From the NCBI GenBank assembly GCA_900095095.1, contig FMBT01000290.1:992001-1056000 (forward strand): 64,000 bases of DNA. The letters are read 5' to 3'. Below, in pieces: positions 1 through 64,000 of this stretch; the stretch's first letter is position 1, and the number at the start of each line of letters is the position of its first letter. Both the position numbers and the translations under genes were made by a program. The DNA comes from Fragilariopsis cylindrus CCMP1102 (Eukaryota > Bacillariophyta > Bacillariophyceae > Bacillariales > Bacillariaceae). The notes beneath the pieces were generated by a model, which worked only from the letters and a program-made list of their open reading frames with translations, searched no databases and was not told the DNA's origin.

Positions 1-5
1 TTTTG

Positions 6-1781
6 ATGGTAGTGACGACGACGACAAAAAGCTCAAACCTTTCTGTAGTAGAAGCGTTTCAATCCACGACTGTCTCATCGTTCCGTCCATTAGCTTCCTG
101 TCATGATCGTCAATGCAACTACAACTACAACTACAATAATAAACGTGGAAGAATAAGAAGAAGAAAGCATCAACTATTTGCACTTGTATATGGTACTGAT
201 GGAAAAGTCGTTAAAGATGAGAACCAATTTGGTTACAATAAAATCAGTGGTGGTGATATTGATGAACATTCCTTTTTGTTAGAATCACTACGAAATTATG
301 ATAGTAATAATCTATTCTGGACGAAGATTGCATGTGCTTTTGCACCACCTCCACATAATCGGTTAACATCAGATCTGGTCAAAGAAGCTACATTAATGAA
401 AGTTGGTAACACAAATTTTGATATTGCTATTGCTGTTCCGACAAATAATAATAATGGAAGTGGTGGTGGTGATCAACTTGTACAAATTTTAGTTACAGTT
501 GGATTTCCACAAGCAATTGATCTGGAAAATATAATAAATCCACAAGATAAATTATCAGCGTTAATTCAACAGGTACATGTATTGGATGGACATGCCACAG
601 ATCGATTAGCGTCGATTCAAAAACAACAACAAGTTGGATTCAATGATGAATATTACTATGAAAGAATTGTTATTGAAAAAAATTGGTTGGAACGATTACA
701 AAAAGAACCAACAATACCAGATAAGAGTACAGAATCACAATCACAGGTATATTATCCAGATTGGTGGACAACAATTGAACTACCAGAATCATCATTGGAA
801 TTAGTTAATGAATGTAAATCATTAAAAAGTTTGATAAATGAAGATGAGTTTGAAGATGAACTACGTGCATTATTTGTTCAAAATTATGATCATGTTCATA
901 ATGATGATGATAACAGTAGTAGCATCAAAAATATGCTTGTTTTAAGAGCAGCAGTTTCATCAATTGGTTCATCTGGTATGTATTTACAGGCACGTGTTGT
1001 TGTCATCACAAAAAATGAAAATAATAATGATTTAAGTAATGAAGTTATTCTTGCAGCTGCTGTTCCATTTGAATCAAATCCAGTACTTAGAAAAGAATTT
1101 CATACTGTTGATGATGTACGTGAAGGTGTATTAACACTGGTAGAATCAGTTGCACCTATGCCAAAACCTACATTGCCACCATTATCATCTTTATTGTCGT
1201 CAGGAGGAAGCATGACGACCACCACCACGGTAGATACTACTACTGCTACTACTGAGACTACTTTCACTCCGTTTAATGAACAAGTTATGAAATCGGTCAA
1301 TAATGCTGCTGATGCTGCTGATGCTGCTGATACTACTGATACGGTAAAATCACTTGAACACGATAATAAAACGGACAACAGTACGATCCCGATTCCGACT
1401 TCGTCGTCGGACGAGGAAGATGACGATAACGATGACGATGACGATGAACCACCTCAAGGTTCCGCTGCCATCGCAACCGATACAATTGCCATCAAAAATA
1501 TCACTGCCACTGTTGCTACTACAAAGGCGGAAGGCGATGATGTCGAAGAAGACAAAGAAGCAGTAACGTCAACGACGGTGGAATCATCGTCTTCGTTATC
1601 GTCACCCTCGTCGTCAGTTAATGATACTGATACTAATACTGATAATGCACTGAGAAGGCAGCAACCAAAATCTTCTGAAGAAGAAGCGAAATTGGCAGCA
1701 AAATATGGTGCTATTGAAGATTTAGGTGAACGTGCATACACAATTTTATGTGATTTGAACATGGTTAAGAGAAAAATATAA
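6..1781 (+). CDS. Conserved-looking hypothetical protein, possibly plastid-targeted; 5' end may be cut
   Basis: I do not recognise the family. The open frame reaches the window edge. The first ATG is at base 6 (591 aa), but the true start could lie upstream. The N-terminus is Ser/Thr-rich and contains VEAFQS followed by an Arg/Lys-rich stretch (GRIRRRKHQ). This resembles the signal/transit junction of diatom plastid proteins, where an aromatic residue follows the cleavage site, but the match is weak. Residues about 80-390 look like a folded domain with mixed alpha/beta composition. Residues about 390-555 are low complexity (Thr, Asp, Ser runs). The last ~35 residues are again well ordered (KLAAKYGAIEDLGERAYTIL), so a structured C-terminal motif follows a disordered linker. 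No catalytic motif is visible. The next gene downstream is convergent and ends 190 bases away. Coding is secure; function is unknown. Confidence 0.8.
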   Translation: MVVTTTTKSSNLSVVEAFQSTTVSSFRPLASCHDRQCNYNYNYNNKRGRIRRRKHQLFALVYGTDGKVVKDENQFGYNKISGGDIDEHSFLLESLRNYDSNNLFWTKIACAFAPPPHNRLTSDLVKEATLMKVGNTNFDIAIAVPTNNNNGSGGGDQLVQILVTVGFPQAIDLENIINPQDKLSALIQQVHVLDGHATDRLASIQKQQQVGFNDEYYYERIVIEKNWLERLQKEPTIPDKSTESQSQVYYPDWWTTIELPESSLELVNECKSLKSLINEDEFEDELRALFVQNYDHVHNDDDNSSSIKNMLVLRAAVSSIGSSGMYLQARVVVITKNENNNDLSNEVILAAAVPFESNPVLRKEFHTVDDVREGVLTLVESVAPMPKPTLPPLSSLLSSGGSMTTTTTVDTTTATTETTFTPFNEQVMKSVNNAADAADAADTTDTVKSLEHDNKTDNSTIPIPTSSSDEEDDDNDDDDDEPPQGSAAIATDTIAIKNITATVATTKAEGDDVEEDKEAVTSTTVESSSSLSSPSSSVNDTDTNTDNALRRQQPKSSEEEAKLAAKYGAIEDLGERAYTILCDLNMVKRKI

Positions 1782-1973
1782 TATTCTGCTATAGGCGAAA
1801 CAACAAAACACGCATATTAGCTAGCAAAAAGTAGGGCTCGTTACACACATCAGTAAAATGATTTAAAAATCCAATAATTTTACAATATACTTGTTTTATT
1901 CCTCTACCATTCTTTAGTCGCTCTCAGGAGGGTGCATGTTGCTTCTCTACCATTTAATTTACTGTATTCGTCA

Positions 1974-4907
1974 TTAACATTTATCACAGAAAGGAGAGCA
2001 TTCACATACATCGCAATCGGCACCGAATTCTACCAGCTCGCCATAGTCAAACACAGATTGTTTGCAGGTATCATAACCTACTTCAGAAAAGGAGTTGTTC
2101 TGAAGAGTTATTCCAACTATGATAGTGTGATCATAAAATTGTATTCAATTACGGACGGACGGACGCGCGCGCACACACAGTTCAAAATTTGATAACGAGG
2201 AGACCAGATAAGTTAGAAGAATCAATATCAATTTCATCGGTAGTGCAATATAATAAAGTTAATCCTCTTTGAAAAATAAAACAAGACAAGATACACTTAC
2301 GTAATTTACGATTATCACCCCAATCATCCGGTACCCAGCCCGTCAGTTGATTATGATTCAAAGCTAAGTATTCTAATCGTGCATTACCAGTTGATGGGTA
2401 GGAATATGGAATCGTTCCAGTGAATTTATTATGGTCCATATACAAAAATCGTATTGATATCCATCTTGAGCCGATATCATCAGGAAGTGTACCGGTAAAC
2501 TGGTTGCGACCAAAATCAGCAAATATTGTTTTACGAAATCGTAAATTGTTTGGAATCGTTCCGGTCAATTGATTCGAATACAGATTGAGGTATTCTACGT
2601 GTAGAGAAGGGAAGGAGCAAGAAGATGTGAAAATTATACGTGTGTGAATAAGAGCTGTTAAATTGGGACAAGCAAAAGAGAAACGCAATTTACCATAGTT
2701 TTGTTACAAGTACAATATAATGTAGGATACTTACTGAGTGGTCGAATTTTTTCACCAGAGATAAAAGTAATTGGTATGCTTCCAGATATTTCATTGTGAG
2801 AAAGATGCAAATGAGTCCTGTGTGCGTGCAATCAATTTTAGCAGTCATAAGAAGGTAACAAAAGTTGAAAAGATAGTGAGCACTAGGAAGGCGATACCAT
2901 AACATAGTCAGCATGCGGCTTTATAATTTTTTTTTACTGTGAAACTTACATATTCCACCAATTTGACATTGTATTTGATAAAGTACCAGTGATTTGATTT
3001 TTGTAGAGGTATAATTCTTTTAGACCTTTAATACTGTACATTGATTCAGGGATTGGACCACTAATAGCATTATTAGATAAATCTAATATTTGTAGGTCTT
3101 TGATTAGTTTAATTTCTGGTGCAATTGTACCGGTCAAATTCGAATAACCAAAACTAATTTCTTCAACCATTGTAGTGTTACCGTTACACGTGATTCCTTC
3201 CCAATCACATTCATTTAAATGTTTTACACCAACAGTATATGATTTAGTATAATGATTAAAATCAGCATCGACATCGATGGCTGCATCACGTTCCATTTGA
3301 ATTACACCAACGTCATTGAGGGGTGGTCCTGGTCGATTTAATGCAAAATCTAAACTAAGCAATGCAAAACGTTGTAATAAATTTTGATCAAGAGCAGGTA
3401 ATCCATTTCCATATGCACTTGATACACCTGTAACACCAGAATTAGCTTCATCTGCTAACCATTGTACTGCCATAAAATTAGATGAATATGGATCCTTATC
3501 AAAATATACCTGATTGTCTTGTAAGAATTCCATTAATGGATCAATATAGTTTTCTGTCGGACTTTCTGATGGTTGACGTTCAGTCGGTGATGGACTTGGT
3601 ACAAAGATTGCGGTAGTAATATCATTTTGGGTTTCGCTACTACCATTATTTGCTCGAAGATTACTTGGTGCTGGTGTAGGTGTTGTTCCTATGAATGTTT
3701 TTGTAATATCATTAAGGTCGGCAATATTTCCATTGTCTCCACCTAATAATTTATCTAATCCACCTAATGCTTTATTACCACCCTTCTTATAGTAGATATA
3801 AAATCCAAGTACTGTTGCAAGAGCTGCAATAATAATAAAACAGGAACATAATCCACACATTAATTTATTTGATATAAATGATCCTTGTTTACGTTGTTTC
3901 TTCCTGTTCCTGTTCTCGTTTGAGGATGGTGTTGCAACTTCATTCTTCTTCTCGATAATGTTAATACCACCCCCACCACCGGCATTAAGAATTTTATCGT
4001 AAGTAGTCGAACCGAATCTATTATTTTCCTCATCTTGTTGCTGGGCATCATCTTCATCATCATTTCTTTCTGACTGATCATGTAGACCAACAACGTCACC
4101 GATGATACCACCTAAACTATAATCATCAACATCATCATTATTGACGGACGTCGTCGTTGGTTTTTTCAGTACGTGTAGCTTACTGCTCTTATTTTTAGTA
4201 TTATTTGTTCTGTTTGTTGATGTAGAAAACATTGATAATGAACTTCTTGTAGAACTTCTTGTTGTAGAACTTCCACCACTAGTTTGTGATGCTGAAGATA
4301 ATGATGCTGATACTGATACTGCTGATGATGAGGTTGGTGTTTTTTTTGTGTTCTTGTTCTTGATATTCTTACTCTTATCATTCTTTTTAATATCAGTGAA
4401 TACGTCCGATAAGCTATCGACTGTTCTATTATCATCATCTTCGTCATCTCCATAATGATAGGATGGTCGTGATTCTTGTTGATGTCGTTCACCTCTAGCT
4501 TTACGAAATAAATTGGACATACTTGACATACTACCCGCCCCCTTATATTGACTATTATCATCATCGTCATCTTTCTTATCCTGTTTTAGACTTCCTGTTG
4601 CTGTATTACTACTGCTTCGTACTACTCTTTTTTGTTGTACTGTATGATTCCTTGGATTATAAACTTCTTCAAGTGTTACACAAGTTCCATCAACAGAAAT
4701 ATCATCATCAACGTCAACAGATAATGCTTCAGCTGCTGGTTCAGCTGCTGGTACTGGTGGTGATACTGGTACTGGTTCTGGCACTGGTACTGGCACTGGT
4801 ACTGGTTCTGCTGGTGATGGTACTGCTAAAGCTGCTGGAGCTAAAGCTGGAGCTGCTGATGCTACTGCTGGTTTACAACTCTTCTGCTTATTATTGATCG
4901 TACGCAT
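1974..4907 (-). CDS. Signal-anchored LRR protein (4 exons, 825 aa)
   Basis: Inferred exons on the minus strand: 4907-2950, 2817-2735, 2594-2301, 2116-1974. Phases match at each junction, and donors are GTAAGT-like. Residues 1-345 are a low-complexity, probably cytoplasmic tail (Ala/Pro/Val repeats, acidic and Ser-rich). A single membrane segment (CGLCSCFIIIAALATVLGFY) lies near residue 355. It is followed by a Pro/Ser/Thr stalk, then a domain with the motif LLQRFALLSLDFAL and CDWEGITC, which is the typical cap before plant-like LRRs. Repeats follow the form LxxLxLxxNxxxGxIP. The last exon supplies a Cys-rich C-terminal cap (GADCDVCECSPFCDKC). No kinase domain is present. By topology the LRRs should face outside or the lumen. 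It is paralogous to the genes at 7653-9803 and 33856-36093. Ligand and role are unknown. It is divergent from the glutaredoxin gene, with 773 bases between starts. Confidence 0.85.
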
Positions 4908-5680
4908 TTTGAATAGTCGTCGTCGTGGTTGTACAGTATACTATATATATCGTCAAGGTCAAAGTTTTCTTTCTTCCGATTTGTACGCACAGTAACCGAG
5001 TGTTGGTGGGTGGATTGCTGGATGGATAGAAAGATGGATGGATGGATGAAAACGATGACAACAACAAGACAAAGTATTTGGAACGAACAGATCGAGTAGA
5101 GTATTGTATTGTACCCGTTGAGATGGAAAAGATTGTATGTGCACGAGGTATGGCACGCAATGAGATGCGATGAGATATGCGACACTTGAAGTTATCTCAT
5201 TTCTTTTTCTAACATAATAATTGATCACAGCAGCCAACTGTTGTTTGGATCTTGTCAATCAAATAAAAGCTTGGACGTATTTTTGTTGAGGACGAGGACT
5301 AACATTATAATATATTTAATGATTTGTTACTTCTCATGAAAAATCTCAATCAGTGTATTTCACATGCCGATTGTGAACCACGAGTCAAGTCAAATCAAGT
5401 CGTATGATTGACGTCGTACACAAGAGTTAGTTGCTATTAAAAAAGTCGAGCGAGCTTCTACACAAATTATTTGAGTCACGAGTAAATATCATGATTATCA
5501 ATTACGTACTGTGTACATACTTACCGTTTTTTTTCTTTTGTTTACTTGGATTGATTTTTCATCCCCCCCCCCCCCCCCCCACAATATATTTATCTCCTCC
5601 TTCTTCATTCATTCATTTTCTTCATATACATTATCTTTCGCTTATTCTTCGCCGACAACCAACATCTTTGAACCATCACC
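4908..5680. promoter_or_regulatory. Shared upstream region of divergent LRR and glutaredoxin genes
   Basis: No convincing coding frame. The region contains imperfect GGAT/GATG short repeats near 5010-5050 and a run of 18 C residues at 5563-5580, about 100 bases before the glutaredoxin ATG. It must hold both promoters, but I see no recognisable core element. Confidence 0.5.
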
Positions 5681-6526
5681 ATGGCATCGTCTAAAAACGA
5701 CTCGGAACAATCCTCCGAACATTCCAAATCCTCGTCCGAACAGCACAACACAAAATATCGTTTGCATATATATGATCATTGTCCATATTGTATTCGTGTT
5801 GAATTAGCATTTGGATTAAGAAATTTTAAATATGAACGTGTAGTATATGGATATGGTGATCGACTCGGTGATACAAGTATAAAAATGCTTGAAAATCCAA
5901 ATACGTATGATACTGGTGTTGTATTAACAGGTAAAAAAGAATTACCTGTATTAGAAAAAATAATTCAAATTACTAGTGATAATAGTGATGGAATGATCAC
6001 GAGTACTACTACTCGTGTATGGTTAAAAAATGAATCATTAGATATGATTGAATGGTTAGAAGAACAGGGGGGTAATGATAGTAAATTCCAACCTAGATCC
6101 AATCGTGATGATTTACAAGAATTTTTTAAAACGGATGGACTATTCAAAGTAATACAAAGATTAATAACACGACCACGTCAAATGAAAAATATGACCTATT
6201 TAAAAGATTGGATGAAAGTAGAAGATCGTCAGTATGCAATTGCAAAATATAAAAGTCAAGGTTTTGATTACACGGAAGCGGAAGCGAATGATAAAGAGAA
6301 TATTGCAAAAATGACAATTCTTTTAGAGGATTGTAATAAATTACTAACGTCAGATACATCATTTTATGAAAATGGTATATTAGGATGGGATGATTTATTA
6401 TATCTACAAGAATTAAGAACTGTTAGTCTTGTTCAAGATGATAATCTTATATGGCCTGATCGACTTAAAAATTATGTTATTTCTGCATTCGCTAAAGCAA
6501 ATAATGTTCCAACCTATTTTGAATAA
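5681..6526 (+). CDS. Glutaredoxin 2 (GrxB)-like protein, 281 aa
   Basis: A thiol-disulfide oxidoreductase of the GrxB type. The thioredoxin-like N-terminal half carries LHIYDHCPYCIRVELAFGL with the dithiol pair Cys34/Cys37. It is followed by KKELPVLE (the cis-Pro that binds glutathione) and ESLDMIEWLEEQ, which matches the substrate-binding loop of glutaredoxin 2. The rest (about 120-281) is helical, as in the GST-like C-terminal domain of this family. Bacterial GrxB is near 215 aa; the extra length is a ~25-residue polar Ser-rich N-terminus plus insertions. No clear targeting peptide, so cytosolic by default. The start is the first ATG, in good context (ACCATGG). It probably works with glutathione in reducing disulfides or as a dehydroascorbate reductase/GST-like enzyme; the exact reaction is inferred from the family. 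Confidence 0.85.
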   Translation: MASSKNDSEQSSEHSKSSSEQHNTKYRLHIYDHCPYCIRVELAFGLRNFKYERVVYGYGDRLGDTSIKMLENPNTYDTGVVLTGKKELPVLEKIIQITSDNSDGMITSTTTRVWLKNESLDMIEWLEEQGGNDSKFQPRSNRDDLQEFFKTDGLFKVIQRLITRPRQMKNMTYLKDWMKVEDRQYAIAKYKSQGFDYTEAEANDKENIAKMTILLEDCNKLLTSDTSFYENGILGWDDLLYLQELRTVSLVQDDNLIWPDRLKNYVISAFAKANNVPTYFE

Positions 6527-7652
6527 TAATTCAAATAATAGTAGTAAAATTAAAAAAAGGCAAAGTAAAGTAAAGTAAGCAAGTTTGTTAACTTCCTGTA
6601 CACAACCTGCGAAGACTTTTCATATGCATTCACAGGTGTTTTATTTTTAAACTACTACGTGTAGATTGTTTGTAACTGTTTTGTATGTATATCCCTTAAT
6701 AGGAGTGTAAAAATTCTGCGCGGAAAAAAACATCGACGAAAAATCAAATCTTATCTCTTGACGGGTGTGTATTCGATCGATAATTAACCCATCTTACAGC
6801 CAGCAGATCCAACCCATTCAATGCAAAAATATCTTATTATTACTATTTATAAGAGGTTTGGTCTTTCAACTCTAATTTTTCTGACTTTAGTCATCGAATG
6901 GCATCCTATTGTGACGGATTGATTTTTTTAATTGCCCGCCCCATTTTTTTAAGATAAGGACGGTACGAAATAACGCGTATCTTTTGATTGAAGAACAATA
7001 GGAGGATATGGTAAGATAAATAATAGGTTAATATTTTATATTTCAGGCAAATAGATCGATAGATTTTTGGTAAGTCGATTATAAGTTTTTTTTACCCCCC
7101 CGCTATTTTTATTAAGGAATATATTAAAAGTACTGGAGGAGTCCATCGAAAAAACGTATAGTTTCTACATTCCCTCCTTCCGAAAAAAATCGGAACATCC
7201 ACAAAGTTTAGTCTGACATACAAAGTCTTTACATAAAAACACTACTGTAGATGAGGAAATGCATGGCTCAGTTACTGTACTAACATCAATCTACGGCGCT
7301 ACCCCTATATTTTCTATCTACTATCAATAGATCCTATTTTTGTGGTTAGTTGAAAAATACTCTAGACATTAATATTTTTTCTACTATTATTACAGAAGCG
7401 AATGAATCAATCTACTTATTGAGGTGATGAATAGATCAAGTAACAATTTAAGTTTAACCTCTCTCTCTCTCTCTCTCTCTCTCTCTATTTACTCGTCGTA
7501 AAACGTCACCACCACCATTCGATATAGAAGGCATATATAATGATATTGCCGGAAGCTTTTCTTCTGATCTGTTATGTGCATTATTGCTATTGTTGCTGAT
7601 GTTGTTGTGGTTGTACTATTGGTATCGTTTTTTTTTTGGTTGTTACCTTTAT
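6527..7652. other. Intergenic, no gene seen; CT microsatellite
   Basis: A convergent intergenic region between the glutaredoxin gene (plus) and an LRR gene (minus). AT-rich with many stops in all frames. It contains a pure (CT)n run at about 7459-7486 and short C and T homopolymers near 7090. I see nothing else. Confidence 0.6.
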
Positions 7653-9803
7653 TTATGAACACATTGTATTACAAAATATGTCATCACAGGAACATATATT
7701 ACAATCTGCTTTAAATTCAACAAGCTCACCACCCTGGAATACATTTAAAAAACAATTATTTGGACCTAAATAATCAAAATAATTATTTTGTAATGTATAT
7801 TGTACTAATTTATTATACATGATATAATTATCAGGTACGTATCCTTCTAAACGATTATTATTTGCAAGGAATGATATTAGTCGTCCATTTGCCATTGATG
7901 GTATAGTATCTGGTATATTATCTGTTAATCTATTATGATCAATATGTAGATAACGTAATTTCAGAAAATCTATACCAATATCTTCGGGTATAGAACCACC
8001 AATAAAATTACGACCAATATCAAAATATTTTAATTCATTTAATCGTAAATTGCGTGGAATTGTACCAGTTAATTTGTTATCATACAAATTCAAATACGTC
8101 AACGATGATGTACCACTACTATCAAGTTGTTGTTGTTGTTGAAATGATGGAATACTACCAGTCAAAGAATTATGTGATAAATGCAATGTTTGTAACGAAC
8201 CATAACTTAATAATTGACTAATATAGGAACTAATTGTACCAGTTAATTTATTATGATATAAATATATATGCTGTAATGAACGTAAATCATAAATTTCTTC
8301 TGGTATACTACCAATAATTTCATTATTTGATAAATCTAATGTCTCGAGATGATATAATAATTTAATTTCGGATGATGGTATACTACCAGATAGATTGTTA
8401 TCAGAATAATCAACTTCAATTACTCGACCATAGAAATCACATTCAATACCATACCAATTACATTCATCTACACCTTGTTTTTGTTCGATACCATCCTCAT
8501 CGTCACCAAGTAAAGAAAATTTCATAGTCACAAGTGCAAATCGTTGTGCAAATTTTGTTAAATCATCATAGTATGTAAGTTTGAGTTCAGGATATAATTG
8601 TAATTCTTCGAGTAACCAATTTATAGCTTGAGAAGAAGGAAGGACTGTAATATGAAATTGGTTTGTTAATATATCAATCATCATTGTACGTTCCTCTGAT
8701 ACTGTTGGACTGAGTGTGCTAAGAGTATCTGTATCTATATCTGTATCTGTATTTGTATCTTTATCGTTATCATTGCTGGTGGTGGGGGCTGTTATGGGTT
8801 CCGTTACAACTGTTGCATCATCATCAAGTCTAGTGGGATTAATATTATTACTGCTGTCGCTGTCGCTGTTGATGTAGTCGTTGGCATTAGAATCATTATC
8901 ATAAACAGTAGTAGTACCAGCAATACTGCTGCCGTTGCCAACGTTGATGATCCCGAAATAGATCATAGCACTGATCCCTCCACCCACTACTATAGCAAAT
9001 AATGCTAGACCAACTATACAATACATCATAATATGACAACAAGCAACCCTATTCTTACTGTTTTTGTTGTCTTTCTTGTGTTGTTGTTGTTGTTGTTGTT
9101 GTTGATTATGTTGCTTCTGCTGTTGCATCATACTATTCTTTGCCTCTTTCTTCGGTTCCACAAAAAGAATTCCCTTTTTCTTCTTTTTATCATTCTGGGT
9201 ACTAATACCATTCTTGTTCTTATTCTTCTTCATAAGGCTACTTTTGCTACTTTGTTGCTGTTGTTGTTGTTGTTGTTTTCTTTGCCGCTGTTGCTGCTGC
9301 TTCCTCATAGAAAGAATCGCGATGCGATGTTGTAGTCCTCCTTCTTCTAGATCAGTTAACATAGCCGTATCAATCGCAGTACTAACATCATCACTACTAC
9401 CATCGCCACTACCACTACCACTACCACTACCACTACCATTGAGAGTACTACTTGTATTTGTCGTCTCGTCGGTATCGACATCATTATCGAGGCCGATGCC
9501 ATAATTGTTACCAACATCGTCATAGTCCTCATTATTATTTTCACTATTATCAATTTCATCATCATCATCCTCCTCGTAAATTTTATTAGCATCATCATGA
9601 TCGTCATCATGATCAAATGAAGTCATGGTAATACTTCCATCACTCATTATCATCTGTGAATTATCACAATCTGTTGGTGGATCTGGTAAACGAACAATTT
9701 GATTGGGAATTGGTCGATTGTCTACTTCCACCACAAATATCATCTTTTGTTGTTCATCATCTAATATCCATCGTCCACCATATGAGGATTGTTGTTTCGC
9801 CAT
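7653..9803 (-). CDS. Signal-anchored LRR protein, intronless paralog (716 aa)
   Basis: A single open frame with the same layout as the gene at 1974-4907. It has an acidic, Gln-rich and Ser-rich N-terminal tail (1-255), a membrane segment (MMYCIVGLALFAIVVGGGIS) near residues 260-285, an acidic Thr/Asp stalk, the cap motif FAQRFALVTMKFSL with CNWYGIEC, and then about eight LRRs with NxLxGxIP cores. The C-terminal Cys cap follows KLVQYTL (residues include FKADCNICSCDDIFCNTMC). No kinase or other effector domain. Its two window paralogs carry introns in the LRR part; this one has none, so it may be a retrocopy or have lost them. The Gln tract is encoded by long CAA/CAG runs (about 9070-9110 and 9250-9290 on the plus strand). 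Probably a surface or endomembrane recognition or adhesion protein; ligand unknown. Confidence 0.85.
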   Translation of the reverse strand: MAKQQSSYGGRWILDDEQQKMIFVVEVDNRPIPNQIVRLPDPPTDCDNSQMIMSDGSITMTSFDHDDDHDDANKIYEEDDDDEIDNSENNNEDYDDVGNNYGIGLDNDVDTDETTNTSSTLNGSGSGSGSGSGDGSSDDVSTAIDTAMLTDLEEGGLQHRIAILSMRKQQQQRQRKQQQQQQQQSSKSSLMKKNKNKNGISTQNDKKKKKGILFVEPKKEAKNSMMQQQKQHNQQQQQQQQHKKDNKNSKNRVACCHIMMYCIVGLALFAIVVGGGISAMIYFGIINVGNGSSIAGTTTVYDNDSNANDYINSDSDSSNNINPTRLDDDATVVTEPITAPTTSNDNDKDTNTDTDIDTDTLSTLSPTVSEERTMMIDILTNQFHITVLPSSQAINWLLEELQLYPELKLTYYDDLTKFAQRFALVTMKFSLLGDDEDGIEQKQGVDECNWYGIECDFYGRVIEVDYSDNNLSGSIPSSEIKLLYHLETLDLSNNEIIGSIPEEIYDLRSLQHIYLYHNKLTGTISSYISQLLSYGSLQTLHLSHNSLTGSIPSFQQQQQLDSSGTSSLTYLNLYDNKLTGTIPRNLRLNELKYFDIGRNFIGGSIPEDIGIDFLKLRYLHIDHNRLTDNIPDTIPSMANGRLISFLANNNRLEGYVPDNYIMYNKLVQYTLQNNYFDYLGPNNCFLNVFQGGELVEFKADCNICSCDDIFCNTMCS

Positions 9804-10967
9804 GGTTGGTTGTGTATGTGGGTTTAATGTATGTTGCTTTACTACTAGCTTTTTTCTTTCGACGACAATGAAGTAAAGTCAATACGTACGATGTAGCGTA
9901 GGGATCCTTGCGTTCAGTGATTTTTTAGAATTGAGTTAATTAATTAATTTCGGAATGATACGTTACAATTAGTTCTGAATGTGACTTTGTGATTTTTGGA
10001 GTTTGTTTGTCGTGATCAGATCAACACAACATTTTAGGTAGTGGTGCATGCTGTAATACTAAATTTCGTTTTTCGTTATTCGTGAAACGACCCATGAATC
10101 TTGTGAACGAAATCTTTGTCGAGAAAAATTGGGCAGGACTCACTCAGACTCACGAATGATTTTCGACGAAACCGCACGATACACACTCCTAAGTAAACAA
10201 TATGATTTGATTTCGACACTCCATCCACGTTTGGAATATAAAGATATGAGATCCTCTGTCATCATACCGGTAGGCAGAGGTATGATTTTTGAAGTAGACA
10301 GAAAGAAAGAAAACAGACACAACATCGACACACATTAGAAACTAGCCCTCATAACAACGGAACACCCTGTCTCGAGGCACTAGCTAAAAGAGAGAGAGAG
10401 ATAGAGAGAGATGCAAAGAAGAAAAGGAAAACGATGGATGAATCTACTCACAATGCGCGTGAGGGATTAAAGGCATCATGTGAAAATGATACAGAACTTT
10501 TTGAATAATTGATTCAAAGATGGAATGAAAAAATTAGTGTCAGAAATTAATTCCATTGCTGCGGCAAATAAATAGAAGAAGAAGAAGAAGAAGAAGTTGA
10601 TGAAGCACGATGATTTTAATACTCAAAACATACCGTCAAGGCAGAGGAAGAAGCACGACAACGGGAATGTTGAGCAATTAAGTAACGAAAAATGGAAGAA
10701 GAGCCAAAAGTTAGTATTGCCAGCATATTGTCGTCCTTCAAGACAGGTACACCGATGATGAAGAAGTTTCATATAATGGATGGATGCTGTTAGAAGGAAG
10801 TTCAAGTAACAATGAAAGGAAAGATTTTAACGAACATATAAATATCGGTTCTTTCGACAGAAGTAGAAACAGAAGAAAAGGTGAAAGGATGTTACACTGT
10901 TGAATTTTCTCCTTCCCATAGTTGTCCTTCGTGTTTTTGTGATGATAAAAACCTTTTATTCGTAAAA
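9804..10967. other. Intergenic; no secure gene
   Basis: Upstream of the LRR gene. A 25-codon frame starting at 10435 ends at TAA 10508 and is followed by codon-like, Glu-rich sequence (GAAGAA run near 10576-10595) that is interrupted by stops. This could be the decayed 5' part of the broken frame that follows. A GA-rich run lies at about 10389-10411. Nothing else is supportable. Confidence 0.4.
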
Positions 10968-11879
10968 TGACGGCAGACGAGGAACGAAAAAATTCCATAC
11001 CGCCTTTGGACGAAATACTTTGGAGAGACTTTCTCCAGTTGTGATCAAGCACCTGATGTCAGAAATTGCAAATCATAATATCGATGAATATGGTGCCCCT
11101 CCTTTCATGTATGTCATGCTAGTACCTCATGCACCTTATACTGTCGTTGGACTTATACTTGAAATACATCCTAAAGCTGCTGACTATGAGCATGATGTTA
11201 TGTCTTGGATTGGGTGGAAAAAAGACTCATTTTTTATAGAGGATATCGAACCAAAATCTTTACGTCTAATAATAGAAACAACGAAGAATGAGCGTATAGC
11301 AAGTAAGGGTGATATGAATTATTTTTGTCCTATTGAACGTTTTGTTGACGTAGACACCGAAAATCTGACAACGCAAACAAAGATTATACTTGAGCTTCAA
11401 GCACATGCCAATATGCATGTTTTGGATAGACATTTTTTTACTCGCCACTACGCTAGCTATACTAAATGTAAACTCGGTGAACCGGCCTTCAGATTTTGTT
11501 CAGATCTTATTAAGGAAAATCGATATGGAAATTATTCCGCAGGTTCAACAGTAGTAGAAAATCAAATCAGGCCAAATACAGAAGCGGGAGCAGCAGAAAA
11601 ACGACAAAGATTGTCTCAAATACAAGTGTGCGCTATTGGACAGTTTAAAACGTGTACCTCCATCGAAATTATACAATTTACCAGTTGCATTTGTCGATGT
11701 CATCGTACTTTGCCAGTAATCGTCACCATATATCATGGTTGCTTATCGCTTACGCTTCAGGGAAGACTCTAAGCCGAGTAATGAAAGAGATGCACACCAA
11801 GTACAGACAGACACTAGCTGAGAACACCGTACGAGACATAGCAAAAGATACGATTGATCAATGGACTTGTATGTACTAA
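10968..11879 (+). pseudogene. Decayed unknown protein-coding sequence
   Basis: The longest intact part is an ATG at 11020 to a stop at 11772 (250 aa). The middle (about residues 20-170) has balanced protein-like composition (for example APPFMYVMLVPHAPYTVVGL) with no low complexity. Around 11640 a different frame becomes protein-like (LKRVPPSKLYNLPVAFVDVI) and ends quickly. From about 11750 a third frame looks coding (TLSRVMKEMHTKYRQTLAEN) until TAA at 11877. Upstream, 10968-11042 has a short frame ending in TGA that overlaps the ATG at 11020. This pattern of adjacent frames suggests a gene broken by frameshifts, possibly from a mobile element. I recognise no family. An intron-containing live gene is the alternative. 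Confidence 0.4.
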
Positions 11880-14599
11880 TATTACGAGACTAAGAAGTTC
11901 CTCCCATTGTTCTCGGAATAGATGAATCCCAATCGCAACGATAGGTCCTCTGGTCTAACGACTATGGTAAAATCAAAAAATACCCACTCACCTTCCCTCG
12001 TCGCATTTCTTCCATTGACGTTCGATAAGTTATCAGCTACATTCTAGCAGCTTTGTTGAACTGCCATCCAGCTATCTAAATGTAGATTCTCTACAATACC
12101 TAGCTTGAGATAGCAAACAAAGCATTCGAAGTGTATATGATGTGCCTCTAAACACAACAGACATGTAGTTGCAAACGAGCCAACGCTGCGCCTCGTCATT
12201 GATAGATAAGTATGGTATACAAACGGCAACATTAAAAAAAAAAACGATAATATTGATTTATTGTCAATAATGTATTTGAAAAGATTAAATGACACTTTAG
12301 TTAAAGTAAATAGTGTTAAACACCATATATTGCCTTCGTTCACTCCTACTGCATAACCTATACATGAAGTACAATATCAGGTGGACTACGATGATAATTA
12401 TGGCAAATACCAGTAGATCAAAATGAAAAAATTGTATTCCTACTATACCTACCATCCATCCTCCTTCTAAATCTGTAATATTCACCAAGTCAACCTTCAG
12501 GTACCCGCCGTACAAGAATACCTTATGTGTTCACCACGGGGAGCATAGAGGTAGTTGGTGTGCACTTGTTTGTGCTGTGGGTACCTCTGCTTGTTAAGAA
12601 ATACTGTAGGAAGGTTCAGTCCTATCGATCAGAAAAGAGTGAATGTTTGGTAGCTGGATGATGATGATGGGTGTTATCTGTCAGTCCACACACAAACCTG
12701 TCTACATATGGCCCCAATATTGCACATAAACACACATGCACTTGCACTCTCACACCTTAATAGCTGTGTATATTTTTACCCAGATGATGGTGCATTATAA
12801 GATACATGTTGCTATCAGCTGCTACATAACCATGTTGGGGAAGGAAAATTGATGACTACTTTCCAATGATTTTTTGCCTATATACTGTGGAATATAACCC
12901 CTGATGATATCTGCAGGTACCTGTTAGTTTTCATTTTCTTCCAAATTGATGCTTGATGTACATTGTGTATTATTGCTGCTTACTCAAAATCTCAGACATG
13001 CAGACATTTTATGTTAGCTATGATTATATAGTGGTAGACCATTATTTGTTCAAAAGAATACTACTAGTACCCTTCCTTCTTTTCTAAATAAACATCTAGG
13101 CTATATCATATCATGGGTCTATCATTTATGTGAGACATCGAAGATGGTACAGCTGCCTGATATGTGTCATTTTGATTTGATACTGTTGTATGGACAAATA
13201 TCTACACTGTGTGGTGATGGAATGAGCTTACAATAGACATAAAAGTATGTATATCTTATAAAAGTATGTGTATCTTTGCTTGTGTCCTAATCTGTGTGTA
13301 CATTATATATATACATAATTGCATTGACATTTTTCTTGCAGTACATGTGAATCAATGTTTGCTTGCTCTTTGCTGATTGGTCACAATTATATGATTAGCT
13401 TGCACACCATCAGCACACCTACCAAGTATTGCACACATTTACTTGTCAATCTACAGCATTATTTATCAGGACAGTGTGACTAACCACCCCTATCACCGCC
13501 ACAGTCATTTTTCTTTGAAGGTTGGTTTGTCATTAGTATTGAATTACTCCTTTCGCATACCTCTTGATTTGTTCACTTCAGTTTCATTTGAGGAAATTGA
13601 CACTTTATTCTGGGAGGATAGAGTCTAATCCTAGGTAAGATTTTCTTTGACTTCAATTGCAAGTGATACTTCTTGTTAAGGTAAATTATTTTCTGCGCAT
13701 AAGAATTAGAATGGAAAACTATTCCATCAACATGACAATGAAAAAAAGGGAAAACGGAATTCCTTGAACCTCCACTGTCAAATTAAAGATGATGTATTAG
13801 GGAGAAAGAGGTGGTATTCTGTGAGGTTGTATAGGGATAGGAGGTCAAATTTTGAATCACCACAAGATGTGCATATGAGAGGAGGATTGTGAATTGAATG
13901 ACATTCCAATTGATAAAAAAATACTAGTACAGAAGTAACGTCTATCATTGTTATATTGATGAATCATCTGGACAGATTTGATATGTCATCCGGCACCATA
14001 TGGTGAGGAGGGTGATTTATTCTCATCAAATTCGATCCCAATAAATTGTGACAGTGCAATATGTAGCCACTTCCAGCCACCATTTTTTTTGAACTCAATA
14101 TTTCCAACTCCCTTTGTTTCAGAAATAATATTTAACAACTACTATAGGTGTCATTTATTGGTTCAATAATTCCCTCACTTTTGCAGAGCTAGTTGCCCTT
14201 TTGTGGAAGTGACTTTCCATGCTACTATCTATATGGTGACTGCTTAACTATCATTGTCCCCATATTTGGTAGAGAACAGAGTGTGGTATGATGTGTAAAT
14301 TCTAAAAATACCTAACCACCAATTTGGTTTGTTTTAACAAGTGTGGTATCTAAACATTACTACTTTGATGTTGTGTTTCACCTAGAGACCATCACAACAA
14401 TCTAATTTGTTAAGGTGTGGTAGTACTAAATTTCTTTTCTTGAGTTACATAGTGTTGGAGTTCTTGACAGATATTAATAACAGTAATAATAATAGTGTCA
14501 CCACTGCAACCTTCAAATGTTATTGAGAGCACATACATAGAAGCAGCCACTAAATTGTCTGTCTTCAACAGCCTTCATTAACAGCCAAGACCGCATTGT
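11880..14599. other. Long gene-poor intergenic region
   Basis: About 2.7 kb without a convincing frame on either strand. Short open frames (for example 12044-12343 minus, 13443-13628 plus) have hydrophobic, random-like composition and no motif. I see no RNA gene or terminal repeats here. Confidence 0.5.
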
Positions 14600-15010
14600 T
14601 ATTTATTAATTATTTAATTATCAGTATTGATTTTTAAATGCATTTAGTAAGTTGAAGTAGTGGGGCGATGCCAATACCAATACCGTATTATTATTCAATC
14701 TTAATTTAATCATCAGCATTGATTTTTTCATGAATCAAGTAGTAGTGGCGATGCGATACCAATACCAATACCGTATTATTATTCAATATTGCCTTAATTA
14801 ATTATCAGCATTGATTTTTTCATGAATCAAGTAAGTAGTGGCGATGCGATGACAATTACCAATACCGTATTATTATTCAATATTGCATTAATTAATTATC
14901 AGCATTGATTTTTTCATGAATCAAGTAAGTAGTGGCGATGCGATGCCAATACCAATACCGTATTATTATTCAATATTGCATTAATTAAGTAAGTGGTATT
15001 GGGGCAATGT
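14600..15010. repeat. Tandem array, unit about 87-93 bp, about 4.5 copies
   Basis: Repeated blocks share ACCAATACCGTATTATTATT, then CAATATTGCATTAATTAAT and TATCAGCATTGATTTTTT, CATGAATCAAGTAAGTAG and TGGCGATGCGATG. Copies start near 14672, 14759, 14852 and 14945, with a more diverged copy near 14600 and a short last copy ending in a variant. The middle copies are nearly identical, so the expansion is recent. Confidence 0.9.
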
Positions 15011-15509
15011 GTCGATTGTTTGTACTTAATGAGATTTTTATTGTTCAACATCCTTCTTTATCAGATCAGCCATTGATATTTTTTTTCAGCCAATCATAAT
15101 CATAATCTGCTGTACTACGACCGTATCTGTTCTTTTCGCCTTTCAAAACATCTCAAAAGATTACGACCTTCGCAATATCAAAAAATATATGAGCGAGGGG
15201 TCATAACTTACTTCAATTACGTAGATATGGGATGAATGCACAAGCAACAACTGTAATACTACTAATAATCAATAATGTATGCATTGTGCACATTGACACG
15301 ACACACACATACACACACTGTTCCATAGAATGATTCTTTATTTCGCATGAACAAGAGTTTAGCAACGTTAAAATACCTGTACAAGATATAGTTTTCGATG
15401 AAAGAAACTTCTTATTATAATACTAGTACGATCGACGATACTTGACTTGACTTGACTTGACTTAATAATATATTCTATTCAACAGCATACTAACTTAAAG
15501 ATAATAGCA

Positions 15510-16547
15510 ATGATGGACAATTATAGTCATAAGCATAAGCATAATCATGATTATCAAAGTCAAAAACTGAAACTTAAATTAATTGATGAAATGTGTTATA
15601 ATTTATCATTCCTTACTCGATTAGAAATGGATCAGAATAATAGAAGAAGCAGAAGACGAAATAGTAACAAAAGAAAACGACGTACTACCGATAATGATTC
15701 TGCTGCGAGTACTAGTACGCAATCGAATAATAGTAATAATAATACATTCGATCGGATTATTTCTTTATCAAAAATAATAATGAAATACATTGATGTTGAT
15801 TGTGAATGTGAATCGCAATATTCATTATTATCAACTGAAAAAATAGATACTATTATTATTGATTGTTTATTACCAATTTATCGTACTAGTATTGATATTG
15901 GTAATAATAGTAGTATCATCCCTTCATCATCTACTAATAGTATTATAACAGCAACAACAGCCGTGGATGATTTTTATTCTTGGTGGAGAAATCATATTTT
16001 GAAATGGATTACTACTACTACTACTACTACCACTAACGTTACCAGTACTGATGATTATCGAGAAGAAGAAAAATATCAAGAACTTGGTTGGCGTCATTTA
16101 AAATTAATGATAGAGGAAGTAAGATCAAACACGCAACGACCAGGACTGGGACACGAACACGAACACGAACTAGCGGCATGGATTATTGAAAATGAAGTAG
16201 TTCTCATTGGTTTATCATCATCTAACAATAATAACAAGATCAATAAGAGCAATAAAAACTGTAACAACAACAACAATAACGGTCACAACTGCAACGGTAA
16301 CAATAGTATGGTAAAGAAGAATCAAAGAAGAATGATAAGAATAGATCGTGCCATTGAATTTACAGTTGATTTTCTAATAAATTGTTATACTATGTACAAC
16401 AGCAACATCAACAGCAACAGCAACAAAAATTACAAAGAAGAAGAAGAAGACAATCATGATAATGATAATGATATATCATTATCATATAATATTGGAATGG
16501 AATTTTTAATTCAATTCTGCATCTCTGCATCGGATGGATTAAAGTAG
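15510..16547 (+). CDS. Asn-rich hypothetical protein (345 aa)
   Basis: Unrecognised. It starts at ATG ATG and ends 158 bases before the convergent P450 gene stop. Ordered blocks alternate with low-complexity inserts. A His/Lys-rich start and a basic RRSRRRNSNKRKRR stretch (about 45-58, possible nuclear signal) are followed by a helical block about 80-125. Then come a Trp-containing block (DDFYSWWRNHILKWI), the block YQELGWRHLKLMIEEVR, an Asn/Lys run, and RMIRIDRAIEFTVDFLINCY. It ends in GMEFLIQFCISASDGLK. Asn, Thr and Glu runs are encoded by triplet repeats. The pattern of helical blocks split by homopolymers looks like a real protein with expanded loops. No function can be given. Confidence 0.65.
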   Translation: MMDNYSHKHKHNHDYQSQKLKLKLIDEMCYNLSFLTRLEMDQNNRRSRRRNSNKRKRRTTDNDSAASTSTQSNNSNNNTFDRIISLSKIIMKYIDVDCECESQYSLLSTEKIDTIIIDCLLPIYRTSIDIGNNSSIIPSSSTNSIITATTAVDDFYSWWRNHILKWITTTTTTTTNVTSTDDYREEEKYQELGWRHLKLMIEEVRSNTQRPGLGHEHEHELAAWIIENEVVLIGLSSSNNNNKINKSNKNCNNNNNNGHNCNGNNSMVKKNQRRMIRIDRAIEFTVDFLINCYTMYNSNINSNSNKNYKEEEEDNHDNDNDISLSYNIGMEFLIQFCISASDGLK

Positions 16548-16704
16548 TAATTGTAATTCTATATCAAAATCAAAATTAAAACAAGAAAAGTAATTACTAG
16601 TCTACTACAGTAGTTGACCCTACCAACTAACATAACTGCTAACAGTATCATAAAAAAAACTTTAAAATCTAATATTTTATACGCTTTCGTCTGTCTTTTT
16701 AATA

Positions 16705-19700
16705 TTAACACCAAACATCTTGGAGGTATCGATTGTTTCCTTGTAATGCATCATAGAATGCAATAGCATCGCTTTCCGACATGTTTCCACATTCTCTAGC
16801 GATTCGATGCAATATATTGTCAACATCTTTTGCCATGTATCGGCCATCACCACAAATATAAATGTATGCTTTTTCTTCTTTAAGATATTTCCAAACACGG
16901 TCCCGATTGGACCACAACAAGTCTTGGACATATTTCTTTTTAGTATTTGGCGTGGTAGGACGAGAAAATGCAACATGTAATTCTATTGGAGCAGATTCCA
17001 ACTCGGATCGATACAAGTAATCTTGTTCATTGCGACAACCAAAGAAAAGCATAGCGGGACGACGACGACGTGTTTCTTTCTCTTCTGCTTCTATTGCTTG
17101 ATAGAAACCTCTAAATGGAGCTATACCCGTACCAGGTCCAATCATAATTACTGGAGTGGAAGGATTCTCTGGAAGTCTAAATCTATCATTGGTTCCGATA
17201 CTAATCTCAACGAGTTGTCCTGGACGTATTTCTTGCAAAAATCCAGATGATACACCTCGATATTCTTTGGAATCCAAATATGTGAACGCGGACGATTCGA
17301 CTGTTTTTTCGATACCCTTAACTAATGCAACAGTCACAGTAGCAACATTCAGTCCCCCTGAATTTTGAGAAACGGTTGGACTACTGGAGATTGAATAATA
17401 ACGTTTTTTCATCGGAGCAACAGTAGCAAGGAATTTTCCCAGGGACATTCTGGTAGATGGAAATGCCAGAAGGACTTGAGCTGGACGTAATTCTTGCAAA
17501 TTACCTGCGACTCCATTACGAATAAGCTTTGAAATTTCTTCCAAAGCTTCACGGTCCTTCAAGCAGCTTGTCGACTCTGCTGCTAAACTGACAAAAGCAG
17601 CCGATGCAGGAGCCTGTAAATCGACATGACGAGAAAGGAGGTCTGAAACTCTAACTGGAACATCAAAAGGAAGATGACCCATACCTCGTGACTGTTGTGG
17701 TTGACTGCCGTTACTGATATTAGTAGAGGAAACCTTAACAGTTCGTCCGAGATCATGTTCATTGAGTAGAGATGCAATTTGAAGAACAAGTTCGCAATTA
17801 TTCTCAGGAAATACAGCAATATGATCACCTTCACGATAGTTCATTCCATTTGGAAGTTTCAATTCGATGTGACGTGTACTACGATCTGATGTAGAACATT
17901 GTAATTCACGTGCTGATATAACCGTAGCAAGTTTAGTATCACCTGAACGAGGAATAACGGTGGCTTGCTCAAAAGTATCAGTCAAATTCAATTCTGGTAC
18001 ATCGCTTATACAATCAGAATCAGAACTGATCTGTGCTGGATCTAATCCAATAGCTTCGAATGCTGAAGGCCAAAACTCAAACTGACGCCAAGCGCCAACA
18101 TCATTTTTTAGATCTTTCTCTTCGTCAGCAATCCCTCTTGGACATATAATGTCTGCTCCAGCAGATTCAAGCGCGTTAACAATGGAACACGGGAAAGATT
18201 GAAAGCTTTTCCAATTAGAGTTTCCTACACCACAAATTGCCACCTTAACTCCTGATAGTGATCCTGGTTGGAGTGTTTTCAAATATTCAGCAAATTTCTT
18301 GGCATTATCAGGTGGTTGACCATTGTACGTTGATGTAACAATGAGGTTTATACATTCTCTACCTAGGCCTTTTGAAGAAGCAGCATCAAGTGGATCTAGT
18401 GAAGTATCGAATCCCATTCGAATAGCTTCATCACACAACGCACTGGATATGTCTTCACACGTTCCCATGTTGGAACCAAAGTAGACACTAACTTTTCCAT
18501 CGTGTGGTTCAATGTTAAGTACGGAAGAAAATGATGTGGTCGATGCAGAAGAAAAGGAAAATGATGTGGTCGATGAAGAAGAAATATGTTCCGGAGTAGC
18601 TTTCACAGGACTTGGTACGGGAGAAAAAACTTCACTTCCATTTGATTCGTGCGAAGTCATCATTACATTACTTAATTTCATAAACTGAACAAAGATTAAT
18701 ATAGAGATTGAAAAAGTTAGAATTTAGGAAAAGATACTATTTAATACAAAAAAAGGCATTTCAAAACTTACCGTGCGGAATTTTTCCCCAACTTCGGCGT
18801 CTTTGTGAAGTCTGAAAGTGATTCGTCGTTGCATAATACGAGCCAGTATGACTCGCGCTTCAATCAAAGAGAATTGCATACCAATACACCCACGAGGACC
18901 AGATGAAAAAGGCATCCAAGCGTGCTCATGTGAAGGTGCATTTAGCGAGTTTAGCATAAATCGTGATGGATCAAACTCATCAGCATTATCACCCCACAGA
19001 GTTTTATTTCTATGTAGTTCTCTGGGAAGCAACAGGACCTTACAGCCTTCCGTCATTGTATAAGGACCTAGCGTTGTGTCCTTCATGCATGTTTTCAAAA
19101 TAGCCTGTGCTGGAGGATACAGTCTTAGAGTCTCTTTAATGACAGCCATTGTGTATGGCAGATTCTTGATATTTTGCATATCCGGAGGTTCTTCACCCAT
19201 TACTTGATCGACCTCGTTTCTCATCTTTTCTTCCACTTCAGGATGCTGGGATAGCAAGAACATGAGTGATGTTAGAAGCGATGAGGTTGAATCGTGACCA
19301 ACTAGTAAGAAAAGTATTAGATTATTCCTCACTAATTCAATATCCATTTTTTCGTTTGTTCCTTTATTATTATAATAGTCATATTTTGAATACAAGTAGT
19401 CATATAGGAAGAAAGAAAATGTTAGATGCATAAAATGCATAAAAAATACAGAACGTGCGCTGCTAATGGTATTATTATTCTGAACATACCTTTATCAATC
19501 GTATTGAGCATACAATCTAGAACATCAGGATTATTTGGACCACCAATACTCATCGTTTTCCCATCGAGACGATCATTTATGACTTCCATGCCACGTTCCC
19601 ATAACGTATGCTTTGCTTCTTGCCTTTTCTTATATAATTTGCGATGCGTAAATCGTCCATCATCAAATCGATCTTCAATATGTGTGGAATTAAGTGCTGT

Positions 19701-20725
19701 TTCTAATGCACAAAGGAATGGCTCGGTCGACATTCGATCGGGCTAAAGAAAAAATAGAGAGAGAGAGATTTAAAAATATATAAGAGAAATGATTATTTCA
19801 ATATTAAGATTCACAAACAGAAATTAGAAAGCAAAAATTTCATTAAAAAAGACTTACGTATTCTGTGGTCTGGAAGTCTAATCCTGGACCACCAATGAAA
19901 TTTCCAATAATATCGAATGTTAAGCCGGTAAATGCCTGTCCAATTTCGAAAGGTTGCTGCTGTGATGATGATCCAATACGGTCCAGCAAACAATCTGTTT
20001 TTGTCAATGTAATGTCCACCAGAGAAGATAAGGACTTTGGACTAAACGCCGGCATCAGAATGCGATGGCTTTTCGCTTCATCATTCAAAAAAAAGATGGA
20101 AAAATAAGAAAAGACAAAGAGAGAGAGAGAGAGAGTATATTAGAAGAAAGAACATCAGGAGAAAAATACACTTGTGTAATGTGGATCGAAATAAATAAAT
20201 AATAAATAAAATAGAATAGAATAGAAAAAAAAAAAGAAAAAACTCACCCCAATCGTCACCATCCGATGCGGTAAATAACGCATTCCCAATCACCTTCCGT
20301 GCCGCATAGAATACACCACGAGTGGCGGTGTGTGTGATTTTTCCCCAATGTTCGAGATCCGTGGTGACGATACCGGCGTAATCAGCGTTGGATGTCAAAT
20401 AGACGGTCGTACCCACCATCTGGATGTGTACAATATCATGCTTGATACTGTTCTCCCCTGCACACAGTTTAAAGGCAGTAGTGATTGCTGGTATTACTTC
20501 CGCATTACCGCTTTGTTTCATGATCTTGTTCAGTAGAGGGAGGTGACCAACAATGGGACGTCTCCCTCGTGGCTGCGGAGGAAAAATGATGGGTGATGAT
20601 GCTGATGTTGATGATGATGATGATGATGATGAAGATGATGATAATGATGATGATGATCCATTATTACTGGCATCTTCAGCGGTCGTTGCGGTTTCTATTT
20701 GAGTTTGTTTCTTTTCGTTATTCAT
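16705..20725 (-). CDS. Self-sufficient cytochrome P450-NADPH reductase fusion (5 exons, 1172 aa)
   Basis: Inferred exons: 20725-20248, 20075-19858, 19742-19490, 19361-18772, 18684-16705, all phases consistent. The N-terminal half is a P450. It has a Ser-rich leader, the C-helix W-x-x-x-HRILMPAF, the I-helix GHDST (338-342), ETLR (Glu393/Arg396) and the haem loop FSSGPRGCIGMQFS with ligand Cys475. A Ser/Thr linker (about 525-570) leads to a reductase. This has an FMN flavodoxin domain (KVSVYFGSNMGT), an FAD domain (RYYSISSSP), an NADPH domain (GPGTGIAPFRGF, FFGCRN) and the C-terminal RYLQDVW. This is the domain order of CYP102 (P450 BM3, 1049 aa) and fungal CYP505; those act on fatty acids, so fatty-acid or other lipid hydroxylation is a reasonable inference. 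No membrane anchor is obvious, so it is probably soluble. Electron flow NADPH-FAD-FMN-haem is within one chain. Confidence 0.93.
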
Positions 20726-22013
20726 TGTTGCTGTTGTTACTGTTTTTCGTTCCTCTTGTTTTTGTTAATGTTTTTTCTTGTTCTTGTTCTTGTTCTTGTT
20801 CTTGTTCTTGCTCATGTTCTTGTTTGTGAGATGTAGATGTAGATTTATATTTTTATGAGTGTACAATTGTTATGATTGTTCTATTCAAAACATCGGTGAG
20901 GTGAGGTTGAGAGAACTCAAAAATGTGATGGCGCTTTTACTGCAAAGACGCGCTTAACCTGCACAGGAAAGCTGACACATCGCTCGACCTTTTGTAAGCG
21001 CCTACATATCGCCGAAGTGGATAAAACTGAGGACATGCACGACTGGGTCAGGAATGTTAGAAGAAAAAATAGATCTTGCCATGTCCATCCTTGCGCGGGC
21101 CTGTCAGCGCGCCAATGGACCGATGTTAAATAACATCGGACCGATATTATTAACATCGGACCAATTTTTGTACTTAGTGTTTTTACTAACAAAACAAATT
21201 TTAAAAAAATATATTTTTACTACTATTTTCAACCCCTCCATTCAGTACACATGTTGTGTCAGAGGCGTTTATCTTAGTCGTGCATTTCTAATAATTGTTA
21301 TTGTGGTTTTGATCCATTCGATTAGATTTCAAGTCAGTCGTGCATTCTAGAACGTTCTCCTCGAGTGAAGCATTGCACGTTTGAAACATCCATGAGCGTC
21401 ATGCATCGTGTCAAAGAATTTTAGCAAGACATCACGACAATCCCAATCCCCTCTCTTCATTATTCATGTGCACTTAACTAACTTGAGAGGTACGTACTGT
21501 ACCCTTCCTTCCTTCCATTCGCGGTAGAGAAGAAGAACCCCCTCGTCATTGACACCTAAGAATAGAACTACTAACTAATAAGATGTCCATCAGCAATACT
21601 ATCTACTTCTCAATCAAACCGTTTCAATGCTACCAGATGCATCTGTCGGCATCACGTTCCAATCAATCATGTTGTGATGTGAATTGAATTGTACAGTAAG
21701 TTAGTTTGATGTCTGCGATGGATGGATGGATGGATGTAAAACTGCATTCTCACATTATAGAAAAGAATAATCACACACACCACACACCACACACCACACA
21801 CAACACACAACACACAACACACACACGAGAACGTTTACAACAATAACTCAAAAGTTCGATTTGACACACACCCTACAAGACATAAATAAGGAAGAGTAGT
21901 GAAGGAAAGGAGAAAAGACAGAAGATCGTTAGTAAAGTAAAGTAACGAACGATAACATAAGAAGAGAAATATAAGTAAACAATATAACACAATACAATAC
22001 AATATAATCCATC
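20726..22013. other. Intergenic between divergent P450 and carrier genes; microsatellites
   Basis: Contains a (TTCTTG)n hexamer repeat at about 20776-20822, close upstream of the P450 ATG. A short palindromic cluster near 21119-21163 has AACATCGGACC twice and its inverse once. A (CACACAC)-rich run lies near 21771-21826. Both promoters must lie here. No coding frame is convincing. Confidence 0.5.
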
Positions 22014-23466
22014 ATGGGTGCACCAGCAGCAAAAGAATATCCAAAAGTATGTTCAATTCTGTTTATGTTACTGTAGTTGTCATTATTTAGTCTCAGAAAT
22101 TCTTACTATTTTCCTTCTTTCTTACATTCTCTCTATATATCTCACTCATCTTCTTTCTCTCTCTCTCACACTCTCTCTCTCTCTCTCTCTCTCCTTCTTT
22201 ACCACACACTTTGTTGCACACTTTGTCTCGTAAACAATAAAATAGCAATACTTTCTTGCCTCGGCTTTAGCCGCTACCGGATGTTATCGTAAGTGCACAT
22301 GATATGTTGAAAACAACAACCCAAAATCATGCCAAATCCAAACAAACTGTTCCATCACGTTGTTGACGACCATTTCATTCTATTCCATTATATTAAAATT
22401 CTCTCACTCACTCAACCATTTGAAAATCTACCTCATTATTTCATTTCTGTGAAACATCAAAAATAAATACACAACATACACAAAAACATAAAAAAAAGCA
22501 TTATGGAGATCAGCTGCAATTGGTCAATCCGGATTTACAGTAGGTATCGTAAAAGGACCAGGGGGGATTATTGTACCACCTCGAATGGCCCCGTACGTAC
22601 AAGGATTTTTACCACCCTATAAAGGTGCAATGGCCACCGTCTGTGGGATGACCTATGCACGTGCGGCAATCTTTTATTTATCGGATTATGGTCATGATGT
22701 AATGATACAACAATATCAATTGGATGAAGTGACCTCCACTGTCCTACCACCATTAGTCGTGAGTACTATTGTACAAGTTATTAATCAACCGTAAGTTGCA
22801 TTCAGTAACTGTAGTTGTAAATTTATAGTTGAAAAAATCACGTGATCAAAATGTCGTCGAAAATAAATGGACTCTATAGCGGTCCGATATTTTCAAACGG
22901 ATGGGCTTACTATTAAAATCACACTACAGTAACTAACTTGATTTGATTCTTTCCTTCTTTATACATATAACAGGATTGTACGTGCAACTGTTACATTACA
23001 AGATCCATCCTATAAACATCCGAATGTATGGTCGTGTATCAAACATATATACAATACACATGGATTGAATGGATTGTGGCACGGTACAACAGCTGGTGTA
23101 TTAAAGACCGTTCCCAAATACGTGACCGCCATTGCCGTGAAGGATTATGCAGAACGATCCTTACCAAAACCCGATCGAAATTCTAGGACGTATGATCGTG
23201 ACATGTTATGGAGATCCGCAGTGAAAAGTAGTATGGCAGGTATTGCAGGTGCGGCATTAACAAATCCATTAGATGTGATTCGTAATGAACAATTTAAAAC
23301 GGATTTCGGTTTGTTGAAAACAACACGTAGTTTATGGAATGAATTAGGATATAAATTTATGATTCGTGGATTAGGTAAAAATATGATTGCGGTGGCATTA
23401 CCTGTCGGTGTCACAATATTTTGTACTGATATGTTAATTCATTTATCTCAATCATCACAACAGTAA
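22014..23466 (+). CDS. Mitochondrial carrier family protein (4 exons, 286 aa)
   Basis: Inferred exons: 22014-22046, 22246-22288, 22499-22790, 22974-23466; total 861 nt with consistent phases. The first exons join to read PKQYFLASALAATGCYPLWR, a membrane helix. The third-repeat signature NPLDVIRNEQF (P-x-D-x-x-R) follows MAGIAGAALT and is the hallmark of the SLC25 fold. GLWHGTTAGVLKTVPKYVTA matches the even-numbered-helix region of a repeat. Length is normal for the family (about 300 aa, six helices). The first-repeat P-x-D/E-x-x-K/R motif is degenerate (PLWRSA), so this is a divergent member and the transported solute cannot be told. Expected location is the mitochondrial inner membrane. Two very short 5' exons make automatic prediction error-prone; the long single-exon frame starting at 23065 is only the 3' part. 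Confidence 0.85.
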
Positions 23467-23853
23467 CAACGTGTACGATAATATAACAGTAATTGGAGGA
23501 CAAATAATGAAGTGAGCATCTCAAATTCATGTACAATTATAATAAGATTCTTATGTATTGTAAATTTATATCGAATAAGATTTTTATCTATATTTATGTT
23601 TGTAGTGACAGTCGTATGCTAGTAATATATAACACTAGCTAGCCACGTCTAATAGCCACGTAATAACTTTCCGCAACTTTTTGTCTTCGATTGACTCTTT
23701 TCTCATCCTCATTTTATTTGTTTACCTCCACAAGCATTTGATTCCTATCCAAACCAATACCATCGACGACTCGACGAGAAAATTTTGATAGATCGTGATA
23801 TACCAACATATTCTCCAGTCGTTTTGTTCTGAATTTAACACTCATTATTTGTC
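23467..23853. other. Convergent intergenic spacer
   Basis: AT-rich spacer between the ends of two convergent genes. I see no gene, repeat or RNA in it. Confidence 0.6.
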
Positions 23854-24795
23854 TTACAAGCGCGGACCTTTCCAGTCCAGTCCAATATCACTCAATGACT
23901 TGATTTGATCAAGCGTGAGGAGGGTATCACGGCCTTTCTTCCAACGTTTGTATTCTGTGCGCTGAAAAGCCACCCACTTAGCTAATTGAGTTGGACTGGT
24001 TGCATTGAAAGGAATGTTACAACTTCCCATTCGTTGCTGAAAATGTTGCAGCTGTTCAAAGTTTTCATCCCATAATGCCGGAGGAGCTTGTTTCGTATTC
24101 CAGCTGAAACCAAGCCTTTCGAGCTTGATGATCCGCTCCGGGTTGATCTTCTGTCCCTTCCCAGTTTGAAGTCCTTTGTAATGCATCCTTTGATTTTTGA
24201 CCCATGCTCCTAGCTTTCTATTATCTTTATCGTACTGCGAGACGTTACAGTTACCATTCATGATCCGGTATTCACGAAGCTGTTTGAGCATTACCGTCCA
24301 TACATCACTTTCGTCAACCACAGATTCTTCGTCATCGCTAGAGTCTTCTTCGTTGTCTTCTTCCTCTTTCGTACCACTGGGTTCTGTGGTTTTTTCTAGC
24401 TGATCGTCTAGAATAGCAAATGACGTACTGAGTGCTTCTACTTTTTTGGTCAGGTTCTTGTTACTCTCGACGAGCTGCTTCAGCAAGCTTTCAAATTGTT
24501 CGGAAGAGTCTTCTTCGTCGTCTTCTTTCTCTGGTGTACCACTGGATCCTTTGATTTTTCCTTGCTGATCATCTAGAATGGCAAATGTACCGAGTGCTTC
24601 TACTTTTTCTGCCAGGTTCTTTTTATGCTCTACGAGGTTCTTGTTACTCTCGACGAGCTGTTTCAGCAAGCTTTCAAATAGTTCGGAACGCTCATCTGAA
24701 CGCTTTATGAACGCTTCAAGACTCGTTACATTCTGTCCCGTACCGGTATCAGTACCAAGATCGGATGCCTTTCGTTTGTTGTTTTGCATAGCCAT
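23854..24795 (-). CDS. Helicase-associated-domain protein with duplicated coiled coil (313 aa)
   Basis: The C-terminal half carries two copies of the helicase-associated (HA) domain: about 166-237 (YRIMNGNCNVSQYD, LGAWVKNQRMHYK, LERLGFSW) and about 240-310 (MGSCNIPFNA, LAKWVAFQRTEYKRWKKG, LSDIGLDWKG). In the family these small domains occur in tandem, often without a helicase, in diatom proteins, and probably bind nucleic acid. The N-terminal half contains two near-identical coiled-coil units (FESLLKQLVESNKNL) followed by FAILDDQ and an acidic DDEEDSSE tail, evidently an internal duplication. It may oligomerise through these. No helicase motor is present. Base composition is a little more GC-rich than its neighbours. 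Function is inferred only from the domain; an orphan DNA- or RNA-binding protein is the best description. Confidence 0.85.
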   Translation of the reverse strand: MAMQNNKRKASDLGTDTGTGQNVTSLEAFIKRSDERSELFESLLKQLVESNKNLVEHKKNLAEKVEALGTFAILDDQQGKIKGSSGTPEKEDDEEDSSEQFESLLKQLVESNKNLTKKVEALSTSFAILDDQLEKTTEPSGTKEEEDNEEDSSDDEESVVDESDVWTVMLKQLREYRIMNGNCNVSQYDKDNRKLGAWVKNQRMHYKGLQTGKGQKINPERIIKLERLGFSWNTKQAPPALWDENFEQLQHFQQRMGSCNIPFNATSPTQLAKWVAFQRTEYKRWKKGRDTLLTLDQIKSLSDIGLDWKGPRL

Positions 24796-25754
24796 TGTTT
24801 AGCAAGAAATTTTGCTTAGATTAATTCGTCTGACTTTCGATGACGGGTTTTCCTTGCAGTTTGTTTGATGTCTTTTATTATGAAATAAAAAGTCAATTAG
24901 TTTCTGAATGTATTCGAATAGATAAATTTGATAAGATGGTTGCTGCCATGATAAAAGTATCGTGGACGCTTCCAACAAATTCGGAGTTTATACCGAAGGT
25001 GGTATTAGTAAAACATTTAAAACTAGCAGAGTCCATACAACTCCGCTTTTCTTTGCTACACGAAATTTCGATTTTAACGATAATACGCGAACTCTTAGCA
25101 TTTCACTTTCTTACGTTACATCACGCTAGGAGGTACTTTTAGTCTAGCAGGGCAGATGAATTTTTGAGATGGGAATCAAATTTAAAGGTGTTATTCTAAT
25201 GGAAAGCGATCTTCACGCTGCTACGAATTGACTCACTCTAGATCTTGTTCGGACTTTTGCCGTTCCGTTCACTCTCATGTAATTAATAATAGTAAAGACT
25301 CCTGTAGAATCCTTTGTCCTCTTCTTGCTTCACTATTTTTTTTCCTTTTGGGGGGGGGTAATGTTGTGTTTACTGTATATATGTCGCGTGTTTGTAGTCG
25401 CGTCGTCTTCATAATATCATCGAAAAAATGCTTCGACTGAATACAGTAGAGAAGGAGAATAGTCCGTCGTCAACATCCCTCGCGTTTTATATTACTTGTA
25501 TCCCTAGTCGACAGCTTGCAACAGCGGGCACTAGTTGCTACGATGATGCATGAAGATAACGATGACACAAGCATCAATCATATACTTTAGCAAGCTACGT
25601 AGCTAGCATTTGATACACAATTTTATAAAATAAACTAGTATACAGTCATACTGTATCCTATTACACTATGTAAGGTACAGTAGATCAAAAGTAGTGAATG
25701 AGTGAGGTCTCTATTAAATTTATTTTATTTTATCTTACTTCTCTTTATTATAAA
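24796..25754. other. Intergenic; no secure gene
   Basis: A 100-codon open frame at 24840-25142 (plus) has no recognisable motif and is probably chance. A G homopolymer of about nine lies near 25352. Nothing else is seen. Confidence 0.5.
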
Positions 25755-27339
25755 TTATTGTAAATATCTATTAATAATCTTATCTTCGTTGACGTTAGCA
25801 TTATTCCATCTAATTTTTGCAATTGGTACATCCTGTGTAAACCATTTATTTTGAATTTCAATAGGACATTCTTGTTTCCCATCACCAATATTACCAGAAC
25901 GTACAAATTCATTATATTTTGTTTTTGTTTCTGGATTGATTTTCCATCCAACTGATAATGGTGTATATTGTAGTTTATCTTTTTTCATGGATTGAAATGT
26001 ACAATGAGGTACAACACGTTGTGTTATTAATTGATTTAAGTTTGAATCATCATTGTCATCATCATAGTCATTATCATTATCAATATCCAATAAAAAATTG
26101 GCTATACGTTTAGTTTCTTTTCCCAAATTTGTTTTCATATCTTCATAATGTAATAAAAGAAACTTCTTACTACTAGTATTACTTGTACCACCTAACCATG
26201 CTTCAATATGATCTTGCCATTTCCCATAGACAATTGTACCATTCCTAAATTCATTACAAAATTCGGTGAGTGTTCCTGTATAACCACCATCTTCTATAGT
26301 TTGATTTGATAGATGGTAATAAAAACTGATCATCACATCTAATGGATGACGTATAATATAGATACATTTTGAATTGTTTGGTAATTGATTTGGACGTAAA
26401 TGTGTATTATATACACGATATTCTTCGTCGGCAATACTGTCAACTTTTTTTCCTTCTTTTTGTTTTGCAATAGGTATCTTGACAGGTATACGTTCGTATA
26501 GTACAATGCTACTATCTTCTTTATTGTCGATATTAGTACTACTACTTGTACGTGTAGCACTGTGCTTCCAATATTGATCAGCTTCATAAAATGGTGCAGA
26601 ATATGATAAATGCCAATCATCTGGTAGATTAACGAACTCTTTTACTTCTTCTCCTCCTTTTTTATTTCTATAATTAAAAGTAATTTCCCATAATAATCGC
26701 ACAACAATATTTTGTGTCCATGTTGTACCACTATATAGTATAATATATTTAATTTTAATTTAATTTGAAGGGAGAGACAAGACAATAATAAAGAGGACGA
26801 AATAAATAAGTCAGTCAACTCAATGCGATGGCGGCAATAGCAGCAGTAGCAGTATAGTAGAGGAATCATAGCTACAAATGCTGCAGCAATTACAGCTACA
26901 TCAGCGAGTTCGCAACATATAGGGGAGTTAAGGAAGAAAACGGAAGAAATAGATTGAATGAATACGCAGCTTAAGTATACTTTACTGTATAATTAATTTA
27001 CCTTTTTGGATAAGAACAAATGAATATATCATGGGATGGATTTATAGCTAACATTCGACAAGCACGAACAGTTTCGTCACTTGTTATTGGTAATAATGGC
27101 ATATCATCTAATTCTTTATTGATTATTTCATATTCTTCCGACGCAGTCATTATCTTAATTTCTTCTTCTTCTCTATTGATTCTAATATTACTAGTCGTCG
27201 TAGATTGAGGAGCAGTGGTAATAGGACGATCAGAAATAACACCCTTAGTAGTTGTGATACTTATTAGGAACAACAGTAATACAAGTGCATGCACGATATG
27301 AAGAAGTACTAGTGGTGGTGACGACGACGATAAGCGCAT
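25755..27339 (-). CDS. PAPS-dependent sulfotransferase (2 exons, 437 aa)
   Basis: Inferred exons: 27339-27002 and 26730-25755. The intron falls inside the 5'-phosphosulfate loop; joining AG with T gives SYPKSGTTWTQN, the exact family motif. Downstream the 3'-phosphate site reads CIYIIRHPLDVMISFYYH (R-x-P-x-D-x-x-x-S), also canonical. The N-terminus (VLLHIVHALVLLLFLISI) is a signal peptide or type II anchor, so the enzyme probably acts in the ER/Golgi or is secreted. It would transfer sulfate from PAPS to a hydroxyl or amine on a small molecule or glycan. Family length is about 290-350 aa; the extra is the leader and an acidic Asp/Asn loop around 26040-26090. The C-terminal region holds GDGKQECPIEIQNKW, in place of the common RKG-x-x-G-D-W-K motif, so it is somewhat divergent. 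The acceptor is unknown. Confidence 0.9.
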
Positions 27340-27540
27340 TATTCATCGATTTTTGAAATATCTCTCTCTCTCTCTCTCTTTCTCTTTCTCTCTAGTACCG
27401 TATTGCAGTTGTGGCTCTTGATCTACGCAAATTACTTCGAAAACAATAATATGTGATTTTTATGTCAAGAAATGGATCTTCTCATAATAATAGATAAATC
27501 TGAATTCAGTCGAGTCAGTCGAGTCACAAAAGAGAAACTA

Positions 27541-27750
27541 AATCATGCCAACATTTTTACTAGTATTTGTTACTGTAGTATAATAACAACTTTAGCATCA
27601 AGTATATACACCTAGAAAATCATTTTTTTGGAAATTAAACTATAAAAATTACAATTGACCAATTAAATGGAGAACTGTTATATTCCTTAGTCTTGCAAGC
27701 CTACTGGTATCTCACAATGTAGGCTCACACACAGCACACATGTTAGGGAT
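27541..27750. repeat. Dispersed repeat, copy A (inverted relative to 38480-38705)
   Basis: Shares an extended match with the reverse complement of about 38480-38705. Shared blocks include ACTTTTACTAGTATT-like, AACAACTTTAGCATCAAGTA, TATACACCTA, ATATTCCTTAGTCT and AATGTAGGCTCACAC. By eye the two are near 80 per cent identical with small indels. No terminal repeat or coding sequence identifies the element type. Confidence 0.8.
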
Positions 27751-27773
27751 TTAAAATGTATGTGTACACACAA

Positions 27774-28660
27774 CAAAATATCTCCTTTGAAAGCGTTGCA
27801 AAGGACAACACGGGATAGGCTGGGTGCACTAGCATCCGTATAGTGTATTAGAACATTGTGTTTGTCTCCTACCACATTTCTGTTCCTGTGATTGTGGAAA
27901 AAAATTCACTTTGCTGTTGTGATGTGGAAGGCACACAAATAACATGATTTTTGATAGAAATGAACCACAAAATATCTCATTTGTAAGGGTTGAAGAGGAC
28001 AACACCAGATGGGTCAGGTGCACAAACATCCACATAGTGTACTAGAACATTGTGTTTGCCTCCTATAACTTTTTTGTCCATGTGGTTGCGGAGTAAAATA
28101 CATTCCACTGTTGTGGAAGGCACACAAACAACAAGATTTTTGACCAGAAATGAACAGCAATTTATCTCATTTGAAAAGGTTGTAGAGGACAACACCTTCC
28201 AGGTTGGGTGCACAAACATTCGGATAGTGTGATAGAACATTGTGTGTGCCTCCTTCCACTTTTCTGTAGCTATGGTTGAGGAATTAAATTCGTTTTGCTG
28301 TTGTTGCATGCACAAAAATAACAAGATTTTGGATCAGAAATGAACCACAAAATATCTCATTTGATAGGGTTGCAGAGGACAGCACCAAATAGGTTGGTTG
28401 CACTAGCATTTCCATAGTGTATTAGAATATTGTGTGTGCCTCCTACCACTTTCTGTTCCTGTGGTTGTGGAATAAATTCATTTTGCTTTTATGGCAGGCA
28501 CAAAAATAACATGATTTTTGATAGAAATGAACCACAAAATATCTCATTTGAAAGGGTTACAGAGGACAACACCAGAGTGGGTGCACAAACATCCACACAG
28601 TGTAATAGAACATTGCGTTTCCTTCCAACCATTCCTGGTGGTTCATCATCACTTGACTAA
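27774..28660. repeat. Tandem satellite, unit about 186-194 bp, about 4.7 copies
   Basis: Anchor CAAAATATCTC (or CAATTTATCTC) recurs at about 27774, 27968, 28158, 28348 and 28534. Each unit also carries GAGGACAACACC, GTGCACAAACATCC, TAGAACATTGTGTTTGCC and GGCACAAAAATAACA-like blocks. Copies differ by scattered substitutions. Short open frames within it are shadows of the repeat. Confidence 0.9.
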
Positions 28661-28769
28661 AGTAATTCTGATTGGTATCATTTTTATCTCACAAATTCTA
28701 AACAACTTTGAATAATAAGAATATGAATAACTTCTCCTCAGGTTCTAGAACCAGCATGGTGAACCAAAA

Positions 28770-29690
28770 TACCACCCAGTCATCCATCTCATACCCGTAG
28801 GGAACCACCCAGCCATCCATCTCATACCCATAGGGGATGAACCAATGGTCGTGATCTCTCATACTTACCTGATTCTTGCCTCTCCAGAACACAAACATTG
28901 CATATATTGGCCAACATGTCATATTTCCATGCCAAAAAGTACCATTCAGAAATAGGCTGCCACAACAACAAAAAAGGAATTGGACCATGGTTTGAACATC
29001 CAGATACCTTCCATATATGTGTATGGTCAAGATACACCAATAATATTTGGAAGATTTGGTGTAGGTGTAGGTTGGTATGATGAAACACAATGGTTTAACA
29101 GTACTAGACAGATTGAATGTGTTTCCCTTCTACCATCCCTGGTGGTTCATCATCACTTGACTAATGAACTAAAGGAAATTTGAAATTTTCCAGGTCTGTA
29201 GTAGATGCAATTGATTGATTATCAACTCAATTCATTAGGTTAAAAGTAATTCTGGATGGTATCATATTTATATCACAAATTCTCCAGTGAAGTTTGGCTA
29301 TCGGAATATTACATAACTTTGAATAATAAGATGAATAACTTCTCCTTAGGTGAACGATAAGATGAATAACTTCCCCTAAAATACCACCCAGTCATCCATC
29401 TCATACCCATAGGGGATGAACCAATGGTCGTGATCTCTCATACTTACCTGATTCTTGCCTCTCCAGAACACAAACATTGCATTTTGGCCAAACATTTCAT
29501 ATTTTCATGCCCCCCAAAAGTATCATTCAGAAATAGGTTGCCACAACATCAAAGAAAGGAATTGGACTATGGTTTGTGAACACCCAGATACCTTCCAATT
29601 ATGCATATGGTCAAAATACACCAACAATGCTTGGAGTATTTGCCATATTGGTGGTGTAGTGGGGCAGGGAACAATAGAATAGACATAAAA
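28770..29690. repeat. Segmental tandem duplication, two copies offset about 580 bp
   Basis: Blocks such as AGTCATCCATCTCATACCC, GGATGAACCAATGGTCGTGA, CTTACCTGATTCTTGCCTCT and CCAGATACCTTCCA occur at about 28780-29052 and again at about 29385-29640 in the same orientation. CCTGGTGGTTCATCATCACT also occurs at about 28628 and 29139. No protein function is visible. Confidence 0.85.
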
Positions 29691-30687
29691 TGGCCCAAAA
29701 TGTACATGTTGCAAAAACCCATACCAGGTTTGCTGAGTCGCAAATTAAATGGGCAGACATCAACCTTATTCATATAAAGACTTTGATTCTACCATTGATT
29801 TAGGTAATCATACATATATTTAGGGTGACACCGGTCAAAACCCACCGCTATTAAAAACACACAATTTCTCTAAGTGCCAAGGGCGCTTGTAATCAAGGCC
29901 ATGATGCACCATCAATACAGACCTAATAACCTTGAAAGATTATATGGAGCTCAACATTATACCTATAGGTACAAGGTCCAACTATTGCTTAGGGCTCTAG
30001 GGAGGTTAGGAAGGTGTTAGGGTGTGCTAAGCCCCAAAAAGGGTCGTTTAGGCCCCAAAACAGGTTCCCCCTTTAGCGCCCACATCAGCATGGTCCTGCC
30101 CATAGCTTGCCAAGTTTATACTTCCTTTGGTATATATAGTCAACCCAATGTGCTTGCTTACGGATAATTCCTTCTTTTGAGTGTGTATTAGGTCACATAC
30201 CCCCCCAAATGGGCCTTTTTCCCATGTCCTAGGCTACATCACAACCTTTACCGACTTCCAGTGTGAAGAACACATACCTAGCTCCCCAAAGTCTGGTCCA
30301 GGTATCCACCCTATGTATATTAAGCTCAGATTATACCATCTGACTGGGACTTTATACATGCTAGGATGGGTTAGAATGCCAGAAAGTGGAGAAAGGACAT
30401 GATTTAGTTCTTTCGTGTTATTTAAGATAAAAACTAGATAAGTACAAGTCTGTCCTTTGACTACTAGTAGAAATTAAAGTTTTACTGTACTAATTAAGTA
30501 CTTTTTTTGCACTGCTGTACTGTACAGTAAAGTCTTCTTGTTTTTAATTAACCCCCCCTAACTTCCTTGTGGAGAGGCGAAGGCTTTCCCATCCCTCCCC
30601 CATCATCGACAATGAATGATCAGTCAACTAGATGCGTCATTATAGAATTATCTTCACAAAATACAGTACGTAGTAGAGTAGAATAGA
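29691..30687. other. Non-coding, repeat-like sequence
   Basis: Locally more GC-rich text with AAGCCCCAAAAAGGG and AGGCCCCAAAACAGG pairs near 30030-30065. It reads like old transposable-element or satellite-flank sequence. A palindromic CTGTACTGTACAG lies near 30513. No gene is seen. Confidence 0.4.
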
Positions 30688-31611
30688 ATGCTAATGAGGA
30701 TAACAACTTCTTGGCCGATCGCAGTGGTATCATGCGTGCTGAAATTAATATGCATTGGTAGTAATGCTGCCCATGCGGCTTTCGCTCCAGAATTAGCAGC
30801 ACTATCATCTCAGCATCAGCATCATCCTGGTTCAACAATACTAACAACAACAGGTCCAGGTCAGTCAACAGCACTTCATCTACTATCAACGACAGGATCA
30901 GCTGCTGGTGATCCTCATGGTGACAAGGACGATTGTTATACATCAACTTCACCACTGCTGCTATCACGACGAATCTTCACCACTCGATCAGCAGCAGCAG
31001 CAGTCACCAGCATCATCGTGCCTCTATCAACAATCCTAACACCAGAAAAGGCCTCGGCAGGCATCGACATGACTTCCCTCAAAACCGCACCCATCGAAGG
31101 AGATGCCACCGGAGCAGCATCCCGCATCAAACAACTCAAACAAACAACACAAACAGACAAAAAAGATGGAACAGTCTATCTAGAAACCACTGGCGTATCC
31201 TACACCCAATCCAACGCAGGCTCGGCACCAGGAGGAAGAAATAGACTCATTCGAAACGGAGTACAGAATAATTTCAATGTCGCTGCCGACCTTCGCATCA
31301 GCACTATTGCTGGCCTCACCATCTACTCGACACGTGACGATAACCAATCGAATGAGCTTGCGTGGAAAGTTGGCACTGGGGACTTTCCCAAAGGAGCAGA
31401 GATCGGCATGATGGGGATGCGACTGGGAAGTGTCAGAAGGATTGAAGTTCCCTCTGATTTGATATTTGCAGCACGGAACGCAGGGACGTTGCCTGATATT
31501 ACAACAAAGCTAGTAAAGGAGAGATACGAGGACCTGTTGAGGAGTGGGGATGCTACCTTGATCTTTGATGTTAGGGTTACCGGCATTAATCCGGGGGATG
31601 GAAGGATATAG
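30688..31611 (+). CDS. FKBP-type peptidyl-prolyl isomerase-like protein, thylakoid lumen predicted (307 aa)
   Basis: The C-terminal ~150 residues resemble FKBP: VYLETTGVSY, NELAWKVGTGDFPKGAEIG, MMGMRLGSVRRIEVPSDLIF, ending LIFDVRVTGI. The order corresponds to the family's G-MK-x-G-x-x-R-x-x-x-P-x-x-L core and final strand. Some active-site aromatics are not evident, so isomerase activity is uncertain. Targeting is tripartite. A signal peptide ends at AAHAAFAPE (the diatom plastid ASAFAP-type site). Then comes a transit region, then SRRIFTTRSAAAAVTSIIVP ending KASA, a twin-Arg lumen signal. That predicts Tat import into the thylakoid lumen, where FKBPs help photosystem assembly. Codon use is clearly more C-ending than its neighbours, as in highly expressed genes. 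ATG at 30688; a second Met at 30694 is also possible. Confidence 0.85.
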   Translation: MLMRITTSWPIAVVSCVLKLICIGSNAAHAAFAPELAALSSQHQHHPGSTILTTTGPGQSTALHLLSTTGSAAGDPHGDKDDCYTSTSPLLLSRRIFTTRSAAAAVTSIIVPLSTILTPEKASAGIDMTSLKTAPIEGDATGAASRIKQLKQTTQTDKKDGTVYLETTGVSYTQSNAGSAPGGRNRLIRNGVQNNFNVAADLRISTIAGLTIYSTRDDNQSNELAWKVGTGDFPKGAEIGMMGMRLGSVRRIEVPSDLIFAARNAGTLPDITTKLVKERYEDLLRSGDATLIFDVRVTGINPGDGRI

Positions 31612-32161
31612 ATACAAGGAGCATTGCAGCCAAATCATGGAGAGCGGTTGCAATGCTCCTCAAACTCCTTCAGGTCAATAAATAAATCACTTGGTATGTG
31701 GTGTGCGGTACAATGAGGTGCGCCTACAAGAATACATATGCTCCTACTAGTACATCAGCCAGATAATAACTAAAAGTAGTTGCAGTACATAGATCATCTA
31801 CACTTTATAAATAAAAACAAAGGGAGGTACTAATCTACAAACAATACACAAACATAGGTACAATAGAAGTAATTTTTGATCTGTTTTGTTTGTTGTTCAT
31901 ATTATTTGAATTAGTTCATACAATACAATATACTATTGTTATAATAATATCCTAAAAGCAACAACTTGGTCGGCCACAAAACTGCCGCTTCTTTTGTTTT
32001 TGTTCATATAGTTATCGCATTCTGGTTTACGGTCTTTTTTCTGTTTCTTGCTGATGTGTTTGTTTGTTTCATATACATATCGCATCTATCTTTGTCAAAG
32101 ACCAGAAAGGTTGTTTCTGTTCGTTCGTTATTATGCTACCTGTGTATATCTTATCTTTATT
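31612..32161. other. Convergent intergenic spacer
   Basis: AT-rich spacer between the FKBP-like gene and the Cys-rich gene, which end toward each other. I see no gene or structured repeat. Confidence 0.6.
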
Positions 32162-32923
32162 CTAAAACCATTCTTCACATGGATAACCAACTTCTTCTAA
32201 TATACAACGTTTTTCTGATTTACAATACCGACCCGGTGTACAGGAGGAACACCCACCCCATGTAGTTGGATAACAAAACACACGATCATATTGGATATAA
32301 AATTTATGTTGATGATTATCACGATGAAAATGATCTCTACTTGGTTTTCTATTATAACATATATCATATCCATTCTCACAAGTTGGAAATTTACTAAAGT
32401 TACATTCTTCTAAGATTGGACGATCTTCTGTGGGATTCAAACTATTATCACATCGGTCTTCATTTGGATCAAAGTAATCAAAACTTGGTTTATCATTTTT
32501 ATTTTGTAATGCACGTAACGAGCGTTCAAATGCAGGATTTGACTGTTTGTTGTGTTGTGTATAATTTTTGTTACGTTTTTTGAATACGTAGAATGAAATT
32601 AAAAAGAAGAAGAAAAGAGAAGGATTGATTTGTTAGCGAAGAAGATAGACTTTAATTACAGTATATTGTAGACACTGAAACGTAATTGAATAATGCTCGA
32701 CTACTGTTACACGTCTAGTCTATCACCACGAACATGAATCAATCAACATCAACAGGAATAGGTATTTAATTTAATTTTACAAACATACCTTGGATGCTTC
32801 CTTTACAGCAGCATGATCAATAGCGTCGACGACAAGGAATGTTGTACAAGCCACAACAACAACAAGGACAGCTGTAGCGGCTTTTAATAGGATTGATTTG
32901 TTGCGTGATTCATACATCATCAT
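32162..32923 (-). CDS. Small Cys-rich secreted or membrane-anchored protein (2 exons, 171 aa)
   Basis: Inferred exons: 32923-32789 and 32542-32162 (45 + 127 codons including stop, phase 0; donor GTATGT, acceptor ACAG). Residues 12-36 (LLKAATAVLVVVVACTTFLV) form a signal peptide or type II anchor directly after a short basic start. The mature part has ten Cys: four in a spaced set (DRCDN, EECNF, TCENG, ICYNR) and six in FCYPTTWGGCSSC, RYC, KRC and YPC. This pattern suggests a small disulfide-locked extracellular fold. The family is not recognised; it is not an obvious EGF, defensin or knottin. It lies head to head with the LRR gene at 33856, with 932 bases between the two starts. The function is unknown; an extracellular structural or signalling peptide is possible. 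Confidence 0.8.
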
Positions 32924-32929
32924 TTAATT

Positions 32930-32978
<49 letters not shown>

Positions 32979-33855
32979 CGTAATATTGTTTGTATTTGTA
33001 CTTGTATCTACAGGAGTTGTGTTTGTTGTTCCTTTTGTCAGCTTTGCTTCGAAGAGAAAGATGTGTTGTTTCAGTTGTTTCATATATATTTATTTCTTTG
33101 CTTTGTTTTCACGGCATCTCTTTTTTTCAGTCTTGAGAATGCGCCAAAAATTTAATTCACATACATGTTTCACCGGACGGTTCTTCGCCTCCTTGTTTGA
33201 AAAGAGGTGAATCATGAATGAAGTCTTATTGGGACTATGTTAGACTTAACCGATCTGTCTGTCTGCCTCGTTTTAAAAGATGGCGCGAGTCCGTTGTGTA
33301 ATTCGAAACACAAGATAAGAATACAATGAAAGTTAAGAATGCTACTAGTATGTAAAATTTGACACGAGTAACCACACAAAGTAAGTAATCAGGATTTGAA
33401 CAGACAATAAGTTATATATTTAGGAGGTTTGGTGACCTCCCTCTCATTTTTTAAACGTAAGTCAAGCCGCGCCAACATTCTATACGAAACAGAAAACGTT
33501 TTCAATTTATGTGCAAAGTACAAGTATGATCGGAGGATGTGAAGTAAAATACATTTTCTTAGTCAAAGGCGAAAATAGTCCATAAACGCTTCTTTGCTAA
33601 CATCACATCATTTTTCCGACACAGATTCATTATTCTTAATACAAGGACAACTGAAGCGAAGGAACGTTGATCAAGTGCATTTATATTACTTTCAGTAACT
33701 TCTCTGTCTCCGATTGACAATTAACCAACCAACCATCCAACTCCCTATTTGTGTATATATTTTCAGTTTCCTTTTTCAGAGTAATCTTATCTCACAAAAC
33801 GGTAGTAGAAGAATCGACGACAGCAACAACAACAACGGAACAACCGACGACGATA
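32924..33855. promoter_or_regulatory. Shared upstream region of Cys-rich and LRR genes, with a GTT microsatellite
   Basis: A pure (GTT)n run spans about 32932-32978, within ten bases of the Cys-rich ATG, so it lies in that gene's 5' UTR as (AAC)n. A CCTCC/GGAGG-like pair flanks 33423-33443. An open frame continuing upstream of 33856 from GTG 33751 lacks an ATG. No core promoter motif is recognised. Confidence 0.5.
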
Positions 33856-36093
33856 ATGACAATGACGAACGGTAATGAAGATACTACGGCCGCTGCAGCT
33901 GCTGCTGCCTCTTCGGAAATCAGTATTAGTAAACCATTTGATGAAATCACACCACCTACCGAAAACAACGATAACGATGATGATGCATGGAAAGAAACAT
34001 CACAATCCGAACTTCAAGTACCAGGAATCATGTTAACACCTACTAGAAGTGAAAGTCCCTACTTTGATAAGAATAGCAACAGTAACAACAACAATAATAA
34101 TGACAATAAACCTGAAACTGAAGCTTTACAACAACATCCTACAACAGATACAGTAGATGATTTAGAACAAGGACAACAACAACAACGACAATTAAAAGGC
34201 AAGGTAATAGAATATTCTACTAGTACTACTCGTTCAGTGAAAGGAAAAAGAAAAAAATATCTGTTAATTGGTTTTTTGATTTCAATCTTGATTGGTGCAG
34301 CTGCTGGTCTCACTGGTTATTTATTAATGAGCAGCAACAGTAGCAATGATAGGAAAAAAGCGTCATCATCCAATGCGATTTTATCATCACCAACAATGAA
34401 TCCAACTATCTCCAATCCACCAACAGTATCGAAGGAACCATCGGATGGACCATCAATTGGACCAACTATATCACCAACATCTACTCCATCCTCTACACCA
34501 TCCTCTACACCAACAATATCACCATCATCGAATCCAACTAGTACACCATCCTTCCAACCAACAATTTCTATTGTACCATCATCCTCACCATCGAATGCAC
34601 CCACACGTGACTATCGTACTATGTTACAAGATTTTCTTTTTGAAGAGTATGCTGTTGATACTACATCAACTACATCAAATATATTAGCAATAGAATGGTT
34701 AGCACAAGAAGCAGCAATTGGAATTGGTGGAGAGCAGCAAACAGTACTACAACTGAATCAAAAGTTAGTACAACGTTTTGCATTATTATCATTAGATTTT
34801 GCATTACAACAAAATAATGCAGATAATTTACGAAATATTAAATCACTCAATGCACGTGTTGGTATAGATGCATGTCAATGGAGTGGTATTGTTTGTAACG
34901 ACGATGACGATGACAATACAATGATATCTGAAATTAATTGGTCTTATCAACAGCAAGATGGTGTTGGTGGTATTATTTCGAAAGAAATTCGTTTATTAAG
35001 TTCCTCATTACTAAAATTAGATTTATCCAATAATAATCTTGTAGGAACTATACCAGAAGAATTATATAAATTAACAAATATACAAAAAGTATATTTATTT
35101 AAAAATAATTTAACTGGTACAATATCCAGTCAAATTGGTAATTTAGATTCAATAACACATTTTCATTTAAGTCATAATAATCTAATAGGGAATATACCAA
35201 ATGAATTAAAATCAGATAATAATGGTATTCGACCATTAGGTATGTTACTGTACAATAATTTTGTGATGTTGTTCATCTTTGGTTTTTGATACACCTTATT
35301 TGCGCTGCCGGATGGTTTGTTGCTTTCTTTTTTGCTTAAATCAATCCTAACGAGTGAACGGAAATTCTTTTCACTTACACACGCATTTTCGCCTTTTGTT
35401 TTGTTAAAACTTCACTTCTCTTTCTTTTCTCCCCTAAACAAACAAACAAAACAAAACAAAACAAACAAATAGAATATTTTAATGTATATTCAAATCAATT
35501 AACAGGAACAATACCAGATGATTTAAGATTACGGAATGTAATATATTTTGATATTGGACGTAATTCATTGACTGGAAAATTACCGAATGATATTGGTACA
35601 AAATTTATTTCATTACGTCATTTGTATTTAGATCATAATGATTTTCGTGGTACAATCCCCGACAGTTATAATACTGTTGGTAATGGACGATTAGAATCAT
35701 TCAGTATCGATCATAATCGATTCACTGGTACAGTTCCAGGGGAACGTTCCATGTATAATAAATTAGTACAATATACATTACATTCAAATCAATTTGATAG
35801 AATTGATTCTGACAATTGTAGAATTGAAGTACCACAAGGTGAATGTGTTGAATTCAGGTACGTATTCACGCTATGCTACGTTACGATATGGTTATATTAT
35901 ATCTTGTTATTTTCGTTGCTCTGATGTAGTGTATTAACTAATGGATTGGTGCTTTACTACGCTTTATTCCTCTTCTTCTTCTTCTTCTGGTCCACCTTCA
36001 TACACCTTCAACAACAAAAACAGAGCCGATTGTGATGTTTGTCAATGCAATGGATACTTTGATCTATGTGATCGTCAATGTCATCAGGATTAG
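33856..36093 (+). CDS. Signal-anchored LRR protein with PTS stalk (3 exons, 612 aa)
   Basis: Inferred exons: 33856-35239, 35473-35857, 36024-36093, total 613 codons with consistent phases. The N-terminal ~130 residues are acidic and Gln/Asn-rich. A basic stretch (RSVKGKRKKY) precedes a membrane segment (LIGFLISILIGAAAGLTGYL). The stalk has many NPT, GPT and PSS repeats (NPTISNPPTVSKEPSDGPS), typical of diatom surface proteins. Next is the cap with LVQRFALLSLDFAL and CQWSGIVC, then LRRs (LLKLDLSNNNLVGTIP) and a C-terminal Cys cap completed by the 23-residue last exon (DCDVCQCNGYFDLCDRQC). There is no kinase. It shares one intron position with the gene at 1974-4907 (just before EYFNVYSNQLTG), while the intron before the Cys cap is its own. 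Start: first ATG in frame. Confidence 0.87.
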
Positions 36094-37018
36094 ATATTAC
36101 GAACCTCCAGTATTATTTTCATATCACCAAGAATAAAACAAAAATGAAGAGCCCTGCAACATTAATTATCTTAATCGCAAGTGCTAATGGGAACGCTACC
36201 TATTATATATTCTCCTCGTTATCAGGGACAGAATGGGACGGACCAACGACAAAAAAAAACTGAATCATAATCCTTATCTCGCATTAACAGCTGCTGCTAT
36301 ATTCTGTACTGTTTTTAAACGAAGATGCTGTATGTATGGCGCACACACCAACAAAAAACAAACAAATAATTGCTGAACTCATTAACTTATTATGTCACTA
36401 ATCTTCTTTTAGAGATACTATTATGATCTCGACTAGCTATCTCTATTCATTATTCACTAATTCGATTTCTGGGTCGTTCTATTCGTAGCATTGCCATATA
36501 CTATTATCTGTAGTGAAATCACTTCGAAACACCAACGAAAGGATTGAGGAGCATTCCGTCCGTACGAATTTAATGAATGCATTCTGTCAGACACTCTCAT
36601 TCATATATGGAGGAGTTTCTCATAGCATTCCGAATCAATCGATACACGTTCAAGAGACTGGCAACAATGATGGAAAATAAAAATATATCCTGATGATTAA
36701 TTGTATCTACTGTAGATTGTTGTGTTTTGTGTTTTGGCTTGTTAGTAACTTCACATGATTTGTGATTGAGTCGAGTGAGTCGTGTCGAGGTACACTATCT
36801 ACTCAGAGGTTTCGAATCGAATGAATCTAGAGTCTCCACTCAGTACTGCGGATGCCATGCGCGATATTCAAATATTATTTAGAAAATCACCTAACGGTCG
36901 ATTTTTTATTTCGTTTCAGACCCACATTTTAACTGCCAAAATCAAATAATAAAAACTAAATAATCTCCAAATCAGATTTAAAAAAACTAAATAATCTCCT
37001 TAGTTTAAATCAATTTGA
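36094..37018. other. Intergenic, no gene seen
   Basis: AT-rich sequence downstream of the LRR gene. Repeated AAACTAAATAATCTCC occurs near 36953 and 36987. Nothing else. Confidence 0.5.
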
Positions 37019-37540
37019 GCTAGTTATATCGTGTATATAGTTAATACCATCACTTTTTTTTTCAAAAATAATTAGTCAGCAGCATCAAATACATGCATAA
37101 GAAAACACCCAAAGTAACTGTACAAAAGTAATATGTGTACAGCTGCTGTTCTACGTGTATCATTCTGCCAATAATGGTCTAGGAGGGTAGGTAGGCATTA
37201 TGTGGGCTAGTTATATCATATATATAGATGCTACCATCACTTTTTTTTCCCAAATAAATAGTCAGCAACATCAAATACATACATAGGATAACACCCAAAG
37301 TAACTGTACAAAAGTAATATATGTGCAGCTGCTGTTCTACGTGTATCATTCTGCCAATAATGGTCTAGTAGGAGGGTAGGTAGGCATTATGTGGGATTTA
37401 TATTATATATATAGATGCTACCATCACTTTTTTTTCCTAAATAGTTAGTCAGCAGCATTTCACACATGCATAAGATAATAACAAGAGCCACTGTAGGAAA
37501 GTAATATATGTGCACTTGTTGTTCTACATGTATCTGCTTA
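37019..37540. repeat. Tandem satellite, unit about 187-190 bp, about 2.8 copies
   Basis: Units start near 37019, 37206 and 37396. Each carries TACCATCACTTTTTTTT, TAGTCAGCAGCAT-like, CAAAAGTAATATGTG, GCTGCTGTTCTACGTGTATC and GGTCTAGGAGGGTAGGTAGG; the third copy is shorter and more diverged. The sequence is unrelated by eye to the 27.8-kb array, although the unit length is similar. Confidence 0.88.
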
Positions 37541-38479
37541 TTTTAATAATGCAACAACAACCAACAGGATGTTTCTCATATTCTATAATACAACCAACAT
37601 TGTTGAAGAGTATGATAGTGAGCTGGTGTATTGAATAAGGGTTAGACAAGGTCCTAATACACTATATGGAGGCTGGTGCACCCAAAGAAAACAAAGTTCT
37701 ACATTTGAACCATTCCAAACAAGAATGTTTGTGGTGCAATTTGCTACAAAATAGGACCGATTTTAGTGCATACCTATACAGCTAAATCTACATTTCTCTT
37801 CAACCACACATACAAAAAAATGATAGGAGGGTTAGGTAAGGTCATCATACATTATTACTTGTGGATAGAAACCATCATCATCCCAACCCACCATTATTTT
37901 GGATGTAATTGCAGTTTACCCCTGTTTTCAAGAATATCTCATAAAAAACAATCAAGGACCGTGCTTAAAATAATCACTGTGGGCTGATTTATGCTCCAAA
38001 ACAAATTTTGACATGTATTTTCACACAAATACTCATAAAATAAACTAACCCACCTAAAGCCGATTTCATTGGGGCTTCTGGTTCATATGCTCCATCTCGT
38101 GCAAAATTATTTTCAGTGGATTTCAGCTAAAATAGGGTATTTATTAGTTTTTGTTCCGTGACGAAAGAAAGTAAACCCCTGGATGTACCCACTGTCTTGC
38201 ATACATATAAATCTTAAGCATATAATGGGTTCCATGATTTTATTTTTTCCAAAAAAAAATGTTGTAGCAAAAATAATAGCCGTATCAAATTAACTAGTAA
38301 CATGGTGCGTTACAGGCTGGTCAGCGTACAGGTATGTGTACATGAACTGAAGGAGTGCCTTCCTTATATTTCAAGATCAATATTTGCTACACACATGGTA
38401 AGGTAGAGGAACTCTCGCTGACCAAAAAAAGCATTTTCCTGGAAGTTCTACCCTGCTTTGTGTCCAGAACAAGATATCT
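37541..38479. other. Non-coding sequence between repeats
   Basis: No frame of protein character. It shares the general texture of the flanking repeats (GTTAGACAAGG, GGTTAGGTAAGG). I see nothing more. Confidence 0.4.
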
Positions 38480-38705
38480 CATAAAAGAATGATGTGTGCT
38501 ATGTGTGAGCCTACATTATGAGATGCTTGTAGCCTTGCGAGACTAAGGAATATAATATTTCTCCATCCAATAGGTCAATTGTGAACTTCATAGTTTTTTT
38601 TTCCAAAAAAATGACTTTTTAGGTGTATATACTTGATGCTAAAGTTGTTATCATATATTAGACTAACAAAATACTAGTAAAAGTTTTGGACATGATTTAG
38701 CTTTT
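38480..38705. repeat. Dispersed repeat, copy B (inverted relative to 27541-27750)
   Basis: Its reverse complement matches the 27.5-kb copy over about 210 bp, including GAGCCTACATTATGAGATG, GACTAAGGAATATAATATT and TACTTGATGCTAAAGTTGTT. The two copies lie about 11 kb apart and point toward opposite ends. Confidence 0.8.
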
Positions 38706-38774
38706 ATACCGGCATAATTATTTTATATTCGTACGCTGAAAAGTGAGCTTAAGTATGTCATACTAGAAATCTGT

Positions 38775-38847
38775 TTAACTGCGTGCACTTTTGGGGAACC
38801 CTTCTACTTATAGTAATTAAGGATGTGTCAGAAGTGCACGCGGTTAA
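38775..38847. repeat. Inverted repeat, arms 16 bp, loop about 41 nt
   Basis: Left arm TTAACTGCGTGCACTT (38775-38790) pairs with AAGTGCACGCGGTTAA (38832-38847), one mismatch. No tRNA-like features. It may be a small foldback element or the stem of a transcript. Confidence 0.75.
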
Positions 38848-39163
38848 TAGAGGAAATGAGGTGTCTATTCTGTTTGTAGTCCTTTTATATCGGTCTCTTA
38901 AGAATTGAAACACACGATAGCTCGTGTTAAATCGCGCTAATATTGAAAAAGTGACAGTTAGATTTGCTGTGTGTGTATCGCGAAATTTTGGCGCGCACGC
39001 TACAATGGTATATCCATTCTGTATATAAATGAATGATGCGCGTTCTACAGGAGATTTTCTACGTGAGTGGAGACTCTAGAATCTACAGAGAGAGAGAGAG
39101 GTTAACGCATGCCTAAGTATTTATTATTTAATTTACCTATTTTTTATAGCCTATGCCCCCGGT

Positions 39164-40363
39164 CTACCATTTTCGAAGTTTTAAAGGTACGTAAGTTTTT
39201 GGTACCAAATTTAGGGCTGTTTCAATTTGATTGGCCCATTTTTTTGGTTCTAATTTTGCTACTGACATCCAGTTGTTTAGTTGATCTGTTTCAAAGTGCA
39301 GGCTGTCAATGAGTGTGTTGCTCAAACTAGTAGAAATATGTTGTTGTTGGCCGCCTTGTTTTCTAGCTTTCTTGTAAATCCAAGAAAGTAAGGTATTCCG
39401 GGGCCCTCGTTTACAACTCATTAGTGCTAATTTTTCCAGCCATCTTGCTCTTCTAAGTTCAAGAGATTGATGAAATGTATAACAATTATTAAGTTCCTCT
39501 CTAACTTGTGCGTTTGAGATGTGATGGTCTTTTACATCATAGATTGTAATTCCTACCATTTTTCTAAGAAATCTGTGGTGACAGACTTCTAACTTCCTTC
39601 GTAGCTCTTCTGTTAGCGCCCAACTTTCGCATCCCCATAGGAGAATATTGATCACTGTAGCATCATATAGTCGAACTCGTAATTTTGTTGATATTTCTTT
39701 ATTGCATAATACTCGTTTCATTGTAGCAAACGCGCCGGTTGCCTGATTGATTCGTCGTTGTATGTCATAGTCGTCTTTCAACGACAGTGTAAAGATACTA
39801 CCTAGATATTTGAATTTATCACAGTATGAAAAGAATTCGTGTTCGTTTATTTGTATATCTGCTGTGTCTGTTGCTGTTGCTATTTTTCCTGGAGGAGGAA
39901 AGAACATTGCTTCTGTCTTCGAGCTACCATCATTCCTTCTATCACCACAATGGACTGTAAGTCCAAATCTAGTGAAATGTGATTTAATGAGTTTCGAAGC
40001 TTCTTCAATATCTTTTCTCGACAAGAAAAGATAGGCGGTGTCATCAACATAGTAAGATTTCCAGAATGAAAATGCAGTGCCAATTGTTGAATTGGATACT
40101 TTATTTCTTAGACTGGGGTTGTACTTTACACCACTACCGTCTTTCTTCAGAGAATGTCTTCTAAAATCAGGTGTGGAGAAGGTCCACTTCTTATCAAGTG
40201 TTGATGATACAGCTTGGATTAGTAGAATAAATAAAATTGGACCGAGGTTATCACCTTGCTTTACACCTACTGTTCCTTCAATTTCGACTTCTTCTTCTCC
40301 TACAGTACTGTATCGAATCACGTGACGTGCTCTCAACAGCCAGGTATAAAGATCCAATCCCAT
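39164..40363 (-). mobile_element. 5'-truncated non-LTR (LINE) retrotransposon, reverse transcriptase C-terminal part
   Basis: An uninterrupted 399-codon frame. It begins within reverse transcriptase, just before GTVGVKQGDNLGPILFIL (the GVxQGD-x-L-x-P-x-LF block), and then carries YYVDDTAYLF, the catalytic YVDD box. Further blocks are FKYLGSIFT and LLWGCESWAL, and it then runs through the thumb and the C-terminal tail seen in LINE elements (HHRFLRKMVGI, RRARWLEKLAL). A TGA lies directly upstream of the first ATG, and no endonuclease or upstream RT blocks are found. This fits the 5' truncation produced by LINE insertion. The lack of internal stops suggests a fairly recent insertion or retained coding. 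Target-site duplications were not identified; a GA-rich run lies at about 39089-39100 beyond the 3' end. Confidence 0.88.
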
Positions 40364-40625
40364 TCATTCTGGGTACCAATCACACATCGCTCACATCATT
40401 TTTCATGATTTTTGATAACCACACAATGACACCGTAAGTTATCACGCCAATACAAATCAGATCCCTGCTTCACCTCATCCTGTAAAAGAGAGAGAGTGAC
40501 CAACAATACGGTAGAGGTCGAAAAGGTTAGCTAACTTTAACGCTTTTGCAATCATTGCATCTCTTCACAAACAGTCCATGAATTCTTAAATAAAACACAC
40601 ACAAAAAGAAAAAGAAAAACATCAA

Positions 40626-42161
40626 ATGAAGGCTATGAAACAACATCAGCAGCTGCGGCAAGAAATATTGTCCGGCACTAGTAATACCATCGTCGTCATG
40701 AGGATGACGACCAAGATGATGATATCGATAATGATAATTCTATTATGCCCCAATAATAACAACGAAGGAGTATCAGCACTATTACAACACAGACTCGTCC
40801 ATCATCTTCCTACGTCAAAAAAACATATTAGCAGAAGCAGAAGCAGTAGTTACAATAGCATCCCTGCCTGTATCAGAGAACGGCAACCGACGACGACGTC
40901 AATGCTGATGACTACTAGCGACAAAAACGCCGCCGCCGCCACCGCTGCTGCTGCTACCACCACAACCGCAGACGTCAACAATAATAATAAAAACAATGAT
41001 ACTGATAATGATGACAAGACAAAGAAGAAACAAAATAAGACAAAGAAGAAACAAAATAAGACAAAGAAGACACAAAAGGGCGACGACGATGGAAAAGAAA
41101 ATGGTATATTTACAAAATCATTTTATAAGGAATTTAATGAATTATTAAAATATCGTCGGGATGTACGTCGATTTTATACAAATGATAGAAAACCAGTAAG
41201 TGAAAAATTAATCTATCAATTATTAAATACTGCCTTTACTACATCCCCGAGTGTTGGATTATCGGAACCATGGAAGATTCTACATGTCAAAAGCCAAATA
41301 GCAAAAACAAATGTGATCAATAATTTTGAAAAATGTAATCAAGATGCATTACAAGGATATAATAGTTCTAATAATGATGAAGGAGGTAGTAGTACTACTA
41401 CTACTAATAGTAAAGCAGAATTATATTCCAAATTAAAATTAAGTGGCTTGCAGGATGCACCAATACATATCGCAATCTATTGCAATGATGCCACCACCAA
41501 AGGATCCGGATTAGGGATACAAACAATGCCAGAAATGAAACAATATAGTTGTGTTTGTGGTATCATGTCATTTTGGTTATTAGCACGATCCAAAGGTATT
41601 GGTTGTGGTTGGGTCTCAATATTAGATCCAAAACAATTAATAATTGATTTAAATTTAAAAGAAGACGACGATTGGACATTGATAGGATATTTATGTGTTG
41701 GATATCCAAACTTAGATGATGATAATGATGATGATATCAAAGATAATGATATCAAAGATAATTATGACGACGATAGTGTTGTAGATGGTACTAGTGGTAT
41801 AATTTCACGTAGTAAAAGAAGTTCTACACCAGAACTTGAACTATATGGGTGGAAAAAGCGACGGCGGGGAGGACGAAAACAAAAACAAAAGCAAAAAGAA
41901 CAAATGCTGCAAGATTCTTCTGCGGCAGATAAAGAATCAGTATCACCAGTATCAGCATCAGCATCAGCATCAGCATCAGCATCAATAACTAACGGCAGCA
42001 GCAGTAACAATAACTACCTAGACCATGACTTCGAGGACAGCTTCGATGACGATGATGACGATGACGATGATGACGACGAGGATGATGACGACGAGGATGA
42101 CGACGAGGATGATGATAATGACAGTTACGATGAACGAGAATTACCAATAATAATTGTATAG
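40626..42161 (+). CDS. BluB-like 5,6-dimethylbenzimidazole synthase/nitroreductase-fold protein (511 aa)
   Basis: Residues about 163-362 match the BluB subgroup of the nitroreductase fold: LLKYRRDVRRFYT, FTTSPSVGLSEPWKI, a LKLSGLQDAPIHIAIYCND block, YSCVCGIMSFWLLARSKGIG, CGWVSILDPKQL and LIGYLCVGYPN. In Sinorhizobium BluB (recalled, D32 and S167) an Asp and a Ser are needed to cleave FMNH2 to 5,6-dimethylbenzimidazole, the lower ligand of B12. Asp179 (RRD) and Ser331 (GWVS) sit at matching places. The N-terminal ~160 residues are poor in order (hydrophobic MMISIMIILLCP, then Ala/Thr runs and Lys/Gln repeats), so targeting is possible but unclear. A ~19-residue insert sits in the loop before KAELYSKL. 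The C-terminal ~150 residues are Ser/Ala and Asp/Glu repeats. Related iodotyrosine deiodinases are less similar. No other B12 gene is in the window. Confidence 0.85.
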   Translation: MKAMKQHQQLRQEILSGTSNTIVVMRMTTKMMISIMIILLCPNNNNEGVSALLQHRLVHHLPTSKKHISRSRSSSYNSIPACIRERQPTTTSMLMTTSDKNAAAATAAAATTTTADVNNNNKNNDTDNDDKTKKKQNKTKKKQNKTKKTQKGDDDGKENGIFTKSFYKEFNELLKYRRDVRRFYTNDRKPVSEKLIYQLLNTAFTTSPSVGLSEPWKILHVKSQIAKTNVINNFEKCNQDALQGYNSSNNDEGGSSTTTTNSKAELYSKLKLSGLQDAPIHIAIYCNDATTKGSGLGIQTMPEMKQYSCVCGIMSFWLLARSKGIGCGWVSILDPKQLIIDLNLKEDDDWTLIGYLCVGYPNLDDDNDDDIKDNDIKDNYDDDSVVDGTSGIISRSKRSSTPELELYGWKKRRRGGRKQKQKQKEQMLQDSSAADKESVSPVSASASASASASITNGSSSNNNYLDHDFEDSFDDDDDDDDDDDEDDDDEDDDEDDDNDSYDERELPIIIV

Positions 42162-43171
42162 ATATCATTTCTCAGATTCCACTACCTCTTTCTCTCTCTT
42201 TCTCTCTCTCTCTCGTCACTATGTCCATTCTTGTCTTTCACGTTGTATGTGAGACGTATGATTCTGTCTCTTCTTCCGTCATCAATATTATATTGAGTCT
42301 TCTCGAAGAAAGCTTCCCATATATTCTTGAAAAGCACTTTCATACTCACGATCTTCATCAAGTCCCCAACATTGTATTCCGTCGTTTTTCTATTTTAGAT
42401 AGGATCTGTTATGTTAAGGCCGTACTTGAACTCACGGATTTTGAAACATCTTCGCAATCTTTAGTTAGTAGCATTAAGTTTAGTTTAACTGTAGTCAATA
42501 CCCTGTAAGACTTTTCCATTGTTCTCATGAATAATAATGGCAGAAATAATGGTATGCGATATACGACTAAAAGTACTGATATACTACACGTGCTGTTGAA
42601 TTTAATAGCTTAACTTCCATAGAAGCGTACTATATGAGTAATTGCAATGCGATGCGATACGAGAGGTAAGTGTGGTTGGTTCAGTTTCCGTAGGCTAGAA
42701 TTGTTTGCCTATCTGCGATAACAGTCATACCTTGTCGGTGTGATGTTAAATTGCGACGAGATGAAAGGTGTAAAAATGTTGCAGAAAACAACGATTCAGA
42801 AGAATGAAAAATATAATATAACATTTAGTATAATATGATATTTAATTATGGAGGACATTATTTTATTGTGGACTTGAAATGGAATATATGTATATGAATA
42901 GAAAAAAATGGTGCTTTTGCTTTTTAATGTTGGCGAAGCTTCTGTAACATCTCTTGTTGTAGGACGCTTACTTCGTTCGATTGACAAAATTTTTGTAGCA
43001 TCTCTTATTGTAGATGCTACTGTGGACTTGAAATGGATTTTATGTATATATGAATAGTGTGTGTCATTGTATGATCAGTACACTGCCGTGAACATTGAAA
43101 TCCTATTGAGCAGGATTAAATGTTATCATCGTACTGCTGTTTTCATCAGAGTAGTAGTACTTTTGCTTATA
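42162..43171. other. Intergenic, with a partial duplication of the bZIP 3' end
   Basis: A CT-rich run lies near 42188-42214. A 95-codon frame at 42221-42508 (plus) has no motif, and the opposite strand is also open there; neither is supportable. At about 42860-43010, TGTGGACTTGAAATGG, GCGAAGCTTCTGTAACATCT and TAGCATCTCTTATTGTAG repeat sequence found at 43020-43225, i.e. the bZIP terminal exon and its downstream flank. Confidence 0.5.
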
Positions 43172-44066
43172 TTAATGCTGACGAAGCTTCTGTAACAGCT
43201 TTTGTAGCATCTCTTGTTGAATAACAGAATCGACTCGAGATTGATCTTGCTGTCCTAAGGACGACGACGGTATCGACGACGTCGTGTTGGATCGTGGCCG
43301 TTGCAGATTGAACGGTTGTATTAAGGACGATGGCGGTGCCGATGTCATGGTGTTCGATCGTTGCCGTTGAAGATTAAACGGTACCGGAAAGTTCCCGTTC
43401 ATAGCGGCAGAATTCGCTCCGTTAGAAAATGCTGGCGATAACAACATCAAAGGATCCAACACCGATGCTTGTGATGGATGTTCTGTTGAACGTGTACGAC
43501 AAAAAATGCGTGTAGACAAATAGTTAAGTTATTGTTAGAACATGTTATCATTATCATTTGCTGGGTTGAAACTTTTGACGTTGCTTTTCAAATTCAAATT
43601 AGTACTCATTCTTACCGTGTTGTTGTTGTCGCTCCTGATGTAATTGTAAGTTTGGTTCGGGCATCCGTGCTGTTAGGAGTGTTAAATTGTCCATGCAGGC
43701 TTGTCTCAAACCACATTCCAGATTTTCATTGCGAGCTTTGAGTTCTTTCATCTCATCTGCTTTTCGACGTAGCTTTGCTTTGAGTTCCACATTTTCATTT
43801 TTCATACGTTCATTGGATACCTTCTGACGCTTTCGACGATCACGTGCCGATAAACGATTCGACAGTAATTGATCTTCACGACGAGTACTGCTACTAGTAG
43901 TAGTAATCACAGTAGTTTCATCAGCAGCTGCATCAGCGGATGTTGGATTCGAAAATGCTAACAAACTGTGAATAGCATGTTCTTTTCCATCAGTCTTCTC
44001 GTTTCCTCTCTTATTATTCCTATCCGCTACTACAACGTGTTTATTCTTGATATGCATATCCATCAT
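43172..44066 (-). CDS. bZIP transcription factor (2 exons, 253 aa)
   Basis: Inferred exons: 44066-43616 and 43482-43172 (phase 1; donor GTAAGA, acceptor AACAG). The basic region SNRLSARDRRKRQKVSN has the invariant Asn and the Arg eight residues later. It is followed by heptads with Met/Val/Leu/Leu/Asn (ERMKNENVELKAKLRRKADE, then LKARNENLECGLR), so it can dimerise and bind DNA as a nuclear regulator. The N-terminal ~60 residues are Thr/Ser/Ala-rich. After the zipper the protein becomes Gln-rich, then Ser/Pro-rich with a duplicated PFNLQRxRSNTxxS unit. It ends VIQQEMLQKLLQKLRQH, a short amphipathic helix. The targets are unknown. A copy of its 3' end lies just downstream. Confidence 0.88.
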
Positions 44067-44179
44067 CGTATCGTATTGTATTGTTGTATTGTGTATTATT
44101 GTATTATATATAGTGTTCCATTACCGTTTTATTACTGTGATCACAAAAGATAACACATACTAGTAATGCAGCATATTGT

Positions 44180-44214
44180 ACGTCGTTTCGCCCACACTGT
44201 GGGCAACACGACGT
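44180..44214. repeat. Hairpin with two-part stem
   Basis: ACGTCGT (44180-44186) pairs with ACGACGT (44208-44214), and inside it GCCCAC (44190-44195) pairs with GTGGGC (44199-44204) across a 3-nt loop. Confidence 0.75.
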
Positions 44215-44692
44215 ATGGCAATCGTAAATATTCAAATGGCAGAGCAAATGTTTATTGCATTTATGTTGTATCTTTAGTGTAGAGAACGTGACGTTTCATT
44301 TAGTATCAACTCTGAAGTTTATTCTTGTCCGCCATTCCGTACTAAAGAAGTATGTTACCGGTAAAAAACATTTCACAAAGCTATAATAAAGCGCCTTTAC
44401 ACCCGGTACTTACAATGATCGTTGTTATATAGCTTAGTTTTTACCCGTGCGAATGTGGTGTTGCGTTAATGTTGCGCGTGCAACAATCAGTAATGTAGCT
44501 CGTGCCACGTTCTCTTAACGGCCGGCACTACGTATTAATCGCTGACACTTGAACATTGTTAGCGGAAGTAGACGCAGATGCCAGTATCATATTCAAAATT
44601 GATAAAATTTACTATCGTGATAAATAGCCATCACTGTTACAATTTACGATATATGCACGACCGACCCGAACTCAAAAACGAACACAGGCTAT

Positions 44693-44727
44693 TAGACACG
44701 TTGCTGTTAGAAACAGCAACGTGTCTA
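44693..44727. repeat. Perfect 16-bp inverted repeat with 3-nt loop
   Basis: TAGACACGTTGCTGTT (44693-44708), loop AGA, then AACAGCAACGTGTCTA (44712-44727). It is perfect, which is striking in AT-rich DNA; it could be a foldback element or a transcript stem. No T-run follows that would make it a classical terminator. Confidence 0.85.
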
Positions 44728-45457
44728 TTACGATATGCGCGAGCGCCCGACCAGAACACGAACACGAACAGATGATGATTGATGAGAACACTGATCTAAG
44801 GTTTCACTAGTCGCGAAACAGTCCAATAATCCAATAATCGTAACGCGAACAAATTCAAGTCAACGCGGACGCTCGCATTTTCTTTAATCTAGTCGCAACT
44901 CACTATTCATCTCCTCTAAGTCGGAAGCAAGTACGTAGTACGTAGTAACGGATACAAAAAGACGCAGAAAGCATCTAAATACGATAAATATAATGGATCT
45001 AAAGCAATGCTAATAAGATAACTAAATTTTGGTTTAAAATAGGGATTAACTGGTTGTTTTTCTGCTTATAATCGTTACATTCGGTTCAAAGTAGTGATGC
45101 TAAATCATCACTTTGTACGGATGAGTTATTCCTTTGTAGCAACAAAATATATAATGGCATAATCTCAGAACAAAATATGTCCTTGATATGTACCTTGCAC
45201 CCGTTACCATCCGGTGACCATGAAATGATATATGTTGTTGTTTTCTAAAGTTTTTCTGGGAATTTGAGATGTGTTTATTCTTCGTTGTCAATGTACCATA
45301 AGCATCTGCAGTTTTTTTTGTGTGAATGCGGCAGCAGCGACGGTACATCGGTGTTTATGACAGCGGCAGCAGCAACGGTACAAAATCCTCCATCAAATAG
45401 TGCACTTTTTGCTGTGGCTGAGTTCGGCGCCTTCCGTCATCCCAGAAGCTGCTTCAG

Positions 45458-46754
45458 CTAGACTATACTATTTGATGGTGATACTTTGGCATGTATGTCA
45501 TCAATATCAAACATGATGGGAGGTCTTGAAGGGTCTAACCGTCTCGTTGATGCAGACGTAGAATGAGGACTGGCAACGACTTTTTCTGGTTGCTGTATTT
45601 TATCCGCCTGCACCCACGTGATAAAATCACTCCGTCTGTCACTGTTTAGAGCTATTTAGTTTGTGTTTGCACTACTAGTACTACTATCCCTTATCAATAT
45701 ATATATCTTGTTGTTGTTGTTGTTGTTGTTGCTGCTGTTGCTGATGCCGTCATAACCAATACACGCAACTCATCAACGCGTTTTCTTGTTTTTGCGATTG
45801 CTGTTACTCGTCCATCTGTTGTTGTTCCTTCTTCTCCTTCTTTTGTTGTTGTTGTTGTTTTTGCTGTTGTTGTTCATGGTAACGTGGTGCAGGTTCTTCT
45901 GTACTTGAAGTTTGACGTGAGGAATCAGGTGATCCGACGTAGCTATAGCTGCTTAAAGCGCTAGAATTGCCCTCCATTTGTTCCTTATTCGTGTCTTGAT
46001 CTTTGTTGGATGATATACTAGCAAGGTTATCTAGTCGTATCAACAGGCTTAGGGGTTGGTGGATGATTATGAACACTTCTTGATGACGGTGTTGAATTGC
46101 TTATTAGTGTTTTTAGTCTTGGAGAAGATTGGAATCTAGAATTGTTTCTTTCGTCAGGTAAGAATTGAAATGGAAGAGATGAGAACTCCTCATGAACACT
46201 TCGAGGTGGTCTTTTTTTCCAACTTATAAGTCCTCTAGTACGTATAACACCACGTCCTGGATTAGGTATTGCAATAACTTCTCTAGTTGCTTATTCGGTA
46301 AGACTTTTGGTACTATTTATATATCGTTAATTCAGTAGTATAGTTCAGTATGAACTTAACGAAAGATGATCAGCAGTTCTATAGAATAGAATTTGCAACA
46401 GTTAATCTAATACGTTTCATAAACAGATACCGTTAATCTTACTATTAATACGGTAAGGGTTGTTACTCACTTCGCTCAATAGGTTACTCACCCTTCTCGA
46501 ATGCAGGCCTTCACTGATAAAGATACTGCAGTCTTTCTGTAGATATCTCGAAGGTGTTGCTATTGAAAAATCTCAATCAGTTCTGCCAAACGCATAAGGT
46601 AATCTTGGTCATTTATTTTGTACTTTGGTATTGCGGTAAGCAGTAACTTCGTATTCAACATCACTTTGTCTACTAAAGTATTTGTACAAGCGGTGCACGG
46701 CTCATACTTCATTTCCTTGTGCTTCGACTTTAACGGGTCACAACTGTTCAACAT
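45458..46754 (-). pseudogene. Broken or poorly modelled gene of unknown function
   Basis: Several protein-like segments lie in order on the minus strand but in different frames. 46754-46560 includes EPCTACTNTLVDKV and LLTAIPKYKINDQDY. About 46550-46480 reads RYLQKDCSIFISEGLHSRR up to a GTGAGT donor. About 46285-46028 reads ISWKKRPPRSVHEEFSSLPF. From 46047 to 45804 a neighbouring frame (LDNLASISSNKDQD, Gln-rich end) overlaps the previous one by about 50 bases, as after a one-base frameshift. About 45645-45458 reads DFITWVQADKIQQPEKVVAS and ends TAG. Ser/Pro/Gln-rich composition suggests a regulatory-type protein. Either introns and a frameshift make this a pseudogene, or a base error hides a live gene. 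The family is not recognised. Confidence 0.4.
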
Positions 46755-46987
46755 TTACTTTTATGGACATATTCAACAGCTATGTGGTTGACTATCTATT
46801 TAAAAGAAAAACTGCTAATGGTATGCAACACATATAATATGAATACCCCATAATGCCTGCTTATAATGCGTATGACAGCATTTACATTCCACTATATTTT
46901 TTCTTTTTAAATTTAGTATTCTAGACTTGCTTGCTTCTACAGGTATAGTACAGTGCAGTACAGGTACAGCAGTACAGCAGTACTATT

Positions 46988-48202
46988 CTACGAAAGATTA
47001 ATATCCACTATAGGTATCCAATTTGGTACACCTTCTAAAGATGCTGGATCAGTTTTCCATAACATAACACGATATGATTGAAATGAATATGATTGTTTTT
47101 GATTCTGATTCTGATGCTCCTCCACCTCGTTACTATTATTATGATTATTATTAGTGTGAGTGTTCGTAGAAGTAGAATCACCAAATATTTTTGGTAAATC
47201 AATGATTGAGGATGAGGAGGATGGTACATTGGGTGGTGAGGTACCATAATATAAACTCATATGTGGAACTTTAGAGGGTGGTGGAAATGTGATACAATCT
47301 TCAAATTGTTCCATATTAAATATTGTACGACACAATATACATAAATCAGTAAATGATTTTGAGGCTTTCATTTCAATGATCATTGCTTGATTCCAACAGG
47401 ATGGTTCCTGTAGTATCGTATTGAACGTACATTCAATACCAGTACTAAATAATTGTTTTGATTTTGATGATTGTAATCCATCTTTTAATTTTTTAGATAG
47501 TAATAGTATATCTTCTTCGGTATCCACTTCAATACTACCAATTATAGTAGTATGTGGAATAAATTTTGGACCATTATATTTTTCGGCTAATTCATCAATA
47601 ATTTCTTTTGTGGATTTATATACATTATGACTAATAATAGTATCAATATTCTTATTGTTGCTGTTGTTGATGTCATCTATTTCTATTTCTTTTTCTTCTC
47701 CTCCAGGTGGAATTAACCAAAGAGATAATTTCATTGACTTCTTCTTGTTAAATTCTTCTTCTGTTGTGCTTGTCATTGTGCTTGTTGCGGGTTGTTGTTG
47801 TTGTTGTTTTCCGCGTAGTAGACTTTGTGACTGCGGCTGCATTTTGGATTTGGATGCTGTTGCTGTTGTTGGGAATAATCGATTATTAGTATTGTTGTTG
47901 TCGTTGTCGCCGTCGTCACCGCCGTCGTTCGTAGTTAATGTTAATTTTGATATTGATGATGATGATGTCATCGATATTGATTCCATTGAGAATGATGATA
48001 TGAGTGCCAATAATAATGCACCTAGTAGTAAAATAATAATCGGTAATGACCACAAACACAATCTTCTTGTAAGGATCATCGAACAAGAACAGTTGTTGTT
48101 CTTATAATTGTCATAACAAGCAGAACTGCAATGATCGTCGTCAATGAGAGTTGTCGTTTGCAAAAGTGTAGCACGTTCTCCTCGCTGGATGATAGTTGTC
48201 AT
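46988..48202 (-). CDS. Membrane-anchored 2H phosphoesterase, cyclic phosphodiesterase-like (404 aa)
   Basis: The catalytic domain (about 157-404) begins KLSLWLIPPGGEE and contains the two H-x-T/S motifs of the 2H superfamily: FIPHTTIIGSI (His217, Thr219) and KVPHMSLYYG (His314, Ser316). It ends YRVMLWKTDP...WIPIVDINLS, as in yeast and plant cyclic phosphodiesterases, which open ADP-ribose 1'',2''-cyclic phosphate formed during tRNA splicing. That substrate is inferred. A hydrophobic helix (WSLPIIILLLGALLLALISS, about 51-70) is unusual for the family and would tether the domain, probably in the ER or another endomembrane. The linker 75-155 is Asp/Asn/Gln-rich. An Asn/His-rich loop sits before the last strand. 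A single exon is sufficient. Start: ATG at 48202, with no in-frame upstream ATG seen. Confidence 0.83.
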   Translation of the reverse strand: MTTIIQRGERATLLQTTTLIDDDHCSSACYDNYKNNNCSCSMILTRRLCLWSLPIIILLLGALLLALISSFSMESISMTSSSSISKLTLTTNDGGDDGDNDNNNTNNRLFPTTATASKSKMQPQSQSLLRGKQQQQQPATSTMTSTTEEEFNKKKSMKLSLWLIPPGGEEKEIEIDDINNSNNKNIDTIISHNVYKSTKEIIDELAEKYNGPKFIPHTTIIGSIEVDTEEDILLLSKKLKDGLQSSKSKQLFSTGIECTFNTILQEPSCWNQAMIIEMKASKSFTDLCILCRTIFNMEQFEDCITFPPPSKVPHMSLYYGTSPPNVPSSSSSIIDLPKIFGDSTSTNTHTNNNHNNSNEVEEHQNQNQKQSYSFQSYRVMLWKTDPASLEGVPNWIPIVDINLS

Positions 48203-48752
48203 CTCTCTAGTAGTTAGCTGTTGATGTGTCGGCAGTAGGGTTATGAGCGATCAAGACGTCATGGCTGTCGTTCGTCTTTTATGTCATATCTTTTCTTCTT
48301 TGTTTCTTGTGTGAAAACAAGCAACTTTTGTACGTACGTCAACCGCACGTGATCTACAGTTTTGATATATTGTTAAGACTTTTCAAGCGCGCAATTTTAA
48401 TTTTTATCATATATCTATTGAAAAATGATAAATCATCTCGCTTCCAGTACAGAGCCGAGCTCAAGTGAATCCTTTTGAAGTACAGACTTAGCTCTAAATT
48501 GACACAAACGCCTTGTCTTTGAAATTGGCCTTTATTTCTATTGACTAGGAGATAGAACATAAAAATATTAACGGCTTTGTATTTTTGGGCGTAATTTGAA
48601 AGTCATTACTAAAAACTATTGATTCTGCTACTACTACTATTACTACTGCTGAGGAAATAAAAACAACAACAACAGACCATCGACAAATCAAGTACTATCA
48701 GGATAACGAACAATCACATCCGAAGAAACAGGCGGAGAAGGAGGAGACGGTG
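48203..48752. promoter_or_regulatory. Upstream region of two divergent genes
   Basis: 550 bases between the phosphoesterase start (minus) and the acidic protein start (plus). AT-rich with no visible repeat and no identified core element. Confidence 0.4.
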
Positions 48753-48911
48753 ATGACGACGATGATGGAGAAGAAGAAGATAAAGGAAGAAGAAAAGAAT
48801 CATGGGAGAGAAGTATCAATCAAAAAAGAAGGTATGGATGGCAACAGCATGGTTGCAATCGAGGGGAATAAAAATGACGACGACGATGACATTGTTATTG
48901 ACGATGACGAC

Positions 48912-48945
<34 letters not shown>

Positions 48946-49526
48946 ACGTCGGGAGTAGTTCTAATGATGATAATGATGACTACGACGATGAGGATGATGA
49001 ACAGGCGTCATCTAGTTTTTACATTAATGTTCCAGAGTCCATTGAGAATCTCTTTCCAACATATGGCCAGAAATATTGTGAGGAGAGGTACACCAAGCTA
49101 ATTAGCTTCTTTCCAGAAAAAGGCTGCCGTGCCGCTCTATACGGACATCCTACGGACTACAACCTTCATGACGGGATGATTAATTTTGCGAAAGAGTTCG
49201 AAAGCCATGAGAATTTCTATCTCGCCTGGCGGATGTCAAGACTAGAGAAATATGATTTGGAGGGTGACGAGCAGCGATGGGAACAAGAAGATAAAAATGA
49301 TTTGCATTGTATTTATATCGACGCGTCTTTGTCGGGACCGATTCCGGGCCTTTATCAGTGCATCATCCAACGACCTAAGCAAAGGTGGGATACAGGAACC
49401 CACGCGGCGGATTACGCGATGGTGACCCTTGGGTGTGGATATAATGCAAATACACCACGCAGCAAGCCTTTTCTATATCTCCCTTACGACTCCTTATTCG
49501 CATCGGGTGACCAATGGTTGGACTGA
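48753..49526 (+). CDS. Hypothetical protein with acidic N-terminus (257 aa)
   Basis: Unrecognised. The N-terminal 85 residues are Lys/Glu- then Asp-rich (an Asp run of 15 or more from GAC/GAT repeats, about 48900-48950). From about residue 88 an ordered domain begins: FYINVPESIENLFPTYGQ, then YTKLISFFPEKGCRAALYGH, NFYLAWRMSRLEKYDLEGDE, CIYIDASLSGPIPGLYQCII, AMVTLGCGYN, and it ends in LFASGDQWLD. Conserved-looking Cys, His and Trp are present but no known catalytic motif. Codons in this domain are more GC-ending than in neighbours. The ATG at 48753 follows a GTG; later Met codons (48765, 48768) are alternatives. Likely soluble, with no signal peptide or membrane segment. Confidence 0.7.
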
Positions 49527-50704
49527 TACACCACAACAGCATCTTTGTTTATTTACCATTCATTTCATTTCTTTCTTAATAATAATAATATCGTCTATCT
49601 ACCGGTAGGAGCCCTTTCACTGCCATAGTATAACAACATGGAAGTACCGATTACTACCGCTTCCATCTTCATCTATATCAAGCACTTCTCACACACAATC
49701 ACTATATCGCACATGTTGCACATTTATTTAAAAACAAAATCTAGTATAAAGAATTACATGACTAAATTTATTGCAATTCAATTTAAAATTAAAAAAAAGT
49801 GGCTGGCAATTCTTGTCTCGTGCATACAGGACGCACAATACTGTAGCTACGTTTTGAAGTATATGACATGACAATCACTGTACTGTACGTGGTTATTGTA
49901 GGTATTATTTTTCTGGATAAAAGATATCATAAGCAAGTTTGATGATGACTTTCAGAATGACACCCAGCAGCATCCTCAACCTTCCTGTGATTAGTTATTC
50001 ATAGAACACACAGGTCAGCAACATAACTGATATCTAAAGCAGTGTAGTTCCCCTCTGTGTGTGTTTCATTTTCTTGCTTCTACTGCACTGCACTGCACTG
50101 CACTGCACTGCACTGCATGTTTATTGATGAGTCAGTTTTCATTTTTCACTGGAAACCACCGGCCACGCCGGTGGTAGATTCGACCGGCTTCTTTTGGCCA
50201 CACTGAGTACGTAGGAACAAAATGTAATGGTGGTGGTAGGGGTCGGAGGGCGGTCAAGACGATTAATGGTGAACCAATTCAAAACGAAATCAGCCCATAG
50301 CAAGGGGAGTCTGCAGTCGATTCATTCATTTGCGTGTATATATATCGTGTATCGTGTAATATCCTATCCTATCCTATCATATCCTATCCTATACGTCGTT
50401 GTTGATTATATGACTATCATTTTTCTATCATAGCAATTATTACTTTATGAATAGATATCCACCTTCGCCTAAAGATGCTAGAAAGAAGAGATGAATAATA
50501 ATGATTACAGTACTCTGTACTATAATTGGTATGATTAAAAAATTAAGATGAGAATTTGGAATGGATTCATCATTGCATGTAAATTGGAAACGTCACTATT
50601 ATTGCCGTTCTCTCGTGATTATACGGTAGTCAGTAGGACTATTTGATGAAACGAATAGTAACGTCTCCTAGAATAATAGTATAACCATTATTTATCGTCC
50701 AATG
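49527..50704. other. Intergenic, pentamer microsatellites
   Basis: Contains an (ACTGC)n run at about 50083-50117 and a CCTAT/CATAT-type pentamer run at about 50360-50392. TACAGTA/TACTGTA motifs recur. A 77-codon frame at 49638 lacks motifs. No gene is supported. Confidence 0.5.
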
Positions 50705-52120
50705 CTAATCTCTACGGGCATTCTCGATATTCATTTCTTCCGCGGTCGCTACTGTCGTCGCAGGTTCTGTTGTCACTAAGTTTTTATGCCCACCCGATAG
50801 GCATGTCGGTACGTAGCTTGCCTTGTGACAGTCAACTAGCCAACGACGGAATTCTGTGGTTATTTAAAAGAACAGGTAAGGGGAGAAGGAATGAAAACAA
50901 CACGCATAAAATCAAATGAACGAAGTGAATGAATAGCAAATCAACATTCATATAATAGCCAAAAATCGGACAACAAGAAAGTTTAACTTCGTCGTTATTT
51001 TCGTACCTTCTCGTTTCATGTGAGATGATATACTCCGCGATGAACGGCGACGGCCGTAATGCACACGTGCAGTTTGTAACAAGCCTCCATCTCTATAGGT
51101 TCTTAAAAACATGGATAGGATGATGTTGTTGTATATCAATGTGGGAATGATGCAGAAACCGATAACCATACCTTCTGTTATATTACCCTTCAGTAAGAAA
51201 CTAAGTCCAGTAAAGAATTGTCCCAATAGTAAAGAGCTTATAATAGTATGATGCAATTTTGGCCATTTGTCTTTCAAAATAATATGGAGGACAACGCCAA
51301 TGCGAAAATGAAATGAACAAATATGAGAGATAGTATTAGACTGTCAAAATACCTCTAACATTAAGCGATAAGTAAAACAAGAACACGTACCACCACCACT
51401 ATCGAATTTGGGTCGATATGTAAAAACGAGGAGCCATCGAAGTATAGGTGAGACGATGAGAAAATGTAACAGACAGAAAGGCCCAAGCAAGGGCACCATC
51501 GGCGCCATCGAAATTAGACACGCAAAGATATAACCACTGTCAACATAAATTCGATATGGAACATCCCTGCCAATACCACCTCCTTTCAGAATGTAATTAT
51601 TTAGCCAATCCATACCCAAAAGTTTCGTAATGAAATTGCCGGATTGCAGTAAGTAAAATGCAGGCCAATTAATGAGAGCCGAAAATATTATATACGTCAA
51701 CGCGGCAGGTCCCAGAGACTTTGGTATCTCACTCGTCAACTTTACCATAGTGTTCATGAAGGTTTCTTCCAGTGTTCCTTCCTCATTTTCGTGGTACGAT
51801 TGTGCAGCGTTCAATAAAACGGGTCCCATGAAGCGCGCTACAATGTAGAAGTACCAAAAGTATATCATAGCTTTTTGCTCTGCCTGTTCCATGCTAGCAG
51901 ATGAACCCTCTATACATGATAGGAATTTAAATATCGTTGGACAAACACTAAATAGTAGCGACTGCCCAAGACCAGAGAAAGTTGCCATATATCGTACAGC
52001 CGTATTGTATGATATACCAAGAACCTTTGCGAGAAGTGCAGGATCTAAAATTAGATTATTAATTTTGTCAATAGGCCAAGTCCAAACAAAAGAAAATATA
52101 ATCAAAACCAGATACACTCT

Positions 52121-52151
<31 letters not shown>

Positions 52152-55100
52152 TGGAAAGATAGAGATTTTTTTTGTTAGGGATCGAATTAATACATCAATA
52201 CGTGCAAAATGAATGCTTAATTATATCAACGTACATCCATCGTCGAATTCTTTTAGATGTGTACTAACGCAATCCGGTACATCGATGAGAGAGAAAAGAA
52301 ATACATGTGAGGTATAAGGATTGTATTTCTGTGTATAGACGAACGAAAGGAGAGATAAGAGTATATTTTGCTGAACATACAGATATAGTAGGAGATACCG
52401 GGCGCCTTGTAATACAATGTGTGTAAAATTAACGAAAAGAAAAGTCATACCAATCCGAAAGAAAGAATCGTGCAAATGAAAAACTGTAAGATGATAATAT
52501 AAAATTGCAGCATTGGATTCGAAGATAAATATGAAGAAGAAAATTGATTTGTGTAGAATATAACTTACAAGATTCCACTTGGAAAATACATATTTGGAGG
52601 GGAATCAGCAAGCGGATAAATTGGGATAGCATCTACCTTTCTCCAAGCACTCGTTCCTCCTCCATCAACCAAACATTGTCGAGCAATGCTTGCAGCATAA
52701 CGTGAGGTAAACGTAGCCACAGCATATGATGGATGAAGATGATCTGTTAGAAACGCACGACCTTCCTTAATAAAATCATTATTTTGAAGACTTTCATCAT
52801 CAATCATATTAACATTATCTGTATCATTGTCATATTTGGGATCGACGACAGCATCCACATCAGGTTCTGTTCCGCGAATAGTACGGTTAAAGCAGCAGTA
52901 GGATCCTTCAGCTTGTATTTTGGCCTGAGATTCATCGATAGGATTATTCGATTGCATTGTATCGAGTTTACGTATTGCAAGATCCAATTGATCTCCTGTA
53001 AACCAAACTGATCCTCTTCGTCCTCGTCTTCTACTATTATGCATTATACTGGGTTGCCGTCGTCGACACGTACTAATAGCCGGTAAATCGTCATTATTTG
53101 GATGCAGAAACGACAGTCGTCCGTTTTCGTACAGATACTCATCACCACGCCCATTGGGATCATCATCATCATCGTTATCATTGTAATTATTTACAAAACT
53201 ATGATGCATGGGTTGGACCGGTGCTTCGTTATCATTATGAACTAATAACTCGACATCGACATCAACATCGATATCGTCGTCGTTGTTATTATTATTGTCT
53301 TCCTTTATTACAGCATTGTTTCTAGCTTCAACGAGATTGTTACAGGATATCTTCAATTCTTTTATAATTGCATTCTCACTCTCTTCTAATTCTTCGATAT
53401 CATACCGATCATATTTCTTCTTTTTCCGTGTTAGACTAAGTCCACCTGCCTTACGAGCATAATTAATAGCAAAGATATTGAATTCTTCCACGCCCATCCC
53501 ATCAATAAATTCTGCAATAATGTCTACCTCCTTGTGAATATAACCTAACGACTTGGCATATTTCAAAACATTAAAATCATTATACATGAACTCTTTAGTA
53601 GCAGTAGCAGTAGCAGTAGTAGCGGAAGTGCTGCTAGTTTCGTTATTACCGCCATTGTCTAATGTAATAGTTTTCATTTTTATTTCTTCTTGTGACTGTA
53701 GTTGTGTATTGGTCAATGTGTTATTATTGAAGAAAGTAATTGTGTTATTTGTTGAATCATCGATTTCAGATTCATTCCCATTTCCATTTTCCTTACTATG
53801 GTTTTGCTTCTGCTGCTTTTGTTGCTGTTGTTGCTTATCATTGATAAGATTACGTATATATATTAAAGTATGTACCTTCTTCATAAAATCATACCATTTC
53901 ATCCAAGTATTAGCAACCGATGAAGCTTTTGGTAGTACCGTAACGGCAACAACACTCGAACTAAAACCTAATATATAGCAATGAATAAAGCAAGCAAGAA
54001 ATGATGAAAAAGAAAAAAAACAGATATATGAGTCGTGCACCGGGAGTCAGATTTAATTATTATGATTTTGATTTTTTTTTTGTAACGGAGGAAAAAAAGA
54101 AAAAAGGAATGTATTTACCTAGTGATGGTGGAATAATTTCATCTAAAAACATAGACGCTGCAATTAATTGTCTTGTAATACACGATGATGACGATTCTTC
54201 ATCCTTGCTACTATTACCATTGCTGCTGTTGACTACCGTAATTGTACTATCACGAGGTAATTGAATAATTATTGAATATAAACCAATAGGTGGAGGTGTT
54301 TCAGTAATATCTGGATGTGTTAAAGATGGTCGGTATATGAATGACGTTGGTAGTGCTGTTTCGTTATTATCGTCACTATTATCATTATCATTACCATTAT
54401 CATTAATGTTCATATCAGCAAGTTCAGTCATACGTTTCGTATAATGATCCGCTTCTAAAAAAAATATTCGACGTAATGCAATATTATTGATCCATTCATA
54501 GGTTAATAAATAAAATGTATAACTGTATATAATTAAACAACATAGCATAATCACAATAATACGTATTGATTGATCCGGTATGTATCTAAATAAATGATGA
54601 AATACTGCATTATTTTCGTCTGTTAATACTGTACCATTATTTGCTAATAAATCAATACTATCTTCTTTATGTAATATAAAATCGGATAATGCCTTACTTG
54701 TTAGATATGTTTTCATTGTTAGATTTGTATCATTATTATACTTTGTTTTTTGTTGTTATTGTTGGCGTGTGGCAGGAACGGGGAGAAGAGAAATTGTTAG
54801 TTTATAGTAAAATTTATAACAATAGATAGACTACTTCCTCCGTGCAACGCTTGATTCGCAAGCGCGCTATCGACTGAAAATTAACACACGCTAATTAAAA
54901 GCAGGGGTATTGATTGAACCCTCAAAATCTTCGTAAAATCTTCGTACATTTCGCATTTTGTGGGTAGATTTTTTCAGGGTCCAACGCGCTTTTATCGTGT
55001 ACACAATTCTGTGTGAATTAAACGTTGCCCGGAGGATAGTACACAATAAGTCAAGAAAGTACTGCCGTATTAAACTTACAATTTTATTTGGTATATGTGA

Positions 55101-55730
55101 TATAGTTGTTTGTGAAAATCCAATATCATATTGTGATACATGTTTACATGTACCTTCACCTAACAGTAATGGATCACAGTTAGCTGTACAATAGATTGGT
55201 AAAATAATGAAAGTACATAAGAATGCCACCAGTACAGAAATTTTCAATAATAATGTATGAAATTTTAATAATATGATATTATCTAAATTCGTCATTTTTA
55301 ATAAATTATTATTTGTATTATTATTAGTATCACAATAACCAGCATTATTATTATTACCGGTTGTTCTTGTTCCTGTTCCTGGTATACCATCAATTAAACA
55401 TTGTTTATACGTTAATTTGTATCCCCAATACATCCATAAAATTGGTAGGAAGAATTTTGTTATTGGATTAGTATAAGTATTACTATTACTACTATTAATA
55501 TTATTATTATATAATAAGGCATTTTTTAAAATTATCGGTGATCGATTCGCACATCGTGGTGCTAAATCATTAATATAACCTTTGTAGACAAACAATCCAA
55601 ATAATAAAAAACATAGTACGGTGAATATTGCATATACTCCTGTTGGTACAATAACTAGTCTGAATATACTTTCAGCAGTAGTAGTATCTACTTTTGTGAA
55701 ATCTGCTGTTGTAAAATTATTATTATCCAT
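50705..55730 (-). CDS. OSCA/TMEM63 (CSC1, DUF221)-family stress-gated cation channel (8 exons, 1288 aa)
   Basis: Inferred exons: 55730-55080, 54740-54119, 53967-52569, 52405-52381, 52263-52235, 52118-51391, 51270-51007, 50853-50705; total 3867 nt with all phases closing. Early exons give N-terminal membrane helices and a long acidic cytosolic loop. Exon 3 ends with TFTSRYAASIARQCLVDGG and IPIYPLADSPPN, the cytosolic-domain hallmark. The two tiny exons (25 and 29 nt) build RPVSPTISYTSKRIRRW before a helix. Exon 6 holds CPTIFKFLSCIEGSSASMEQ, AEQKAMIYFWYFYI, YRIYVDSGYIF and RPKFDSGG, the RSN1-type 7-TM pore domain. The last exon gives EFRRWLVDCHKASYVPTCL, typical of the C-terminus. The family forms mechanically or osmotically gated, often Ca2+-permeable channels. 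Length exceeds the usual 700-900 aa because of polar inserts. A MITE-like element sits in intron 1. Confidence 0.9.
54837..55035. mobile_element. MITE-like insertion inside OSCA intron 1 (about 199 bp)
   Basis: Terminal inverted repeats: CCTCCGTGCAACG at the left and CGTTGCCCGGAGG at the right (one mismatch over 13). The core shares about 33 bp (AATCTACCCACAAAATGCGA-type block) with the element at 56141-56307, in opposite orientation. No coding capacity. Target-site duplication is not clear. It lies wholly between the exon 1 donor (55079) and the exon 2 acceptor (54741). Confidence 0.75.
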
Positions 55731-55895
55731 ATTGTGTTATATTTATTTATTTTCTTTGAGGAAACGACGATGACGATTATCGAAGACGACTAATTAACTA
55801 AGACGACGACTTAGACGATCGATTTTTTTTTGTCTACGACAGTATCTTCACAATAACCTATTTTGATTCTTCTTCTTCTTCTTCGCTCGAGGAAC

Positions 55896-55939
<44 letters not shown>

Positions 55940-56914
55940 TGGTATAGTGATGATCCGTTTATTATCGTTCAGACAAGTCTTCTTCTTCTTCTGCTGCTTT
56001 TTCTTGTATGAGGCTTATTGTTCTGTTTGTTGGATGTCACAATAATGATGTAACAGTAACAATTAATAAAATGCATAATAAGTTAGTTACAGTACCAATG
56101 TTTATTTTTGTTCATTATTTATTATTTTTGTGTGTACTTCCCTCCAGCGAGCGCTAAGGGCCTTAAAATCTACCTACAAAATGCGAAATGTCCGAAAAAA
56201 ATTAAAAATAAGCGACGATTTTACGAAGATCTTAAAAGGTTTTAACGAGCTTTTATCGTGTAATAATTCCAAGCGATAGCGCGCGGTCACTTGGCGCTCG
56301 CTGGAGGACAATCATATCATAAAATTTTCGCTGTTCTTTCAAAGAATGTTGCATTGAGAAATGAGATATTGACTGAACTACATGATTTTGAATTTGAATT
56401 GGACTTAAAAAACAATCTGTTTACCCTAACCCCCTATGATATGTTTATTTTTAACTCCGGAAGACAAAAAGCTCGACAGTAACTACCGATGTGATTGTAA
56501 GAAAACACGTGAAAAAAAACTACTAAATTTATGTACAACTTGTACAAATTACCGTACTACAAATAAAAGTAACCACACCATTTAAAACGAGGCTGCCAAC
56601 AGAAAGCAACCAAGTGCGACAGACAGACGATCAAGAACAAATCAACAATTCAACAAAGCAAAGCAAAAGTCAATATTATTTTATTCATCTAAAAAAAAAA
56701 ACTTAGAACTAGTAGACGCCAATTTAAGTCGAATACAATAAGAAAAGCAACGAGGATTATAAAGAAGCTAGCTGGCCCAAAAGAAAAATTAAGTAAGACG
56801 AGAGATACTCACTCACATCACCCATCATTTAATTTTACACGACGAATATAGCAGTGCACGAACGGAGTAACTCAAGTAAAACAGAAACAGAAACAATAAA
56901 AGAAGAAGGAGGAG
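55731..56914. promoter_or_regulatory. Region between divergent OSCA and Zn2Cys6 genes
   Basis: Contains a (GATGAC)n hexamer run at about 55896-55941, within 210 bases of the OSCA start, and the MITE-like element at 56141-56307. Both promoters are expected here. No other gene is seen. Confidence 0.5.
56141..56307. mobile_element. MITE-like element (about 167 bp)
   Basis: 18-bp terminal inverted repeats with one mismatch: CCTCCAGCGAGCGCTAAG at the left, and the reverse complement of CCTCCAGCGAGCGCCAAG at the right. The interior shares the CTACCTACAAAATGCGAAATG block with the element in OSCA intron 1. Non-autonomous and non-coding. No convincing target duplication. Confidence 0.8.
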
Positions 56915-59149
56915 ATGACTACTAGTACTAGATTAAGAGGCAAAAGGGGGAAAAAAGATTCGAGAAATGATGCCGTCGCCACCAGCGACAACGGCGTAGC
57001 TATGACAACGGCGAATGCTGTAGTAGTGGTCAACGATGAGAAGAATAAGCAAGATAATTATAACAACGAAGGCGATCCAGTTGAATTTAAAGTTAGAGTA
57101 GAATTAGAAGTAGAAGCTCCCATCAATGAACAAAAAGCTGTCGATAATAATGAGAAGAAGAAGAGCAGTGCCGAGACTACTAAGGCTGAGGCTGCTGTTG
57201 TGAATTCAGATGAGGATGTAAATGATGATGTAAATGATGATGTAAATGATGGAGAGGACGATGCAGTCGTTGTAGTAAAGAACAGTAAAGAAAACAATGA
57301 CGATGACAATGATAGTGATACCAAAAAGATGCAGGACGCAACGAAGAAGAAGATGGCGCCTCATCAAGATGATGCTTGTGTAGTTGAAGTTGTTCAAGTT
57401 TCTGACAGACCATCATTTCTTGGTGGGACTGTATTAAAACGTGATACTGTTGGATTAGGATTACGATATAAAACAGAAAAAGAAAAAGAGAAAGTACATG
57501 AAAATGATATTCTATTTTCAAGTGTTGATCTTGGTTTACAATCAGGATCAGGAGGATCATCTTCTAGTCAATTTTTGAATCATACAGATCATAGTGGTAA
57601 TAAGAAATTACAATCTATAATCAAGGCAAGAAAATCAAATTATTTTGTGAATGATGTTACTAATATTGATTCATGTAGTATTGCAGTAAATGAAGAAGAA
57701 CGTACTAAAATTGCAAAAGAAATCTTTCATGAAATAACAACAACAACAACAACAACTGGTAAAGATGTAGGTATTGGTGTTGGTCGATTTTTAAATTTTA
57801 AATCAATGACTAAAGCAAAGTATGAGAATTTAGGTTGTGATTTTGTATGGGAAATTATGGATGAAATAACATCAATAATAAAAATATGTCAAACTATGAA
57901 TTATATCTTTATGTCCGATCAAGAACGTACTGAACGTAGTCTTGCAATAGAAACACAGCAAAAACAACAACAAAATGACTATCGGAATGAACGACAACAA
58001 AAGAATGGGAAGACTTTATCATCATCTGATAAAAAGTCGAAAACGAAAAAGTCAACAAAACAAAATAAAATTCTTTTACAACAACGTCAACAAGAACAAG
58101 AACAACGTGAAAACGCTCAGATACAAGAACAACAGCTTCAACAACAACAACAACAACAACAACAATGTCAACAAGTTCAGATGCGAATATACCAATTACA
58201 GCAACAGTTACAGCAGCAGCAAGTGTATTACCCTCCAACACCGCTTATTCAACAGTATCCGACGGCAATGCCAATGCCAATGCCATTATCAAGTCCTTCA
58301 CCACTACTACCAAAAGACGGTAAGAAGAAGAAGACGAAGGGAGAGAAGAGAAAGGCACCAGTTCCAGCAGCAATGGCAAGTGAAAGAAGTGGTATTATTG
58401 AAGGCCGTGTTATTGTTGATACTATTGTTGGTGGTGATAGTGATGGTAAGAGTGGAAACAAAAACAATGATATTGTTCAAGAACATGATATTGTATTATT
58501 TGATTCAGTAGAGGCAGGACGAAAGAAAGAGAACTTAAATGATAATGCTAATGACGATCATGATAATGACAATCATGATGATACAAAATATTACATAGTT
58601 AATGACAAGGGACATTATCAAGAACACATTGGGAATGAAAATTTAGTTAAATTAATTGTCAAGAAAAAATCAGAATATGATTATATTGAAGTTAAGGATA
58701 TAAAAAAGTTAGGTATAGCAAGAGTACGTCAAAATGTATCATTGAATATAGTCAAATCTATTGTTAAAGAAAATGGTGGCCGATTCTTATTCCGTAGAAA
58801 GAAAGACGTTGATGATGATTTGTTAGAGACTCCTACAGTAGAGGCGACGATCGCTGTAATTAAAGATGGAGAAGATGCTATAGCAAGAGCAGAAGCAGCA
58901 TTACGAGGAGAAAAAACACCAACGAAGACGTCGAACGATATTGAGGATGAGGATGAGGATGATAACATCAAAAATGAAGATTCTGGTCCTGTTGTTTGGG
59001 AGGAATTGAAAGATGAAAGTATGATACAAGCGATTGTATGGAGATGTATGAAAGATATATATGAATTAGCTGACGAAAATAAGACAGAGATATTAGAAAA
59101 GAGAAAGGAAGCAAAAAAGGAAAGAAAACGTTTACGTGAAGAACAACGT

Positions 59150-59182
<33 letters not shown>

Positions 59183-59869
59183 GAACAGGAACAATTTCAG
59201 GTTCAACTACGTCAACAACAGCAACAGCAACATGAACAGTTCCAGCAACAACAACAGATGAATATGATCATGATGATGAATCAGCAGGCCCAGCAGCAGC
59301 AGCAACCGCAGTACTTTAACTCCCCGCATCAAAAGCAAAATAGTGTGCTGACTAGTGGCACACCCTCTGAATACGTCTCCCCATACCAAAAAAAGCGGAA
59401 AAAACAAGCAGTAGAGGAAGATCCATCTGGTCGTAAGAATAAAAGTTGTGATTTTTGTCGTGATAAAAAACTGAAATGCAATCGTACAAGCCCTTGTGAA
59501 AACTGTACTACAAAGTACATGAAGGATCACAATTTGACTAGGTACGTTACTATACTATACTATACTATACCATATATAAGATAATATAATATTAGATGAT
59601 ATGCATATGCTTGTGCGATGAGATGAAAATCCAACAGAAAATTTATGCAATTTCGATACCACTGCTATATCTATCTCTATCACTATTCTCACACCTTTTA
59701 TTATCTTATTTCCCCCCCCCCCCCCCCTTCTTCAAAAAAAACCTTTTGACCGAACAGAATCGAAGGAATCGATGATTCTAAATTCAATTGTGTTTATTCA
59801 AATAGCATGAAACGGGGACCAGTGAGGAAGTCGAAGAATCCAAAATTGCCAATAGTATTAATGCGGTAG
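56915..59869 (+). CDS. Zn(II)2Cys6 binuclear-cluster transcription factor (2 exons, about 912 aa; 3' end uncertain)
   Basis: Inferred exons: 56915-59541 and 59758-59869. The zinc cluster is near the C-terminus: CDFCRDKKLKC (Cys845, 848, 855), PCENC (861, 864). After the intron comes FNCVYSNSMKRGP with Cys887, giving C-x2-C-x6-C-x5-C-x2-C-x22-C. The long last gap and the YS-x-x-x-KRGP end are what I know from diatom Zn2Cys6 proteins. Before it lie long polar stretches (Asp/Val start, several poly-Gln runs, acidic linkers) and three ordered helical blocks: near 265-330, and a pair of segments around 555-620 (NLVKLIVKKKSEYDYIEV) and 690-730. The model stops soon after the cluster, but a different frame continues well beyond (see findings). 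It acts as a nuclear DNA-binding regulator. Confidence 0.85.
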
Positions 59870-60492
59870 CGGTGGTCGCAAAAGTTGAAGAAGCAAAGAA
59901 ACTGGAATCAATGCCAGAAACGAAGCGTCCTCGTACGAGAAGTATATTCCATTTTTTAGTATTTTTAATACTAGAATGTTCCGTGCCGATGGAGTAAGTA
60001 CCGATATTAAGTTCTAATCTTCTTAAGAGACTGGGGTTGCAATCCTTAATCACACACACACACACACACAACGACGCGACCATCCATTTATTATTCGTTT
60101 TGATCCGATGGCTGTGGAAAGTCGTTGAAGAACTGGCATTGTCAGCTTCGAAAAATCGATGGAAATCAGATTCCTTCTTGAAATTTCGAAGTCACGTAAG
60201 TTTGGAAGAGAGGAGCTAATGGTCGATTTTCAAACGACCACATGTTCCTAGTTCTTTTCCAGTGCGTTTTCTGTACTATAGTCCCTAGTAATGTGCCTAG
60301 TTCGATACGGAGCTACTAGATTTGATATATACTCCTACTAACTAAGCTAAATTTTAAACTATAATTTAAGGTTATCTACCCGTAAGAACGATATTTCCTT
60401 CTCACCTGATTGTACATCTATTCCACACACCATATAGACTAACCATCACACCAAAAACACACAGTCATTATATTTGCATTTATAGATCATCA
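59870..60492. other. Spacer that may hold the rest of the Zn2Cys6 gene
   Basis: From 59807 one frame is open and charged (SEEVEESKIANSINAVAVVA, then KRPRTRS) up to ATGGA|GTAAGT near 59995, a good donor. Later, about 60105-60219 (plus) is open and reads WKVVEELALSASKNRWKSDS to a TAG. A (CA)n run lies at about 60051-60070. These could be extra 3' exons. Confidence 0.4.
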
Positions 60493-62495
<2,003 letters not shown>

Positions 62496-63580
62496 ACTAT
62501 CTCCCTCTTCTCTCTCTCTCTCCTTCTCTCTTGTCAAAACCAGCTTTTGTGTTTTTGATGTGCTTATTAGATCTTTGTCGCAAGTAAATAGCAAGCGAAG
62601 ATTTTTGTTTCGTCAAAATTCAATAATACCGTAATGATTACATTAAGAACAAGGGATCCTACTATGCACAAAATCTGAGTAAGTGTCGTCATAGCCTGAT
62701 ATGTGCGTGACCGTTCTTAGCTTGTTCTAAACGGCTGGAATTTGTTTTTCATATGCTACAAAATATTTTCCGACTCAAGATGTAAAAGGACTGAGGGGGG
62801 GTTGAGGAATACTGGTAAAGTAAAACTTTTTTGTTTTACAAGATTTGAAGGTTCTTTGATGTGCTGGTTCGCTTCAGGTCTTTTGTTGTGTTCCATGATT
62901 GAGGATTTTCTTTCCATTTTGACACCACCATCAGCGTGCCATCACGCATCATAGGAATTACCATTGTACATGATCATACTTGTTACAAAAACTTCCTAAA
63001 AGCACATCACCATAAGATTATAATATTCATGGTGACGACACAACCCACTTTATTATTGCAACAAATCAATAAACCCGCCACCACCCGCATTCCACACAAC
63101 ATAATACAGTACTATATACATACATACATAAATCAAAGTAAGTTATACTCGTCTACATATCACCTCAACAGGAAAAAATGAAATCGTAATCATAAATGTA
63201 GACTCTACATGGAAGGCAATGTGTATTTCAGCTCGATCGATCACATATTTACAGTACTATCATCACATATGCAGCGCAGCGCAAAACGTAGCGCAAGCAT
63301 CAATTAACTTACTGTTCTACATTTTTTGTTCCTTCTGCTTTCTTATTCATAATCTTATACGGCGTTCTTCTGCTTTGCTTTGATTTTTACCTTTTCAACG
63401 ATTCAATTCAATGTTTCGATTCGATTCAATTTAATTCAATCCAATCCAATCCAGTCCAATCCAATCCAATTTTCCCCATCCGAAGTCAATCACCATCTTC
63501 TTCCCAAACGATTATAGATTCATTTCGATTCCATAGCATCATTGCCATTATTCTCATTGTTGTTGGATTGAATATAAAAA
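62496..63580. promoter_or_regulatory. Upstream region between divergent kinase and cytochrome b561 genes
   Basis: A GA-rich run directly precedes the kinase ATG (about 62503-62532, CT on the plus strand). CAATC/CAATT repeats lie near 63421-63470, upstream of the b561 start. No gene is seen. Confidence 0.5.
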
Positions 63581-64000
63581 ATGTCAACTCTGCCATCTTT
63601 ACTACAACGTCGAAGTAGTATTGTATTATTATGGTATACAACAATAATAGTTTCTTTATTGGTAGTATTATGTATTAGTAGTATTATGATCAAAGATGTT
63701 GGTACAACTATTCCATTTACATGGCATCCAATATTAATGACAATCTCATTTTTATTTTGTATGACACAAGGTATACATTCCTATCTAGTAGGATTTGGCA
63801 GTAATGGTAATATGGGAAACAACGGTATTGAAAATGATAATGATAATCATGATAATGATAGAAGCAATCATAATAAAAATAGATCACGTATGTATCATGG
63901 TATATTAATGTTAGTTGCACTTATAACAGCGTTTGGGGGTTATATTGCCATCTATATCGCACATTTGAATGGGAAAGGTCATACCGCAGTGGGTGATACC
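63581..64000 (+). CDS. Cytochrome b561-family membrane protein, 3' end beyond window (at least 140 aa)
   Basis: The frame is open from ATG 63581 to the window edge. The first helix is about residues 14-37 (VLLWYTTIIVSLLVVLCISS). Next is FTWHPILMTISFLFCMTQGI with a His in the W-H-P-I-L-M motif typical of cytochrome b561, where His residues bind haem b. A polar Asn/Asp/His insert (about 72-105) separates it from MYHGILMLVALITAFGGYIA with a second His, followed by HLNGKGHTAVGD, whose His would be the next conserved position. The family moves electrons across membranes, often from ascorbate, or reduces Fe3+; the substrate cannot be told from this fragment. The asparagine-rich loop is a lineage feature. 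Confidence 0.8.
   Translation, partial: MSTLPSLLQRRSSIVLLWYTTIIVSLLVVLCISSIMIKDVGTTIPFTWHPILMTISFLFCMTQGIHSYLVGFGSNGNMGNNGIENDNDNHDNDRSNHNKNRSRMYHGILMLVALITAFGGYIAIYIAHLNGKGHTAVGDT

What the first reader, a model, noticed from the sequence alone, without database searches (positions are those of the whole stretch)
40626..42161. BluB-like dimethylbenzimidazole synthase in a eukaryote, with long low-complexity ends
The core has both RRDVRRF and GWVSI blocks with the Asp and Ser expected for BluB, plus SPSVGLSEPW. BluB destroys FMN to make the B12 lower ligand. Diatoms generally import B12, so an own source of the ligand would support remodelling of pseudocobalamin from cyanobacteria. The extended, repeat-rich termini are unlike bacterial BluB. 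Whether it is known in this lineage I cannot say.
Basis: partly seen in the sequence, partly recalled or inferred. Interest (0 to 1): 0.75.

Follow-up and report, generated by a model that had tools for sequence, protein, structure and literature searches.

The report
Diatom BluB, the B12-ligand enzyme
A polar diatom's nuclear genome carries a bacterial-derived gene for making the lower part of vitamin B12, apparently part of a nearly complete set of genes for rebuilding scavenged B12 look-alikes into true B12; the gene itself was already reported from this species.

Summary
Window 40626-42161 (+) is one open frame of 511 aa whose middle is BluB: NCBIfam TIGR02476 187.7 bits (cut-off 150), predicted fold closest to solved BluB 2isj, catalytic Asp and Ser kept, tree placement with Rhodobacterales BluB, apart from the genome's own nitroreductases. 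The genome is very probably Fragilariopsis cylindrus (an ice-binding protein matches PDB 6a8k at 100% over 251 aa). bluB of this species is already in print as a transfer from alphaproteobacteria, so the gene is known. The 'ends' are a presequence that looks plastid-directing, a spacer before the conserved BluB tail, and an acidic tail.

What I add: the same genome has CobT, CobS, CobU, a cobalamin adenosyltransferase, CbiZ and CbiB, plus MetH and MetE. CbiZ-CbiB is one spliced gene model; CobS-CobT looks like one gene (one frame break inside CobS); CobU lies about 3 kb away. Helliwell et al. 2016 could not find cbiZ or cbiB in the algal genomes they analysed, and remodelling algae needed added DMB. 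The most likely role is home-made DMB for pseudocobalamin remodelling or cobinamide salvage. No activity was tested; no alpha-ribazole phosphatase reached its cut-off.

The parts
40626..42161 (+). BluB-like 5,6-dimethylbenzimidazole synthase, single open frame, 511 aa, no intron needed
   Evidence: translation; TIGR02476 187.7 bits
40704..40913 (+). N-terminal presequence from Met27 (A at -3), end approximate: hydrophobic MMISIMIILLC, then GVSA|LLQHR and a basic, Ser/Thr-rich, acid-poor stretch; reads like a diatom bipartite plastid signal with Leu at +1 (judged by eye)
   Evidence: hydropathy and Met contexts; rule for diatom plastid signals in PMC6723447, passage read
41109..41720 (+). BluB domain, residues 162-365, profile positions 1-184 of 205
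   Evidence: AlphaFold2 core model pLDDT 91, Foldseek best 2isj E 2.4e-16
41160..41162 (+). Asp179, aligned with D35 of chain 2isj
   Evidence: D in 90 of 90 other BluB rows, S/T/T in 3 own nitroreductases
41361..41411 (+). low-complexity insertion inside the domain, mostly absent from the 10 bacterial rows of A1
   Evidence: alignment A1; local pLDDT dip to 65
41616..41618 (+). Ser331, aligned with S170 of chain 2isj
   Evidence: S in 90 of 90 other BluB rows, T/E/T in 3 own nitroreductases
41709..41825 (+). acidic low-complexity spacer before the conserved tail (residues 362-400)
   Evidence: 39 residues against 5 in the 30 bacterial rows that could be measured
41826..41852 (+). conserved BluB tail motif TPELELYGW, residues 401-409
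   Evidence: PELE..GW in 41 of 80 bacterial rows
42015..42158 (+). Asp/Glu-rich C-terminal tail (start approximate)
   Evidence: translation

Best explanation
The gene is a nuclear, horizontally acquired BluB of a polar diatom (very probably F. cylindrus). The protein is probably imported into the plastid (inferred), where reduced FMN and O2 are at hand, and breaks FMN to give 5,6-dimethylbenzimidazole (DMB). CobT activates DMB to alpha-ribazole phosphate and CobS joins it to GDP-activated cobinamide made by CobU. CbiZ strips the lower loop from taken-up cobamides such as pseudocobalamin and CbiB rebuilds the aminopropanol arm, so the set would turn foreign or damaged corrinoids into true B12 without outside DMB. 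Shown here: the genes, their domains, catalytic residues, predicted fold, ancestry. Inferred: activity, compartment, flux and substrate (enzyme roles from established knowledge of these families).
For: BluB identity. Grouping with Rhodobacterales BluB: SH-aLRT 98, bootstrap 100 / SH-aLRT 97. Partner genes over their Pfam cut-offs in the same assembly: CobT 309.9 bits, CobS 121.9, CobU 108.7, adenosyltransferase 177.3, CbiZ 114, CbiB 151.9. Spliced CbiZ-CbiB model, 807 aa, CbiZ 128.4 and CbiB 240.3 bits in one chain; CbiB also over its NCBIfam cut-off, 171 against 165.9. MetH to use the product. Not bacterial contamination: contig C91 is 1.24 Mb and carries an ice-binding-protein match, a reverse-transcriptase-like fragment lies next to BluB, and partner genes are modelled with GT-AG introns.
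Against: No enzyme assay or expression data seen. CobS has one frame break in this assembly and its two pieces stay below the NCBIfam cut-offs. CobT scores 300.9, under the NCBIfam cut-off 319.3. CbiZ's only NCBIfam match is bifunctional CbiS at 51.9 against 250. No CobC over its cut-off: 28 matches, best 74.9 against 162.9. The plastid signal was judged by eye. MetE is present, so the cell need not depend on B12. The BluB row is long-branched and compositionally odd, and nested-in versus next-to Rhodobacterales is undecided. T. pseudonana, another diatom, does not appear to remodel (PMC4850488).
Confidence: 0.78

Rival explanations
1. True BluB, but its DMB serves only salvage of incomplete corrinoids (cobinamide) and repair of B12 that has lost its lower ligand, not remodelling of intact pseudocobalamin. 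This overlaps with the best explanation in all but the substrate, so the two odds are not exclusive.
For: CobU, CobT, CobS and BluB alone suffice for this. I recall the Vancaester 2020 abstract speaking of 'scavenging and repair' genes; the paper is not held.
Against: CbiZ and CbiB together are the pair that PMC4850488 (passage) names for pseudocobalamin remodelling in R. sphaeroides; pure cobinamide salvage would not need CbiZ.
Confidence: 0.3
2. A nitroreductase-family flavoprotein of BluB descent that has taken a new function in the diatom, for example another flavin or aromatic chemistry.
For: Long branch, odd composition, in-domain insertion and long spacer.
Against: The window row shares all 36 columns that are invariant over the 46 rows of A2, Asp and Ser among them; equivalog score well over cut-off; partner pathway present.
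Confidence: 0.08
3. Another nitroreductase or iodotyrosine deiodinase misread as BluB.
For: Shared Pfam family.
Against: Three own nitroreductases lack both residues and fall outside with support 100; IYD scores far lower by sequence and fold (2.4e-9 against 2.4e-16).
Confidence: 0.01
4. Bacterial contamination or a decayed copy in the assembly.
For: The BluB frame has no intron, and Roseobacter-group bacteria live with diatoms (general knowledge).
Against: 1.24-Mb contig with an ice-binding match, diatom-like presequence and low complexity, at most 55% identity to the bacterial rows, no stop in 511 codons, and bluB stated for three diatoms in PMC12803021.
Confidence: 0.02

Closest known systems
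bluB reported in F. cylindrus, P. multistriata and P. multiseries (Vancaester 2020, as cited in PMC12803021)
   Same: Very probably the same gene; alphaproteobacterial origin agrees with my trees.
   Different: My trees narrow the kin to Rhodobacterales; I did not see the 2020 paper, so I cannot say which partner genes it lists.
BluB with solved structure (2isj, 2isk, 2isl; recalled as S. meliloti)
   Same: Predicted fold, catalytic Asp and Ser, core blocks.
   Different: No presequence, no in-domain low-complexity insertion, no acidic tail; 29% identity in the fold match.
Nuclear BluB and CobT transcripts of the haptophyte B. bigelowii (PMC12903740, passage read)
   Same: Eukaryotic BluB with CobT, proposed for remodelling cyanobacterial pseudocobalamin.
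   Different: That passage says the alga encodes no other cobamide enzymes; this genome also has CobS, CobU, CbiZ, CbiB.
Pseudocobalamin remodelling in Rhodobacter sphaeroides (CbiZ, CbiB)
   Same: Same two families, here on one gene model, plus BluB, CobU, CobT, CobS.
   Different: Eukaryotic, nuclear, with apparent fusions and modelled introns; no activity shown.
Remodelling algae C. reinhardtii and Pavlova lutheri (PMC4850488, passages)
   Same: COBT and COBS.
   Different: They used pseudocobalamin with added DMB, and no cbiZ or cbiB was found in the algal genomes analysed there; this genome has BluB, CbiZ and CbiB.

Membership tests
BluB (TIGR02476) | score over the curated equivalog cut-off | tested here: met
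   187.7 bits against 150
BluB (TIGR02476) | catalytic Asp32 and Ser167 (S. meliloti numbering and role recalled) | tested here: met
   aligned to chain D35/S170 of 2isj; both in 90 of 90 other BluB rows
BluB (TIGR02476) | groups with BluB, not with other nitroreductases | tested here: met
   support 100 against 3 own nitroreductases (3 of the 5 other matches used)
BluB (TIGR02476) | BluB fold (predicted model) | tested here: met
   2isj first of 292 matches, E 2.4e-16, next 2.0e-10
BluB (TIGR02476) | makes DMB from reduced FMN and O2 | not testable with these tools
   needs an assay
Iodotyrosine deiodinase / other nitroreductase | closest sequence and fold match | tested here: not met
   BluB is closer by sequence and fold
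Cobamide remodelling pathway (CbiZ route) | CbiZ and CbiB | tested here: met
   both over Pfam cut-offs; CbiZ has no NCBIfam match over cut-off
Cobamide remodelling pathway (CbiZ route) | CobU and CobT | tested here: met
   (Pfam cut-offs); CobT below the NCBIfam cut-off, 300.9 against 319.3
Cobamide remodelling pathway (CbiZ route) | intact CobS | tested here: inconclusive
   two pieces cover profile 4-160 and 159-206, about six bases apart in different frames
Cobamide remodelling pathway (CbiZ route) | alpha-ribazole phosphatase CobC | tested here: inconclusive
   28 matches, none over cut-off
Cobamide remodelling pathway (CbiZ route) | turns pseudocobalamin into cobalamin | not testable with these tools
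   needs axenic growth and mass spectrometry
Diatom plastid-targeted protein | signal peptide, aromatic or Leu at +1, hydrophilic transit peptide | tested here: inconclusive
   pattern seen by eye, rule from PMC6723447; no predictor run

The most novel reading that the evidence does not exclude
A photosynthetic eukaryote with a self-sufficient cobamide remodelling route: a CbiZ-CbiB fusion takes pseudocobalamin apart, CobU and a CobS-CobT fusion rebuild it, and a plastid BluB supplies DMB from FMN, so a Southern Ocean diatom could live on cyanobacterial or damaged corrinoids without outside DMB. CbiZ and CbiB in an alga would be contrary to the published search of algal genomes (PMC4850488).
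Probability: 0.55. Interest if true: 0.75.

Novelty: already known. Interest (0 to 1): 0.48.

Why it matters
B12 supply limits phytoplankton in parts of the Southern Ocean (recalled), and cyanobacteria mostly make pseudocobalamin, which the algae tested use poorly; some use it when given DMB (PMC4850488, passages). A polar diatom with its own DMB source and both remodelling enzymes makes a direct test possible: does an axenic F. cylindrus culture use pseudocobalamin with no DMB added, and is that lost when BluB or CbiZ is removed? The gene itself being known lowers the novelty of the locus, not the value of the test.

Tried and rejected
Viral contigs gave no relative. The phage and metagenome collections were not searched for BluB. 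No collection of eukaryotic genomes was at hand, so other diatom BluB could not be put in the tree; nested-in versus next-to Rhodobacterales is undecided (AU p 0.49). A bacterial counterpart of CbiZ-CbiB was sought only in plasmids: 153 records matched, 0 covered 80% of the query, and the 15 rows listed match the CbiB part alone; the two domains together span about 75% of the query and 138 rows were not seen, so a bacterial fusion is not excluded. The second CobS copy (C127) is identical to C679 over 3,381 bases and so does not check the frame break. A literature check of 6A8K found nothing; that 6a8k is from F. cylindrus is recalled. Genes for the corrin ring, CBA1, methylmalonyl-CoA mutase and CbiR were not searched; the 12 genome searches went to other families. 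Papers: passages only of PMC4850488, PMC7287063, PMC12803021, PMC12903740, PMC5634323, PMC6723447, PMC4057078, PMC3476827, PMC10828217 and PMC9545926; the rest as search listings. That I found no report of cbiZ or cbiB in diatoms rests on searches in an open-licence library; only one search used the word CbiZ. Vancaester 2020 could not be read.

Full report
What is there. The frame at 40626-42161 (+) is open for 511 codons. It scores 187.7 bits against the BluB equivalog model TIGR02476, cut-off 150, over residues 162-365, and 57.1 bits against Pfam Nitroreductase. Of 14 PDB sequences matched at E up to 1, BluB 2isj leads at 5.4e-24; a nitroreductase-like protein follows at 1.1e-4 and iodotyrosine deiodinases at 0.0049 and weaker.

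Catalytic residues and fold. The alignment puts Asp179 and Ser331 on chain positions 35 and 170 of 2isj, which I recall as D32 and S167 of the native enzyme after a three-residue tag. In a MAFFT alignment of 94 rows both are kept in 90 of 90 other BluB rows (80 from genomes, 10 from plasmids), while three of the diatom's own nitroreductases (of the five other matches) have S, T, T and T, E, T. The AlphaFold2 core model (46 rows, mean pLDDT 91.0) matches 2isj first, E 2.4e-16, then other nitroreductases at 2.0e-10 and weaker and IYD at 2.4e-9.

Ancestry. A quick tree of 94 rows sets BluB apart from the own nitroreductases (100) and puts the window row with 35 Rhodobacterales and that one alphaproteobacterium (SH-aLRT 98). 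A careful tree of 90 rows (3 nitroreductases and the long Thermus row L026 left out) gives 100/97 for a set of 35 Rhodobacterales, one unclassified row and the window row; the bootstrap had not settled. The window row is long (1.87 and 2.75) and compositionally odd, and a tree holding the Rhodobacterales together without it is not rejected (p 0.49), so 'within' versus 'next to' Rhodobacterales is open. The sample holds no other eukaryote.

The ends. From Met27, which has A at -3, the protein starts with a hydrophobic stretch (MMISIMIILLC), then GVSA-LLQHR and a stretch with 11 basic and 1 acidic residue in 46. That fits the rule quoted in PMC6723447 (passage): signal peptide, an aromatic residue or leucine, hydrophilic transit peptide. 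I judged this by eye. At the other end, the conserved bacterial tail PELE..GW (41 of 80 bacterial rows) is present as TPELELYGW at 401-409, after a 39-residue acidic spacer; in the 30 bacterial rows where the spacer could be measured it is 5. A run of Asp/Glu follows. Low complexity is common in this window: median 7% over 26 mechanical open frames, BluB about a third and third highest.

Which organism. The own assembly has 67.9 Mb in 818 contigs, the window being C91:992001-1056000. It holds 53 matches to the ice-binding family, some of them pieces of one gene, and PDB chain 6a8k ('Ice binding protein 1') matches at 100% over 251 aa. I recall 6a8k as F. cylindrus; one search found no paper to confirm this. 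The published FALCON assembly of F. cylindrus has 59.7 Mb primary plus 9.1 Mb alternate contigs, 745 and 288 of them, longest 1.26 Mb (PMC5634323, passages); C91 is 1.24 Mb. The contig count differs, so this is not shown to be that assembly. F. cylindrus is very likely; an unsampled close relative is not excluded.

The partner genes. In the same assembly: CobT on C679, 309.9 bits; CobS directly upstream on the same strand, 121.9 plus 28.5 bits. A single 553-aa open frame holds the end of CobS and all of CobT, so the two look fused. CobS changes frame once: profile 4-160 and 159-206 are met about six bases apart, which leaves no room for an intron; an assembly indel is the simplest reading, a real break the other. 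The haplotig C127 is identical here and gives no check. By NCBIfam, CobT (300.9 against 319.3) and the CobS pieces stay under their cut-offs. CobU lies about 3 kb away on the other strand, is modelled with a GT-AG intron whose exact ends are open, and carries a C-terminal DUF4346. Between them lie two overlapping open frames of transporter look; Pfam matches are weak and below cut-off (DUF4079, BT1).

CbiZ and CbiB. CbiZ is found on C288, C451 and C126 (114, 96.3 and 76.9 bits, cut-off 27), with CbiB just downstream on all three. C288 is 97.5% identical to C126 and 94.9% to C451 over the region, as for haplotypes. A model with two GT-AG introns reads as one 807-aa protein holding CbiZ (128.4 bits) and CbiB (240.3 bits); NCBIfam gives CbiB 171 against 165.9, and for the CbiZ part only CbiS at 51.9 against 250. 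PMC4850488 (passages) says neither gene could be found in the algal genomes analysed there. Among 153 plasmid records with a match none covers 80% of the protein and the 15 listed match CbiB alone; that does not exclude a bacterial fusion.

Rest of B12 metabolism. A cobalamin adenosyltransferase with a DUF5522 domain sits on C91 some 349 kb from BluB. MetH is present on C608 and C128, MetE in several exons on C751 and C548 with no single piece over the whole-protein cut-off. CobC: 28 matches to TIGR03162, none over cut-off. Corrin-ring genes were not searched.

Reading. The simplest account is a working BluB, taken from a Rhodobacterales-like bacterium, feeding DMB to CobT and CobS; with CobU, CbiB and CbiZ this could rebuild pseudocobalamin or cobinamide as cobalamin. 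The remodelling algae of PMC4850488 were given DMB. The haptophyte B. bigelowii has BluB and CobT transcripts but, according to PMC12903740 (passage), no other cobamide enzyme.

What is already known. PMC12803021 (passages) states that bluB in F. cylindrus, P. multistriata and P. multiseries came by transfer from alphaproteobacteria (Vancaester 2020), and that cobU, under a relaxed filter, is a transferred gene in seven diatoms including F. cylindrus. I recall that the 2020 abstract speaks of five consecutive late cobalamin genes with the full suite in F. cylindrus; I could not read it. The BluB locus is thus known. Whether the CbiZ-CbiB and CobS-CobT gene models are in print I cannot tell; my open-licence searches showed no such report.

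Noticed in passing
G000 C288:49080-51840 (L128), also C451 and C126: Spliced gene model (built on C288) joining CbiZ and CbiB in one 807-aa protein; the other two haplotype-like copies show the same order.
   Followed up: yes
G000 C679:605094-607456 (L011:5094-7456, - strand): CobS and CobT apparently on one gene, with a single frame break inside CobS.
   Followed up: partly
G000 C679:600906-602100 (L011:906-2100): CobU with a modelled intron and a C-terminal DUF4346 domain, about 3 kb from CobS-CobT; transporter-like open frames lie between.
   Followed up: partly
G000, 53 places: Large set of ice-binding-protein matches, one of them on the BluB contig.
   Followed up: partly
window 39164-40363 (-): Reverse-transcriptase-like fragment (RVT_1, 24.7 bits, below cut-off) about 260 bases upstream of the BluB start.
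   Followed up: no
window 16705-19491 (-): Cytochrome P450 part followed on the same strand by a flavodoxin/FAD/NAD reductase part; possibly one self-sufficient P450.
   Followed up: no
G000 C91:682056-684074 (-): Cobalamin adenosyltransferase in a 673-aa open frame with an N-terminal DUF5522.
   Followed up: no
L022:2614-4145 (Pseudorhodobacter turbinis plasmid): A Rhodobacterales bluB lies between rpsP-like and rimM-like frames rather than in a B12 operon (names by eye).
   Followed up: no
G000 C608 and C128: Two MetH matches side by side on each contig, apparently a tandem pair on two haplotypes.
   Followed up: no
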